Assembly (NCBI GenBank): GCA_033558025.1
Contig: JAUCEF010000001.1
Coordinates: forward strand, 1,798,001-1,862,000
Source: Phytophthora sp. 'mugwort'
Taxonomy: Eukaryota; Oomycota; Peronosporomycetes; Peronosporales; Peronosporaceae
Reading direction: 5' to 3'
DNA: 64,000 nucleotides
Shown: in pieces, positions 1 to 64,000 of the stretch
Layout: every line of letters starts with the position of its first letter
How positions within the stretch are numbered: position 1 is the first letter of the stretch
The notes under the pieces: model-generated
What the model saw: the letters and a program-made list of their open reading frames with translations, nothing else
Database searches by the model: none
What the model was told of the DNA's origin: nothing
Translations under genes and position numbers: made by a program

Positions 1-575
1 GTGGATCCAGCACCTTTCCTTCGATTTCGATTTTGGACACAGCTCACTAGTTTTCATAATAAAGTTGCACATTGTTAATATTGAAACCTTGCTTATATAC
101 TTAGTAGTTTATCCTTCAGGATCAATCTGAATTTGATTTTCAAAATCTATCCAAGTCTTCTTGAGGCTCAAGGAGGTTGTGAAACTATATCTGAAGTGTT
201 GCCTGCTCCTCTCACTCTCAGGTGGTCGAGAGGTTGTCCTCGTGAAACCACCGGCTGCCGCTTCTAAGGAGACGAAAGCATTTAAAACTACTTCTGAAGT
301 GGTGGCGCTTTCTCGCGTCCTAAGGTGGTCGAGAGGTTGTGTCGTCAAAGTCGTAGCATTGCATTAGAAACGGTTAGCCCTATTCTCCTTGTTAAATAAA
401 GCTAAGAAAAAAAACTGCCGGTGTAATGTGCTGGCTATTACTACTGGCCTCACGGATTTCCTAGCGGACTGGCCGATAATAGCCGCGTAAGGGGGACCCG
501 TTTATTAGCCTTTAACGTGATGCCTTAGCTTTCCTCTTCACAACGAGCAAGCCTAAAGTTAATGCCGTTCTAAAT
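1..575. other. No gene recognised; degenerate direct repeat
   Basis: No reading frame here is convincing: the open frames are under 80 codons, overlap on both strands and match no family I know. The only structure is a degenerate direct repeat, listed separately. The right part (about 400-575) is AT-rich and is the 3' flank of the metallophosphatase gene that ends at 576. Confidence 0.5.
191..340. repeat. Two degenerate direct repeats, 103-bp period
   Basis: The word AGGTGGTCGAGAGGTTGT occurs at 220-237 and again at 323-340. Both copies are preceded, at the same distance, by CTGAAGTG (191 and 294). The 103-bp offset is constant, so this is an old tandem duplication with diverged spacer. No function is evident. 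Confidence 0.6.
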
Positions 576-2362
576 TCACAGCGTCGATGCTTTAGGAAGC
601 ATCGGTTGTGACGGGGTTGGTTCCAGGAGACGAAGACGGCCTTCTTTCGGAGAATAGTCGACCTCAGGCCGCTGCCTAACAAACTTTTCCACCAGGTCAC
701 GCACCAGTGGCCCTGACCGCAGTTGACGAGCACTACCAAATAAATGCCACCCGTCCATACTAGTCAGCAACGGCATTCCGACGGTAACCAGGCGATCCAT
801 CTCTGCGTCTTCTTCATCACCTGTTACTGCTGAAATACCCTCACCACTTGCTTCGTAGTTCTCCTTGGCCATCCGAATCGAAGCAATGGCAGGTTTTGTA
901 ATCTGCGTGATGTCGTAGACTACTCGAAGACCGGAAAAGTGTGGTTGTGACGAACTCATAGCTGGATATCGACGCAACCAGTATGTTAGCGCCTCCTTCA
1001 GCTCGCGTATCGATAATTCCACGACAATAGTAGGTTTCACCAGTGGTAGATACTTCTCAAGCCACTTCCGCGTAATAACAAGGCCAGGATCATTTAGGCG
1101 GTCACCTTTAATGTACCCCGCGTTCAGAAGTCCGATGTCTGCGCCAAGTCCTTCACGCAGTGCATCCGCCACAAGGTTACCTAGATTGCTCTCTTGAGTA
1201 CGGCACCTGGTGCGACGTCCATCCAAAGCGGTGACCGCCACACTCAGTGGCTCAAGTTTCCCCTGTACGAGCTCCTCCTGCTCTACGGCGTCAATGTACT
1301 TGTTCAAAATCGCCTGACATGCTGGATCTGGCTGATATCCTCGGTTCAACAGCATTTGCCATTGAAAATCCACTTGAACGCGTCCTACTTGATCCTTAGC
1401 CTGCTGAGATACCATCGACGTGGTCAACGTCATCTCAACAGCACCCAGCCAAAGCGCATCCATCCCGCACTTGTGGATGAGCGTGGTGGCGCCGGCAGCG
1501 CATGTCACTGGGAAGTGGTCATGGCCTCCCAATATGAGGTTAATACCCGGCGCCTGCATTGCAAGCCGTACATCCTCCGCCATCTTGAAATGCGTGAGCG
1601 CCACGATCACATTTGCTCCTTGAGCTTTGAGGTGCTTCACACATCGACGTGCATGCGGTCGCTCATCATCGAAAACGACACTGGGTCCAGCGAACGGGTC
1701 CTTTCCCGTGTTAGTCGTCACCACTCCAAACATTCCAAGTCGAAGTCCATTGCTCAGCGGGATGACGCATGTATCGACCAGACCAGGATATAGCTTCCCA
1801 CTGCTGGCTGACCGAACGTTCGATCCGAAGCACGTGAACTTTGCGTCAGTAAGCAAGTCGCGCATATACTCCGCCCCAAAGTCGAACTCGTGGTTCCCCA
1901 TGACCACATATTCAATACCGATATTGTTCAGCATCTCGACCATAAGAGCTCTGCAATATCACGACGGCAACAGAGGTCAGCCTCCACTCAGCCATGTGAG
2001 GTCGCTAAACCTGTGACGCACCCTTTGTCCTTGCGATCCAGCTCGGAGCGCCACAGAAAATCACCGTTCAGAGTGACGATGACGTGTGTCTCCCGTGGGA
2101 TTTTCAGCTTAGTAGCTTTCAGCATAGTAGCGAGCTCTGCCAGCCCCCCAACACCGTTGGCATCAGGAAACAGCTCGTAGACGTCGTTCACCGTGAGGAA
2201 CACAACCTTCGTTGTGGTATGCCGAGCGGATGCAAACGCATTGCAAGGAAATAGCATGCTATCTCCACAAGACACACGCCCATCTGTATCCGACCCAGAG
2301 CCCCCAGCACTGGAGCCACGCACAGATGCAGCAGACGCCTGTTCCTTCACTGCAAGCTCCAT
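576..2362 (-). CDS. 5'-nucleotidase-type metallophosphatase
   Basis: Two exons, complement(576..1950, 2022..2362), 571 aa; the 71-bp intron (GTGCGT..TTGCAG) restores GDF..LDRKDKGALMVEML in frame. Calcineurin-like phosphoesterase motifs are in order: NDVYELF (59-65), NGDF (99-102), GNHEFDFG (132-139), THF (233-235) and GGHDHF (255-260). The 5'-nucleotidase C-terminal domain follows, with ESNLGNLVADAL at 367-378. Known members hydrolyse nucleoside monophosphates or related phosphoesters using two metal ions; the exact substrate here is unknown. No signal peptide or membrane segment is visible, so it is probably intracellular. The first metal motif reads D-V-Y rather than D-x-H, a variant I recall from plant and protist members. 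It is divergently transcribed from the RBMX2 gene, 110 bp away. Confidence 0.88.
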
Positions 2363-2472
2363 TCTCAGACTTCCCGATGATTATTGTATTGACAATACAC
2401 GTAAAATTATGGCAAACAAAATGATCTCATACACTATTTTAGAAACTTCATTTGTATTCATACCGCATAATT
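2363..2472. promoter_or_regulatory. Shared divergent promoter with possible Inr
   Basis: Only 110 bp separate the ATG codons of the metallophosphatase (minus) and the RBMX2 gene (plus), so their promoters must overlap here. TTCATTTGTATTC at 2447-2459 resembles the oomycete initiator (TCATTYY) and lies 25 bases before the RBMX2 ATG. No clear initiator was seen for the minus-strand gene. Confidence 0.45.
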
Positions 2473-3282
2473 ATGAATGTGGTGGCGGAGATCCAGCGGC
2501 TGAACGAGCGCGAGCTGGAGCTGAACGTGCCTCTGTCAGGGTCTTGGCACCAGAAGTACCGCGAGTCGGCGTGGGTCTTCATCGGCGGCCTGCCCTTCGA
2601 GTTATCCGAGGGCGACGTGCTGTGCGTGCTGAGCCAGTTCGGCGAGATCGAAGACATCCACCTGGTTCGCGACGGTAAGACGGGCAAGTCCAAGGGCTTC
2701 GCGTTCATTAAGTACGAGGACCAGCGCAGCACCATCCTGGCGGTGGACAATTTGAATGGCTTCAAGCTGCTGGACCGCGTGCTGCGCGTGGACCACGTGC
2801 TGAAGTACAAACTGCCCAAGGAACTGCAGGAGGACAGCGACTCAGAGGAAGAAGGAGAGAGGGCACAGCGCGGCCTGCCAGGCCACGCCTACGAGGGCAA
2901 AGAGCTGGCCTCGGACTTTGATCTGCGCAGGGGTGTGGACGTGTTTGCGGCTCCTGAGGAGACACACAAGGAGAAGAAGAAGAGGAAGAGAGAAGAGAAG
3001 AAGGCCAAGAAGGCCGCGAAGAAGATGCAGAAGATCGAGAAGAAGCAGCAGAAGATTTTTGAGCAGGTGCAAAAGAGAAGGCAAGAGCAGAGATTGAAGG
3101 AGGAGAGAGAGATGGCGCAGAGAGAGGAGGAAAGTGGAGCCCAAGAGCCGAGTGCAACGGGATGGAGAGGCAGACTGGAGCCGGTGGCGGCGCGACCAAG
3201 ACGTGATAATGATAGGAAACAAGAGGGGGGAAAAGAAAAGCGGGAAGAGAAGAGCTATGGCGGCATGAATCGCGTACGCTAA
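2473..3282 (+). CDS. RBMX2: RBMX2/Ist3-like U2 snRNP RNA-binding protein
   Basis: 269 aa, intronless. The ATG at 2473 gives MNVVAEIQRLNERELEL, the usual start of the Ist3/RBMX2 family; the frame is open a further 7 codons upstream without an ATG-led family match. The single RRM spans about residues 29-110: RNP2 is VFIGGLP and RNP1 is KGFAFIKYE, framed by the family words SWHQKY and DQRSTILAVDN. The C-terminal half is low-complexity Lys/Glu/Arg, likely a charged helix. In yeast Ist3 (Snu17) belongs to the RES complex of the activated spliceosome, needed for efficient splicing and pre-mRNA retention; the same role in the nucleus is inferred. It shares a promoter region with the upstream phosphatase and converges on the WRAP53 gene. 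Confidence 0.92.
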   Translation: MNVVAEIQRLNERELELNVPLSGSWHQKYRESAWVFIGGLPFELSEGDVLCVLSQFGEIEDIHLVRDGKTGKSKGFAFIKYEDQRSTILAVDNLNGFKLLDRVLRVDHVLKYKLPKELQEDSDSEEEGERAQRGLPGHAYEGKELASDFDLRRGVDVFAAPEETHKEKKKRKREEKKAKKAAKKMQKIEKKQQKIFEQVQKRRQEQRLKEEREMAQREEESGAQEPSATGWRGRLEPVAARPRRDNDRKQEGGKEKREEKSYGGMNRVR

Positions 3283-3614
3283 GGTAAATTTAAGTGGACA
3301 AGAGTCTTGGTCCGTCCGACTGTAACTTTTAAGCTGGACCCCGTTATTTTGAGTTGATCAGTCATCACCAACATACATTAATACTAACTTATGACTTTAA
3401 GGATCCTACATTAGTTTGCATTCCCCTAATATTCGACCGCGTCTGCTCTTGATCACAACATGTACTGATGCTCTTCGAAGGAAAATGACCGTATCACTCA
3501 ATATACTCATGCAGATCTGTAAAATTTAGGACTCACACCAGCCCACCAGGAAAGCAGTGTGAATTTGTTGCGCTATCTATTTATCTTGTTAGTAGTATTG
3601 GCAGGAAGATTTCC
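3283..3614. other. Convergent intergenic region, no gene
   Basis: A 332-bp AT-rich spacer between the 3' ends of the RBMX2 gene (plus) and the WRAP53 gene (minus). It presumably holds both polyadenylation regions. No open frame, repeat or structured element stands out. Confidence 0.6.
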
Positions 3615-4850
3615 TTAGGCAGTGCCAGGAGCTTCGGATGGGGCATCATGATTGTTACCAGCGTCTTCATCGTGCGGCATTTGAAAGTCATACACCCAAA
3701 GCACATTGCGCACCTGCGAGCTCGCAGTCGCCTTAACCATAGCAGTCATCCCGTTGGGAATGGGCTCGTCATCATCTAGCATGTCGTCCGGAAGATCATA
3801 ATGTCTCTGACCACTAGAAACCGCAAGCATAGCTCTAGTCGAGTCAGGGAAGAACGATACCCCATTTGCACAATCCGGCAATTGCACACTCTCATCCAGC
3901 AGAGCACCAGTCAGCACATCATACAACATCACGCGACCTGTTTGACTACCCGTAGCTAAATACCTCCCGCCGCAATGCAGATCAAACTCTACCCGCAGAT
4001 TCGTGTCAGCAACACGGTTAAAAGTATGCAAAATCTCATTCGTCGCACGAATATCCCAGCAATGAATACGTGCATCACATCGTGCAGCTGTAAACAGGAA
4101 CCTCCCACACGGTGAAAACCTCACTTGAGAGATCCCGCGACCGTCATGATCGCGAAGTGCCAGCAGCTCTTCTCCTTCGTCCTCAGTGTACACACAAGTA
4201 GTGCCTGCGTATGACCCCGCAGCGTAAATCTTTGAGTGATCCGGGTTAAAATGCAGCGTGCTGATTAGTCCTCTTTGTCCTTGCCGGGAACGTCGTGTCT
4301 TGCTCAAAGGTCTCGCTTTAAAGTCCCTACTGGGCTGCGAGAGGTCGAAGAACCGGATCATCCGGTCGAAGCCGGCGAAGAGCTTGGTGCCCGTGGAATT
4401 GAATGCCAGACTCTGAGCGCTCGCCAGTTCGTCCATATGGTCGAAAGCTCGATAAGAAGCTCGGAGTTCGCCCGTGTAGGCGTCCCACAGATGTACGGGC
4501 TGGTCCCGACTGGTGCTCACGAAGATGCACGAGTTCGGATCCGCGGAGGACATGAATGGATACCACTCGTAGTCGTACACTGTGCCTCCTTCTCTGGCCT
4601 GCAATAGGCTGGTGGCGTTGAACTCGCTGTTCATCTCGAACAGACGGAGGATATGGTCGTCGCTGTTGGTCAGCAGGCAGAGGCCGTCGGGCGAGACTTT
4701 CACACCTTTGGTGAAGTTGTTGCTACAGGCTGGGGTTGCAGAGGAGAACTCCTTGGACGCGGCGAACTGGAGATAAGGATGCATGTCATCAACGTGGATG
4801 AAGGGCTGCGCCTGCGAGGATGCTGCGGCATCAGCGGAGGCATCCTCCAT
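3615..4850 (-). CDS. WRAP53: WRAP53/TCAB1 WD-repeat protein
   Basis: 411 aa, single exon, start ATG at 4850 (MEDASAD); the frame opens 5 codons earlier but only at a TTG. It is a WD40 propeller whose order and wording follow the TCAB1 family: NNFTKGVKVSPDG, LTNSDDHILRLF, VYDYEWYPFMSS, VHLWDAYTGELRASYRAFDH, AGFDRMIRFFD, ISQVRFSPCGRFLFTAARCD, IHCWDIR, and CANGVSFFPDS. In animals this protein binds the CAB box of H/ACA scaRNAs and telomerase RNA and brings them to Cajal bodies. An oomycete copy implies the same scaRNP/telomerase role, which is inferred. Length is shorter than the human protein because the long N-terminal extension is missing. An initiator-like site lies about 35 bases upstream. 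Confidence 0.93.
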   Translation of the reverse strand: MEDASADAAASSQAQPFIHVDDMHPYLQFAASKEFSSATPACSNNFTKGVKVSPDGLCLLTNSDDHILRLFEMNSEFNATSLLQAREGGTVYDYEWYPFMSSADPNSCIFVSTSRDQPVHLWDAYTGELRASYRAFDHMDELASAQSLAFNSTGTKLFAGFDRMIRFFDLSQPSRDFKARPLSKTRRSRQGQRGLISTLHFNPDHSKIYAAGSYAGTTCVYTEDEGEELLALRDHDGRGISQVRFSPCGRFLFTAARCDARIHCWDIRATNEILHTFNRVADTNLRVEFDLHCGGRYLATGSQTGRVMLYDVLTGALLDESVQLPDCANGVSFFPDSTRAMLAVSSGQRHYDLPDDMLDDDEPIPNGMTAMVKATASSQVRNVLWVYDFQMPHDEDAGNNHDAPSEAPGTA

Positions 4851-4879
4851 GATTGCCAGAGTCAATCAATTTTTTTTTA

Positions 4880-4896
4880 ATTTTGACGTAATGAAA
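4880..4896 (-). promoter_or_regulatory. Inr-like core promoter of WRAP53 gene
   Basis: Read on the minus strand this is TTTCATTACGTCAAAATT, close to the oomycete Inr plus flanking element (GCTCATTYYNCAWTTT) with one extra base. It sits 30-46 bases upstream of the ATG at 4850, the usual distance for Phytophthora transcripts. Assignment is by motif match only. Confidence 0.45.
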
Positions 4897-5453
4897 CGAA
4901 AACACTTTGGTAAAAGAAATCGTAAATATGCCGTAAATATGCTTCCTAAACGTAAAAATCTTATACTGTAGATTGTTTGACAATACAATAGTTATTTTAT
5001 CAGACTGGCCCTTGCGGAAGGAAAAATGGAGCGGGGGACGTGCTTGGGGGCCGGTGGGGAAACCGACAGCTGGTTTTCCGGCTCTCCTCGGATATAGCCC
5101 CACATTTAGATAAAATTAAATTTAGTTAGCAGTCAATATATTCGATAATGCGCAAGCCCGCTGGCGCAGTAACTTGACCTGAACCACACATTGGAATAAA
5201 AAGGCAGTGGACAGGCTGAGCCAGTGGGCACTTCGAGCGCAAATCGGTGTCAGTTCTCCACTTCGCATTCTGCCAAGACGACCCACCACCACCACCACAA
5301 GACCACTGAGCACCAACATGCCCTCCCGCCCCGCAGCCGCTTTCGGATCAGGAGCCTGCCCACGGACCCGCCAGCATCACGTTCGACGCATTGATGGTCA
5401 TCACGTCCAGTGCTGCGTCGACCATGGAGTGGACCATGTCGATGCACTTGCTG

Positions 5454-5478
5454 CCCCCCCCCCCCCCCCCCCCCCCCC
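5454..5478. repeat. 25-base poly-C tract
   Basis: An uninterrupted run of 25 C lies inside the Merlin element before the recognisable transposase coding. Runs this long are unstable and are often mis-sized in assemblies, so the true length is uncertain. Confidence 0.85.
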
Positions 5479-5489
5479 GACGCTTTTAT

Positions 5490-6412
5490 GCTTTAAGTGC
5501 ACGACGTCCATGCGCCTGGACATCGGGACGAGAGGTGGGGCTGCTCGCGCGCATCGTGCCGCACGGAGCGCAGCGTGCGCACAGGCTCCTTCTTTGCGAA
5601 GAGCAAGCTGCCGCTCGGGAAGCTTGTGCGGCCTTTGTCAGGCGTGCGCGCGCACCCCCGTGACGACGGCGGCCACCATGGTGGGTGTGCACCAACAAGC
5701 GGCCATGCAGTGATATGCGTACTGCCTCGACATGTGCTCCAAGGAGATGCTCTCCATTCCAATGGCGGCGGGTGGCGAGGGTCACGTAGTGGAAATTGAC
5801 GAGACTTTGCTGATGAAGAAGTCCAAGACAACCGCGGGCGGTGCTACACGTGTCGCCACGACGATCAACCGTTAGGTTGAGGTCGCCACCTTCGAGGACA
5901 GGACGAAGCCAACTCTGTCGAAGCTCATCAAGAGGCACATTCGACCTGGGTAAATAGCTACATTATTTGAGTTGATTTCAATATACTAATGTATCGAAAT
6001 ATTTGCAGCACTACCATCATGAGCGACCAATTCGCGTCGCACGTCTCCGTCAACGGCGAGCACACACTCGCCAACAACAAAGACTTGCGCAGGCAGAACT
6101 ACACTCACTTGTGGGACAACCACAGTGAGACGTACGTGGACCCGGTCACCGGCGCCCACACGAACCGCGTAGAGGGCGCCTGGGAGATCCGGGTCAAACA
6201 CTACATTAAGGTAAGCGTTTGACTAGTTGTCGAACGCGGTGATACTAATGGCTACATTGTATGGGACAGGGAGTGCGAGTCATGAAAAAGTCGCTGCTGC
6301 CCATGTACTTGGACGAGTACTTGTGGAGCAGCTGGTTCGCGCCACCGAAATCGACCGCCATGGATGTGGTCAACGCGTTCGTCCAGGGCATAGTCAAGTA
6401 CTACTACTAGGA
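5490..6412 (+). pseudogene. ISXO2/Merlin-type transposase pseudogene
   Basis: The transposase can be followed across several frames. The N-terminal part (about 5530-5640) reads SVRTGSFFAKSKLPL in one frame; then MVGVHQQAAMQ.YAYC and MCSKEMLS in another; then GGEGHVVEIDETLLMKKSK (about 5771-5826) holding the first catalytic Asp. The second Asp is in TIMSDQFASHVSVNGE (about 6012-6060) and the catalytic Glu in HTNRVEGAWEIRVKHYIK. The C-terminal segment LLPMYLDEYLW runs to a stop near 6410. At least two in-frame stops and two frame changes make it non-functional, although all three DDE residues are still readable. Confidence 0.85.
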
Positions 6413-6510
6413 TCTTAAGAACAATCTACAAGTGTAGCTTCTTTTGAAATTGCATAATTTGTTTGCTTACTTTTGAATGTGGGGCTTAGTGCGAGGAGAG
6501 CCGGTTTTCC

Positions 6511-7547
6511 CTGATCAAAGGCCCCACAGCCATCACAGGGCTGAGGGACCCCGTCTGTTATATAGTATCGTTGCTAATGCGATTTACTGTCAAACTGATA
6601 CTACCCTGATCTGGATACACTCACCCCTCCCTAATTTAGTAGGGTCTGTGCCATGATGTCTATGTCTTATCCGCAGCGGGATTGACGATTTCGGCGTCTT
6701 GTCCGCTCGTCGTCTAGGTGGCTTGCCCTACGACTGGCACATCGACATTATACACACTGGTTAGCTTGAAAACAAATCAGCCGCCTCCTACATACCTCAG
6801 CGACCAGCATCGTTGCTGGTATCGAAGTTCACTTCAAAACCTGGTTGGGCTTAGCGCCGAGGCTCGTTTCGACGAACTGCCAATTGGTCTATTTCCAGGC
6901 GTCATGTCCTCTTAGTCAGCCGCTGCTGTGTTTCTTCCTGTACCTGATAGAGATTCTGATTCTGGTACTCCTGCTGCTCTTGCGTCCGTCGCCGAGGCGG
7001 GCCCCACCGTTCGCCGATCGTCAATTTTGCTGAGGTTCCCCTGGCGCCTTGGAATCTGGTAGTCGGGCTGGGTACACGTGCAGAAATGCACGTAGCTGGG
7101 ATCTCCATCAAGCTTTTCTCATCGAAACGGTCGACTTTGCGCCTGGTATCCAGATCGCGGACAGCTGAAAGGAAAGCGGACTGTCCGACTCGTTCCGGCG
7201 TTGGTGTCGTGAACGCTGAATTCCGCTGTCGATTACCAGCGACGACCGCGGTCTCTGTGGGTTTGTGGAGTTATCGCACGCTGCGCGCGCGCTTGGAGTC
7301 GAGGACCGACTGTTTGCTGTGCTCGTGGATGCGTTTGTCACCGGTGTAAATCGGCTTCACCCTGAATCTTCGCCAATTGTGGAGCCCACACTATTTTGCT
7401 GTGTGGAGTGGCTAAACTACAGTATTGCTGCTCGTGGGCGTCCTTAGCTCTCTCAACGGGTGCTCTTCGTAACGTAATGGTACATATTGGGGCCAGACAC
7501 GACAACACACCTCAGTACTTGGTTCGATCACATGGTGTTTACCTGTG
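6511..7547. other. No recognised gene between Merlin and copia
   Basis: About 1 kb without a convincing gene. Short overlapping frames (under 90 codons) occur on both strands, for example around 7086-7349 and 7265-7447, but none matches a family I recognise. It may be old retroelement sequence; I see no LTR, TIR or tandem repeat. Confidence 0.45.
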
Positions 7548-7868
7548 TGTTAGAATGCAGTTTGGCCCCGCATCATCCAGAAGAGGAAGGGGCCAACAAC
7601 TCAATAGAAAGCATTCAGCTGACACTTGGCAGCTCTCCCGAGAGTGGGAGAGCCAATCATAAGGTCGCTGCACTGTAGCCAATCAGAGCTAGTAAATGCT
7701 GTCTGGAAGAGGAGTCCCTCTTGCGGACAGCACCAACCGCGCGATGATGGGTTTTGGGGCGAAAGGAGCTCACTTCTAGTTTTACCAACGACTGAGCGCA
7801 TCGGTCAATTAGAGGGCATGATAGAGGATAAAAAACAATACTTTGAGTCAAGAAACTGTGCCTTAACA
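7548..7868 (+). repeat. 5' LTR of copia element
   Basis: 321 bp, TG...CA ends with a short terminal inversion (TGTTA / TAACA). It aligns along its whole length with the copy at 13512-13831, with scattered substitutions and small indels, notably around the CTCTCCCGAGAG motif. The divergence indicates an old insertion. Confidence 0.9.
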
Positions 7869-7904
7869 TTTTAAGTACAGAGCTCTCGACAACGGCCAAG
7901 AATA

Positions 7905-9341
7905 ACCACATAGCTTTTGTGGGGCTCAAGCTCAAAGGGAAGTCGGACGACTTCCAGGGATGGAGGGACGCCGTGCTGGCGCATCTGACAAGCCTGTCAA
8001 AACAAAAATCGCCGCCGTGTCACTGAGATTCAAGCCGGATGGGCGTCTCCCCGTCTCGGGTACGAAGGTTTGCTGCCTCGGCTCATCCAAATGGCAGAGA
8101 AAGGCGCTGGTACTCAAGATGAGGAACGTAACCAGAATGCTCTGGGCCAGCCATTCCTGGTTGAGCAGGAGGTATATCTGAGGGATCTGTTCAATCACGC
8201 GCTGCCGCACGCCTGCCTATATGATGCGCTGATCACACCGTTCGCGTCGCAGCCGTTACCGGTGTTCTGGCAGCAGCTTGACGCTGATTTCGGCCAGAAG
8301 ATGCCAGGGCGTTGAACACACGATACAGGAATTCGACGCTGTCCTGGTTAGTGAGTTTGGAAGCGTGGTCGAGTCTTTTCAGAGACTCCGGTCGGTTCGG
8401 AACCGACTCAATTGCCAAGGCCAAGAGATACGGCGGGTGCATTTGATTCTCAGCCAGATCATGATTGACAAGGTGCTGTCTCTGGCACCAAGTTATCTGT
8501 GGGGGTCAGGAGTCGCGTTTTTTCCCGAGGAATTCACCTTGGAAAAGTGGAACGCAAGATGAAGACCATATTCGGGAACAAGAACCGGGCGGAGATCCAG
8601 GATATGGGAAAGACCGGCGGACAGCCAGCCCTGCCGGTTCCGGCCGACTATGCGGCCAAGGGAACGTACGGCGACAAGAAAGCGCCATATAAGAGATCGG
8701 GCAAGTGCAAAGATACGCCTCTGCCTATGGACGACGAGCATGTGAACGCCTGCTTCTATTGCAATGGCCTTCATGACGGCATGAATGGAGCCGGGCCACA
8801 CTTCAAGCGAGATTGCCCCAAGAAAAAGGCAGATATGGGTATCGGCAAGATAATCTACATCGAGCCACGATCATTGAAGATTAGGAAGACGGATAACGCC
8901 AGGGTGCAGAAGGCACAGCCTGCGCAAGCGACAGTCCGCAAGAAAATTCCGGTGGGCGCTATGGTTTTTCGGCGTCTCCAGATTTCGGACGAGACGCCGC
9001 GCATGGCCGACGATGATGTACCGATGACGCCTGGCTCCAACGACATGTCAAGTACGGCTGGATTTTCGGCTCCAGCCTCCCCAGCTGTGTATAGCTCGGC
9101 GACAGGCGAAAGCGACGGCGACATGGACGAGCTCGACGGGCACACGGTGACGCCAGCCAACAACGTCGCCGTTACATCTACTGCCGAGGAACTGGAGGAG
9201 AAGCGCAGTCCTTCGAAGAAAAAGATGTGGGTACGGACTAAGCGGACGAACGTCGGTCTTCGTGGCCAAACAGCCCAACTCAGACTACGTGTTTGCATTT
9301 GGACAGGACTAAACCGAGAATACATCTGTTGGTACTGTTAA
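7905..9341 (+). pseudogene. copia gag remnant with zinc knuckle
   Basis: Starts just inside the 5' LTR with GLKLKGKSDDFQGWRDAVLA, the usual copia gag opening. It shifts frame at least twice and continues in one open frame from about 8499 to 9341. That last part has CFYCNGLHDGMNGAGPHF followed by KRDCP, a C-x2-C..H-x4-C knuckle with a long spacer as in oomycete copia elements. The protein then becomes Ser/Glu-rich and ends without a protease motif. Confidence 0.75.
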
Positions 9342-9486
9342 ACTGTCTCTAGTGGGCTTAATTGGGGTTAAATCGATACAATTTGCAAATTGCACAGGTA
9401 TCACACGCTAAGTAAAACATATTTGGTGAATACTCGATTAAAAAGGCCGGAGCAGCGATACAAATTTATATTGTAGAAACACAAAT

Positions 9487-10593
9487 TATCCGTGGGCGAC
9501 ATAAAGCGTGCCACGTTCTATTACACTTAGCTTAAGTATGGGTTGGGGTATATGAGGTGGTACGCCTCGCGACACCAAACGAGCCGCTGCAGCCTATTTG
9601 GTTTTTGTATGGGGTTGATTCGTGATGTCTGCGAGTACGCGCCGCTTTCGCAGCCCACCGCGCTGCTTGAAGGCTACCTCCTCCTTGGTTCTTTTGCGAG
9701 ACGCTCGGAGCGCCTCCTTTGCTCGTCTGACAGCTTGCTGCTTCGCCACAGTACGTTGCTTAGCCTACTCGCGCTTAAGCAGACTGCGAGCGCGATGAGG
9801 AGCTGCATCTTCATTGCGCATTGCATGGCGTTCTGCCAACTCGCATGCAGCGGCCTTGCGCTTGTATCTTTTGCTCTCTCAGCTTCGTCTCGCTTTAGTG
9901 CTCTCAGTCGATATGATTCCTTGTCTGCGGGGCACATGGCCTTCCGTTCGGCCTAGCTGATCAGTACATCTAGCATGTCCCGACTGGTGAGAAGGATGCC
10001 CTCGGTCATACTGGGTATAATAACCGTTCCTCGCTGACGCGGCTTTTCGTGGGGCACAGCCACGGGTTTAGCATGGAGCGCGACGACACCCAATGCATCA
10101 ATGTTCAAGACCTGCCACTCTAGATGCTTTTTCTGTAACCACTGAGATGTAAGTTGATCTCTGACGTCTCCAATACAGCGTGATGCGGGAGCTTCTGCTT
10201 ATTCACAGACGAAAGTGATCCTATCATTTTTGCCAGAATTATATTCACGTCGAAAGAGAGATGTCAACGAAGTTCTGGTTCCTCCATGCAAAAGCCATCT
10301 GGGCGCGTGCTGCGATCACTTCCAGCACTCCAAGCTCGTGACCACGAGTCAAATACTGCGGCTGCCGTGCTCTCCTGGCATGCAAGGCCACCGTTCCGTG
10401 CAGGCGCCGACGCAGCCCCTCCCTGTCCAGCCGAAATCTTCTCGCGGCCTTGCGAATTGACAACCCATGCAACACTGCGTCTAAAGCTGTTCCTCTCGAG
10501 CGCAAATATTGATTTGGCCGGGAATGCTGGAAATCCCTCCGCTGATGGGTGGCTCGAAATACGATATGGCACGCTTTATGTCGCCCACGGATA
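9487..10593 (-). mobile_element. pogo-like transposon nested in copia
   Basis: A perfect 27-bp inverted repeat bounds this segment: TATCCGTGGGCGACATAAAG... at 9487-9513 and its reverse complement at 10567-10593. Between them, on the minus strand, is an Arg-rich helix-turn-helix segment (LSIRKAARRFRLDREGLRRRL, about 10400-10460) of the kind found at the N-terminus of pogo/CENP-B-like transposases. A basic C-terminal tail with many Lys/Arg/Glu (about 9650-9950) is also present. The catalytic core is not visible, so this is an internally deleted copy. The true ends may lie some bases outside the repeat, since no TA duplication could be fixed. Confidence 0.62.
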
Positions 10594-10647
10594 GTTTTTG
10601 TCGCCGAGTCATTTAATGGGGCATAATATATACAAGCCAATACAGTA

Positions 10648-10923
10648 CAGTAAAGGAACGACAACCCACATGCCGTACCATCAAGGCATTGCCCTGCAAG
10701 CCACTACCTCTGCCAAATTTGAGTTAGATTGAGAGCTTCATGAGAGACTGGCACGTGCGACTAGGGCACGCGAACAAAGACAAATCAGTAAAGGAAAGAC
10801 AACGCACATGCAATACCATCAAGGCATTGCCCTGCAAACCACTATCTCAGCCAAATTTGAGTTAGAGTGAGAGCTTCATGAGAGACCCGGCAAGTGCGAC
10901 TAGGGCACGCGAAAAAAGACAAG
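10648..10923. repeat. 138-bp tandem duplication (two copies)
   Basis: Copy 1 at 10648-10785 and copy 2 at 10786-10923 both begin CAGTAAAGGAA.GACAAC. and run through CATCAAGGCATTGCCCTGCA and GAGCTTCATGAGAGAC to GGGCACGCGAA. They differ by about ten substitutions. The repeat lies just to the right of the nested pogo-like element and left of the copia integrase; whether it is copia or pogo-flank sequence is unclear. Confidence 0.85.
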
Positions 10924-11081
10924 TCGATAGACATGATGAACAACCAACTTGTGAAAGTACATGTATACCATATGCAGCGAGCACAAAACTGCGAATGATA
11001 AACTTATTTTGATTAACATGTGCAGAGATGACAATGAAGACCATGTCTTAAAGAAACCTAAAGGGTTCTCGAGACGAGTGC

Positions 11082-11895
11082 CCAATTAGCACCATCCACA
11101 TGAGCACGAATGGACCTATGAAAACAATGGTTGTGTATGTAGGACTGTAGGAACTATAAAATACTCTAATTGACGACCAATCGTCGTGGCGATGGGCGTA
11201 TGCCCTTATGCACTTCGAAATAAGGGAGAGGTCAAATGACACAAGTTAATAGAGCTAGAGCGCGAAGAATAGTTTAAAACTGAATTTGTAAACCAGGCAT
11301 TCGAAACATTTTGCAAAGACAAAGGGATCGCCTTTCAGTTACCTAACGCGTACTCCCCAAAGAAAATGGTGCGGCAGAACGGGATCACCAAAAAAATCGA
11401 GCGAAGTACGCTGCAGGCATGGCCGACCTCTGGTGGCCAGAGGCGCTCATGTATATGATGTATGTGCAGAATAGAATCCCATGCGCCGCCTACGAAATAA
11501 GATACCATACGATATGATTCATGGCGAAGCACCCGATGTTAGGGATCTGCAAATTTGGGGACGCGTGTGTTTCGCGCACATTGCAGTGGAGCGTCGAAAG
11601 GAAAATACTATCCACCTGTGCAATCAATCGCCAATTCTTTGGAGTCTCGGAGGAGTACAAAGGTTATCAGCTATTAGACGTGCATAACAACCGGTTTATC
11701 CACTCGCGGCATGTGATGCTCGATACGCAGTATAATGCTGATATCGTGCTGCGTGCCTTTGGTAAAACGACAGCATTGAGCGATGCACTTGCGTCTACTC
11801 AATCAGCGGGAGAAACGACTTCCCGACTTAAGTCCGAACAAAGCGTGGGAGTACGTAAAGAGAAGCGAGGGTTAGCGGAAGTGGGAGGCTGCTAA
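11082..11895 (+). pseudogene. copia integrase remnant
   Basis: Reads PISTIHMSTNGPMKTMVVYV near 11082, then FVNQAFETFCKDKGIAFQLP and NAYSPK near 11290-11360, the DDE integrase core followed by the usual 'YSPQ-NG-ER' region. The C-terminal part is in a clean frame from 11521: the words FGDACVSRTLQ, EEYKGYQLLDVHNN and FIHSRHVMLD match the end of the copia integrase. Several frame changes and stops make it inactive. Confidence 0.78.
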
Positions 11896-12046
11896 ACCGC
11901 TAACACGACCACGTCGTGATACAAACGACTGGCTTGATTCGGAGACTACATGTGCTTCCAGACACAATTCCGATCCTGCGGAATCTAACACGTTATTAGA
12001 CATTAGCACGTGAAAACCCGCGTAGCTGCCGCCTGATAGAAAGGCA

Positions 12047-12078
12047 GCGCCATGTAATTGGGTACAATTACATGGCGC
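12047..12078. repeat. Perfect 14-bp stem, 4-base loop hairpin
   Basis: GCGCCATGTAATTG at 12047-12060 is followed by GGTA and by its exact reverse complement at 12065-12078. It lies between the integrase and reverse transcriptase remnants of the copia element. It could be a foldback footprint or a chance duplication; nothing indicates a function. Confidence 0.85.
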
Positions 12079-12249
12079 GGTTACGCACCATGCGACTGGC
12101 GCCGTAGAACGATCTAAGGAACGACTTGTTGCACACAAGGGAATCACCAAGCGTTCGGTGCCGACTGTGATAAAGTCAATACCCTTGTGGCTAGGTTCGA
12201 GTCGCTACGACTTGTTCTAGCAATCGGCAGCATATTGGACTGTCGTACT

Positions 12250-13424
12250 CACCAGATGGATGCTCATGCTGCATTTCTGAACTGGTCAATAGATGGAGAT
12301 GTTCGGATTTATATAAGGTAGCTACCTGGATATCACGCTCCTTGCAAAGAAGGGCTCGTATGTGAACTTCAGAAGAGTATCTACGGGCTCAAACAAGCGC
12401 CCAGAATTTGGTATAAGGTACTTCACCAATTTCTGACTAAAACCTGGGTTTTGTGCGGTGCAACAAGGAGTTCTGTATCTACGAACAAAAAGTGGGAGAT
12501 GAATGGGTCATCATTGCGGTATATGTCGATACTTGACGATTATGTCGAAAAGCACGTGACTGATCAACAACGTCAAATCGGACTTATTAATGCGATTTAG
12601 GATGAAGGACTTGGGAGACATTCACTACATTCTAAAGAGGGAAGTTCGACGTAATAGAGCGGAGAATACGATGTCTATCTCACTACATCAGTATTTATTA
12701 GAACTGCTGAAGAAGTACAAGGTTGAGAATAGCTCAGTAGCAGCGGCACCTCAAACCACAGACCTTGAGCTCGAAACTGAAACTAAGATGTCTGCAGAAC
12801 AATTTGCAGCTCAGTTTTATTGGACTGACGAGGGTTTGTGGGGCAGCTGCAATACCTAGTCGGGGGCACACGACCGGACTTTGCGAATGCGGTGAGGGAA
12901 TTGAGCACGTGTCTTTCATGCTACAACAAAACACATTGGGAGGCAGCCAGGAGAGTGTAAAAATACTTGAAAGGGGCGTTAACATGCGGTCTGTCTCTCG
13001 ATGGAAAATCGAGCGACATGACTTACGAAGTGTACACCTTCGAGCGAGCTTCGCGTGTCAATCGAAAACACGTCAATCGATCACAGGGTATGTGATTAAA
13101 ATATCAGGCTGTAGTATATCGTGGTGTCGTAACAAACAATGGTGCGTGTCCCTTTCCACTGCAGAAGCGGACTTATCGCGCTGAGCGAAGGTAAAAAATA
13201 GCGAATAGTTGTGGCACTCACTATCGGGAATGGGTTTTCACCAAACAAAACCTGTGCAAGTATCGTGCGATAGCAGGTCAGCTGTCAGCATTGCAAAGAA
13301 TCTTGGCAACCATAAAGCCAGCAAGCACATTCAAATTAAGTATCTGCTTACTAGAGATTTGGTAGAAGAAGGACGCCTTGTCGTTGAGTACTGTCCGACT
13401 GCAAGCGTGGCTGTGGACGTCTGA
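12250..13424 (+). pseudogene. copia reverse transcriptase and RNase H remnant
   Basis: The reverse transcriptase is seen in pieces: a degraded SIYGLKQAPRIWY motif near 12370-12410, then RFRMKDLGDIHYILK (12590 on), the hallmark of the copia RT palm end. RNase H follows: GGTRPDFANAVRELSTC near 12860, TRQSITGYVIKISGCSISW (about 13070-13130) and STAEADLSR, then KNLGNHKASKHIQIKY..RDLVEEG near 13300-13380. Frameshifts and stops occur between these blocks. Confidence 0.8.
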
Positions 13425-13511
13425 CAAAGGATTTTCTTCCAAAGCAGTTTGCAATCCTGAGAAACAAAATCGAGTTAAGGAACTATTAACAGCGTGACCA
13501 CTTAGTGGGAG

Positions 13512-13831
13512 TGTTAGAATGCAGTTTGGCCCCGCGCCAACCAGAAGAAGCAGGGGACAACAACTCAATAGAAAGCGTTCAGCTGACACTTGGCAGCTCT
13601 CCCGAGAGCCAATCTTAAGATTACCACACAGCACCCAAGCAGAACTTGTAAACGCTGTCCGGAAGAGGAGCCCTTCCTGCGGACAACACCACCCGCGTGA
13701 TGATGGTCTTTGGGGCGAAAGGAGCTCTCTTCTCTTTTGTTTCTTACTAACGACTGATCGCATCGGCCAATTAGAGGACATGATAGAGAATAAATAAACA
13801 AGCTTTTGAGCCAAGAAACCGTGTTTTAACA
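13512..13831 (+). repeat. 3' LTR of copia element
   Basis: 320 bp, starting TGTTAGAATG after a purine-rich CTTAGTGGGAG stretch that could be the polypurine tract, and ending TTTTAACA. It is the partner of 7548-7868. Confidence 0.9.
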
Positions 13832-15453
13832 GTGTACGTGTTCCACCCGTCCCCGAAGCGCGTGGCCCACTGTATCCTGCTGGAAGTGGATGTTACGGGG
13901 TTGTTCGCCTCCGACGCCGATGCGGACCATAAGCCGCTTCGTGACTACGGTATTTCCTGGCTAACGGGGCTGCAGTTCGATTGCCGCGTTGAGCTTGCTT
14001 AATGTCAGAAATAGATATGCTGCATTTGACTTGATTTTGCATGATCTTGAACTCTCTGGAAACATATCCAGTGAAATCTAGTGTCGTTTCACTCATGTAC
14101 TCCACCGTTGAAGTTGTCTCGCTCCAGTTACTCTGTCGTCGTGCTAGCGCTTCCGCCGTTTTCGAGGGCATTCCTTATGCTGGACTTCGAATGCTTGTAT
14201 AAGGCCAGTCACTTGGAGAACTCACATATGTGGCAAAATATGGAGATGATTTGTGGTTAGCCCCGGGGCTCTCGAGTGGCATTCCTCCCACCTACCCGCT
14301 TGACATTGTACTACAAGACCCCGTCTCTTGCAATTGTCGACAATAGCTTTCACAATTTGACCAACCAGACCGTCGTGTAGGATTACAGTCGTGGACGATT
14401 AGCGACCCCACAGGATTACGCACGCAGAATGTTGGAGCAACTTGGGGACTAACACTGGGGGATGTTTACCACCAGGGTACCACAATGAAGGACAAGTTTA
14501 TCAGGAGGGGCCACAAGCAGTTTGATAGGGCAAAATACGACTGCGGCAACGCACCTCCCTTCCTACCGGCTCTCTGGTGCGACGGCGTCACCTTAATCAT
14601 CCGAGTCGCTGCCCTCCACATCGCATAGCGGCACCTGCTCAGGCTCAGGCTTGTCATGCACTTTCAACCCTGGTCCGTGGTGAGCGCGCGGCCGCAGTTG
14701 CGGCGGCATGCATCCTGCTGCACGAGGAGCTTCTCCACGAAACACTTGCCATTTATGAGGCGGTCCGGAGCTACGCCGCCAGTGATCGCCATGCTTGTTG
14801 TTAGATGTCCCTCTCAGATCACAAGTGCACATTCATCCTCCCGAACCTTGTGTAGCATCCCACACTGCATATCACACGATATGCAGAGGCGAATAATGAC
14901 AAAATAGAGCGCCAAGTTCTTGATGAAGCTTCTTCAAGAAAATATGAGAAAGGGGCTTGTGATTTCGTCTCTCAGCTTCTTCTCTCATCTTTCATTTACG
15001 AATTCTCCGGCAAACGCTCTGTTGAGCTTCGCTAGTACCGAGTCAGTAGCAGTGAGCGATGTGGTAACAAGGCCCAGTGCTGTGAAGTCAACGGAGACGT
15101 TCGACTAGAGTGTGCACTGGTGATGAAGCGCATATCTCCGCCAGGCGAGGTACATATCGTTCGTACCGGGTAGCTGCTGTAGGGATTCTAACTGTTCGTT
15201 GCAATGGTGTGAGCCTCGAGGAAGCGATACTTGTAGCCTAATGAGCCGCCTATCAGGTACATCATGACTTTGGTTCACACTGGTTGCCATCACCTGACCA
15301 TACTCCGTGGTGTTAGACGTTCCTTTAGGATGACACAGATGACATCCATACATTGATGGCAACAACCAAGATTAATTATTTCTCCTCTTGTAGCTCGCAG
15401 GAACTTCGAAGGTAACTATGCATCTATACAGCAAATATAATTGGTGTCCATTA
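13832..15453. other. No recognised gene between copia and MULE
   Basis: About 1.6 kb. The first 170 bases are GC-rich and read through as an open frame directly from the LTR edge (VYVFHPSPKRVAHCILLEV..) to a stop near 14001, which could be a fragment of an interrupted host gene; I do not recognise it. The rest holds only short overlapping frames on both strands, with no repeat or motif I can name. Confidence 0.4.
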
Positions 15454-18446
15454 CTAAGATTTGCTCCTTTCTGTCTCGTGTGCAGCATGAAGACCGCGCA
15501 CTTTGAAGGGGCATTCGCCAGCAATATATTCTCCAGGGAGAATTCCTACACCTGCTTCTTCTACCTCACCTAGCGTATTGTTGTAGCTCTGAATATTATG
15601 GGCAGGAGTCCCGCACTGGCTGCACTGGCAGTCGTTTCTCTTCTTCGTCTGAGCAGCGGTAACCTGATTGTCGAAAAGATAGCAATTTGGGACTCTCTTC
15701 GTCATAGATTGGCGAAGAAGATAGCGATGACTGGCGATGCGTTGTGCCCGCTGTCGAGCTTGGACACTCACCCCGATTGTTTTTTCTTTTGGCACCTCTG
15801 ATGATATCAGCCCTGGCTTTTGGACGTAATTGTGCTCGACTAGCTTGTCTGTACTTTGGGGGTGGTTTCACTGAATCGGCACCACTTAAGCTGATCGTAA
15901 AGTGGCAGCCGAATTGATACCGACCCGACCGCTTCAACCATTTTTGGTACCGCGTACGCGTCATGATAAAACTTCTTCACGTCCCAATGAGGCCGTTCAC
16001 TGGTGGGTGCTATTGACAAGTCGTACAAGACGGCTTGAATATGGCGACATGGCACCTTGAGCTGCTCTGCCACCGTGCAGCGTGTGCATATCCCCAACGC
16101 CATGTTGACTTCGTAAAGGTGAGCATTTCCGGAGGCATTACGAGGATCGAAAACATCGAACACATAAAAAATAGGATGCGATCCCCGGATCACTGTCTGC
16201 GAGGTCACATGCAGCTTTTCATCGTCGAAAAGCTTTTTCGCATGAGGGGATACGTCGAAGCCAGCCTCACTCCAGTCACTGACAAGCTTCTTCCGTTTCT
16301 CAAACACTTGCAGTGCACGTGCACAGTAAGCCATTAGCGACCCGAGCACTAGTTTATCCCTTACCCCTTCCAGAGGAGGCCATTGTTGTCACCTTCGACG
16401 GCACTTGTAGACCACACTCCGAACAAATGTAGCGGGTCTCCATGCTTCAACACTTGCCCCACAATTGGACAGCCACGCGGATTCTTCTATCGTTGGCTTC
16501 ATGTTACCGACTACAGACCAATCCGTAGGGTGGATACCATGAAGACAGCTCCAAACCGACTGCTTCACTGACTTCTCGGCTACTACCTTTGAGATGCCAC
16601 GCAGGTACCGTGCAACGATGGCATCCACCGCTTCGTCAAATGTTTGAGTTGATGAAGCTCCTTGCAAAGCCAAAATGTCGTCTTTCATGGACTGCATGTT
16701 CAACTGCAAAGACTTAAAACTTGTCCATCGTTGAAGCGAATATGGACGCAGCAAAACTTCAAATGCACTTGCAATCCCAATCGTCGCAATAGCGCCTGTA
16801 TACCTAGCTATTTTCCGCGATAACAGAAGGTTGGTCTACCATGCAAATTCACGCCAGTCACGATGCAATTACAGAAGAACCATGCAAAATTGTTAATAGT
16901 TTCTTTGAACGTACGCCACTGCAACCGGAATCGTTTTCTTCTCTCCATCTCTGCCGATTAACGTTAGACAGATTCCGTTGTAGAGACCGTCCTTCACGTG
17001 TGTGCCGTCGCATTCCAACACCGGCAAAAGCGAATCTTGCACACACAACACTCCCTAGCGATACGAAGGCACGAAAGAATCTGTCGCAAGAATCCAACTG
17101 ACAGCACACGCGTTAACCTGCGTTTAACTCTGCAAAATGCTTCAGGAAACTAGGGAGACGCCCGTATTCAGCGACGGGGTCGATTTTCCGCAAAGACTTT
17201 GTATTCTGAATGCTGCGGTAAAGCAGAGCAGACTGCTTGTGCACATCGATCCCATGTATCGCCTTCATGTTTTTTACCACTCGGGCCTTGGACGTGCTGT
17301 GGCCGTCAACAATCGCAGCATTAAAACCCACGTTGCTCCAGCAAGATTCACTCTTCATCTCCGCGATGCTGCTGCACAATTGAACATGTTGAAGCCGAAA
17401 TGTACCATGACTCATCAGGAACGTGTGAAAATTTTGCTTTTGGCTTCTTTCGAGTCTTCTTGTGCGGATCTGTGCTAGTCTGCGCTGCCCTTTTTCCGAG
17501 ATAGAGCTATAAAGCACTTACAGCCCCCTTCCGCGCCGGAGTACAACCACTTCTTGTGATTCCCACCGCCCTGTTCCGCTTTATACTCTTGTTAGTGATA
17601 AACGCATAGGCGCGGATAAACACACCAGCAAGCTTCAAGTCTGCAAAATGAATGTGTAGTTTAGGCTCATCACATCCGAAGCGAGACACCAAGCCGATCT
17701 TGGCAAGCGAGCCTTGCATCGCGCTCATCTCGAGCTGCGTTTTCTTCTAATGAACTTAAGTTTCAACTTCATGGGGCTCTATACTAAAAGTATCCAATCA
17801 AACACGACCAAACGGCTTGTGGTCCCTCCTGCTAAACTTGTCCTTTGTTGTGGTACCCTGGTGATAAACATCCAACACTGGGGAGTCGAATCAACCCCTT
17901 CCCTATCAGCTCGCGTACCCATTATCGATGTCAGCCTTTTGTTCCGGTGAAAGACGCCACTGCTGTCGGCACATCGCGGTGTTAAAGCCCTTCACGTGTT
18001 CGATACCACGCTCCATCGACAGCCCGTCGGATAGTTCAGGCTTGAGCACTTCATGCTTGTACTCGATGGGAATATGACTCGCGGGTTTTGCTTGAATGAT
18101 TCCCAATTTGCTTACACGTATTCCTTGGCTTCTCCGGACCAACGTTACCAGGTTAATCATTCCGCTGGAAGTCGCACTCAATCTATCGGTCGTGTCGTCC
18201 GTCAGAACAACCATGGAGTCGTGTCCGTCCCTGTGTAAGTAACCGTAGAAACTCTCGCAGTTTATTCCTTGCGATGTACTTCGTCCCGACTCCGTCCGAG
18301 TCGACTACTAATAAAGTGAACATTGCTTCAGCTTTATCACTCTTCTTCTCGCGTCTCAAGAGATTCCCAACATCTCCAGTTGGTCTTTCAGCGGTTTCTA
18401 CTCTGTCCTTCAACAGCGTTTGGCACGACGGCTCGACAAGAATCAC
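15454..18446 (-). mobile_element. Mutator-like element (MULE), dead
   Basis: A minus-strand transposase can be followed from about 18446 down to 15454 through many frameshifts. In order it shows: a long N-terminal region (SDGLSMERGIEHVKGFN near 17990-18040); FNAAIVDGHSTSKARVVKNM (about 17270-17330); the MULE core DGTHVKDGLYNGICL followed by GRDGEKKTIPVAV (about 16930-17010); and LQVFEKRKKLVSDWSEAGFD. It ends with a SWIM zinc finger CTRCTVAEQLKVPCRH (about 16020-16080) and a C-terminal zinc knuckle CQCSQCGTPAHN (about 15610-15650). Domain content is diagnostic of MULEs. Terminal repeats were not found, so the limits given are those of coding similarity. Confidence 0.8.
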
Positions 18447-18768
18447 GGCTTATAGTAGGTGAGCTCGCGCTGGCCACAGCTTGGTGAAGGATGGGATCTA
18501 TAGTCCGACTGCTCTCCCGCTGTGAGTTTAATTTTCGGCCACTGAGGCTCCAACTGAGACGTTATTTGTGTAACAACTCTAGGGTCACCTGCTTGCCGGC
18601 GGGTCCGTATAGCTCCGGTGCTGGCCGCGTTGGTCTGTCCCGGTCCACTGCCTGCCTACCCCACTTAATGACGCTTAACACCAGTTGGCTTGGTCACCCG
18701 CGCCGGGACGTCTTCCGCTCCTACTTGTATTATTCCTCGTTCTCGTTTTGCCCTACGACACTGCGCTA

Positions 18769-18844
18769 GGACTTCTCGTTTGCTCCGTTCGTCAACAGAG
18801 ACTTCTCGTTCTCGTTTTCTCCGTCCACTGACAGAGACTTCTCG
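18769..18844. repeat. Three short imperfect tandem repeats
   Basis: GACTTCTCGT recurs at about 18770, 18800 and 18836, each followed by a CT-rich segment with CTCCGT. The unit is about 30-36 bp. The segment lies in what appears to be the protease-RT linker of the adjacent gypsy fragment. Confidence 0.55.
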
Positions 18845-19399
18845 TCTAACTCAACTACACTACACCAGTCAGCCGCGAGCTCTGCTCACCGTCCCTGAAT
18901 CCCGCATATGGCGTCTGCGCTGCACGTCGAGAGCCCCAATTGCCCACGGATGCCGCGATCTGCACCCGTACCGCCCAGAACCCATTTCGCCGCCCACTCG
19001 TCCGTTCCGTCGTAGCTCGTCCTTCACTCCCTCTCGTCCGTTCCTCCTTCGTCTGCGCGCACTGCCGCCTCCAAAACTCCTCGGGCGCAGTGTGCTGCGT
19101 GGTCTTGTTGTGAACAGTGCACTCGACACTGTCAATTCGAAAGTGAGCTCGACTTGCTCGCCTTCCCTAATCGTCCGGCTCGGTCAACCACCAATGTCTC
19201 GGCCGCCTCGAGCCGCTCGTTCCTGCCCCTTCGCCGCGATCTTCATTCTCCCAGCTCTTGTTCAAGTAACCACCAACACTAGATGCTGCTTGAGGGTCGT
19301 GACTGCTCACTGTCGCGTCCCCATCCAGCCGCTCGACTTCCACGTGAATGTCATACGGCTCGCTGTGCTGCCGTAACCGCGCGTCGCTCACTCCATGTC

Positions 19400-20740
19400 G
19401 TTCACCGGGCCGGTGGGCGTCCACCTTGATCCGGGGCCACTTTGACCCGTTACACTTTCTTGAAGCACCGACGTTTCCAATCGATATCCGGTTGCACGTC
19501 CACAAAGTACGGCATCCCAAGAACGCAATCAACCTCGTCAGGGATCCCGAACACACGGGAATTTGGGAGCGCCATCTAGGCGAACAGTTATCATCACCAA
19601 TTCCAGAACGGCTTCACCAATTTGTTATCTCCCAGTTTCACATCGATCGTTCTCTGTGTATCCGTGCGCCATTAGTTAATTCTTCTTGGCAACGGCACGT
19701 GACACGTAGCCAGTCGTAGCACCACAGTCCAACAGGAACTTGGCACCAAACTTGTTCCCACCACTGCACCCTGCCTCCATTCCCGGAAAACAGTGGAGCG
19801 CGCGAGTAGACAAGAGGGCTTCGCAAAGCAGGTTCAACGTAGCCTCGTGCACAGTTAAATCTTCTACGCTAGCACTCGCCACGTCAGGTCCCAGTCCCTT
19901 CTGCTGACGTGGCTTGTCGTTTCCCTGATCAGCCTTCAGCTTGTTGCAGTCGCGCTTGAAATGGCCAGGCTTCTTGCAATAGTAGCACACAGGATCTTCC
20001 TTCGTTTTGTCAGCAGGGATGTAGTGACTCGGTTTGTAGGACCGCTGGCTGAACGGTTTCTTGTCCCCGAAGGAGTTCGATTTTGGTTGGCCACGGAAAT
20101 GTTGCTGGCGCGCCGGCCTCTCGCGACGGCCCTTGCGATCGCCATCGAAGTGGGACATCTCGTACTTGATGGCTTTGTCGATCTCCTCGCTTGGCGTCAT
20201 CGCATCTTAAACTTGACGTATGCCTGAGTCGCACGCTTCAGATCGCCGTAGTAGTAGCTGACTTGGTCGACTTTGCTCATGTCCTCAACGCGAAAGACCA
20301 ATGACGAGTACTTCCCGTTGTACTCCTCGATGTCACAGACCTGGCGAAGTCAACGCAGCTTCTGTCACAGCACCACCTGATAGTTGGGGGCTTTCAAGTG
20401 CGTGAGCGTATCATGGGTAACTGACCAATTCAGCTCCGCCGCTCGACGCCCCTAACCGGTAGTATCAGCGATCGCGTGTCGTTTGCGTCGCTTGCGTCTT
20501 GGCCGTTGATGCGACTCATCGTCGCCATTTAAAACAACCACTGACGCACCTCTTCGTCGCGCTTCCACTTGAACTTGGGCAATCTTCTCGGGACTTGAGG
20601 CTTGAACTCGGTTGGTTGTGGGCGCCGCGCTTGGTTCGCTGATTGGTGCGCTTCGATTTGCGTACGTAGCTGGGCCAGTTGCGCATTTGGGTTCCTCCTG
20701 ATTAGATTGAATAACTGCTTTTTGCTACCGAGCGAAGCGA
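19400..20740 (-). mobile_element. Ty3/gypsy 5' fragment: gag and protease
   Basis: Minus-strand gag begins near 20700 and includes PKFKWKRDEEVRQWLF (about 20540-20590). An open frame from 20200 to 19676 carries a CCHC knuckle, VCYYCKKPGHFKRDC, and a retropepsin active site, FLLDCGATTGYVSRA, where the motif is D-C-G instead of D-T/S-G. After a frameshift the protease C-terminus reads EVDCVLGMPYFVDVQPDIDW (about 19440-19530). Upstream gag has several stops. A low-complexity segment continuing to about 18600 is probably the protease-RT linker. Reverse transcriptase, integrase and both LTRs are absent, so this is a truncated copy abutting the MULE. Confidence 0.8.
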
Positions 20741-20789
20741 AGGCGGCCTCCGATTCGCTAAAACTGCGTTTTTACTCCGAGCGAAGCAA
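20713..20789. repeat. 27-bp direct repeat upstream of hAT-derived gene
   Basis: AACTGCTTTTTGCTACCGAG at 20713-20732 recurs with few changes at 20763-20782, and both copies end CCGAGCGAAGC. The offset is 49-50 bases. It lies about 165-240 bases upstream of the ATG at 20954, where it could be regulatory, or it could be a leftover of the neighbouring gypsy fragment. Confidence 0.6.
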
Positions 20790-20873
20790 ATATTGCTTTT
20801 GTGTAGCATACAATTATTTCGTACTTACTGTAGGTAGAGTGCTAAGCTACATGCATGTCACGTGTGTACCGTA

Positions 20874-20889
20874 CATCCATTTGCAATTT
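20874..20889 (+). promoter_or_regulatory. Possible Inr of hAT-derived gene
   Basis: CATCCATTTGCAATTT resembles the oomycete initiator plus flanking element (TCATTYYNCAWTTT) with one base missing. It is about 65 bases upstream of the ATG at 20954. Motif match only. Confidence 0.4.
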
Positions 20890-20953
20890 CTACATCCCCG
20901 CCCAATTCAGTGCAAAATTCACCATTGAATCGCCCGCGCACGTGCGATTCAGT

Positions 20954-23900
20954 ATGGCCTCGTCAACTTCGTGCACTTCAACTTCCGCTCTCTACGCGAG
21001 CTCGAGTACCGAGCAAGATGTGGACATGACGCTTCAGGCAGCAATTGAAGCCTCCAAGGACGACACCGACGAGGCTCTGGCGCTCCTGAACAGCACCGAT
21101 CATCCGCCGCGCGAGCTCATGGCCCCCGCCGCCGCAACCCCCAGCGCACAAGACGCTTCCCATAGCAGCGCGGCATTACCGCCCAATACGAGTACTCGAC
21201 CAGCCACAATAGCAATGGGGTCTAAAGTCAAAGCCACCGGCTCTAGTAATGTGTCGGCTGTGTATCGTTGGTATGAGGTGGAGGAGAGCTTCAGCGCCAA
21301 GAAGCGCGAGGAATCGTCCATTGCCAAGTGCAAATTGTGCCGGCAACAGGGCAAACTGGAGCGCAAAACGTGCGTTCGATTTAGCAAGAGTGTGACCTCC
21401 AATTTGTGGCGACACCTCAAGGAGAACCACCCGGATATATACGAGAAGCACAGGGGCGAGAAGAAGAGCGTGCAGATGCATCGGGTCATGGGCGTAAAGA
21501 GGCGGGGGAGGAAGAAGAAGGTGGTGGCTCCGACTCCACCCGCTGCAGCGATGCCAGATGCAGTGCCTGGTTTGGTCGATCATGACGTGGGATCCACTGC
21601 CAAGTTGCAAACACCGACTGGAGATAGCATCGGACAGTCGACAACTACTCTCCGTCAACCAGCCAAAAAAGCGAAGAGAGGAGATCCCCCAACTCCCGTG
21701 TTTTCTGATTATCAATCAGGTATAGTGGGGAGCGCCTTGCAGCGCCAGCATCAAACGGCTAGCCGACGGGGAGTTCTGTCTGTAGGCAGATCAAATACTG
21801 CTGGGATATCTGGTCCGGGCAACTTTAATCCGGAGAAGGTGCGCGAGGCGATCGGATACTTGTGTCTATATGAAATGCTGCCGTTCGAGTTGTGTTCGAG
21901 CCACGCATTCCGAAACCTCATGGTGGAGTGCTCTGGAGGCGCTGGGGGCTTCGTGGATGACTCCAATAGTTTTGCACTATTTGCTAAGGAGATTGCGTTT
22001 GGATACGCCAAGAAGATGGCTGCAGAAGTGAAGGTACGAACTGTCATGCAGATGAAGATGACTGACTTCTCGCACCTTATGATTTCTGAATGGTGCTCGT
22101 CAAACTACCCGAGCGGAAATGATACGACGGGAGCGTCATCCCTGGTCTACGGCGCACCGTCTCGCGGCAGTGATATCGTCTTTCTTGCACTTTTTGCTGT
22201 CGGACTTGACCAGGAGTTTAACCCCTTCCGTAGATGTTTACACGTCTCACCTATTGAAAGCTGCCACACAGGGCATGCAAATCCCATCGCAGCAAAACTT
22301 GCCGGAGATAAAGAGCTTAAGAAGGCGATGGATCGCGTCGTGCCTTGTCGATACATGCCGGAAATTCTTGCAGTGGAGCCGCCGTGTAGCGAGTATCAGC
22401 CTGTCTTTGTGGATCACAAGTTGCATTTTCTCGAGAGTATTCCAACAGTGCTGCAAAATATCATGGTTGCTACCATTAATGGGGGCCGCATCTCCGGGAG
22501 CTATTGTTTAGGCAGCGATGTGTTGACGGATGCAGGCACTTCTGGGTCTCTGCGCTTTCGAAACTGGCGATTGGACAGAGGCGAACACGTCGAGAGCAGT
22601 TCCGCTGGAATTGCTACTGGATCGTCGAGTGATGCCTTTTATGACCTCTCGGCGGGGGAAATTCCTTCTAGCATTCTTGAGGAATTACCCACTAATCTCA
22701 CGGGCCACACGTATCGTGATCTCATTAATAAGGTCATGTATCTTCTCGCGCACCTCAAGCAATCACCTAGGTCGCGAAGAGTGTTGCGAAGACTAGCTCT
22801 GGAGCAATGCAATATCAGCGCAGATTCGTATGAGCGTCTGTTTATTGACCGCCTTCGAGACATGACGATATCGCTGGCTGAAATTCATTCCGTACTAGCG
22901 CTTGTTGGAGACATGATGCCAGCTCTGAAGCAGTACTTCTTGATGCACAAGGACGGTGATTCGGACTTCTCCAAACTGATCCAGCTGTCTTGCTTATCTC
23001 GGTACGAGTGGTTTCGAGTCCGCTATCTCACGGTGATACTGAAGCCATTCGCTGAGGCTACAACGAAGCTCGATGGTGAAAAGTACGTCGTTTCGTCATT
23101 AATCGTGCCGTCGGTGTTTACTTTAATCGAGAAGCTGCGCGAACCACACCCATTGAATATTAGACTCCACGGCGAGCTGTCTGGTAGAGGTCTTGCCAAG
23201 AGAAATGACGCCGAGGTTCTGGAAGATCTGCCTGAAGACATCGAGGTGCTGAGGGAGCTGGCATTTACTAACTTGTCTGCGTGCTTTGGGCATCTGTTTT
23301 CGGTTCCAGACGATACATGGAGTTTGGAGAAACGGCAAACCTTCAACCTATTGTGGTCTGCAACGATATTAGATCCCCGAACACGGTCGTTCATTATTAA
23401 AGGTTCTCTGCCCCAACAAGAGTTCTGGGAAATTGTCAAGGCAGAGGCAGCAAATATTGCTGGCACCAAGATGAAGGACAAGGACAACGGAAGCGACCTT
23501 GGGGAAAGCTCAATCACTATGGACGAAGACAACGGGCACTTGGACGGGAATGGCGTGGCTAAGAGCACTGATTTGTGGGACGATCTCCAAGCAAACTTGG
23601 CATCTTGTGCACAAGAAGAGATGATGCTGAGCTCCGCAAAGTCGTCGTTGGAGATTACAAAGTCTAGCAACTTGCTGGAAGTGGAAGTGTCGTTTTTCCA
23701 GGAAGAAGGGCGTATCGCACTGCGCGCCAACCCCTTAGAGTGGTGGCAGAACATGCGCATGAAGTATCCATTCCTAGCACGGTTGGCTCGCTACGTGCTA
23801 TCCATTCCGTGCAACGTCAAAGTAGACGACAACCCAGTCGTGTGCGATGGAGGTCTTGCCCAGCGTGGGCCGTCCCAAATGAGCATGGCAGATTTGTGCG

Positions 23901-23986
23901 ATCTGCTCGCGGCGTCGATGAATCTTCGCACGGAGAAGAACTCGCATTTTGAAGCGGCAAGCAAGCAGATGTGGTCAACGGTATGA
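20954..23986 (+). CDS. UIM-BED zinc finger, hAT-transposase-derived protein
   Basis: 1010 aa in one uninterrupted exon; ATG 20954 (MASSTSCTST) is preferred because it follows an initiator-like site, although the frame is open to 20855. The N-terminus holds DVDMTLQAAIEASKDD (22-37), which fits a ubiquitin-interacting motif. A BED-type zinc finger spans about 102-168: CKLC..., then LWRHLKENH gives C-x2-C..H-x4-H. A Lys/Arg cluster (KRRGRKKK) looks like a nuclear signal. The middle resembles a hAT catalytic region and residues about 925-955 match the hAT dimerisation region (PLEWWQNMRMKYPFLARLAR, then YVLSIP). Downstream of that the usual SERVFS motif is missing. No terminal repeats flank it. 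An intact frame among dead transposons suggests a domesticated DNA-binding host gene; this is inference. Confidence 0.75.
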   Translation: MASSTSCTSTSALYASSSTEQDVDMTLQAAIEASKDDTDEALALLNSTDHPPRELMAPAAATPSAQDASHSSAALPPNTSTRPATIAMGSKVKATGSSNVSAVYRWYEVEESFSAKKREESSIAKCKLCRQQGKLERKTCVRFSKSVTSNLWRHLKENHPDIYEKHRGEKKSVQMHRVMGVKRRGRKKKVVAPTPPAAAMPDAVPGLVDHDVGSTAKLQTPTGDSIGQSTTTLRQPAKKAKRGDPPTPVFSDYQSGIVGSALQRQHQTASRRGVLSVGRSNTAGISGPGNFNPEKVREAIGYLCLYEMLPFELCSSHAFRNLMVECSGGAGGFVDDSNSFALFAKEIAFGYAKKMAAEVKVRTVMQMKMTDFSHLMISEWCSSNYPSGNDTTGASSLVYGAPSRGSDIVFLALFAVGLDQEFNPFRRCLHVSPIESCHTGHANPIAAKLAGDKELKKAMDRVVPCRYMPEILAVEPPCSEYQPVFVDHKLHFLESIPTVLQNIMVATINGGRISGSYCLGSDVLTDAGTSGSLRFRNWRLDRGEHVESSSAGIATGSSSDAFYDLSAGEIPSSILEELPTNLTGHTYRDLINKVMYLLAHLKQSPRSRRVLRRLALEQCNISADSYERLFIDRLRDMTISLAEIHSVLALVGDMMPALKQYFLMHKDGDSDFSKLIQLSCLSRYEWFRVRYLTVILKPFAEATTKLDGEKYVVSSLIVPSVFTLIEKLREPHPLNIRLHGELSGRGLAKRNDAEVLEDLPEDIEVLRELAFTNLSACFGHLFSVPDDTWSLEKRQTFNLLWSATILDPRTRSFIIKGSLPQQEFWEIVKAEAANIAGTKMKDKDNGSDLGESSITMDEDNGHLDGNGVAKSTDLWDDLQANLASCAQEEMMLSSAKSSLEITKSSNLLEVEVSFFQEEGRIALRANPLEWWQNMRMKYPFLARLARYVLSIPCNVKVDDNPVVCDGGLAQRGPSQMSMADLCDLLAASMNLRTEKNSHFEAASKQMWSTV

Positions 23987-24003
23987 TACATCCCGGTAGC
24001 AAT

Positions 24004-25597
24004 TCATGACTGTCGTCTTCGTGCTGCCATCTTGGCGCGTAAGCGTTCTTTTTGAGCCACCAGCGACTTTTTCTTCGCTTCTAATGCATTGGCTGGCTTA
24101 CTCTTGTCATCCCGGATTATGGGGAGCTCTAATAGCGTGAACGTTGGAGCCTCGCGTTGGGGGTTTAACCGTGCCTCGAATGGAGCTGGTCGGTGAGCTG
24201 CAGAAGGTTGTGGTGGCATAGGTGGTGGCGGTAGCTGAGGCTTTGCCGATAGTAGGTAATGAGCAGGGGCTAACGCATTCACCTGAGGAGGATTGGGCTC
24301 CGTCGGTCGAGGAGGAGCTAGGTCGCGCGAGGATTTTGTAGCAGTTGCAGTTTTCCTGAAGGCTTGCTTCGTCTTGGAGCGTGGCCCGTCCTGCCACACC
24401 CCGCCAAAGTTCGGCAACCAGTTCGGGCCATACTCGGATTTCGATTCAAGCTCCGAAAAGATATCTCTCGATTTCTTCTTGCGTTTCGATTCTGATCTGT
24501 CGTTTTCGTTTGTCGGTAATACCGCTGATGGAGCTACCTGCTCTCTACGGTTGCACTGCTTGTACTCTTCTTCGGTCTGCACCATCCAGGGAGGTATAGC
24601 AGCCGTATGTATATTTCCCACGCAGGCGCCCCACGACACCGACGTAACAGAGCTCAGTCCTTGGCCACGCGCAAGTTCGGTCACTCGATGCGCGAAGGAA
24701 GTGTTGCCTACCCCGGTTTGCTGCGTCTCCGGGTGGTCGACCTGCTCCTCCCTTACAAGTTGATCTATCGCCCATGGTATCCACTCCGCTTTCCGCAACT
24801 TAACAATACCGCCGCCCCACACGCGCGTTCCTTCATGTCGACCGAGCGCGTTCTGCACCACTCCTTCCGACGAAGTGACCGTTTTGCAGCGTCTCGGTCC
24901 GATCGCTCGCGCAATCTGAGGACCCAGTAACGCCTCCTGCTGCTGTTCTCGAGTCGATCCGTCCAAGACGGACGTCTTCTCCACAACTCCATATCTCACA
25001 TTCTTCACCTCTTGCAGCCTTGAGGCAGCCGACGACAGGAAGGCTTCGACCCTTTCGCTCGTGGCCTGATCCACAATCTCCACATCACCTTGCTGCTGCC
25101 CCCGCCCTCCTTCTCGCTGCGCTTGGTCGTCTGCTTCTCTCTTTGTCAGCGCCGCCTCAAGCTGATCCATACAAGGCACACTCTGTAAGATCCAGCCCAG
25201 TGCTCACTCTATGACGATAAGAGCAGCGTACCTCTCGACGGCGCGCCGCAGTCAGCCAGAGCTTGGGCCTCGTCTGGCGGTCCGCATCGCAGCGGTGTTG
25301 GCGGCAAAACGCCTCCACTTGCTTCCGATGCGGATCGCTGGCGAAATGCGTCAGTGCATCAGCCGTGGCTAACGCGGCGTCGCAGAAGACGCAGCGATAC
25401 CAATCCGCGGCTGAGGAGGAGGCGGTCGCGGTATCGCCGAGCGCCTGGAGTCGGGAAACTTGATGCAGAAGGTACTGCTGCGCCGCCTGTTGGTGTCCGC
25501 GAGAGAAGACGTGCTTGGGCCACTTGCCCGCGCTTGAGCGGCGACACACGACGCAGTACGGCGCCTCCATCACGGCGTCGTCGGCCGCCATCGCCAT
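24004..25597 (-). CDS. CENATAC: CENATAC (CCDC84)/TITAN-like zinc finger protein
   Basis: Two exons, complement(24004..25182, 25232..25597), 514 aa, with a 49-bp intron (GTACGC..TTACAG) in phase 0. The start at 25597 (MAMAADD) is the first ATG before the zinc fingers. Finger 1 is YCVVCRR..HVFSRGH (C15, C18, H29, H35); finger 2 is YRCVFCD..HFASDPH (C69, C72, H84, H90). Two C-terminal family signatures follow: GNIHTAAIPPWMVQTEEEY (311-329) and YGPNWLPNFGGVW (373-385), both characteristic of CENATAC. The C-terminus is Pro-rich and basic. The human protein belongs to the minor (U12) spliceosome tri-snRNP and promotes splicing of a subset of minor introns; loss causes mitotic defects. The gene converges on the hAT-derived gene with only 17 bp between stop codons, so the 3' UTRs must overlap. 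Confidence 0.88.
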
Positions 25598-26853
25598 CGC
25601 CAGCGGTCGGTCGCAGCAACGAGCTGCTCGAGCAATCGGGTTCGACAGGGTTTTATGTGGCGACACGCGACTAGTTTGGCATCTTACGTTGTACCAGTCA
25701 AACGGCTGGAAAGATGGTGACATTTGCTCCGAATCATGGCTACACAGCTGTACAGTAAGTAAAGTACCGGTAGTCTGTCTACAGTATTCGTCTTGTCGAT
25801 TTGCAGAGAGTGTTCATGTCTTGGTGGGGAGGCCACGAGCTGAATCGGTAGGAGCTGGCAGTCAGTGAGCAACCACGCCATGTGGACCACCCTCCCCGAA
25901 ATGCCGAGCTTAGCGTTAAAGCACCTTCTTTCGGGGGTTGAGGCAGTTATGTCCAGTAGTCTTCAGTCTGACGTCTTGGTTGTTGCGGTGTCTGCTACGA
26001 GACGATCAATCGCACCTCACGTCTCACCTCAATCGGCGGCTCCAAATGAGCTCGAACAGTGCCAGCTCCATTGCTTGAGACGTGCGGTGTCGGCAGTTCA
26101 GTGGCGGACCCGTTACAGCCGCCTCAATGATGCTCTGGGAATATCCAGTGGTTTCGTTCGGTCATCATTCAGTGAGGCCCGAACGCCCAGTCGCGGCACC
26201 AAATGCAATGAATGTCCTGGCAGCAAGTTAGGAAGAGCGGTTGGGCAGTTCCCCCTGGTCACTCGACTGCAGGTTGCTTTCTGATAGACCACAGAAGGAT
26301 GTCATGCTGCTGTCGGAACTGAATGCTATAGGTAGTGTTGCTTGCCTGTCCAAGCTCCACACAAAAAGCCGTCGTTGGGACAGGGATTGTGGTACCAAAA
26401 TCCCCGGCTGTTTGAGTGAGTCGGCTCCTCATTATGAGTTTATGCCACAATTTAATTTGGCTTTCGCTATGCTGACAATATGTTCCCGGCGTGTGCTATT
26501 TTTGTACGATGTCAATCAGGCGCTCACCTCCCGAATTCACTTAATTAAAGTAAGTGATATCTGAACTCGGACCTCTTCTCTTCAGTATGCAATAAGTTAT
26601 ATCTCGCATTGACTATACCCCGCTAGAGAGCGGAAGTACGCGCGCAGACGGGCCGTTGCCAAGAAATGACACAACGCGCACACCATACCCAAAGCCAGAT
26701 CAGCCTTCCCTGCCCCAAAGAGGGAGAAGAGCTTCCTTCACGCGCCGGTCCGCGACCGTCTCACTCGCCTGGCCGAGTACTCCAACCCCAGTAGCGGCTT
26801 GAAGCGCGCTCTCTAGGCCTCCGATCATTGTGGGGTCTTCAACTTCCTCGGCG
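25598..26853. other. Divergent intergenic region, no gene recognised
   Basis: About 1.25 kb between the CENATAC gene (minus) and the C2-domain gene (plus). Open frames up to 139 codons (25865-26284) exist but are on top of each other in different frames and match nothing I know. It should contain both promoters; no clear initiator motif was found. Confidence 0.5.
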
Positions 26854-28919
26854 ATGGACGCCGCATACGAGCGGCCGGCGTCCACTTCGTCGTACTTTGC
26901 TCGCCCGTCGCCGCCAGGCCGCCTTCTGCTCCGCATCTACGCGGCCGAGGGCCTGCGGCACGTGTCCAGCCACGGAACGTACTGCAAGCTCTACGTCGGC
27001 AGCACCGAGATGGTACGCGGCAGCGGCGCCTTCGCGCGACACACACAGAAACTGACCTCGTCTGGTGGGTTGCTACACTCGCCCTTTGGTGGCAATAGCA
27101 GTCGCGGCAACATGGTGCAGCCGCCAACCACACCGCTTCCCCCCACGTCGTCATCAGAGGGGGACCTTGGGGTTCACGGCAGCAGAATGCGAGTACTTAA
27201 GACACAGGTGCAGAAGGGCAAGCGACCGAATCCCGTTTGGAATGAGAAGTTTGACATCCCCGTATTGGACCCGAACGAAGACGTGCTGAGCATCCGAGTC
27301 AAGTCGGCGAGACTCATGTCGTCCCCCGCGATCGGTGCATGCTCAATCCCATTGAAACATTTGACGCTGCAAGGAGCAGCGACCGTCGACCGATGGGTCG
27401 ATTTGAGAATGGGAAAGAGGGATGCAGGACGGATCAGATTGCAGCTGAGACTCATAGACCCTTCCAAGACGAGGATACAGAGTCGACGACCTGAACAGGA
27501 CAGCGACGTGACAGATGCTTCCTCCCCGTCGTCCACCAGACCACGTAACCACCAGAACAGTGACTCGTATTTGAGCCTCCCCGCCGAGGAATCTCCCGAA
27601 GAGATCGCTGCACGCTTCAAGAAGTCAACACGACGCGACCACAAGTACCACAGATCGGCAAGGCACTTCGACGGACGACCTGTTAATAATACCGTCTTGG
27701 GTAGCAGCAACAGCAGCAGCAAATCGACCAGCGACAAGGACGACGACCAATCCCGTGTTCCTACGACCCCCACGCGGGACAATAGTGCTAGCGCGACGTC
27801 GAATGAATCCATCGGCGACTCCGAACCTGCCAGTGATGTGTCGGTCTCCCCGGTGGCTTCGCCACTGCCCAAGAGGGCGTCGAAAGAAGACGCCACGGCC
27901 TTCAGCGACCCGGAATCGACTTCGACAGTGACCAGACCGCCCCGGACGTCTTTCAACAGTCTTGTGGACACGCAGGAGACGTCGACGCCGTCTCCCCCTG
28001 TATCAGCAGTCGCAATGGAGTTGGACGCATCGTACGCACATCGCGGAACAATGAGGAGATCAGAGCTGGGTAAGTGCAATCGGTGTTTGTTTCACTGTAT
28101 GCTGTAACAGGAGACTGATGTGATATGATTGTGAGTGCAGAACGTTCGAGGATGCAAATGGCCGAGATCTCAAGGATATCAAGATCATCGAAGCCGTTAA
28201 AAACATCAAACACACTAGTTCCTCAGGAAGAAGATGATGACGATGATCTGGACGAGTATGACAGCGGTCCCGACGCGACCAAGCGCTGGACTGGGAACCA
28301 CACCAAACTGAGTGTGCTATCCAGTACCCTGGACGCTCGCGAAAGCTCCCGAATGGATTTTGGTGATGATGGAGACGACGATCGGGAGTCTCTGGACAAA
28401 AGAAAAAGATCGTTGAATAACAGGTCGGCATCAGTCGCGTTATCGAGTACAGCAACCAGCACGCTCGACCAGCGCGATAGTTCACGATTCGGTTTCAGCG
28501 ACAGTGAAAGTGATGCAGAGGACGAGGAGGATGTCGAGGTCAAATCGGAGAAGGCTCGCGAGCAGCAGCGACAGCAATGGCAAATGGAGCAGCGAAACAT
28601 GCAGCTTGGCCGCATTAAGGAGGTGTCTCAGTCCATGTCGGATGATGATAGTGACGAAGATTCGGAGGAGGAGGACGACGAAGACGACGAAGGGGCAGAG
28701 GAGGAATCAGCTCGGATCCAGTTCACTCCGACGCTTGCCAAGCTTTTGGGCCGTGAGAGCATGAACGTTTTATTTGAAGAGGAAGACGAGGAGGAAGAAG
28801 AAGAAGAGGGTCTCGAGTCGTACAAGATGAGCGAGGAATTCGTGCCCATTCTCGAAGCGACCTCTCCGACGTCTCTCGATTCCGTGGACTGCGCCCTGCG
28901 CCGGTCAAGTTTCGATTGA
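26854..28919 (+). CDS. C2-domain protein with acidic Ser-rich tail
   Basis: Two exons, join(26854..28069, 28141..28919), 664 aa; the 71-bp intron is GTAAGT..GTGCAG. ATG 26854 (MDAAYERPAS) is chosen because the frame opens earlier only at GTG. A single C2 domain spans about residues 20-195: GRLLLRIYAAEGLRH opens it, TYCKLYVG follows, then a Ser/Gly/Pro insert of about 60 residues, then KRPNPVWNEKFDIPVLD and LSIRVKSA. C2 domains bind phospholipids, often with calcium; with few Asp residues in the loops, calcium binding here is doubtful. The rest is disordered: Ser/Asp-rich, with long acidic runs (EEEDDEDDEGAEEE and EEEDEEEEEEE) near the C-terminus. It may be a membrane-recruited adaptor, but no function is established. 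Confidence 0.85.
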
Positions 28920-29340
28920 TGGCCTCCTTCCACTTTATTTACTAGCACAAGACCCCAACGAGAGTATGCGGAGCTCAGGCTGGTTCCACTCTTACCCATG
29001 GAGTACGTAATAGCGCAGTGAAAACCTGAAGGTCTGTGCTTCCGTTCTCTAGTGCATCATTTTCCAGACTCCAAGTCAGCTCGTTGTCGAAGTCCGGTGC
29101 GTCAATTTAGATGTATGTATGTCGCCTGGTGGACGACGTCGAGCTTGAGAGAAGCTCACGCTTCTCTCCTCCTGATCATTTCGTAGATAGTATCTAACAG
29201 CCACCCCAGCCAGCAAGCGAGCGCCTCGATCGGAGCTTGGGCTGTAAATTGCCAGTCGTAGTGCGGTCCGAATAATATTATGATGGCCTTAAACAAACTA
29301 AGGCTCGTTCGGTTTTTATTCAGCGGTCGCGTCGGTTCAA
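28920..29340. other. Intergenic spacer, no gene
   Basis: About 420 bp between the C2 gene and the next gene on the same strand. It holds the C2 terminator region and the promoter of the IQ-motif gene. A perfect or near-perfect GAGAGAAGC..GCTTCTCTC inverted pair lies at about 29149-29168. No coding frame is supported. Confidence 0.5.
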
Positions 29341-29356
29341 GTTCAGTCGCCATTTT
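29341..29356 (+). promoter_or_regulatory. Inr-like core promoter of IQ/B-box gene
   Basis: GTTCAGTCGCCATTTT matches the oomycete Inr/FPR consensus GCTCATTYYNCAWTTT at 13 of 16 positions and lies 38 bases upstream of the ATG at 29394. Motif match only. Confidence 0.5.
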
Positions 29357-29393
29357 ATGCCTTTATCGCGTGACTGTAGTGCAGTTGGTGGCA

Positions 29394-32300
29394 ATGGCGA
29401 CGGAAGATCACGCAGCAACGTGCATTCAAGCGGGATTCCGCGGCTTTCGATGGCGAAAGAAGCAATGTCGAGGCGTCGTAGGATACTTTTAGTACGGCGT
29501 ACCGATGTTTAATGCACTCATCGAATTCATGTCTTGGCAGAGAGCCGTGACTAAGCTTCAGGCACTGCAACGTGGACGCTTTACCCGTCGAGAGTTTGCT
29601 CAACTACGTGATTTTTCAAGAGAGCAGGTAATGCCAAGTCTCAATGTAGCCTCAATTCTGCGTGGTTTGTCGATAACGGATATGCGGGGAATGATCTTCA
29701 TACAGGAAAACTACCAGCAAGCAACAAGGCGTCGACAACTTCGTATCTGGCGCAACGAGCAGGAACTCTACTTCTTGCAACATACCAATGCAGCGAATCT
29801 TGAGAGAGTGCGTGTTTTCCAGCAGCAGCACTCGGCCAGGCTGATTCAACGATGCTGGCGTGCTGTAAACCATTCAACGGCCTCGAGAGGAGCCAAGGAA
29901 GAAGATGTCACTCCAAGTGACCGCATTTACACGTTTGACCCGTTTGGACTCGCAAGTGTTGATGCTGAAGCACAGACCGTTCGCTTCAGTCAGTGGAGTC
30001 GGGGTAGCGAGTGCGCTAACCCCTCACAGCTTTCTCCTTCACTTGCTTTGAACGAAAGAGAACTAAGTGCTTCTGGTTCTACTCGAGATTTCGTGACTGC
30101 AATTGCTAATGAAGACGCATTCGCATCAAGGCGGAGGATGATTCAGGAACGGTGTGTTGAATGCTTTTTTTTAAATTATCTTGCCAATTTTTAGTATCCT
30201 CATGTCGCTTTTTATGACTAGAATCAAACGTAAGGCGGCTCAGGAGAAAGTCAAGGCTGATGCTGCTCTACACGCAAGCAAATCATCAATACGTTATGAC
30301 ACGAGAGAGGTCTCAAATCGAGGAATGAATCGACGGCGCGAACTGTACGAGCAAGTGGTAGCAATGAAATGTGCCACTGCACAACGGGTATTTCGATACG
30401 AACGTGAAATTCGAGCGACACGACAAGGGCGAGACTTGTTTTCAGCTCAGCTTGTAGCAAGCTGCGAGAACCGAATAAAGCACCTTCAAGTTGAATCGCC
30501 AGAGCAAATGATACCTTTGAAAGAGGACAACCAACAAGTTTATGACGAGATGGAGACGTGGGGTCCGGCAAGATGCATTCGCGCTTGGGAACACCATCGA
30601 CGTGCGGTGCGCTCCGTGTTGGAGAAGCGCTATTGGTGGCAGACGCAACTTGCTGGTGATGAACGCGACATTCGGCAGGTCGTGATGGCAAAAAGCCCAT
30701 GGGAAGACGAGAACAAGATTTGGTGTTGGCCTAGTGGTGAAAGTAGCAACCAGAATGTGCACGGAGCTACTCGTATCGACGACGATTCACCACATTGTTC
30801 TTCCTCAAACTCTGTGTGGCCTTCGGTGGAAATTGAACGGTTCTTAGTCGGCGATAAGAACCTCGAAGACATGGAGAAGCAGCGGATTAAACCTGTTAGT
30901 GACGATGAAGCATCCGAATGGTGGCGGGCACATTGTACACAGTCGCATTTGGCTATCAATGGGGCGTTGATGATCGAGAAACCGTATAGTGCTGAATTCA
31001 GCAACAATGTAAGCGATGAAGGTGACGTTTTACCAGTTTGTACCTCGGAGGTGGTGGCCAATCGTGACTTGTACAAGCTACAGCAACGAGCTAAGCGCGC
31101 TGCACGTACGAAGAGTCTTGAACAGGATATCGAGCAGCGAATTAAAAATTTGACCGCTCAAGTGGAGCGGCGCGTGCATGAGATGGAAGTCCAAGTTGAG
31201 GCCAACACGCAGTTAGCGCTTAAAATCGTGCATCGAAAAGAGGAGCAGCGAGCACGAATTACCCGCGAACAGCAATCTGCTATGACAATCCAACGCTACG
31301 CCCGCGGAATGCAAGGCCGAAAGTATGCCCGAGAGGTACGCGCTGAGTTCTTCGTAATGGTACGTGGGCGTGCCATTCGACGTGGTAGATGCGAGGAATG
31401 TGGAGATCAGCGTGCTGTACTCGAATGCCAGCAGTGCGAGGAAAGTCTTCACTTCTGTCCAATCTGCTGGGTGCACGTGCACTCCACGCGAAGACGCAAG
31501 ACGCACGTGGCGATACCAATGACAACTGTCGTAGCCCCGATACTCGTGCAAGAAGTAGCGAGTACGAAGGCCTTGACTTTGAAAGAGCAGACAACCGACT
31601 CAATCAAAGGAAAATTCGTCAATGACGAGGGTTCTTTTGATCCAAGTCTGCGAGCACTTCCATCCCCACCAAAGCAAAGCACAACACGATCTGCCGAGCC
31701 TGCAGCAGTCAAGGTGAAGAAGCCTGTGGTTGGTTCTAAAGTTCAGTCCTCTCAGCAGGGACGCACAGTATCATCGAACGTCGTCGACGCATGCAAAAGC
31801 ACCACACCTGAACTAGTCGAGGCGTGTGCCCTGGCCCGACGTGTGAGGGCAGAAGTAAAAGAAGTATCCTCGACGGCAGACAATATTGAATTCGTTCCTG
31901 GACAGAAGCGTAATACAAATAGAGCAACGGATAGAGTCCAAATTCAACCCCCAGAAGACGTATCACCTCAAGAGAACTCGGCAAACGATGAAGTTGACTT
32001 CTCAAATGGCGACGGCGATAACGCCCAGATGATGAAAGCTGGAATTCTTTCGGAAGAGCAGCAAGGATATGTTGAGGCTCCAGGAAGTAAGCAGCCATTG
32101 ACGTCAGAACCAGTGAGTTTGCTGTCAGAGTCGATTTCTTCAGAAGGAAATCATGGCTTGCACTCGACTGGTTCGGTATTAACCGCAATCTCCTCCGTTG
32201 CTAAAGCCATCACGGAATCGATGGAACAAGAAGCAGAATCCACTGCGGAGCTGAGCGCCGACGTTGATGCAGCCAGCATTGATGCGACTAATTGTTCTGA

Positions 32301-32568
32301 AATCACCGAAGCTTCATTAGGTGAAGCGAATGGAGACACGGAAAACTCAGTAAGGCCAAAAATTGCTGGGGCTACACCAGTACTAGCAGATCGCCCTATA
32401 CCAAATGATACAACAATTAATTCCCCGCCATCAAACGATGCACTAAGATTACCAGAAACGGAGCAAGTCAGCGAAGTCGGCGTCACAGCTGAACAACCAG
32501 GGACTACGCCCGAAGATGCTCAACCTACAAGACGATCAACTGACGAGCCACCACAGCAGGACAGCTGA
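29394..32568 (+). CDS. IQ-motif and B-box zinc finger coiled-coil protein
   Basis: Three exons, join(29394..29477, 29541..30151, 30195..32568), 1022 aa. Intron 1 (63 bp, GTAGGA..TGGCAG) and intron 2 (43 bp, GTGTGT..TTTTAG) both keep the frame, and joining them makes consecutive IQ motifs. IQ motifs: ATCIQAGFRGFRWRKKQ (8-24), AVTKLQALQRGRFTRREF (30-47), ARLIQRCWRAV (about 135) and AMTIQRYARGMQGRKYAREV (about 592). A coiled coil (about 525-595) precedes a B-box-like finger, CEECGDQRAVLECQQCEESL...CPICWVHVH (about 630-671). The last third is Ser/Glu/Thr-rich and probably disordered. IQ motifs bind calmodulin or myosin light-chain-like proteins. Similar architecture occurs in oomycete flagellar or cytoskeletal proteins, but the role is unknown. 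Confidence 0.8.
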
Positions 32569-32817
32569 AAAATGTTGCCGCAGAGCTCCCTCAAGACCTG
32601 TAAAGTACCAGCATAAACATTGAAAAACAGCGCTGTATACAGATTCACTTCGCCAAACAGCAGAAACGAGCGAGGCGGCGGGGCCGGTCAGCTGCTAAAT
32701 ATCTACGTTAGCCGTCGATCACCCTTGCTGCGTCTTCCTCTTCAGCAGCACTACTGCGTCTAGCTGTTAGTCACCACCTTCTAAATGCGTCTCCTCACGT
32801 AAATCGCCGTTGAGCAA

Positions 32818-33795
32818 TTAAGCACAAGCCTCGTTGGACGCCTTGGCGGCCTTCTCCGCGTCTTTCTCTTCCAGCACCTTCTTAAAGCGGTTCACTTGCG
32901 AGGCAAAAGCCTGATTGCATTTCTCAGAGAAGGGCATGCGCATGTCGTAAGCGTCCTCTCCGTCAGCGTAGTAGCCCTTTTCAATGTCGTACACCCTGCA
33001 GCAGCACGAGCAGCACAATTTAATATTCTTTATCCCCAACACCTCTTCTGCAACCTCGACATAACAACACATACTGGTACTTGAGCGTCTTGCGGTACAA
33101 GTGGATGGCCGCGACGTTGCCCTCACGGACGTGCAGCGACACGTACTCGGCTCCAAAACTCTCCACCATGGCGCGCTCTTCATCACAACAACGGTACATT
33201 AATTGGTGAGCCAAAGGCCTTAACTTGTGGTCGTGCAAGTAACTTGAAGACGTACGGGCAGCCTTCATGAGCTTTGTAGCGAGGCCGCACTTCCGGTGCG
33301 TGCGCAGCACCGCCAGCGACGTGATGTGGCCGTGGGGCACCGAGGCCTCCTCCTCCCTGCAGCGCAACAACACAGAGAGGTTCATCAGTCACACTGAAGC
33401 TGAATGTATAATTTCACCCTGCGTCCTGCTCACGTACATCTTAGCCAGCACGTAGCCGACGATCTTGCCGCCGCGTTCCTCGGCCACGTAGAGCAGCTGA
33501 GGCCACGTCATGATGTGGTAGTAGTAGTACTTCATCTGGTAGTTCTCCGGCAGGCACCAGAGGTTGGAGTTCTGCACCTGCAGCAGGTCATCCGCCTACA
33601 ATAATCATAAGATCAAAGAGGGAGATACCAGAATCAATCATCACGTCAAGCCTACGTCCAATTTCGCAGACAAACTGGATGCGCGGCGCGCCACGGAATA
33701 TGCCCAGACCCCCGTCTGATGAATGCAGCGCCATAGCCTACATCCCCCACTATGCTGCACAGCTCACGCACCGTCGCATTACGGATCGACACCAT
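32818..33795 (-). CDS. NAA10: N-alpha-acetyltransferase 10 (NatA catalytic subunit)
   Basis: Five exons, complement(32818..32995, 33075..33177, 33256..33356, 33438..33595, 33772..33795), 187 aa. Introns of 79, 78, 81 and 176 bp all have GT-AG ends; the third in transcript order ends in an unusual GAAG. The joined protein starts [20 protein letters not shown] and continues [15 protein letters not shown], then [41 protein letters not shown] (acetyl-CoA loop), [24 protein letters not shown] and [12 protein letters not shown], which is NAA10 end to end. It acetylates N-termini exposed by Met removal, at the ribosome with NAA15. A charged tail (about 130-187) follows the GNAT domain. It converges on the IQ/B-box gene and diverges from the NELF-B gene, 300 bp away. 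Confidence 0.95.
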
Positions 33796-34095
33796 ATTAT
33801 ACTGTGCTCGTTTCTAGGTCAATGAGATCGCGCTTTGAATTGTGGATGGCCCTGAGGGTGTGCATTTTCAGTGCGGAATCATTGTAAGTACGAGTCTCCC
33901 AGTTTGCTATAAACTTCAAGTCAAAACATGCACTCTGTCAATTTCGCACTGGGGCGCCGTTGCGCGCGCTGCTCCTAGCGGTTTAGTATTGAATTTCCCC
34001 TCTCCCCCGCAAGTCCAAGCCAGTCGCCGTCCAAGACTTCCCAGCCAGCGCTAGGCCCCAGGCCCCTGCCCATTCTCCAATAACGCTACACTAGG
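33796..34095. promoter_or_regulatory. Divergent promoter of NAA10 and NELF-B genes
   Basis: The 300-bp spacer serves both genes. Minus-strand CTCATTGACC (about 33816-33826) lies about 27 bases before the NAA10 ATG. Plus-strand GCCCATTCTCCAATAA (34068-34083) matches the oomycete Inr/FPR consensus at 13 of 16 positions and lies just before the NELF-B ATG at 34096, giving a very short 5' UTR. These are motif matches only. Confidence 0.5.
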
Positions 34096-37000
34096 ATGCA
34101 GAGCAGCATGAGCGAGGCAGCGGGCGATGCTCTGAAGCTACGGCTCAAGCTTAAGCTGCCGCGCTCGATGTCCGTGTCCTCTGTGGCCGAGGAAGCGCAC
34201 AAGAAGCTGCTGATCGGCGCGCGGGGCGGTGCCGCCGTCAAGGAGCTGCTGAGCACGGCGCCTAACATTGAGGTGGCCATCCGGGACTTCCAGGCGGCCC
34301 ATGGTGTCGCGGAGGCCCACGCACAGCTCTTTGCCCGCACGAAAGAGAGCAAAAGGAAGGAGCATCTCACGACCTTCACTCCGGCAGTACAGCTGCTGGA
34401 TCTGCTTCAGGTGCCGCGCTCCAGCATGTACCAATCGCTCTTGGAGCATATGAAGAAGGAGATGCTGCTACGCATTGCAGACTTGCCGCAGAGCGAACTG
34501 CCTAGAGTGCTGGAGCAGACCTTTCCGTACATTGAGTTCCGAGAGCTTCGAGCCATCCCGATCGCGGTATTGGCCAGACAAGAAGACACACCGGAGCTGT
34601 ATCTACGCGAGTTGACGGAGAACCGACGAATTCTCGCCGAATTGCCAGTGCATGTGAGGAGGAAGATCCTGCAAGTGGATAAGAGAGAGCTGCAGCTCCT
34701 CGTGGAGGAGTGTACGCGCGAATATGTGACCGAACAACTGGAGTGGTATCTCAATCATCCGACGTCGGGATCCGCGACGACCCATCGCTCAATGTCGAGG
34801 AGGAACAGCAATAATAGCATGCGCACTGGTAACCACAACAGGAAGCGCAGCCTAGATGATTTGGCAGGTGGTAATTTGTGGAACGTATTAAGTCACGTTC
34901 CATCTTCAGCTGATACTGATGGATCGTCATCATTATCGTCTGGGCTTAGTGGAGAGCGACGTCCCTCGCACTCTAGAGACGAACGCCGACGTAATAACCC
35001 GTCCCTCATGAAGCTAGTGGAGATGCTGGGTGACTCAGAGTCGCTATACCTTTCGACACTGGAGATCTGGCGAAGTTACGTGGTTGCTGCGAAAATTCCC
35101 GGTACTGCCACGAATAATCATCCGAAAGAATATGTGGACTATGTACCACTTCTTGGAGCGATGCGCAGTGATCTCGCCAACCTACAGCGTGACAAAACAA
35201 CGCCACTTCTGCGAACTGATCCGCTACACAAGTTCATTTGGTTTTTAGATCGTGCATTAAAGAACCAGACTCTAGAGATCGCTCAGCTTCACGAACTACT
35301 AGGATTTATTGGCCGACTACGTACGTCGGACCTGCCGCCCAACAAGAAGTTCCGCAAGAAAAGTGGTGCCGAGGAGGAAGAGGAAAGTTTTGAAGTCGTG
35401 TTAGGACCACCGCCTGTGGACGAACTTCTCGCTGTGCTCGACAAGATCGCAAAAATTGATGCGCGGTTGATTTTCGCTGAACCAGTGCCGGATGATGTAC
35501 CGAAATATCGAGAGATTATTAGCGACCCCATGGACTTGTCAATGATGCGGAGAAAAGCCAAACGCGGCAAGTACAAAACACTGGACGCATTTGTGACCGA
35601 CTTTAATCTTATGATCCGCAACTGTATGACATTCAACCCGGACACGACTATTTTTTACAAGGAAGGAAAGCGCATTGGCAAGCGTGGAAACGAGCTGATA
35701 GAGCGAAATGCCGCAGCTTTGCGTGGCGAACCTCAGCGAATCCGCACTAAGAAACGCCGCAAGACCGGAAGCGGCCCCACAAGCGAGGCTCTTAGCATGC
35801 TCACAAGTTCTGGTGTTGTGACGATCAAGGACTTCGGTGATGTTGACCAGTCGGGGATGATTCCGGAAGGCATATGCGATGAGCTGTTGGCAGATGTGGC
35901 TCTCGTTTTGTCGGATCCGCTTGTAAAACAGCTTATATGCGATGCACTTATGCAGAACCTAGTGGTGTGCTGGCAGCGGAAAGAGCTACCTACGGACAAC
36001 CTGATCTGCCGTGCGCTTGTTCAACTTCTTCAGATTGGTAACCCATCTAGTGTACGCCGCATGATTCGGAAGCAGGACTTCGTACTGCGTGCTCCGCAAG
36101 TAGTAACTATGCGTGTTGTGCTGCCCCTATTGCTGCGCACGATGGTTGGATTTCATGTGTACTATGCGTTTCCCGCTGGATTCCAGCGTGATTTAAAGAC
36201 AAAAGCGAGGGAAGACGTCTTGAGTGCCACGCTGTGGGAAAACGTGCTGCGCGCAAGCTCAACTATTCGCGCCATGGTCAAGTCGTTTGCCGTGCAATGC
36301 CTGGTAGACCACCAAATTGAAACGGGGTCGCAGCTGCTGCATCATTTGTTTGCGGCTGAGGAGGAAACGCTTCTGCGGGATCGTGTTTTGCTCCATTCAG
36401 TAGCAGAAGTCGTGCTGGAGCAGGTAAAGTTGGCCGCCGCGAGCACTAGCAGCAGCAACACTATTGATGGTGGGTCGAGTTCTGCTGAAAATGGTGAGGT
36501 AACGATGACACTGGGCGAGCAGTTGCAATCTTTGCCAATATGGAAGCAGATCTTCGACTGTTTCTTTGTGGACGTCCTCGGGAAGCGTATCCAGGCGGCA
36601 AAGGAAGCGACTGGATCTGTTGTGCATTTTGATGATGGTGCGGTTGAGTCGGTTGAGTCGGTTGAGGAGGAGTACGACACCACTGTCTCGGGCGAAACAC
36701 CATCGAAGAAGCGCAAGCGACAACATGCGATTAAAAGTTTTCCAACTCCAATATTTCACGAGAAAACATTGATGATGCTGTCGTCGTTATTCGCTATTAT
36801 CGAAAAAGGGGGATCTACAGCAGGAAGTGACGCGATGATCACTTCGTATCTAACGAATACTTTGGGCGTCTTGCGTACCCACTGCTCGTCATTGGAGGAA
36901 TTTAATGCTCTGTGGGATAGCACTGTGTTCTCTGAGTGCCGGCAGTTCTACGAGCCAATGTTATCTAAGTGCCCTACCGTGCAAAAAAAGTTGTTTGCTG

Positions 37001-37851
37001 TATTATCGTCGGATGTGAAGACTGAAGCTGTTACAGTGCAAATGCGAAAAAGTGAGCCTGCGGTCGTCGTTGCGAAGACGCAAGATGGCACCTCAGACAT
37101 GAAGTTACAAGATACTATCACAGATGAAAAGGTAACGGATGTGACTGTCAAGTCGGAAGGCGCTGACGAAGAAGCCAAGCCTGAAGATAGCAATGGCTCT
37201 ATTCCCGAAGGGAGTAGACTCGCTAATGAGGAAGCAAGCACAGCTGTCAAAGATGAAGCTGCTGCCTCCAGCGCTGATAACAAGGTTGAAGAGGCTAGCT
37301 CTGCTGTCGAAATGGGCAATGACAAGACACCTGAGGGTACAAAAAATAGCAAAGCAGTTGACAACTCCACTGCAAGCGCGGATGCTGTTGCTGTCCATGA
37401 CAATGTGGAAAGTAATGACGTTGCTGTCAACACTGAAAATGCGGAGACAGATGTCGATTCTATGGCTACTGCTGCTGAGAACAACCAAGAAAACAACGAC
37501 ACTGATGTGAAGATGGAAATGGTCGAAGAGGAAGCTATATCCAGTGTATTTACGACGGAACACAACGTTAGTGGTGCTTCTATGGACGCTCCTGGTGGTA
37601 GTTCTTCTGAAGTCTACCCTGCAATAACACCAACGGCGAAGAACAGTAGCGGATCTACGGCTGCAGCTACATCCCAAAATGGGGAACAAAATGGCGGAAC
37701 TGTTGATACAGACAATAATACTGATGTTTCTGTTGATACCACCGACACACAGAACCAAGTTGCTGTAGAGCCGACTGTGAAGACTAAAAACGCCGGGAAA
37801 GAGGAAACACAACTGATTGTAGAAGAAGAAAAGGAGGCGCCCGAGACGTAA
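34096..37851 (+). CDS. NELFB: NELF-B (COBRA1) with embedded bromodomain
   Basis: 1251 aa, one exon. Residues about 55-215 and 295-425 follow NELF-B/COBRA1: TPAVQLLDLLQVPRSSMYQS, ELPRVLEQTFPYIEFRELR, LPVHVRRKILQVDKREL, then LMKLVEMLGDSESLYLSTLE and TDPLHKFIWFLDRAL. After a short acidic linker a complete bromodomain occupies about 438-542: PVPDDVPKYREIISDPMDLS is the ZA loop and NCMTFNPDTTIFYKEG holds the acetyl-lysine-binding Asn (N514), closest to the BRPF/BRD7-9 group. NELF-B similarity resumes at about 600 (VLSDPLVKQLICDAL) and continues through helical segments to about 960. The last 250 residues are acidic and disordered. NELF holds RNA polymerase II at promoter-proximal pauses; the bromodomain should tie this subunit to acetylated chromatin (inference). 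The human protein (about 580 aa) has no bromodomain. Confidence 0.85.
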   Translation: MQSSMSEAAGDALKLRLKLKLPRSMSVSSVAEEAHKKLLIGARGGAAVKELLSTAPNIEVAIRDFQAAHGVAEAHAQLFARTKESKRKEHLTTFTPAVQLLDLLQVPRSSMYQSLLEHMKKEMLLRIADLPQSELPRVLEQTFPYIEFRELRAIPIAVLARQEDTPELYLRELTENRRILAELPVHVRRKILQVDKRELQLLVEECTREYVTEQLEWYLNHPTSGSATTHRSMSRRNSNNSMRTGNHNRKRSLDDLAGGNLWNVLSHVPSSADTDGSSSLSSGLSGERRPSHSRDERRRNNPSLMKLVEMLGDSESLYLSTLEIWRSYVVAAKIPGTATNNHPKEYVDYVPLLGAMRSDLANLQRDKTTPLLRTDPLHKFIWFLDRALKNQTLEIAQLHELLGFIGRLRTSDLPPNKKFRKKSGAEEEEESFEVVLGPPPVDELLAVLDKIAKIDARLIFAEPVPDDVPKYREIISDPMDLSMMRRKAKRGKYKTLDAFVTDFNLMIRNCMTFNPDTTIFYKEGKRIGKRGNELIERNAAALRGEPQRIRTKKRRKTGSGPTSEALSMLTSSGVVTIKDFGDVDQSGMIPEGICDELLADVALVLSDPLVKQLICDALMQNLVVCWQRKELPTDNLICRALVQLLQIGNPSSVRRMIRKQDFVLRAPQVVTMRVVLPLLLRTMVGFHVYYAFPAGFQRDLKTKAREDVLSATLWENVLRASSTIRAMVKSFAVQCLVDHQIETGSQLLHHLFAAEEETLLRDRVLLHSVAEVVLEQVKLAAASTSSSNTIDGGSSSAENGEVTMTLGEQLQSLPIWKQIFDCFFVDVLGKRIQAAKEATGSVVHFDDGAVESVESVEEEYDTTVSGETPSKKRKRQHAIKSFPTPIFHEKTLMMLSSLFAIIEKGGSTAGSDAMITSYLTNTLGVLRTHCSSLEEFNALWDSTVFSECRQFYEPMLSKCPTVQKKLFAVLSSDVKTEAVTVQMRKSEPAVVVAKTQDGTSDMKLQDTITDEKVTDVTVKSEGADEEAKPEDSNGSIPEGSRLANEEASTAVKDEAAASSADNKVEEASSAVEMGNDKTPEGTKNSKAVDNSTASADAVAVHDNVESNDVAVNTENAETDVDSMATAAENNQENNDTDVKMEMVEEEAISSVFTTEHNVSGASMDAPGGSSSEVYPAITPTAKNSSGSTAAATSQNGEQNGGTVDTDNNTDVSVDTTDTQNQVAVEPTVKTKNAGKEETQLIVEEEKEAPET

Positions 37852-38232
37852 TGAGCGTGCTGGGCACAATAGTAAGCTTCCGTTTTGTTTTCATTTCAAT
37901 CCCACAGCAGCCACAATCAGTTGCTCGTTGCGAACGCGGCATATTTCCGTTGTTGCAGTACCCGCACCCGTTTACGCGAGAACGAGTACTATAATAGTAG
38001 TGGTAGTAGTAAAGTATCAATAGTAGCTGCGGTACTTCCCTTAGATTCAACTGAGCAGCAACGTTAGCCGCAGAGATACTACTGGTAGTACAAATAACGG
38101 CAGTGCGTTTTGCGCACTTGCCGCACTGTCAAAGCAAATGCACATCGAGCGTCGAAAACGCCATCCAACACACTGTGCAAGGATCATGCCCAAACGGGAA
38201 TCGGTGCTTACTTACAACCTATACGTCTAAGA

Positions 38233-38279
<47 letters not shown>

Positions 38280-38643
38280 GATCATACAACAACTCATTTA
38301 TATCTTCATCTATAAAACAAAACAATTCGATGATGAGGTCGCAAAGCTGATCTTGTGCTTAGTGTGTATTAGAATTTCTGTCGTGCATGTGTCGGGTCAA
38401 ATACTACGCTCAAGCTCGCGCAACATGGCGTTGGGTTGTCAAGCAAAGTGCACTACATATTCCCAACATACATTGTAGCCGCCGTCCGTACGCTAATGTA
38501 GACAAACCCAGCCCAAAAGTAATAAAAGAAATACACTACATTATCAACAACATCCAAACAAGCTAAAATCGACATACTGAACGTAGCATCTGTCTCGACG
38601 CCAAACTGTCCGCGTCGATTACCGATACACGAATCTTTGCCGC
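37852..38643. other. Convergent intergenic region with microsatellite
   Basis: About 790 bp between the 3' ends of the NELF-B gene and the transporter gene. No coding frame is supported. It holds short TAGTAG-type repeats near 37990-38030 and the GATA/GA microsatellite listed next. Confidence 0.6.
38231..38277. repeat. (GATA)n-(GA)n microsatellite
   Basis: Four GATA-type units run into about 15 GA units. It lies in the spacer between two converging genes and is a likely length polymorphism. Confidence 0.9.
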
Positions 38644-40080
38644 CTATAAACTGTACATCCGGATCTTCAAGAAGATGGCGGAGACAAAGAAGCCCAGAGC
38701 GGACATGACACCGCCCAGGAAGACTGGCAGCTTGTAACCGAGCGAGGTATTGACGATTGCAGCACCAATAGCGTAATTGAGGAGCTGGCCGAAGCAGTTG
38801 GCCGAGTTCAGTGCACCGACGTATATGCCGATGTCCACGTCCTCGCCCATCACGTGAATGATGACCGGCACAATACAGGAGAACCAGATTGAAGAGGTCA
38901 TGCCCGTAATGGCAACAACGAATACGTCGAAGCTCTTGCTACTGGTCCAGGCCATAACCATCAGGAACATCTGCGGGATGGTCGAGATCGTGAGCACCCA
39001 CTTGAGGCCAAACTTACTCACTAGGAATGGGATACACCAAGAGTAAACGTAGCCCACAATGTTGTACAGCAGGTCGGCAGTCCCGCCAGCAAGGCCGACA
39101 CCGTCGTTGTAGGCGGTCTGAGCGTCTGAGCAAGGGTTGCAGCTATCAGCGTTGGCAGCCGAACCACCATACACCTCAAGGCCGAAGAACTGTCCCTTGT
39201 TACCGTTATAGGCCGTGTAGCCGTACTGCACGAAGAAGAAGCCAACGCCGTACACCACAAGCACACCGGGCAGCGTTTTGACGCCGAGGTATACCGAGTA
39301 AAAGGCATCGTTGACCTGGACCCACGGCGACGACTTCTCCACCTTGCTGGGGTCGAGTGGGGTTTCGTGTGCGCAGACGCAGGCGACAGTTACACAGACG
39401 ATCATGATGACGGACAGCGTGCCCATGAACCAGTGCATCGACTTGTAAGCAGCCCCGAAGGCATCAATATACACAGCAATGACAATGGATCCGAGCGTCG
39501 ACCAGGCCTGTCCGAGAGCTGCACCGGTCGTCTGACGGTCACCGGCAAAGTCAGCAACGAGAAGCATGGCCGGGGTCTGGACAATGTTAACAGTAATGTC
39601 CATCCAGGCGTAGAAGATTATTGTGAAGACGGACGTCCATGTACGGTCGGTCTCGCCTTCATCACCGTTACCGTGATCACCAAGAGCGTCACCAATTTCG
39701 CGTGTGTAGCCCATAGCAATCCAGCAGATGACACTGAGGATACCGGCGACGACGAGGTAAGGGCGGCGACGTCCAAGACGAGAAGTGGTGCGGTCACTGA
39801 AGACGCCAATGCTGGGGCCAACAATAACACCGACGATGGGGCCAATGAACTGCGTGAGCTGGACAGCGGAGTTGGGCAGCATCGTCGACAGGTACGGGCC
39901 CAGAGCGGCCCATTGCGCCGACCAGGCCATCTGAATAGCCATACGCGGCATCGACACGGCGAGCAGCAACCAGATCGACGGGTGCGGCAATGGCTCGTCG
40001 TTGCCGGTTCCGGTTACGGAGCCAGGCTTGGGCGAGGCGTGTGCCTCGTAGCCGGGGGTACCAGCCTCAACATCCTTCAT
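38644..40080 (-). CDS. GPH-type sucrose-transporter-like MFS protein
   Basis: 478 aa from ATG 40080 (MKDVEAGTPGYEAH). The frame is open to a TTG at 40170, but a strong initiator motif lies inside that extension, so the ATG at 40080 is the start. About 12 hydrophobic segments are visible, the first near LPHPSIWLLLAVSMPRMAIQ. The cytoplasmic loop between helices 2 and 3 carries SDRTTSRLGRRRPYL (about 95-109), the RxGRRRP signature of the glycoside-pentoside-hexuronide family that includes plant SUT/SUC proton-sucrose symporters. ETDRTW, WMDITVNIVQTPAMLLVADF and the C-terminal NSANCFGQLLNYAIGAAIV also fit. It should import a disaccharide or similar solute at the plasma membrane; substrate is inferred. 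A damaged C-terminal paralogue lies at 46329-46538. Confidence 0.88.
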   Translation of the reverse strand: MKDVEAGTPGYEAHASPKPGSVTGTGNDEPLPHPSIWLLLAVSMPRMAIQMAWSAQWAALGPYLSTMLPNSAVQLTQFIGPIVGVIVGPSIGVFSDRTTSRLGRRRPYLVVAGILSVICWIAMGYTREIGDALGDHGNGDEGETDRTWTSVFTIIFYAWMDITVNIVQTPAMLLVADFAGDRQTTGAALGQAWSTLGSIVIAVYIDAFGAAYKSMHWFMGTLSVIMIVCVTVACVCAHETPLDPSKVEKSSPWVQVNDAFYSVYLGVKTLPGVLVVYGVGFFFVQYGYTAYNGNKGQFFGLEVYGGSAANADSCNPCSDAQTAYNDGVGLAGGTADLLYNIVGYVYSWCIPFLVSKFGLKWVLTISTIPQMFLMVMAWTSSKSFDVFVVAITGMTSSIWFSCIVPVIIHVMGEDVDIGIYVGALNSANCFGQLLNYAIGAAIVNTSLGYKLPVFLGGVMSALGFFVSAIFLKIRMYSL

Positions 40081-40139
40081 GGTGTTTGTAGTCGTGAGCT
40101 CGGACGTATCAGAAGGAGTGGTGGTATGCGGTGGAAAGC

Positions 40140-40155
40140 CAATTGAAGAATGAGC
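40140..40155 (-). promoter_or_regulatory. Oomycete Inr/FPR core promoter of transporter
   Basis: On the minus strand this reads GCTCATTCTTCAATTG, matching the published oomycete initiator plus flanking promoter consensus GCTCATTYYNCAWTTT at 15 of 16 positions. It predicts a transcript start about 70 bases before the ATG at 40080 and rules out translation from the upstream TTG. Confidence 0.75.
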
Positions 40156-40170
40156 AGTGCAGGCTTGCAA

Positions 40171-42247
40171 AGGCTAGGCTAGTGGGAGTGCATATTATGG
40201 CCCATAACGCTCGGAATGAACAAGAGGAGAGACAGTGGAGACCTTGACGTTAGTTTGGTCGCGGCTCCAGATGGGGAGAGAATTTATGTGCAACGTTAGA
40301 TGGTGCCTGCGGTGCTGGCGTTCCACTTTTTTGCGGGAATTTCTGTCAGCGGTACAGTACAGTAGTGTCCCCAAGCAAAGGAGTCGGCTATGGCCTCAGC
40401 AACTCGCATTTGACAAAAACTTTGGAGGTTTGCTGGTATTTTAGTGAGCGCTGTTTGGCGTTCCTGAGGCTTAAACGTGAAACCTCAGTAGCCACTGCAG
40501 CTTTGTCTTTACTTTACCCCCACACCTCGCTACTGCATTTTGCAGCCCAAATCCTGAGGACGACCCTTGCCTGTAATGCGATGCGAGCATTTTTCTAGCT
40601 GGCGATCAGGTTTGTGTGGAGGCGCTTCAACACTTCAACTTGAAGTTTTTGGTCTGGAAGCAAATCCGGCGCGCAGTGGCCGTCACTGTGGGCGACGGAC
40701 GATGCCGTTCAGGTGAACAAACACAAACCAGAGGCTTTTGGGTCGGCGGTACCTGTCCGGCGGTCTTTCTTTACTTGCGCACTCAGCGTGGAACCACAGT
40801 ACTGTACGATACAGTACATATACTGTGCAGTAAATGAAGTATACCGCAGTGACTTTGGTGCTAATACTATTTGCGGTTAGCTACATGCCGATTACAGAAT
40901 CTACACTACTATCCATCATCCCGATCGTCCCTACGAGTTGATTTATCCCCCCCGCCATTGCGGACCCCCCCCCCACCACCACCACACCACGCTTACAGGT
41001 TACAACCACGAGGAAAGGCGCAGTGAGCGCTCTTCGTTCGGTCGGACGATGCGTTGCTGGACTTAATACTTACAAGACGCATCACTTAGCGGCGTGCCTG
41101 ACGCTGCAGGGATTGTGAATCACAATGCGATGGCCTGATGGACAGCCAGCTTTACTGAGCATTTGCCCAATCGTTTGGCACTCGCTACAAGGCGTCAATG
41201 GTGCGGGTTCAAGTGATCTGTTCTCCTACAGGCTCAGCTGGGCGACGGTGTGCTATATTCGCCCGCGCCAAGTTTTTTTTAATTTTTTCTAATCGACTCT
41301 ATATACATATCGAGCATGCCTAACGTACTCTGAGTAGGCGACCGCCGACTGCTGGGAGTCCGATGAATGCCAGTGTCTTGCGGTCAATCGATTGCGATCG
41401 AGTCGTGTGCGCCATTCTTGCAAATTAGCACGACGCCCACTGACTCCCAGACAGAAGCAACATCGCACAATACCGACACGGCCGAAAGATGTAACCACTT
41501 AGCCTAAGGCGTGCAAGTCAACGTGCATTGCAGAAAAGGGAGATCACAAACAATTAAAGACAGGGAACATTTTGAATTTCAAATCACCCCAAAAGATGCC
41601 AGCTGAGCGAATTCCACTCCGGCTGACGAACCGCTATACATGTAGACTAGCGACTGTCAGGCGCACCTTTGCCGGCCGGCTGGAATATCGTTATGTGCAT
41701 TTGCGCTCGTGCTCGAACTCGGCCACACCACTTTCCACGGGTCAGGCGCATAGACCACCTGTGCGAGACAAAGCAATCTTCACTGAAGATTCTTCAGCGC
41801 TTATGCTTGGAGGGAGCGCCGGCGCTCCCTTGGTGCGCAGCACGAGGGCATCCATCTTCTACAGGTTAAGGGCTTAAGACGACAATACTGCAGCGACGTG
41901 CAGGGGATGCTGGATGGGTTAGACTTGCTCAATGTGGTGGCCGCCAAGTCAATGGTAGCGCCGTACTAAGTATGCGAGAAGTGCTTTCCGCTCAGGTCAG
42001 CCTGTAATCCGATTGGTAAAAAAGTATGTCGATTTTTTTCAAGTCAAACTTTGTCGATATATTTTAGCAGTCTACGTTAAACTTAGACAATGATCACACC
42101 TTCCCGCTGGTTACATCTTTCCGCCGATGTCGGTAGTCATTGCTATCATAGAAATGCGACTTGGCCTTTTCCAGGCATTGATTTATCAACTTTTGCCAAA
42201 CGATGCTGGTGGTTTTAGTTCTGTTTGAGCTTTGAACGAAAACTGAT
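40171..42247. other. Gene-free region upstream of transporter
   Basis: About 2 kb with no supported gene. It contains C-rich homopolymers (40947-40953 and 40975-40984) next to CCA repeats, short open frames of under 105 codons, and a 20-bp palindrome listed separately. The sequence is probably decayed transposon material; no family was recognised. Confidence 0.5.
41811..41830. repeat. Perfect 20-bp palindrome
   Basis: AGGGAGCGCCGGCGCTCCCT is its own reverse complement with no spacer. It lies in a gene-free stretch and could be a target-like or foldback relic. Confidence 0.9.
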
Positions 42248-42249
42248 TA

Positions 42250-43956
42250 CAGAGAACTCCGGATATAGTGGACATGTTGGAGCAAGCCTTCTATTACCTC
42301 TCTTATAGACGTCACGCAGATGAAAGAGAAAATCTATTATTACCCATATGAACCTACTATCCTTCCTTGAAATATGAAGTGATTCGAGTCTGACGCTTCG
42401 TGATGGTTGTTATCCTTCGGCTGACATCAACTACCTGCTGCATGGTGCTTTGCCGATAACCATGAACAAACATGTAAACCTGCAATTTTTGAGCTGCTGC
42501 CAGTGCTTCACTATGTGAAAGCAACTTCTCTTCGCCAACTCCACCATCACTATCACTGGATGCTACACGCTATCTCCTTCGCCTGTTGCCATGTTCTCCG
42601 GATTGTCATCGGCTTCTTCCTCCACAACAACATACATTTCCGCACTCATAGCATCTTCGAATTGTAGTCAAGAAATAAGTAGTTCTAGATCGTCTAAATC
42701 TCCGTCCTTTTTTGGCTCGCTGTTCTTCTCTACCGTTGCGCTCATACTACCCAAAACGATCCTGGTATGCCTCCAGCAATGACGGATTTTAGCCCAATCA
42801 ACCGCATCCAGACACCCACCATGAATTTGATAGAGGTCAGCAGATCCATCCGTTTGGATTGGCCGTTTTGCTCAATGCCCCACCGCACGAACACTTCTTA
42901 TATTTGAGCTTGAAATTGCGAATAGTACCGGCATCCATCGGCTGCAAATGCGAAGTAGTGTTCTTAGGTAAGAAATAAATCCGAACATTCGTCAATGTAA
43001 TGCCGATGTGACCAGGAGCATTGTCGATAAGTAAAATAGTTTTTCGCCCGTGCATCTTCAAATTTAGCGCTCGCACCCATTCAATGAACACTTTTGCAGT
43101 CATCCATGCCTTAGAATTGTAAAGTATTTCATCGGAATGGCTGCAACATCCACGCCTCGAAAACAAAGCGGACGAGCAGCCCGGTTAATTATAATAGGCT
43201 CCAATTTTCAGTCCCAGCGAGATTGCAGCACAAACCGATGCTAATTCTAGCCTTGTCCTTCTTTTTCCAGCAATATTCATGGTTGCCAACGTTTGGCTAG
43301 GGCTAGCCTGCGATAAAACAGTGCTGTTTCGTCCATATTATAAATGTCCTCCGGCTTGTATTGATCGAGCAGCTCCATCAAAATAGCGCGCTGTTCACCC
43401 AGCTCGGCGGTGACGACGGGGCCTGCCTCCCTATGCATTTTGTGTAGCTTCACTCCGAGAGTGTGATGATCTCCTCTCCAGCGAGCTCGTTGGCCTTGGA
43501 TTGTAGAACGTCATCGGAGAGAAGATTATACGACTCTTTCGCGTGGATAAACGATAAAAGCTCTGGTTCAATAGATGCATGCGTCGGCTTGCGTTAAAAT
43601 GTTGGTTGCCGCTAGCCGTGTCATCCAGAGGCTGATTCACGATATTCCCACAGTCGCCCACAGTCGACACGCCATGCTCTTGCCGAAGCGACCTACTACC
43701 AACTGTTTGAGGGCAACGAGCTTAGCCTTGGGGTTCGGTTGATAATAGCGACGAAGCTCGTTGTTTTCGTAGACAGTTCCCGGGAGGCCACCATTGTTGT
43801 GCTTGACGTCTGTTGTGAGCCATGTGTCGCTGGCTCTCTTATATTAAATTTCTTCTTAAGCCGATGTGACTTGATTTAGCTATAGTTACGATTTAGGATC
43901 GGGTTTCGCGTTCTAATAACTGAAGTACTCTTATACACTATATCCGGAGTTCTCTG
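42250..43956 (-). mobile_element. pogo/Tigger DNA transposon, dead
   Basis: 1707 bp bounded by a perfect 21-bp terminal inverted repeat beginning CAGAGAACTCCGGATATA at 42250 and its reverse complement at 43936-43956. A TA dinucleotide flanks each end (42248-42249, 43957-43958), the target duplication of the Tc1/mariner-pogo superfamily. The minus strand carries a broken DDE_1 transposase. Perfect ends suggest it could still be mobilised in trans, if a source enzyme exists. Confidence 0.92.
42837..43830 (-). pseudogene. Tigger-like DDE_1 transposase pseudogene
   Basis: The N-terminal half is broken into several frames (about 43830-43300). A remnant of the first catalytic region lies near 43330, followed by SQTLATMNIAGKKKDKARIS and IGLCCN (about 43200-43300). 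The clean frame 43166-42837 carries the core: ILYNSKAWMTAKVFIEWVRA, KTILLIDNAPGHIG (second Asp), FLPKNTTSHLQPMDAGTIRN with the third Asp, and FKLKYKK. Stops and shifts upstream make it inactive. Confidence 0.85.
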
Positions 43957-43958
43957 TA

Positions 43959-46328
43959 TTACCTATTTTGGCGGTTAATTCAATTAACGTAATTTTTAAA
44001 GGTGGTTAGTATTAATACTCATTGATTTTTTTTCTAACTCTGACTGACATTCGTATTTGCTGCACAGAAGGAGGATCATTTCAATTTGCTGCTAATATTC
44101 GCCTTCATAGTGTACTGCACTCATCCACTTTTTCCCTGCGCGCTTTCTGGCTGTCCAATTCGGCCCAAATCCGCAACACAGATTGTGGAGGGCCAGTTGC
44201 CAATCAAGTAATGCACGTCGATTATGCGATTACAGTATTTTCAACTTCAAAAATCCTATCATCAACACTCATTGCAAGAGTTAGTTTACCAGTGCCGCGG
44301 ATTAGAATGGTATAAAGCACAACAGGGAGCATTGGTAAACCGGCTCATCATAGACAGATAATGTGTTAGGCCGTGTGCACATTCGAGATCGATCGGAATA
44401 TAGGCAGCATATGAGCAATGGCTAATTTGATTACCAAAACGAAGTACCAGTACAGTATAAACTTACTCGGCTTGAATTGATATCTGCGTTGACTTGTGCT
44501 ACAAATCCGGCGCTTTGAAGATGGATTGACTGTTTCGGCACTGTAGCCATTGAGTTGTTTTGGAAATATGAGCTTTAGTTGAAAATGACTGGATTTTGCA
44601 TAATAGGCTGATATGTCAAATAGTATTATATTGTACATTGTAAACATGCAGTGCCAATTCAAGGGCGCAGTTACGCAGAGCGCGTTGGGTATCTTAACAT
44701 TTAAAAGCTTTTGCCAGTGTAATAAAGTGCAAGCTTCGGACAAGCTATCCACAGAAACGGCTAGCAAAGATGTAACCTACTATCCTGCTATTTGATCTAT
44801 ATTGATATAAGCTCGCGGCAAGAGTCTTGCTGCCAGAACTGACAGCGTGTATGTTACGCCATATTCTGGGCCGATCAATTGCTGCAGCTCCCCGGCAACG
44901 TGCTTTTTTAGCGACTTTACGAATCAAAACTGTTGACCACCGAAAAAAGCGGCGACTGCGAAAAAGACATTTGGAATTTCTTGTGTAAACTGCTTAATAA
45001 CCCCACAGAAACAGTATGTGTGTAGGTGTAGCGATATCAAAATCTCCACATTTTGGATGGCTCTATGCAAAATTCCGAAGACACGGTAACATATCCTTCA
45101 GATCAGACACTGTTATAGTCACTACGAGTTTTGCCGTCAGTATAAGTTGACAGTTCTATGCGCGATCTGCTCGAAGAGTCGAAGTACTACTAGAATACAC
45201 GTTGCCGCGAATGGAGCCTTGCATTTGGATACAATGCATTTCTGAACTGTGATAACCACCAACGAAAGCTTCAGTACTACTGAAGCTTACTGACAGTAGA
45301 AGTAGTTTCAGATGCAATGGTATGAGTCATTGAACGCGTCAAACTATGACGCATTGATGCCCGCTCGGCTGCGCGAGCTAGAACATCAGCCAGAATACCC
45401 TTCTATAGGCACTCTAGGAAGGTAGTGACTTCAATCATCGAACATGTGTGTGTGGGTAAAGTTGACGTTGAAGTGCCATGACTGCGCCCGTATCAGCCGT
45501 TTGAAAACTGTCCTGATGCAGCTCAGAGCAAGCAAGCCTGCGTAATGCGTCTTTCTTGAGGCTTTCGATATCTGGAATTCCCGCATGCAGGCAACGCGAT
45601 GCTGAGAACCTTGCCACGAACAATTGATGCGCCTTCCTGCATTACGCTTTTTGGCTGTCGCTTTCCAATGCAAAGATGTGCACCTCGTTTTTGACACCGG
45701 TACCAACCGATAACTAGCAAAATCGAATGATGATGTGCAACCAATTGCAACACCAGGTTTTCCTTCATATTCTATCGAGTTCGCACTTTGAAACGAGGTA
45801 CACAACTATAGTTTGACATCATCGTCGTCCATATAAAGACAGCGAGAGCGAACTATGTGCGACTAGAATTACTCATATATATAAAGTAGAATATATAGAT
45901 AGCGTTACCTGTATGGGGCCAGAGCTGCAGGGCACGGAGTATGAGACCTCCACATCCCCGAGTGTGCTTTCGATCTACGGCTTTTCATGATCCAGGCCTC
46001 GATGTTCGCAGTGCCAACCAAGAAATAACACGATCAAGGGATGCTAACCATTGTGTCGGAGCTATGCTGAGTCTCGCACTCAGAGAGCAATTTTACCGCA
46101 GTTTTAGTCTACAAGTATCTGCAACGTGCGGCCTCCATACAACACTTGATTGCCGTCCGGTGCTAATCTGACATGTCAGCGAGCAATCCCACGCCTCGTT
46201 GTGATGCTTGGCGGCATTGCATGTGCGATTATCGCACTCGATAGCTCTGATCGTAGTACAATTCGTACAGTCTCGCGGCGCGCAAGTTGCAGGTGGTTGC
46301 GCTGCGCAACCACTTGACACGGTCTCCC
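43959..46328. other. Gene-free region, decayed sequence
   Basis: About 2.4 kb without a supported gene. One minus-strand stretch near 45435-45640 (GIPDIESLKKDALRRLACSE..) has coding-like composition but no start, no family match and stops on both sides. A 21-base near-palindrome GTGGTTGCGC-T-GCGCAACCAC lies at 46293-46313, just before the transporter fragment. Confidence 0.45.
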
Positions 46329-46538
46329 GTGATAGGCGACGATATAGAGATTGGCATGTACGTGTGCCCGTTGAACTTGGCCAACTGCTACGGTCAACTG
46401 CTCAACTTTGCCGTCGACACTGTTATTGTGAATACCTCGCTTGGCTACAAATTGTCGATCTTCTTGGGCGGAATAATACTACTATGGGCTTCCTTACCGC
46501 CGCCATCTGCATGAAGATCAAACATGTACAGCTTGTAA
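46329..46538 (+). pseudogene. Transporter C-terminal pseudogene fragment
   Basis: Reads VIGDDIEIGMYV, LNLANCYGQLLNFAVDTVIV and NTSLGYKLSIFLGG, which align with the last two membrane segments of the intact GPH transporter at 38644-40080 (VMGEDVDIGIYV, LNSANCFGQLLNYAIGAAIV, NTSLGYKLPVFLGG). After a frameshift near 46480 it continues GFLTAAICMKIK, and after a second shift ends MYSL-stop at 46538, exactly as the intact gene ends. Only about 70 codons remain and there is no upstream part. It is therefore a truncated, frameshifted paralogue on the opposite strand, 6 kb from the parent. Confidence 0.85.
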
Positions 46539-46559
46539 GGCGACGGAGTTCCCTTGCAA

Positions 46560-46910
46560 GATTATGTGTAGTGGTGAGGCAGTTTTGCATTTCGCTCCAC
46601 GTATTTTGAGCCGTACTGTAGATATGTAAAATGTTCCCACCGGAAAGGCTCGACAATGTATCCCACACAAATTTGGCTTCGTGGGACCGCAGCCGGGGTC
46701 TTCCACTTGATTTATCCGGCTGAGCTTAACGCTGCCAACTTCTGATGCATGACCTTCAACCACCGACGCTCTGGAAAGGCTTCCCATACTTTTGATCCAA
46801 CAACAATTTCCTCAAGACTGTATGTAGTGAAGTGACGAACACACGGCTCCAGGACCGGCTTTCCATTTTCCAGAAGTAGCTCATATATCGCTTGAAGGGT
46901 TTAACACACC
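46560..46910 (-). pseudogene. Coding remnant of unknown origin
   Basis: On the minus strand one frame reads YELLLENGKPVLEPCVRHF, TTYSLEEIVVGSKVWEAFPE, RRWLKVMHQKLAALSSAG, a stop, then IKWKTPAAVPRSQICVGYIV and WEHFTYLQYGSKYVERNAKL. Composition and continuity look like former coding sequence, most likely transposon-derived, but I do not recognise the family. It lies next to the transporter fragment. Confidence 0.35.
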
Positions 46911-47843
46911 ACATCGACCAGCGATGATCCTAACTTCATCGCACGCATGATAGTATAGTCGTTTAATCGCAGTTCGAGGCTATGCGTTCGCAACTAAGTC
47001 CTGTTTGCTTCATTGAAGCAAACGATGCATGTACTGCATGTAACTACTGCAGTGATATCATTTGTGTCTTTCGTGTGTACGTTCGTTCAAGGTGAGAGTC
47101 GTTTTACTACAGTAGTACTGTAGCTGCGATAATACGACATGGATGAATACCATCAAAGGAGAAAATATGAAAAGCACAGCCCAATCAGTGAAAAACACCA
47201 CGGGTCTGTGGACAGCACCATATACACATGCAGGCGCAGTTTCCATGCTGATTTATGTCCGAGCCGTCGCGGTGCGCCGTGCACCACCCACAAACCAGCT
47301 GCTAACCAGCAGTAGACACGCAATAATGTGGCCCATACAGACGGTGTGATCCACACTCGTGGTTCGCCATTCGGAAAGCACGCACACAGCACGCAGAGCA
47401 GAGGGGCGGCATGTCTACTCGCGGCGGTAGCGCATGTTGAACGCGATTGGTCGCGCTAGGAGGTATGTCAGTGGCCAGCGGACAGTACGAGCTCGGACCG
47501 CGTACCATACGCGCTTCCAGAACTGTAAGAACGGTGGTGTCAGAACCCGAAAGTGCGGCCGGCAGGCTGCCCTTTGCAGCTGCAGATGAATGATATCGCG
47601 CGGGGCGAGCTGCGCCGGAAGGAAGGCGCGGTGGAGGGCAGTTCGTGCGGGACGAAGGGGTGGTGGTGAGTGGGTGGGAGGGTGGGTGGGTCCTGCCATC
47701 TACATCCGTACAGTGACAGTGACAAGTGCAGTGCGGCAATTCTTCACTAGGTTCGTGGATTGTTAGTTTTCATGCTGATGGTATCTTCTAGTTCTGTTCA
47801 CTTACGACTCTATCTTGTCGTTGCTACCTTATAGTACTGCAAG
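46911..47843. other. No recognised gene
   Basis: Short overlapping frames only. The segment 47540-47740 is GC-rich and includes GGTGGTGGTGAGTGGGTGGG-type low complexity. No motif, repeat unit or terminal structure was recognised. Confidence 0.5.
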
Positions 47844-49770
47844 TTGACTACTCAAGCTCAAGTGCTGGGACTGCAAGTGGTGGGCGTCCCGCTCCTGTTG
47901 GCGCCGGGCCGACTGTGGTGCGCTTCCGCTGCCGCATACGCCTGTTCACCAGCACCTCTTCTCCTCGCGCATCAATCCTGGCTCGCAACTGCATGGCGAA
48001 TAGTGCATGTACGCACGTCGCGTACTTGTAGTGAAAGTTGCAAGGACATGTCTGGCTTGCCATGTCAACTGACCAGCCAGTCTCAGGTTGGTCTTTGCTT
48101 TCCATCCGAGCTGTGATAACTCCAACTTGAACTGAAACTTGAATGTCTTCTTGCATGGTTTTTGTTGCTGCATTGTAGATCCGGGGAGGAGGCTTGTAGA
48201 GCACATGCATGATGTCTGCTGTCGATCCCTCGAGCAAAAGGTCAACGCTCATGCGAGGGACTGTTACCTCACGCAGCCGATGTTTCAGTCGGAGAGCCGT
48301 CACGCGCGCTAGTTTCTCTTTCGACGGCGCGGGTTCTGTCGCGAATGCAGGCACGTCGATAGCGCGTTGGCGACAGCAAACCGCACGCTGATGCGTAAGC
48401 TCGCCCATCTTTAGCAGTCTGTGCGCCGTGTAGTCACGCTTCAACGCCCGGTTGAACTGCTCAACCGGGTTGTTTATCGATGCGAAACCTGCCGGTGTCC
48501 GAAAACATTGCCATCGACAGAAGCGCTCGTTCAGCCACACTCGCGTGAAGTATGCGTGGAACGGACGGAGATCAGCGTTGGTGTGCCACTGATGCAGGGC
48601 ACCAGCTAGCAGACTGGAGAACTCTTCTGCTCTTCGAGTATAATGCATATTTACACATCTTCAAGCACTGCATCGCCTAGAGCTTTTGGCAACCCGTTCG
48701 TTCGATCCACTACCTTTGTAATGGGTGATAGAAGCACATTAGGTGCACGTAGTCGGAGTCTTCCCCAAAGACGCTCTCCAAAGTATTGTACTGAGCCCCA
48801 TCTGCATCTCCCATCACGTACCCCACAGTGAGTGGCTTGCCCACCACCTGGCCGTATACCCAGCGTAGCGCAGCAAAAGCCTTTGCATAGTGTGCTTCTT
48901 GCTGCTGCGACGAAACAAAGAGCGCGAGAAGGCGGAATTTCCGTGCGGCATCAGTGATGCCAGACACTAACACTGGATACCCGACTTGGTTCGTCTTGTA
49001 GGTGGCATCGACATGAAAGATGAAGGTTGACGGTTCTCTATCAGCTTGGCGCAGCAGTGCTTTCGACGAAGCCGACCAGGAAAGGTCTCTCGTCGGAGCC
49101 GTTGCCCAAAGCGAGCTGACCCTTCTCGTTGCGATCCCAGCCAAGCGCAAACGGTTGATGCTCGTCCTCTCTCCCGCTGAACTCCTGAGTGCGAACAGCC
49201 GCAGCGATACTTGCGCTGGTATCGCAGCCACCAAGCTTGGCACGGCGATAGTAGCTGACGAAGTTCTGCACTCGCTGCAGGGCTGGAAGGTTGTCCGGCT
49301 GCAGTGAGAATTGCTGCAGCATCGCATTGCGGATGCGGACTGGCTTCATGCCTGCCTGCGCCATCTGCCTAGCGAACTCTTTCTGAGCCGCAGTTAGGGC
49401 TGGGCTGGGAGGGGGCCTTGCGCTGGTGACGTGTTCGCCGCTCTCAAACAGCGAGACCACCAGTCGCTCTAAGCAGACCAGCATCTTGCCTCGCCAGGGG
49501 CACGTGGCGTACGGTGCATCCTTCTTGCACTACAAGCAGCGACAGCTTAGCAGCTTGTAGCGCATAAGATGCGGCATCGGTCGCGCGCACAGCGTGCAGA
49601 CCATTGCTTGGCTCTTGGAGGCCTTGAACCCCTTCATGCACTCGAGGAGAACGAGGGCATCGCTTTCCTTGAGCTCGATGCACAGGTTGCGCCGGCTGGG
49701 GCTTGGGGCATGACTTCGTGGGGGGAGGTTGGTGCGGGGTGAGTGCTTTGGTTAGCGGTGGCTGCTTCGA
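47844..49770 (-). mobile_element. MULE with FLYWCH-like and SWIM fingers, dead
   Basis: A second, unrelated MULE. From right to left on the minus strand: a Cys/His N-terminal finger (MVCTLCARPM..H, about 49560-49610, and CPWRGKMLV), then TAAQKEFARQMAQAGMKPVR (about 49340-49400). The MULE core follows: FHVDATYKTNQVGYPVLVSG (first Asp) and VGYVMGDADGAQYNTLE (second Asp), both about 48770-49020. A 266-codon clean frame, 48648-47848, has NNPVEQFNRALKRDYTAHRL and the SWIM finger CPCNFHYKYATCVHALFA. Two frameshifts near 48650-48710 and one near 49060 break the transposase. The good state of the frames implies it is younger than the MULE at 15454-18446. Confidence 0.85.
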
Positions 49771-50929
49771 GAATGGTGTGGTTGGCAAGGCCTCAGCAAT
49801 TTGCAGGCGAAAGTTGCGTCCACAGGGGAAGTCTTTGAGAGGTGATTAGCTAATATTACGCTGATCTATGATTTTGAGTGGATAAAATGGTCGATGTCGT
49901 TTTCTGATTGGCTGTTGTGTTCTCTGCAACTCCTGGTGTGCTGGTGTGTTGTTTGGTTGTGCTGCTGCTGTATGCGAGTGTGATCTTACCAGCACCGATG
50001 TGCCAATCATTGATTGCTTGTGCTTTTCACCTGTTGTTGTGTGATTCACACGTTTGCGGTGTTTTCGATGTGCTGTCTCATCAAAGTGCCGACAGCCTAC
50101 AAATTCCTAGCATGAGTATGGTCGCGTGAGCCAATAGAATCGCCACGTGATAGTTTCAGCAAATCATACACCATTGTTCAATAATTTGGCCAATTAAAAC
50201 GTCTACGTTTAGGTGTTGTTCATACCGACACGTGGCCTGCGCATAATGTAGGCAGTGACAGCAGACATTTTATCGGCGATACATAAATCAAGTCAGCCGC
50301 ACATTTGACGGATATCAAGTTGTCAGTCGACATCAGAAGCGAAAACAATGAGCCTACGAGATTCTGCCCCTTCAAACACGAAGCGATCGCAAGCGATAAA
50401 CGTCTTTAAAGTTTCCTCGCGTCGGAAAACGCCACTCTCGATTTCGTCCGCACTAACTTCTGACTGACAACAGTGGTTCCGCCTTCGTGAAGTTGGTCGA
50501 CCGCTTTGCGATGCATCTCGCATTTGTACGAGGCCTAGGCGGTGAGCGACGTAAGCAAAACACTGTGATGAGCTACAACCGCAACGCCAAGAACTGGTGT
50601 TGGAAGATTTCCCCAGCATCGTCATGCCATCGAGCAACGGCTACTCAAGAGGGGTTGGATTTTGTAACGTTACGGCCTCAACCGACAACAAGGTGGAATT
50701 GTGACCAAGGCTGGAGCCTGCACAAAGGGCGACGTGCGTTCTCTGCTCGACGGGCTGTACTTTGATGCCAGCTCAGGCAAGGAGCACCAATATACAGTGC
50801 TTTTCTGCGTCATGTGATACGCGTTTGGACGAAGGTCTGACCTTGCATTTCTACAAAGGCGCTACCTTCCTGTGTCTTCAGGGGATGCGCTCTTCCTTCG
50901 TCTGATCCGCGAATAACGTCGGAGGAACA

Positions 50930-50996
<67 letters not shown>

Positions 50997-51099
50997 TCTA
51001 GCCAGAGCTCGTTTGTCACGTACCCATTACACGCCATCGATATGGCGTTCACGATGCAAACTTTCCAAGATATTGCATTGTACTAACACATTTTGTCCC
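49771..51099. other. No recognised gene; TC microsatellite inside
   Basis: About 1.3 kb. Frames reach about 104 codons around 50323-50765 but are mutually overlapping and unassigned. The only clear structure is the TC microsatellite next to the broken end of the copia fragment. Confidence 0.5.
50933..50989. repeat. (TC)n microsatellite, about 57 bp
   Basis: About 28 TC units, ending in TTTCTCTTTC. It lies about 110 bases from the point where the neighbouring copia fragment stops. Confidence 0.93.
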
Positions 51100-51104
51100 T
51101 TATT

Positions 51105-53871
51105 TCAGCGCTCGATGTTCCTCACGTGCTGAGTGGTCACCACAACGCGATCGCTCCGGCAAATACACTCGATAACCCTTGGTTGCTTCACCGATGCCGA
51201 TAAAAAGACCTTGCTGTCCCTTTGACCAAAATTCGTCTTTCTTGGGTCCCTAAATACCGTCCACAGAGATCCGGAGACTACAATCTCACCCAGGGACGGA
51301 GTCGTCGTCTTCAGTACCTTGATCGTCGACGCCCTGCCTGGATTCGCGTTTGTCGGAGATCGATTAATCACATATGCCGCGTATTGTATCGCGTCACCCC
51401 AACAGCTTAACGGTAAGCCACAGACACCATGCACCTGTGCATTATTTCGGCTTTCCCGTTGCTTGCCTGGTTACGATCTTCGCTTCGCTGTCCTGTCACT
51501 CCCGTCCGCTTGCAGAACAGGTCAGCATTCCCATATCTCCTCCGGAATCTGTGAGGAGCACGTGCACCTTGTACCCGAGTCTCTTCTCAAAGAACACTAA
51601 GAAATGCTCAAACTATTGGGCAGCGGCGTCCTTCGTCTTGGCAACAAAGACTCTTACGTAGTTGCTCTTATGGTCAATATCATTAACCATATACCTGTTC
51701 CCGAGCCTGTCCCGGGGAGTCATGGGACCTTTAAGGTCTGAATAGATTACATCGCCAATTCTGTTAATAGGTGAGTGTGCTCCCGTATCCTTGCTTGATT
51801 GTCGGTCTTACTCTGTTTTCCCTGAGGACATGTTAGGCAGTTCGCGCGCCGGCGATGCGTGATCTCGATTCCTGATGCTGGTCCCTTGGCGAATCGCTCC
51901 ACGGCATCGTAATTTAGATGACCGAGCCGCCTGTGAAACTCTTGAAGCATGCCTTGTTGCAAGGTGGACATGGTTGACGCTTTCTGATTCCCATCACCTC
52001 CCAGCGCCGCTAGGATAACCTCTCGCGTCTCTTGGTTCTGCGCGAGTACTTCACCATTCATCACTAGCACGTTGCTGACGAAATCGACAATGAACACAAC
52101 ATAACAGGTCCCGTTTCCTGTCTCAACACAGCACTCATTGCGTCCCTCTACGACCTAGCCTGTATCTCATAGCATCCAACCTCATATGCGACATGAGGTT
52201 GTGCGCGAGGTCCTCGGCGTAGTATACGTCAGTGAGCTTCACACTTTGTTCCCTTTCCCTGACAATTACCCTGAGAGTGACCGAACCCTTCTTAGTGATC
52301 GTGGGTGGCTCTCCATTTGGCTGCACGTATGCGCCGTCCGCAACTTCCGCATCGTCGAACCACTTCAATCCCCAAGCGATGTCGAGTCTACCCGCTGTCG
52401 AGTATTCAGCAGTCTTGATCAGCGCTCAGAGCCTCGGACACAATCGAAGTAAAGTCCACTCCATTCACATTTGGTACCTCAGCTGTTCCGTTGGGGCAAT
52501 TAGCTCGCAGATGCCAAGTTTCACCGCGCACATAGCATTTACTCCCTTCACGCCCGTGCGCTTCCCGCCCTGCATTGGCCACGTCCCTTCTACACGCTTC
52601 TTTACGCCAGCTGCTTCCCATGCCTGTGCGAAAAGCACAAGGGACTCGGTCTGCTGAAGCTGATCCATCCGCGCACCGTCCACCTTGGCCGTCAGCACGA
52701 AACGCATGTCGTCTGACACATACTGCACGATGCTATTCAGCATCAGATACTCGGCTCCTCCTCCAGACGCTTCGGCTACTGCAACCAGATATAATAAATG
52801 TTCAGTCCATGACCGGTTCAGATCCTTTGCCATGGTGAATAACTGCATCGCCAGCGCCGGTGCGATGTGCGTCTGAAAAGCTTCAAGCATTTTTTCCATC
52901 ACGTACTGAAGCGTAGGTAGCTGTCTCCACCACGTTCCCAATTGTTTGTTGTAGTAGCGTTCCGCCATTTCTTGAAGGTAGTGTCCGAGTACGTCAGTTT
53001 GACGTCCTCGGGCCATGCGAAACCGCATGCCGACCGAGCTAGCACAACTTGGCGTTCGAAACGCTTCCCCCCTACAAAACCCTGATCCCAGTCCCGCGTA
53101 CAATTCCATTCCGTCGAAAGGGCGAATCGCCAGCTTTTTTGTCTGGCATCGGGATACCTGACATGCTGGGCCGGCATTCTCCCGCCGACTGCTGCTCAAT
53201 CGGGACCGGCACCGCCTCCGCCACGGCCACCTCCGTCGTTACGAATGTCCCCAGCATATACCACGTTGGATGCGGCTCCCCCACAGCGTGCCGCTGGTTC
53301 ATTGCGGTTGCAGCATATAGTTGTTGCAGTTGCGATCTTGGCACTCCATACCCAGGCTGCTGTTGGTCGAAATACTGAGGCGGGGCCGACGGATGTGGCT
53401 CTTCGCTGGCGGGGCTGCCAAGGGCTTTCCGGCAAGCGAGTCTATGTACATTCCGGAACTCGGCCCAGCGCAGATTCGAACAAACTCGTGTTCGTTTCTG
53501 GCGTCATTTGTTGATCATCCATCGACAGGTGCGCATGTCCGGCCACAAGACCTTTCTGTAACTTAACTTGGGACTCCTCCAGATGACCAGTTCGACCTGC
53601 CATCTCACGCACGAGACGCAGGATTCTCCAGCGGTATTAGAATCCACGCTTTCCGCTTGTCCCCTCTTTCCTTTCGCAAGGTCTTTAGGGGGTTGGCATC
53701 ATCGTCGGCGCCACTGCTTCTCTCTTCATATTCAGCGACTAACCCGGTCGGCTCGCGGCTCAGGTCGGGGGGGGGGGTCAAAGCTTGGGCTGCGGCATCG
53801 TCCTCACCTGGTCCGGCGTTCATTGAGATCATAACCTGTTGAAAGCCAGTCACGTAGCCTGCGTGCTCCAT
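51105..53871 (-). mobile_element. Truncated Ty1/copia fragment: gag to integrase
   Basis: Minus strand, from right to left: gag N-terminus (near 53871-53605); a Gln-rich segment around 53350; the gag core (53199-52465: WTEHLLYLVAVAEASGGGAE, YLMLNSIVQYVSDDMRFVL); and a decayed knuckle CYVRGETWHLRANC in which the second Cys is Arg. The protease region follows (KWFDDAEVADGAYVQPNG), then the pre-integrase H..H..C..C domain FHRRLGHLNYDAVERFAKGP with CLTCPQGKQSK (about 51830-51960), and the integrase C-terminus QYAAYVINRSPTNANPG and VVTTQHVRNIER. Reverse transcriptase, RNase H and LTRs are absent. This is a different copia family from 7548-13831, since the gag and knuckle differ. Confidence 0.82.
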
Positions 53872-54137
53872 AGAGCACCAGCGTGCGACCAGTTAGTTTG
53901 ATGTATAAAGATTAAGTGGGATTGATCTTAGTTATCCACTGCTTCTGCTCTCATACTGATTTCTGTCGACTCAACACGCTTGGTTCAACCTGCTCATCGG
54001 CAAGTTCGCGAATCATAATCCTGGAAGTCCAAACCTCTGGACCTCAGACCAGATTGAGTCCCATGGATCTTCGCTTTCCAACAGATTTGAGTACACCGCA
54101 ACCACGTACACAGCAACGCTGTAGTGGAGCTTGTATT

Positions 54138-54283
54138 CCGTTTGATGCGCTCAGTTCGGACTCTTTTTAATTGAAAGTAAATGTATATTGTTTCTGCATA
54201 ATAAGCAAAACACAAACAATATATATATATACACATACATTTACTTTCAATTATATCGAGCCTGTACTAAGCGCATCAAACGG
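54138..54283. repeat. Foldback MITE-like inverted repeat, 146 bp
   Basis: The arms (54138-54187 and 54234-54283) both begin, reading inward, CCGTTTGATGCGCT and end ATTGAAAGTAAATGTAT, with about six mismatches over 50 bases. The 46-base centre is AT-rich and includes a TA repeat. GTAGTGG follows outside both arms, with a 9-base insertion on the left, so the original repeat was longer. No coding potential; it resembles a non-autonomous foldback transposon. Confidence 0.8.
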
Positions 54284-54330
54284 ACCACTACGTAAGGCAG
54301 TAGAATCGTATTCGCAATGACCATACACGT

Positions 54331-55127
54331 CTAAAAAAAAAGGCCTTGAACATCGTTTCTAGTACACACCTTCATTGCACTGTCTGGTAGTGGCCATGGA
54401 TTAAGCAGCGGAGCAATGTTCTTAACAAAAACACGAAGGAATGAAGTCCTTGTAAAGGTTTCCTCGTTGGTTTCCCACGCTACAAAACTTCTATGATTCA
54501 CAGCTGCAAAATCGAGCGGCGTTTCCCCGTGAGAATGGTAGCTTCGCCACGCATTTCGTGTTACGGGCAGACCAGCCATAACGGCGATAAGGATGGCGTC
54601 CGTCCTTCGATGTTTTCATCAGTGAAAAGCAGTTGCTCTGGATATGAGTAGATTACCTGCCGTTTGACCTAAAAGTTGGCAATCTGCGCAAATAAAAATT
54701 TATAATGGGAAAATATTTCATACAAACCGCTTTCCAACACTTACCTCAACAGGAACGCTTTCTCTGGCTACTCGAGTAATGAACTTCCGTGCGAAGACCA
54801 ACGAAGCGCACGACAATTGTAGACAGCTATGCACTTTCCTCCTTCACACCAGGGTGGTTTTCATGTAGAAGCTCTTGAAGCCCCTCCAGATAGAACGTGG
54901 GTGCCATTTGACATAGCCTTCCGTGCCTCGTAAGACCTCCAGTGGCCATGTGCTGTCTTCGTTGGTGAGTTTGCATCCTCTACGACTCCTTTCGTAAAGA
55001 AAAGGCTGTGCCAACCGAACATTATCCGCGGTTTAGGCGCAAATATATTTCCGATAAAGCCGACATCTAACTCGTACACGTGCATGAGCGAAATAGCACG
55101 CCACCGAAAGTCCGTTGCATAAGTCAT
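54331..55127 (-). pseudogene. Tc1/mariner-type (DDE_3) transposase remnant
   Basis: The right part (about 55127-54900) reads ATDFRWRAISLMHVYELDVG, FIGNIFAPKPRIM and WHSLFFTKGVVEDAN, the helix-turn-helix N-terminus of a transposase family common in Phytophthora. The left part (54579-54331) reads AAVNHRSFVAWETNEETFTR, FLRVFVKNIAPLLNPWPLP, from the DDE core. The middle between them, which would hold the first catalytic Asp, and the C-terminus are missing, so this is an internally deleted relic. No terminal repeats were found. Confidence 0.75.
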
Positions 55128-55716
55128 GCTTCCAGTTAATAGCTGAAATTACGAATGGAAGCTGAAATTTGAGGTGCTCTATGAGCCAAATTGCTGGTGA
55201 TAGAGACTACGGCTCTGAATGCACAACTGAAACTGCATTTCCGACTCTCAAATGCTAATTATGTCTTGTATTACTAAAATGGGCTTTATCCGCTTGTACG
55301 ATCGCAGGAAAACAGTTTTACTTCAAAACCCCAGTCGTAAAACCGGGTGTTTTTGCTCAAACCCGAGTTGTATCATCGAGATTTAATGTCCATTTTTGCC
55401 AAAGCTTCTGCAAGGCACAATACATGCCACACTTGCTTAAAGGTTACAACGCAAAATGAAAAGTTTATTTTAGCAGCTTATACAGCGTTTTGTTTTGCGA
55501 ACATCGCAAGTTGATCTCGAACCACGGGTCCACGAACGATCCTTCGTTGCAGTCGCACAATGTGAAATAGATTGGTGATCTCTTCCTCGGCATCGCTGCC
55601 GCCGCGGACAAAGCGACCGTGGTAGCTGCGCTATATACAGTCAATAGCACTGTCTGTTTACACGAGTGATTTGCCGCCGTCCCGCCGTCTAGTTAAAAGA
55701 AAACTCGAGTCTGGCA
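55128..55716. other. No gene; possible BED-type fragment
   Basis: AT-rich spacer. On the minus strand 55593-55465 reads MPRKRSPIYFTLCDCNEGSF and ends after about 42 codons. The opening resembles the N-terminus of BED-finger hAT proteins, but it is too short to be sure. The left target-site duplication of the hAT element begins at 55717. Confidence 0.4.
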
Positions 55717-55724
55717 ACCATGAC

Positions 55725-58236
55725 CAGGCCTCTGAAGCTATGGAAACTGTCCATATGACCATATCATGATCATATATGGTTGGATTTGAAATTAGAATAT
55801 GGAATGATATGGAAGCACGTCATGCAGACAGTCTGACCGACAGTCCAACGACTAGCCCTAGGGATCGGACGTAAACTTACGGAATGCTACAAATTGCTTC
55901 GACTGAAGAATACCCTTCCAGCAAGAAATCCATCATACCGCGTTTGTACTCGTCCTTCTCCCACCCCATTACCAAAGAAATCACTCTCGCCTGTGGCTAT
56001 ATTTGGGAAGGTTGAGGCGAGATCGCCGCAGAACTGATGCAGGCTCGGTAGCCACTGCTATAAAAGCTCCCACCCGCTCGTAAAGCCGTTCTAACGTCCG
56101 CGTTTGCTATATGTGCCGTGCTATGACATCGTCGCCTTGCGTAATCTGCTGTAGCTCCACAAATTCTCGAGAGATTTGGTGAACCTGTGGGCTAGTCATC
56201 TGAGATAGCAGTCGTGGCTCGTGGTGAAGGAGTATCTCCGAAATCGTCTCGAGATCAATTGTCGCTAGTTGATGCGGCAGCACCGGCGGTAGAGCGCCGC
56301 CTGCTGCATTTTGGGACGTACGCTCGGCCGTTACTTTGGCAATCCCGCTCACCTCATATACAAACATCTCGCCCATAGCAACGACGAGACGTTGCGTGGT
56401 CTCCGCGTCGATCGACGGAAGCTTCCGCAGCACCCACAAATTAAGCCTACCCATGAACGTCAGAGTGTCGCTATGGCGAAGTGCGTACGAGCCACAAACG
56501 GCATACCTGTCCAGATCAAGACAAGTCAGTTCCTCTGCCGAAAGTGGACCCTCCATTTTAGTGAGCTGTTAATATTTTTGCGCCAAAGTCGCAAGACGGG
56601 CGCGCTGCTCGGATAGTAACGTAGTAAGCCCTTGCATTGCCGTGAAGAGCTTTTTCGACTCCAGAGCAACTCTCGAGCCGCAAACACGAAAATCCAACCA
56701 ATCCTCAGGCGGTGTAGACGACGGGGACTTCAAATCGAAGTGTTCTTGGAGCGCAATGATGTTAACGGTCTGCCATTTTGCGACCTTGTACAATGAGGTC
56801 CAACGCGTCTCTACTACATACGGACATGCTTTCTGCATTGCAGTCATGAGTATTGGTTGTCGGCGCAGGTGCTCGAATACTCCGGTTAAATCTGAAGACC
56901 TGAAAGATGCCTTCATGGCCACGTCAAGCTGGTACAGACTGGAATCAGGATTCCGCTTGTGGTAGCGACCTCGATACAAGTTCGCAAGGCCTTGGATACG
57001 GCCGGTATGGTGTTCTCGCCGTCAGTTATGACTTCAACCGTTTCGTCGCGCCACTTAAGAACTTGCGCATCAAAACAATTTTGCACCGAGTTGAACATAT
57101 TTTCTGCGGTGTGTCTTTCATAGAACGGAATGGCTATTAAATGGAAGTTGCGCAGCTCGCTCCGGGCGACAGATCGAGCACGGATATCCAAATACGAAAG
57201 CCAAGCATTGTCGCCGAGTCCAGTGCGATGGAGAAGCCGGTAGCTTTCGCGATAGCTGCGCCAATATACTGCAGCTCAGCAGCACACACAATTCGAACAT
57301 AGTTGGATACCGTCGTTCAGAAACCCCGGAGTAGCAAGCAAGGCCGGTCTGGTCGCGGACAATCAGAATCATGCAGCTTGCCTGCCGAAGTGAGGCCCCG
57401 GACGGGAAAAATTCGACGAGCATTTTAAAACATCTTGTTTTTTATGCTGGCGATGTAAGCAAGTAGTGATCCAGTCGGATTTGCATCCGATGCGTCTCTG
57501 GTCGAGCGAAAAGGCTCACAATCTGGAGGTGGCTCTGCCCGTCCAAATCGTCAGGGTGGAACAGAATCTCCCCGTCAATCACGTCAACTATCGGCGCCGC
57601 AATTGGAATTATCCATTCATCGCTTTCGTAATGGGGGCAAATTGTTTGATTGTAGGGGGTATTGATATTACGTCTGTAAAGGACAGTTCTCTCTCCTCCT
57701 TCGTCACAATCTTGCGGAAGCTCGCCCATCGCGCAGGATGTTCGTGTTCGTGGTGCTGTGTGTAAGAATGCGTCCGAAATGTCACATTTTCGAAGTTGTT
57801 GTAGTCTTCCGCTTCTTCTTTTCGCCGTCGGTTGGTGGCTTCGCTTCGCGCCCCAAAACGACACAAAACCCACACCACATTGCCACCTTACCACCACTCG
57901 TGACCTGGAGGCCGTGTGTGTCGGCATGTTTTCACGAAACGGCAACTTTAAGCAAGATGACTTGGCTTTGGCTTGCTGGAGCCGCATCAGCTGTGGTTCT
58001 ACATCATCCGGGAGATTCATTCGTTTTGGCCCAAGTTTGGGTTGTTGGTGGCGTGTCTCGGTGGCTGGACGTGGCAAAGTGGACAGGATAGGAAGGGACC
58101 CCTTCAGAAAATATGCGCGATGCCGAAGCGATGTATTATTGGCATGGATCCCGATCCGTGATGTGGATCAATTCCAAAATTAGATATGGCAAAATATGGA
58201 TTTTTGTCGAAATATCCATATTCTTTCAATGGCCTG
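55725..58236 (-). mobile_element. hAT DNA transposon with perfect 8-bp TSD
   Basis: 2512 bp. The left end starts CAGGCCTCTGAA (55725) and the right end finishes as the reverse complement of CAGGCCATTGAA (58236). ACCATGAC flanks both ends exactly (55717-55724 and 58237-58244), the 8-bp target duplication of hAT elements. Subterminal regions at both sides are rich in CCATAT/ATATGG motifs (about 55740-55810 and 58185-58225), probable transposase-binding sites. The transposase inside is broken. Confidence 0.9.
56107..58077 (-). pseudogene. hAT transposase pseudogene
   Basis: Coding pieces run right to left: an N-terminal segment opening with PKLGPKRMNLPDDVEPQLMR (58040 on) and LKLPFRENMPTHTASRSRVV; LSFTDVISIPPTIKQFAPI (about 57610-57680); FHLIAIPFYERHTAENMFNS and WRDETVEVITDGENTIPAV (about 57140-56990), around the second catalytic Asp; CPYVVETRWTSLYKVAKWQT (about 56830-56760); and a final clean frame 56556-56107. 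Frame changes near 57450-57600, 57120 and 56560 cannot all be introns, so it is taken as inactive. Confidence 0.72.
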
Positions 58237-58391
58237 ACCATGACTAATTTGTAGCTAATCGCATTCTAAATAATACCTAAAAGCCTGAATAAATCTTATG
58301 TACTGTAATACAATATGATAGAATGCAGTTTGAACCTACAATCCTATGCCATACATATCGAGTATACCGAATAAGCTTAGGTAATTTAGTG

Positions 58392-58598
58392 CTATAATAG
58401 CGATGAGGCCTCAGCGACGAATGCTTCGCCGGTTGTGATGTACTTTTGAAGTAAGTACACCCAGCCGTCGATGAGGCAAGGCTCACTTTCCGTAATACCC
58501 TCGAAGGCGAGCTCTGCGTTGTACATGGACGATCAGTAGAAAGGTTGTCAGTGCTTCTACGCATCACCTTCAGTCACGCACGCGATGATCTCGCCGAG
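58392..58598 (-). pseudogene. Spliced 3' end of an unrecognised gene
   Basis: On the minus strand LGEIIACVTE (58598-58568) is followed by a 54-bp GT-AG intron (58514-58567) and by ELAFEGITESEPCLIDGW then VYLLQKYITTGEAFVAEASS, ending LL-stop at 58392. The splice joins the frame exactly, so this is real former coding sequence. An in-frame TGA directly upstream and the lack of further coding to the right suggest a truncated pseudogene, possibly cut when the ankyrin gene region arrived. I do not recognise the family. Confidence 0.5.
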
Positions 58599-58814
58599 TC
58601 ACGGCTTCATTAAAACCGGTAGCTAGCACGCAGCCTCCCATGCCGCCCTGGACCCTGGAACACTCCATTCATTCGTGGCCACAAACCGACTGTTGTCCTT
58701 TGGCTCGCGTCATCCTCACAGGTCCGTCCTCACGACCGCACGACTCCGTCCGTGAACCCAGCGCTAAGGTCCTCCGTCCACACTTCAAATTGCCGGCTTG
58801 TGATCTACACAGTG

Positions 58815-60419
58815 ATGTCCATTCCTGACACCCGAACGTCCGTGAATGTTGGTGACGGCTGGACTCCTCTCTCCATGAATATGGCCCTGAAATACACAAA
58901 ATTCAGTTGTGGCAGAACTGGAAACTTAGAATTAAACAGGAATCGTAGACCTTCGCAACAGCTCGCGATGGCTCGGACCCAATTGGATGTGCTCCGTGTC
59001 CTCAAGGAGGAAGGTTTATGTGTCCTAGATGCACGCGACGCTAAAACGTACGTGACGGCTATGGTGCTGGCAGCGAGGAGGGCCCACACGAGCAATGTGC
59101 GCTGTCTACTGGATCGAGGAGTTAATGTTGACGCTCAAAATTCAGACGGGAGCACTGCACTTCACGTGGCTGCTATTGTCGGACGGCTGGAGATCGTTGA
59201 GTTGCTGTTGGATGCTGGAGCTGCAGTAGACCGCACGGATCGGAGCCTCTGGACACCGTTGATATTGGCAACCCGAGAGGGGCACGTGGAGATTGTGCAG
59301 AGTTTAATGGACCGACGTGCATCACTGGAGAGTCAGAATATCAAGGGCGAGACAGCTCTAAGTATTGCAACGCAGTGTGGCCGAGTGGTGCTCGCTCGGT
59401 TGCTTCTTAATACCGGTGCCAATGTAAATTCGATTGATGCAGAGGGGGTGACCCCGTTGATGTTTGCCTCGAGGAACGGACAACTCGCTCTGGTGGAGCT
59501 TCTGATCGCTAGAGGAGCGAACCTTGAATTGTACTGCAAGTCTGGTCACACGGCATTGCATTTCGCGGCTGGGAACGGACGACTGGAAGTTTTACGGGAG
59601 CTTTTAAGAGCTGGAGCAGACTTGATGGCACGTGATCAAGTCAAAGGCTTGACGCCGCTCATGTACGCAGCTGTTCACGGTCACGCCTTCATTGTGAAAG
59701 ATCTGCTGAAGTTGTCATGTCAGAAAGAGGCGGATGCTGTTGAGATCAATAGCAAGAATGGGTGTACTGCACTGTATCTGGCTGCATCGAAGTGCCACAG
59801 GGCTGTGTGTGAATTACTGCTGGATGTAGGTGGCGCTGCTGTGGACACTGCAGAGTGGAGAGGATACACACCGCTCATGGCTGCTGCTAAGAGAGGATTC
59901 GCGGACATTGTTCAGGTGTTGCTGAGTCGTGGGGCCACCGTCGAAGCTGCCAACAAAGATGGCAATCGGGCGCTAGAAATTGCCGCCCGTAATGGACAAG
60001 CTGACGTCGTTCGACTTTTATTGGAAAAAGGAGCCTTCGTCGACGCGCCAAACCGGACTCGTGGATACACGGCACTGTCTACTGCTGCTCTTCGTGGTCG
60101 CATTAAAGTCGTTCACCTGCTTCTGAGTTATGGGGCCAATGTCAAAGCTCAAAGTTGTATCGGGGACACGCCACTTTTACTCGCGGCGACTCAAGGACGA
60201 CTCGAAGTCGTACGCGTGTTGCTGGCCAACGGAGCCTCTCCATCGACTACAAATTCGATGGGAGAGACTCCTTTGTCAAGGGCAGTTGCTGGAGGTTATG
60301 TGGAAGTTGCTGCGTTGCTGCGTATTGCTGTTGGCACTCGAAGTCGAGGTGCTATTACTTCAGCACAAGTTCAACAAGAACCGTCGTATTCTAGCAACGT
60401 CTTACGAGGTAGTAATTAA
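58815..60419 (+). CDS. Ankyrin-repeat protein
   Basis: 534 aa from ATG 58815; the ATG at 58968 (MARTQLDVLRVL) is an alternative that keeps all repeats, and the segment between looks poorly conserved. From about residue 75 to the end it is built of roughly a dozen 33-residue ankyrin repeats, for example DGSTALHVAAIVGRLEIVEL and GYTPLMAAAKRGFADIVQVL. Most keep the TPL/TAL and G-A-N/D features. There is no kinase, membrane or zinc domain, so it is probably a protein-binding scaffold in cytoplasm or nucleus; no partner can be named. An Inr-like TCATTCGTGG lies about 145 bases upstream. Phytophthora genomes have many such genes. Confidence 0.85.
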   Translation: MSIPDTRTSVNVGDGWTPLSMNMALKYTKFSCGRTGNLELNRNRRPSQQLAMARTQLDVLRVLKEEGLCVLDARDAKTYVTAMVLAARRAHTSNVRCLLDRGVNVDAQNSDGSTALHVAAIVGRLEIVELLLDAGAAVDRTDRSLWTPLILATREGHVEIVQSLMDRRASLESQNIKGETALSIATQCGRVVLARLLLNTGANVNSIDAEGVTPLMFASRNGQLALVELLIARGANLELYCKSGHTALHFAAGNGRLEVLRELLRAGADLMARDQVKGLTPLMYAAVHGHAFIVKDLLKLSCQKEADAVEINSKNGCTALYLAASKCHRAVCELLLDVGGAAVDTAEWRGYTPLMAAAKRGFADIVQVLLSRGATVEAANKDGNRALEIAARNGQADVVRLLLEKGAFVDAPNRTRGYTALSTAALRGRIKVVHLLLSYGANVKAQSCIGDTPLLLAATQGRLEVVRVLLANGASPSTTNSMGETPLSRAVAGGYVEVAALLRIAVGTRSRGAITSAQVQQEPSYSSNVLRGSN

Positions 60420-60563
60420 TGTCTTCGACCAATTTGATAGACCTATTACACATAGGATAGGACAGATGTTCACCTCGAACTAAATTTGAGCTGCTCGCCA
60501 AGTGTAGGCATATTCTTGTTGGTATGCAAATCGATCTGACATTGAATAATCCAACATGTATAT

Positions 60564-60624
60564 TTTACCTGTAGCTTACAATAAATGTACCGGTAGGTAG
60601 GATATATTGTAAGCTACAGGTAAA
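60564..60624. repeat. 20-bp perfect inverted repeat plus poly-C
   Basis: TTTACCTGTAGCTTACAATA at 60564-60583 is the exact reverse complement of 60605-60624, with a 21-base centre. A run of 13 C (60640-60652) and 6 A follows. The site lies between the ankyrin gene and the next gene and may be a foldback element or a hairpin in the ankyrin 3' UTR. Confidence 0.85.
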
Positions 60625-60695
60625 CGATTCGCCCGTTTGCCCCCCCCCCCCCAAAAAAGGCACCATTTTGTGCGAAATACCCATTTGAAAATCCG

Positions 60696-63008
60696 ATGGA
60701 AGAGGATAGCTGCATTCCGAATTGGGACTTCTTACTGCCATGGTGTCACCATGTTTCCCACCGTCTGCGGTATGTGAAGGGTGCGCTCGAGGACGCACCC
60801 GGGCAACGTTATCGCGGAATTGAAGTGGAACTGCCGAGTTTCCACCCCTGGAGCGAGGACGAGGAGGAGCGTGAGGACGACGGGAAACCTTTATGCCAAG
60901 ACTTGCGCGAGGCTCTGGGACTCTTAGCGGCAGTGTCACACGTTGACAATGCGGCGTGGAAGAAAATGCTTGTGGAGAATGGGAAACTCAAAATTGATCA
61001 TCAAGAGGAACTATTCGAGGGCAAATTCAAGCCAAAATTCCAGTTGGCACTGCTAAACAACGAACTCGACAGTCAGGAGGAACTCTTGAAAGGGATCACA
61101 GAGTTCTGTGGGACAGAGCAATCCACGGCTCAAAGTGCGGCATACAAACGGACTCTGGCTAAGATTGCAGCTAGGAACAGTAGGAAGTCATGCACCGGAT
61201 CGACAGAGATCGAGATCCCGGTTACTGTACAATTAGGACCGTGGCTTACACCGAGCAGTCACGAAATGCTTGCGTATCTTCGAAAGGTGCAAGAGACGAT
61301 TAGAGCGATTCGCACACAGTGGCAGCAATTTGTTGATCGGGAGCAGTCTCGGCTGAGCGTCGTGTTTGTGCTAGAATCCATCCTGGTAGACGTGCGAGAC
61401 GTCAACATCTGCAACGAATTAGCGGAGCTGGTGGAGAGTCTTGCTCGCGATGGTATTCGAATGTCTGGACTAGCGCTGAGACAGGAACTTGGCTACCAAA
61501 TTACGTCGAATGGCACTTTGGAAGAGGCTCGACAAACTGTCGGAAAGCTGATGCTTGGCCTGTTTGGCGGCATGAAGACGCCGGCAGCACTTTCATTGGG
61601 AGGTTTCGACTTTGAGGCGACTAGTATGACTGGACCACTTGAAGCCGAATCGGGACGTAGCAACCAGCTGGCGCTTTCTTCTGTGCATTTTGACTGCGAG
61701 GCGATGCAGAATTGGGTTTTTGAACGGATGTGTTCGGCAGTCGCGGTGAACCAGACAACGAAGCATCTTTCTCTGGGATTAGAGCTGAACGATGACGATG
61801 ATAACGACAGCGATGATGACGGTGACTGGGCACTTTGCCGTTGGAGGTGGCAGTGGATTATCTTCGCTTGCTTTTCAGAGAAAGCTCGCCTTTATTCGCG
61901 GCTTGAAAGTCTCACGTTGCGCAACGCAGTAATTACAACGGACGCTGTGGAAGCCATGGCTGCAGTGTTGGCATCAGATGGGCCAGACGAAGCTCTGCTC
62001 GGCTATCCAAATCATTTAAATGAGGCATCCGCAGACGTCTGCATTGAGGCAGGCTCGCCAATAAAACTGTTGTCGATGTCTCTGGATGAAGTTCTCAATG
62101 CGAACCAGTCGTTTAAGATGGAGAGGGAAATTTCTGGAGTGAGACTAATTGGTGAAGTCGATGAAAGTGGCTGGATGGATGCCTTGGTCCCTGGATTCGG
62201 GAGATGCCAAGTGCAGCGCAAGAGCTTGATCTATAGAGAACTAACCCTTCCGACCAATGGGTTAGCTGGTGCTACCTCACTAGCGATTAAGTTTGGTGAA
62301 GATCCAGATCTAGAAGTTCTACAAGGATTGCTGTTACTTGTGGGAGTTTCACTCATGCATCTTACTCTCGAATTTGAAGAGTTTAATTTAAGCGAGCTGC
62401 AAGATATCGTGGCAAGCTGTCCTAACCTGATTGAACTAGCCGTATGCACTCATACCATGGAGATGCGTTTTTGCCTCCGTAACAGCAAGTATCGGGATTT
62501 GACGCTCAACCCGTCATCATATTATTCTTTTAGCTCGAATATTGAAGAAATCGCAGAAACATTGTGTGACTCGGAAAACCCCTTAACCAAATGCGCTCGA
62601 CGTATGCGCGTTCGAATGGATCAGAGAGCAATGTACCATCCGTATGATGATTGCTATGCTGCTTTGTTAAAGATGCTGGAGATAAATCGCACGCTGGAGT
62701 ATCTCGATATTGTTGCTCAGCGTCCTCATATGACGCGCTACAACGACTTTAAAGCGCACCACCTCGAATCGCTTCCTGTGGTACAGTCCGTTCTCTCAAT
62801 GGAATGCAAGGCGGCGTTTCTGAGCGTTATGGGCGCCAGCCGCAGTGAACGACGTGATACCAAAAGGAGGAGGCAACTGCCTTTGCCGATACTTGACCAG
62901 CACGTGCTTGTTTGCATCTTTGACTATGCAGCATCGCACGTGACGCGCCGAGTTTATTTCCGAGAGTTTGATTTTTTCGATACTGGACGCTACTACCTGC
63001 CGATCTGA
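60696..63008 (+). CDS. Unrecognised 770-aa protein with LRR-like segments
   Basis: 770 aa, single exon, ATG 60696 just after an A-rich stretch. I do not recognise the family. The N-terminal third is acidic (SEDEEEREDD) with Leu-rich helices. Residues about 400-600 have leucine-rich-repeat-like lines such as LESLTLRNAVITTDAVEAMA and SLMHLTLEFEEFNLSELQDI, then SCPNLIELAV. An Asp run (NDDDDNDSDDDGD) interrupts the middle. The C-terminus reads PLPILDQHVLVCIFDYAASH then VTRRVYFREF, which resembles an F-box-like or LRR-capping helix. No signal peptide or membrane segment. It may belong to an oomycete-specific family of large RNI-like proteins; this is a guess from memory. Confidence 0.75.
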   Translation: MEEDSCIPNWDFLLPWCHHVSHRLRYVKGALEDAPGQRYRGIEVELPSFHPWSEDEEEREDDGKPLCQDLREALGLLAAVSHVDNAAWKKMLVENGKLKIDHQEELFEGKFKPKFQLALLNNELDSQEELLKGITEFCGTEQSTAQSAAYKRTLAKIAARNSRKSCTGSTEIEIPVTVQLGPWLTPSSHEMLAYLRKVQETIRAIRTQWQQFVDREQSRLSVVFVLESILVDVRDVNICNELAELVESLARDGIRMSGLALRQELGYQITSNGTLEEARQTVGKLMLGLFGGMKTPAALSLGGFDFEATSMTGPLEAESGRSNQLALSSVHFDCEAMQNWVFERMCSAVAVNQTTKHLSLGLELNDDDDNDSDDDGDWALCRWRWQWIIFACFSEKARLYSRLESLTLRNAVITTDAVEAMAAVLASDGPDEALLGYPNHLNEASADVCIEAGSPIKLLSMSLDEVLNANQSFKMEREISGVRLIGEVDESGWMDALVPGFGRCQVQRKSLIYRELTLPTNGLAGATSLAIKFGEDPDLEVLQGLLLLVGVSLMHLTLEFEEFNLSELQDIVASCPNLIELAVCTHTMEMRFCLRNSKYRDLTLNPSSYYSFSSNIEEIAETLCDSENPLTKCARRMRVRMDQRAMYHPYDDCYAALLKMLEINRTLEYLDIVAQRPHMTRYNDFKAHHLESLPVVQSVLSMECKAAFLSVMGASRSERRDTKRRRQLPLPILDQHVLVCIFDYAASHVTRRVYFREFDFFDTGRYYLPI

Positions 63009-63645
63009 GTGAATACTTCATTTAGACGTCACGACCCATGCAATTTCGTGAACGATGTGCATGAGAAAAAAAAATTTACACTATAGTAACGAAGATACTT
63101 CAGTATACTTAAGTATCGCATTGCTGTAACTGCTGGGTTGAATGAGATTAAACAGGAATTCGGCTGGGATCCATGATAAGATTCCCCCCAAAAAACGGAG
63201 ATTTGTGAGTTTAACCTTTTCGAAGGACAAAGTCACATAACAAAAAGTAGTAATCACGCTAGCTGTCAACAACTTACATGAAAGGCAATGCGGTAGGGTA
63301 GCATTGAGGTTCACTTTGGGATTCTAATGATTTAAGCTTGTAGAGAAGCTAGGTACTTACGGATTGCTGGTGCCTGCAAATTTTCTCAGTATACCGTAAA
63401 CCTTTGGCTCCGTCATGCAATTGTCTCTAGCATCACAAGTTCTCAAATCGACCTGACCTGAGGTTCAAGAAGTTGAGCATTTCATCCTAAAAGACTACTG
63501 TATCTGTAACAGCTTCAAAGCCACCGGAAAAGCCACAACTGGCTCACTTCACCTGCACGCGATCACTTCTGCGCTGATCCTATGTCCAAGCCACTTCGGG
63601 TGTTGCCCTTTTCAACGCACCCTATTCCCAGTCTGCCAACGAATC
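63009..63645. other. Intergenic, no gene
   Basis: AT-rich spacer between the 770-aa protein gene and the GIP-like pseudogene. It has short A and C runs and no supported frame, repeat or motif. Confidence 0.6.
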
Positions 63646-63977
63646 ATGAAGATATTTCCACACCCCCTGCTGCCTCGCTTGCGCTTGGAGCTTTTGTCAC
63701 TGCCGACCCTACTGCTACACGCGCTGAGTGCCAGTTTGTCGTCGGCGGAGGAGAAGTCTCCATTTACACGAAGGCGTACACAACCGGCATCCACTTTATT
63801 TCTGATGACACCAATTTCAGCGGTGGTGTCCTCATCACGCCCACCCACGTGCTTACAACTGCAGCCTGCACCAGTCTGGAGGAGACTAGGTCGTGTCTGT
63901 GGGCTGAACGTTCCCTCCTTAAATTCGCGTGTCAATACGCGTCAGTTGAGGATCGCAGGGACATCCAGCTGCAATAA
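63646..63977 (+). pseudogene. GIP/trypsin-like serine protease pseudogene
   Basis: An ATG at 63646 begins MKIFPH, and after a frameshift the signal-peptide remainder AASLALGAFVTAD appears in the next frame (about 63667-63705). Then come GGGEVSIYTKAYTTGIHF and FSGGVLITPTHVLTTAACTS, the N-terminus and active-site region of chymotrypsin-fold proteins. The catalytic His is absent (TTAACT instead of TAAHC) and the preceding Cys is Ser, as in the glucanase inhibitor proteins that Phytophthora secretes against plant endoglucanases. The frame stops at 63977 after about 90 residues, with no Asp or Ser region; the window ends 23 bases later, so a downstream part is not visible. Confidence 0.7.
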
Positions 63978-64000
63978 TAACTTGCTTACGGAATACCATT

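Follow-up and report, generated by a model that had tools for sequence, protein, structure and literature searches.

In the control of promoter-proximal pausing, NELF and the readers of acetyl-lysine are treated as separate players. BRD4 (a BET protein) links acetyl-lysine reading to pausing, working through P-TEFb at the step of pause release, and BRPF1 and BRD1 are subunits of histone acetyltransferase complexes. One paper puts the NELF-BE lobe of mammals beside the +1 nucleosome, with a basic helix of NELF-E reaching from this lobe to downstream and nucleosomal DNA, and calls NELF as a whole metazoan-specific (PMC11881899); an evolutionary survey reports strong evidence for NELF-E from animals only (PMC11482795), and a Paramecium paper gives NELF as missing in ciliates (PMC12716044). 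The main text of the evolutionary survey contains no mention of bromodomain, Phytophthora, oomycete or stramenopile, the main text of a paper on oomycete domain fusions contains no COBRA1, BRCA1 or bromo (PMC2705460), and a list of oomycete gene-expression regulators includes, in the passages seen, several bromodomain proteins, NELF-B not being among them (PMC4030286). Judged by titles and the beginnings of abstracts, we found no description of a bromodomain/NELF-B fusion; the sole literature match joining NELF and Phytophthora was, by the same portion of its text, an unrelated aquaculture review.

The stretch analyzed here (64,000 nucleotides from Phytophthora sp. 'mugwort', hereafter the window) holds a reading frame at 34096..37851 (+) that the initial annotation had described as uninterrupted, with a complete bromodomain embedded in NELF-B and COBRA1 similarity on both sides. 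The frame indeed comprises 1251 codons and is closed by its only stop (53 and 86 stops fall in the remaining forward frames), and the whole protein scores 45.3 bits against the Pfam COBRA1 profile (PF06209, cut-off 22). Searching its own genome with the protein as query returned one full-length match, the single NELF-B-like gene found there. Taken with the flank and fold comparisons below, we regard the embedded architecture as practically certain.

The first NELF-B flank (residues 38–412, 34207..35331, +) is helical and runs collinear with NELF-B to NELF-B residue 290; the second (residues 591–965, 35866..36990, +) picks up at residue 295. Scored alone, the upstream flank reaches 34.3 bits against COBRA1, its best stretch covering profile positions 87–185, and the downstream flank 17.6 bits (E 0.002, below the curated cut-off) over positions 190–280, such that homology on the two sides of the insert follows the order of the profile. 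The downstream assignment draws on three further observations: a seven-sequence profile of this flank, searched against the PDB, retrieved NELF-B only, in all 6 of the 6 rows listed to an E of 10 (0.0066 for the best); in P0045 (Albugo laibachii) and in P0046, the strongest COBRA1 match follows the bromodomain; and the predicted fold matches solved NELF-B on both sides of it. Three Aphanomyces proteins show Pfam COBRA1 upstream of the bromodomain only, and a profile search detected COBRA1 at E up to 0.01 in all 14 of 14 diverse family members. The downstream flank also gives a weak Pfam match to DUF4745 (E 0.0049, below the cut-off of that family).

The structural model of the window protein is of moderate confidence (pLDDT 70.4, pTM 0.60). 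Foldseek and superposition recover the fold of solved NELF-B, with modest TM-scores (0.27–0.37 by query, 0.44–0.62 by target), and an rmsd of 6.1–9.9 in the best five rows; for each model, the five top-ranking structural alignments show 18–22% identity to human NELF-B. The alignment of PDB NELF-B chains (554–614 residues, which we take to be human) is continuous across the insertion point; the earlier statement that known NELF-B proteins have no bromodomain thus stands for these PDB chains, the sole set compared. The bromodomain is placed between two helices of NELF-B, at human residues 290/295, and a flexible linker flanks it on either side. The linker before it (residues 413–436, 35332..35403, +) varies in length and falls below pLDDT 50 at residues 416–434; that after it (residues 546–590, 35731..35865, +) does so at 547–585. 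As both linkers are predicted to be disordered, the model does not give the orientation of the bromodomain. In the alignment of 18 rows, the second linker carries a basic stretch, RIRTKKRRK (residues 548–556, 35737..35763, +), that is kept with small changes in ten Phytophthora, downy mildew, Pythium, Globisporangium and Lagenidium-type rows, altered in two Albugo-type rows, and absent from six Saprolegniales rows. The C-terminal tail (residues 966–1251, 36991..37848, +) is acidic, of low complexity and not conserved, only 3/286 positions being scorable in the same alignment.

The bromodomain itself (residues 437–545, 35404..35730, +) is BRD1/BRPF1-like and is recognized by profile (PF00439, residues 445–524, E 1.3e-20, 73.6 bits against a cut-off of 21.7) as well as by fold. 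Predicted fold, structural comparison and the 18-row alignment bear out the limits first proposed for it (438–542) and the predicted acetyl-lysine-anchoring Asn514 (codon 35635..35637, +), which is identical in 18/18 rows and invariant in a 25-row alignment. Phe460 and Tyr471 are likewise present in all 18 rows, position 520 is either Phe (10 rows) or Tyr (8 rows), and 14 of the 20 pocket-region positions, Tyr471 and Asn514 among them, are identical throughout; we take Asn514 to be the acetyl-lysine Asn, Tyr471 the ZA-loop Tyr, and Phe460 the Phe shelf. In all 435 of 435 sequence pairs, conservation is higher in the bromodomain than in the NELF flanks. To judge from its sequence, the domain probably binds acetyl-lysine.

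Protein searches (50, 42 and 31 rows, each scoring only about 8000 word-sharing candidates) place this architecture in every named oomycete genus among the matches listed; the orthologue of the mycoparasite Pythium oligandrum is P0038. No non-oomycete NELF-B was among those matches, even with pieces of human NELF-B added to the last query; confinement of the fusion to oomycetes therefore cannot be shown. In the first search, four short-coverage matches lack COBRA1 (P0048–P0051, three of them from non-oomycetes); in the last, two lack PF00439: P0060, with 296 aa on a contig of 1.7 kb, and P0061, a partial, chimeric-looking model with EF hands. Databases already annotate both domains, as in P0016, ‘putative bromodomain, cofactor of BRCA1’. 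Trees of the bromodomain and of the NELF part share a split between Saprolegniales and the others at 100/100 support, and pairwise identity in one part correlates with that in the other (Spearman 0.84 over 435 pairs). In the 109-column bromodomain tree, most of the shallower branches have weak support (13/27 open, 6 starred), and the position of Albugo differs between the two trees. GC3 is 0.54 in the bromodomain, in line with the flanks (0.60 and 0.55), and the NELF and bromodomain trees agree in their deepest split, on which grounds we reject a recent insertion. By these sequence comparisons, the fusion has been kept since before Saprolegniales parted from the other sampled oomycetes. The nearest of 25 other bromodomains from the same genome (L025; support 96/72, with a long-branch warning, in a tree using 26/30 places, the four weakest left out) shares 37% identity.

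In the same genome, NELF-C/D (PF04858) gives four matches at one place on C17 (best E 3.7e-21 and 4.4e-21), and Spt4 co-occurs. The NELF-C/D of this oomycete carries two N-terminal WW domains. A family search with the NELF-A N-terminal domain (NELF-A_N, PF23553) had no match in the genome; no control gave a signal in it, and since PF06209 by the same method missed the NELF-B gene that the protein query found, this negative proves nothing.

On balance we favor a reading in which NELF-B, through its functional-looking bromodomain, holds the paused complex on promoter chromatin that is acetylated, with pausing set by acetylation. Oomycete NELF-B would still join NELF-C/D on RNA polymerase II carrying DSIF; its bromodomain would bind acetylated lysines in the histone tails of the +1 nucleosome faced by the NELF-BE lobe; the paused complex would thereby be tethered, and pause strength would come to depend on local acetylation. 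Such a coupling fits the intact pocket and, by analogy, the position of the mammalian lobe. Use of the domain on the +1 nucleosome during pausing we put at an even chance. Strong evidence for NELF-E is reported from animals only and NELF is called metazoan-specific, so the arrangement seen in mammals may not hold here. A broader and more tentative proposal is that the oomycete pausing complex has been rebuilt as an ancient NELF core that acquired its own readers (the NELF-B bromodomain and the NELF-C/D WW pair) and without an animal-type NELF-E: the bromodomain would take over the nucleosome contact made by NELF-E in mammals, anchoring the complex on the acetylated +1 nucleosome, the WW pair would attach to polymerase tails that are proline-rich or phosphorylated, and pausing would be gated directly by histone acetylation and CTD state.

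An intact pocket says nothing of ligand identity. The ligand may be other than a histone: the domain might read acetyl-lysine on Pol II, DSIF, Integrator-like partners or NELF-B itself, serving NELF assembly or auto-regulation. Disordered linkers could let it fold back, and a role independent of pausing is reported for mammalian NELFB (PMC10591015). Against this, a comparison of folds puts among the nearest solved bromodomains BRPF1 entries with H4K5acK8ac, H3K14ac and H4K12ac peptides, and the mammalian lobe lies beside a nucleosome (PMC11881899); we hold a non-histone ligand to be a real but minority prospect. It is unlikely that the domain has lost acetyl-lysine binding and serves only as a structural element or for protein interaction, NELF-B working as elsewhere; degenerate bromodomains are known, but the largely uniform pocket and the conservation of the domain over its flanks speak against one here. 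Slightly less probable again is that the protein has left the pausing complex and serves another step of gene expression as a helical scaffold on chromatin, a reading to which the low identity to human NELF-B and the empty (though uninformative) NELF-A search lend themselves, but which must contend with this being the sole NELF-B-like match in a genome that keeps the NELF-B partner NELF-C/D. Fusions in raw genomes are often merge artefacts, but a joining of two neighboring genes by annotation or assembly is rejected as scarcely credible here, given one frame, NELF-B on either side of the insert, the same domain pair in many oomycete genera, and the shared deep split and correlated identities of the two parts.

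A pausing subunit with a built-in acetyl-lysine reader would be a natural experiment on direct coupling between pausing and chromatin, and bears on how NELF functions without animal-specific subunits; the fusion is an architecture that a group of major pathogens of plants and fish have in common, and it suggests a possible direct link between the stalling of polymerase and the chemical state of chromatin. Compared with human NELF-B/COBRA1 (PF06209; PDB 8W8E, 8JJ6, 9J0N, 9J0O, 8UHA), in which residue 290 joins 295 directly, the oomycete protein carries a bromodomain and two linkers (186 residues) at this point, is divergent overall in sequence, and adds an acidic tail. Unlike bromodomains of the BRD1/BRPF1 and BRD9/BRD7 types (PF00439), the oomycete domain lies inside a relative of a pausing factor, and whereas BRD4 is a separate protein, the oomycete reader is built into the pausing-factor subunit. 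With metazoan NELF-E we claim no sequence relation; a bromodomain on NELF-B could nonetheless take a similar anchoring role.

The gene at 34096–37851 on the forward strand reads as one open frame, 1251 codons long (the remaining two forward frames over the same interval contain 53 and 86 stops), bearing out the uninterrupted frame claimed in the initial annotation. Pfam finds both expected families in the encoded protein: a bromodomain (PF00439) at residues 445–524 (E 1.3e-20) and, over the entire protein, a COBRA1 match (PF06209) of 45.3 bits against a cut-off of 22. With the flanks cut out as separate pieces, the best COBRA1 stretch covers profile positions 87–185 upstream and 190–280 downstream; COBRA1 order is therefore kept, with hardly any of the profile lost at the insert. 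NELF-B similarity had been claimed on both sides of the bromodomain, and the upstream half of that claim stands directly, whereas the downstream flank of this protein by itself is weak (17.6 bits, E 0.002, below the cut-off). The downstream assignment, as judged from related sequences, is nonetheless firm: in a PDB search with a profile from seven downstream flanks, all six rows listed up to E 10 are NELF-B, the best at E 0.0066, and the best COBRA1 stretch lies downstream of the bromodomain in both the Albugo laibachii protein P0045 and a further relative, P0046. Three Aphanomyces proteins speak against this, as their Pfam match to COBRA1 is confined to the upstream flank.

The frame ends in a long, acidic, low-complexity tail (36991–37848) with nearly no conservation and a GC3 of 0.41, lower than comparison values of 0.54–0.62; the tail of the P. 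infestans protein (P0006) contains long internal repeats. Elsewhere in the window, a 1043-codon forward frame (20855–23986) with a BED zinc finger and hAT dimerisation region resembles a hAT-type transposase gene, and a 788-codon forward frame (30202–32568) has a weak CEBP_ZZ-like zinc-binding match, below the curated cut-off.

The insertion point was placed by sequence. The upstream flank is alignable to NELF-B as far as residue 290 (E 0.55 for that stretch, 1.8e-6 for the whole match), and the downstream family profile begins at NELF-B residue 295. A family profile with the bromodomain removed gives one unbroken stretch over NELF-B 248–351, spanning the excision point (E 1.2e-8; overall match 1.3e-19), and all six of its matching rows are NELF-B, with nothing else. 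Residues 409–594 of the window protein thus replace NELF-B 291–294. In crosslinking of human NELF, the N-terminal region of NELF-B gives way to the middle, hinge-like one at residue 291 (PMC4940160), and the reader therefore sits at a module border rather than within a helix.

Twenty pocket-region positions were compared across 18 sequences, and 14 are invariant: Phe460, Ala461, Pro463, Val464, Pro465, Val468, Tyr471, Pro478, Met479, Asp480, Asn509, Cys510, Thr518 and Asn514, the last being the residue singled out initially as anchoring acetyl-lysine. Position 520 is Phe in ten and Tyr in eight; this conservation is measured, while the functional roles of the pocket residues, including that of 520 as gatekeeper, are general background on bromodomains. 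By sequence, the multi-bromodomain PBRM1 ranks first overall, and the nearest single-bromodomain chains are BRD1 and BRPF1, followed by a chain named “Bromodomain protein, putative”, BRD9 and GCN5. Immediately after the bromodomain lies a basic stretch, RIRTKKRRK (35737–35763), missing from the six Saprolegniales rows and changed in the two Albugo-type rows; it is a possible nuclear signal or DNA contact.

The architecture recurs in other oomycete orthologues, with both domains in 44 of the 50 proteins listed by a first search; the others are two shorter oomycete models with the bromodomain only and four short-coverage matches without COBRA1. A bromodomain-less query listed 42 proteins, all with PF00439 and 38 with PF06209 too. 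In a further search, 29 of 31 matches listed carry PF00439, the exceptions being a fragment of 296 residues and an incomplete model that looks chimeric. Among matches listed, NELF-part relatives with a genus name are oomycetes without exception (Phytophthora, Nothophytophthora, Globisporangium, Pythium, Lagenidium, Albugo, Aphanomyces, Achlya and Saprolegnia, and the downy mildews Peronospora, Plasmopara, Bremia, Hyaloperonospora and Peronosclerospora). Separate trees of the NELF and bromodomain parts of 30 proteins both split the six Saprolegniales from the remaining 24 with support of 100/100, which fits one ancient fusion passed down vertically. Beyond this split the bromodomain tree is poorly resolved, and the position of Albugo differs between the two trees. 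Conservation is higher in the bromodomain than in the NELF flanks for all 435 pairs compared, with mean identities of 0.66 and 0.52. Separately, the proteins P0048 (Cladochytrium replicatum) and P0049 combine a bromodomain with PF25316/PF25577, and P0048 additionally with PF01433, which we take to be TAF2-type domains.

Both domains are already annotated in databases, and some source names reflect them (“Cofactor of BRCA1 (COBRA1)” for P0006, “putative bromodomain, cofactor of BRCA1” for P0016). The P. citrophthora orthologue P0005, listed with bromodomain and COBRA1, carries the source name “Bromodomain and PHD finger-containing protein 3”, which is likely misleading. Judged by title and the opening of the abstract, no paper among those listed by searches of an open-access library gives a description or interpretation of the fusion.

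Within the 86.3 Mb assembly (154 contigs), the window protein has one full-length place, and hence no second, bromodomain-free NELF-B at this search sensitivity; the other 14 matches all fall within residues 441–551 and are therefore other bromodomains. Spt4 was found, as was NELF-C/D (TH1), with four matches at one place on contig C17; two of these run through in-frame stops, as expected of unspliced DNA. The NELF-A N-terminal family gave no genome match, which does not amount to absence because the same method with PF06209 also missed the window's own NELF-B gene. The first long open stretch of the NELF-C/D gene (L037:2581–3732, G000:C17:2533580–2534731, reverse strand) is a single frame of 384 codons encoding two WW domains (PF00397, 70.2 bits over two stretches) and then TH1 (residues 199–379, E 3.2e-22). 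It also matches NELF-C/D chains and has one full-length genome match; the closest solved relatives of its WW pair are from PRPF40A, with PCIF1 and PIN1 among the matches too. This predicted WW–NELF-C/D protein, known here from one genome, is another NELF core subunit with a reader-type fusion.

In mammals the NELF-BE lobe is reported to lie beside the +1 nucleosome. Carried on long NELF-B tethers, the bromodomain would be suitably positioned to hold acetylated histone tails of the +1 nucleosome. We propose this as the likeliest function, a reading about equally apt to stand or to fall, its main rival being that the bromodomain's ligands are non-histone. Holding the +1 nucleosome could result in stronger pausing or in better recruitment to active promoters. 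NELF has been called metazoan-specific (PMC11881899). What we describe is a NELF-B plus an added reader, common to oomycetes, whose consequence is a readily testable prediction.
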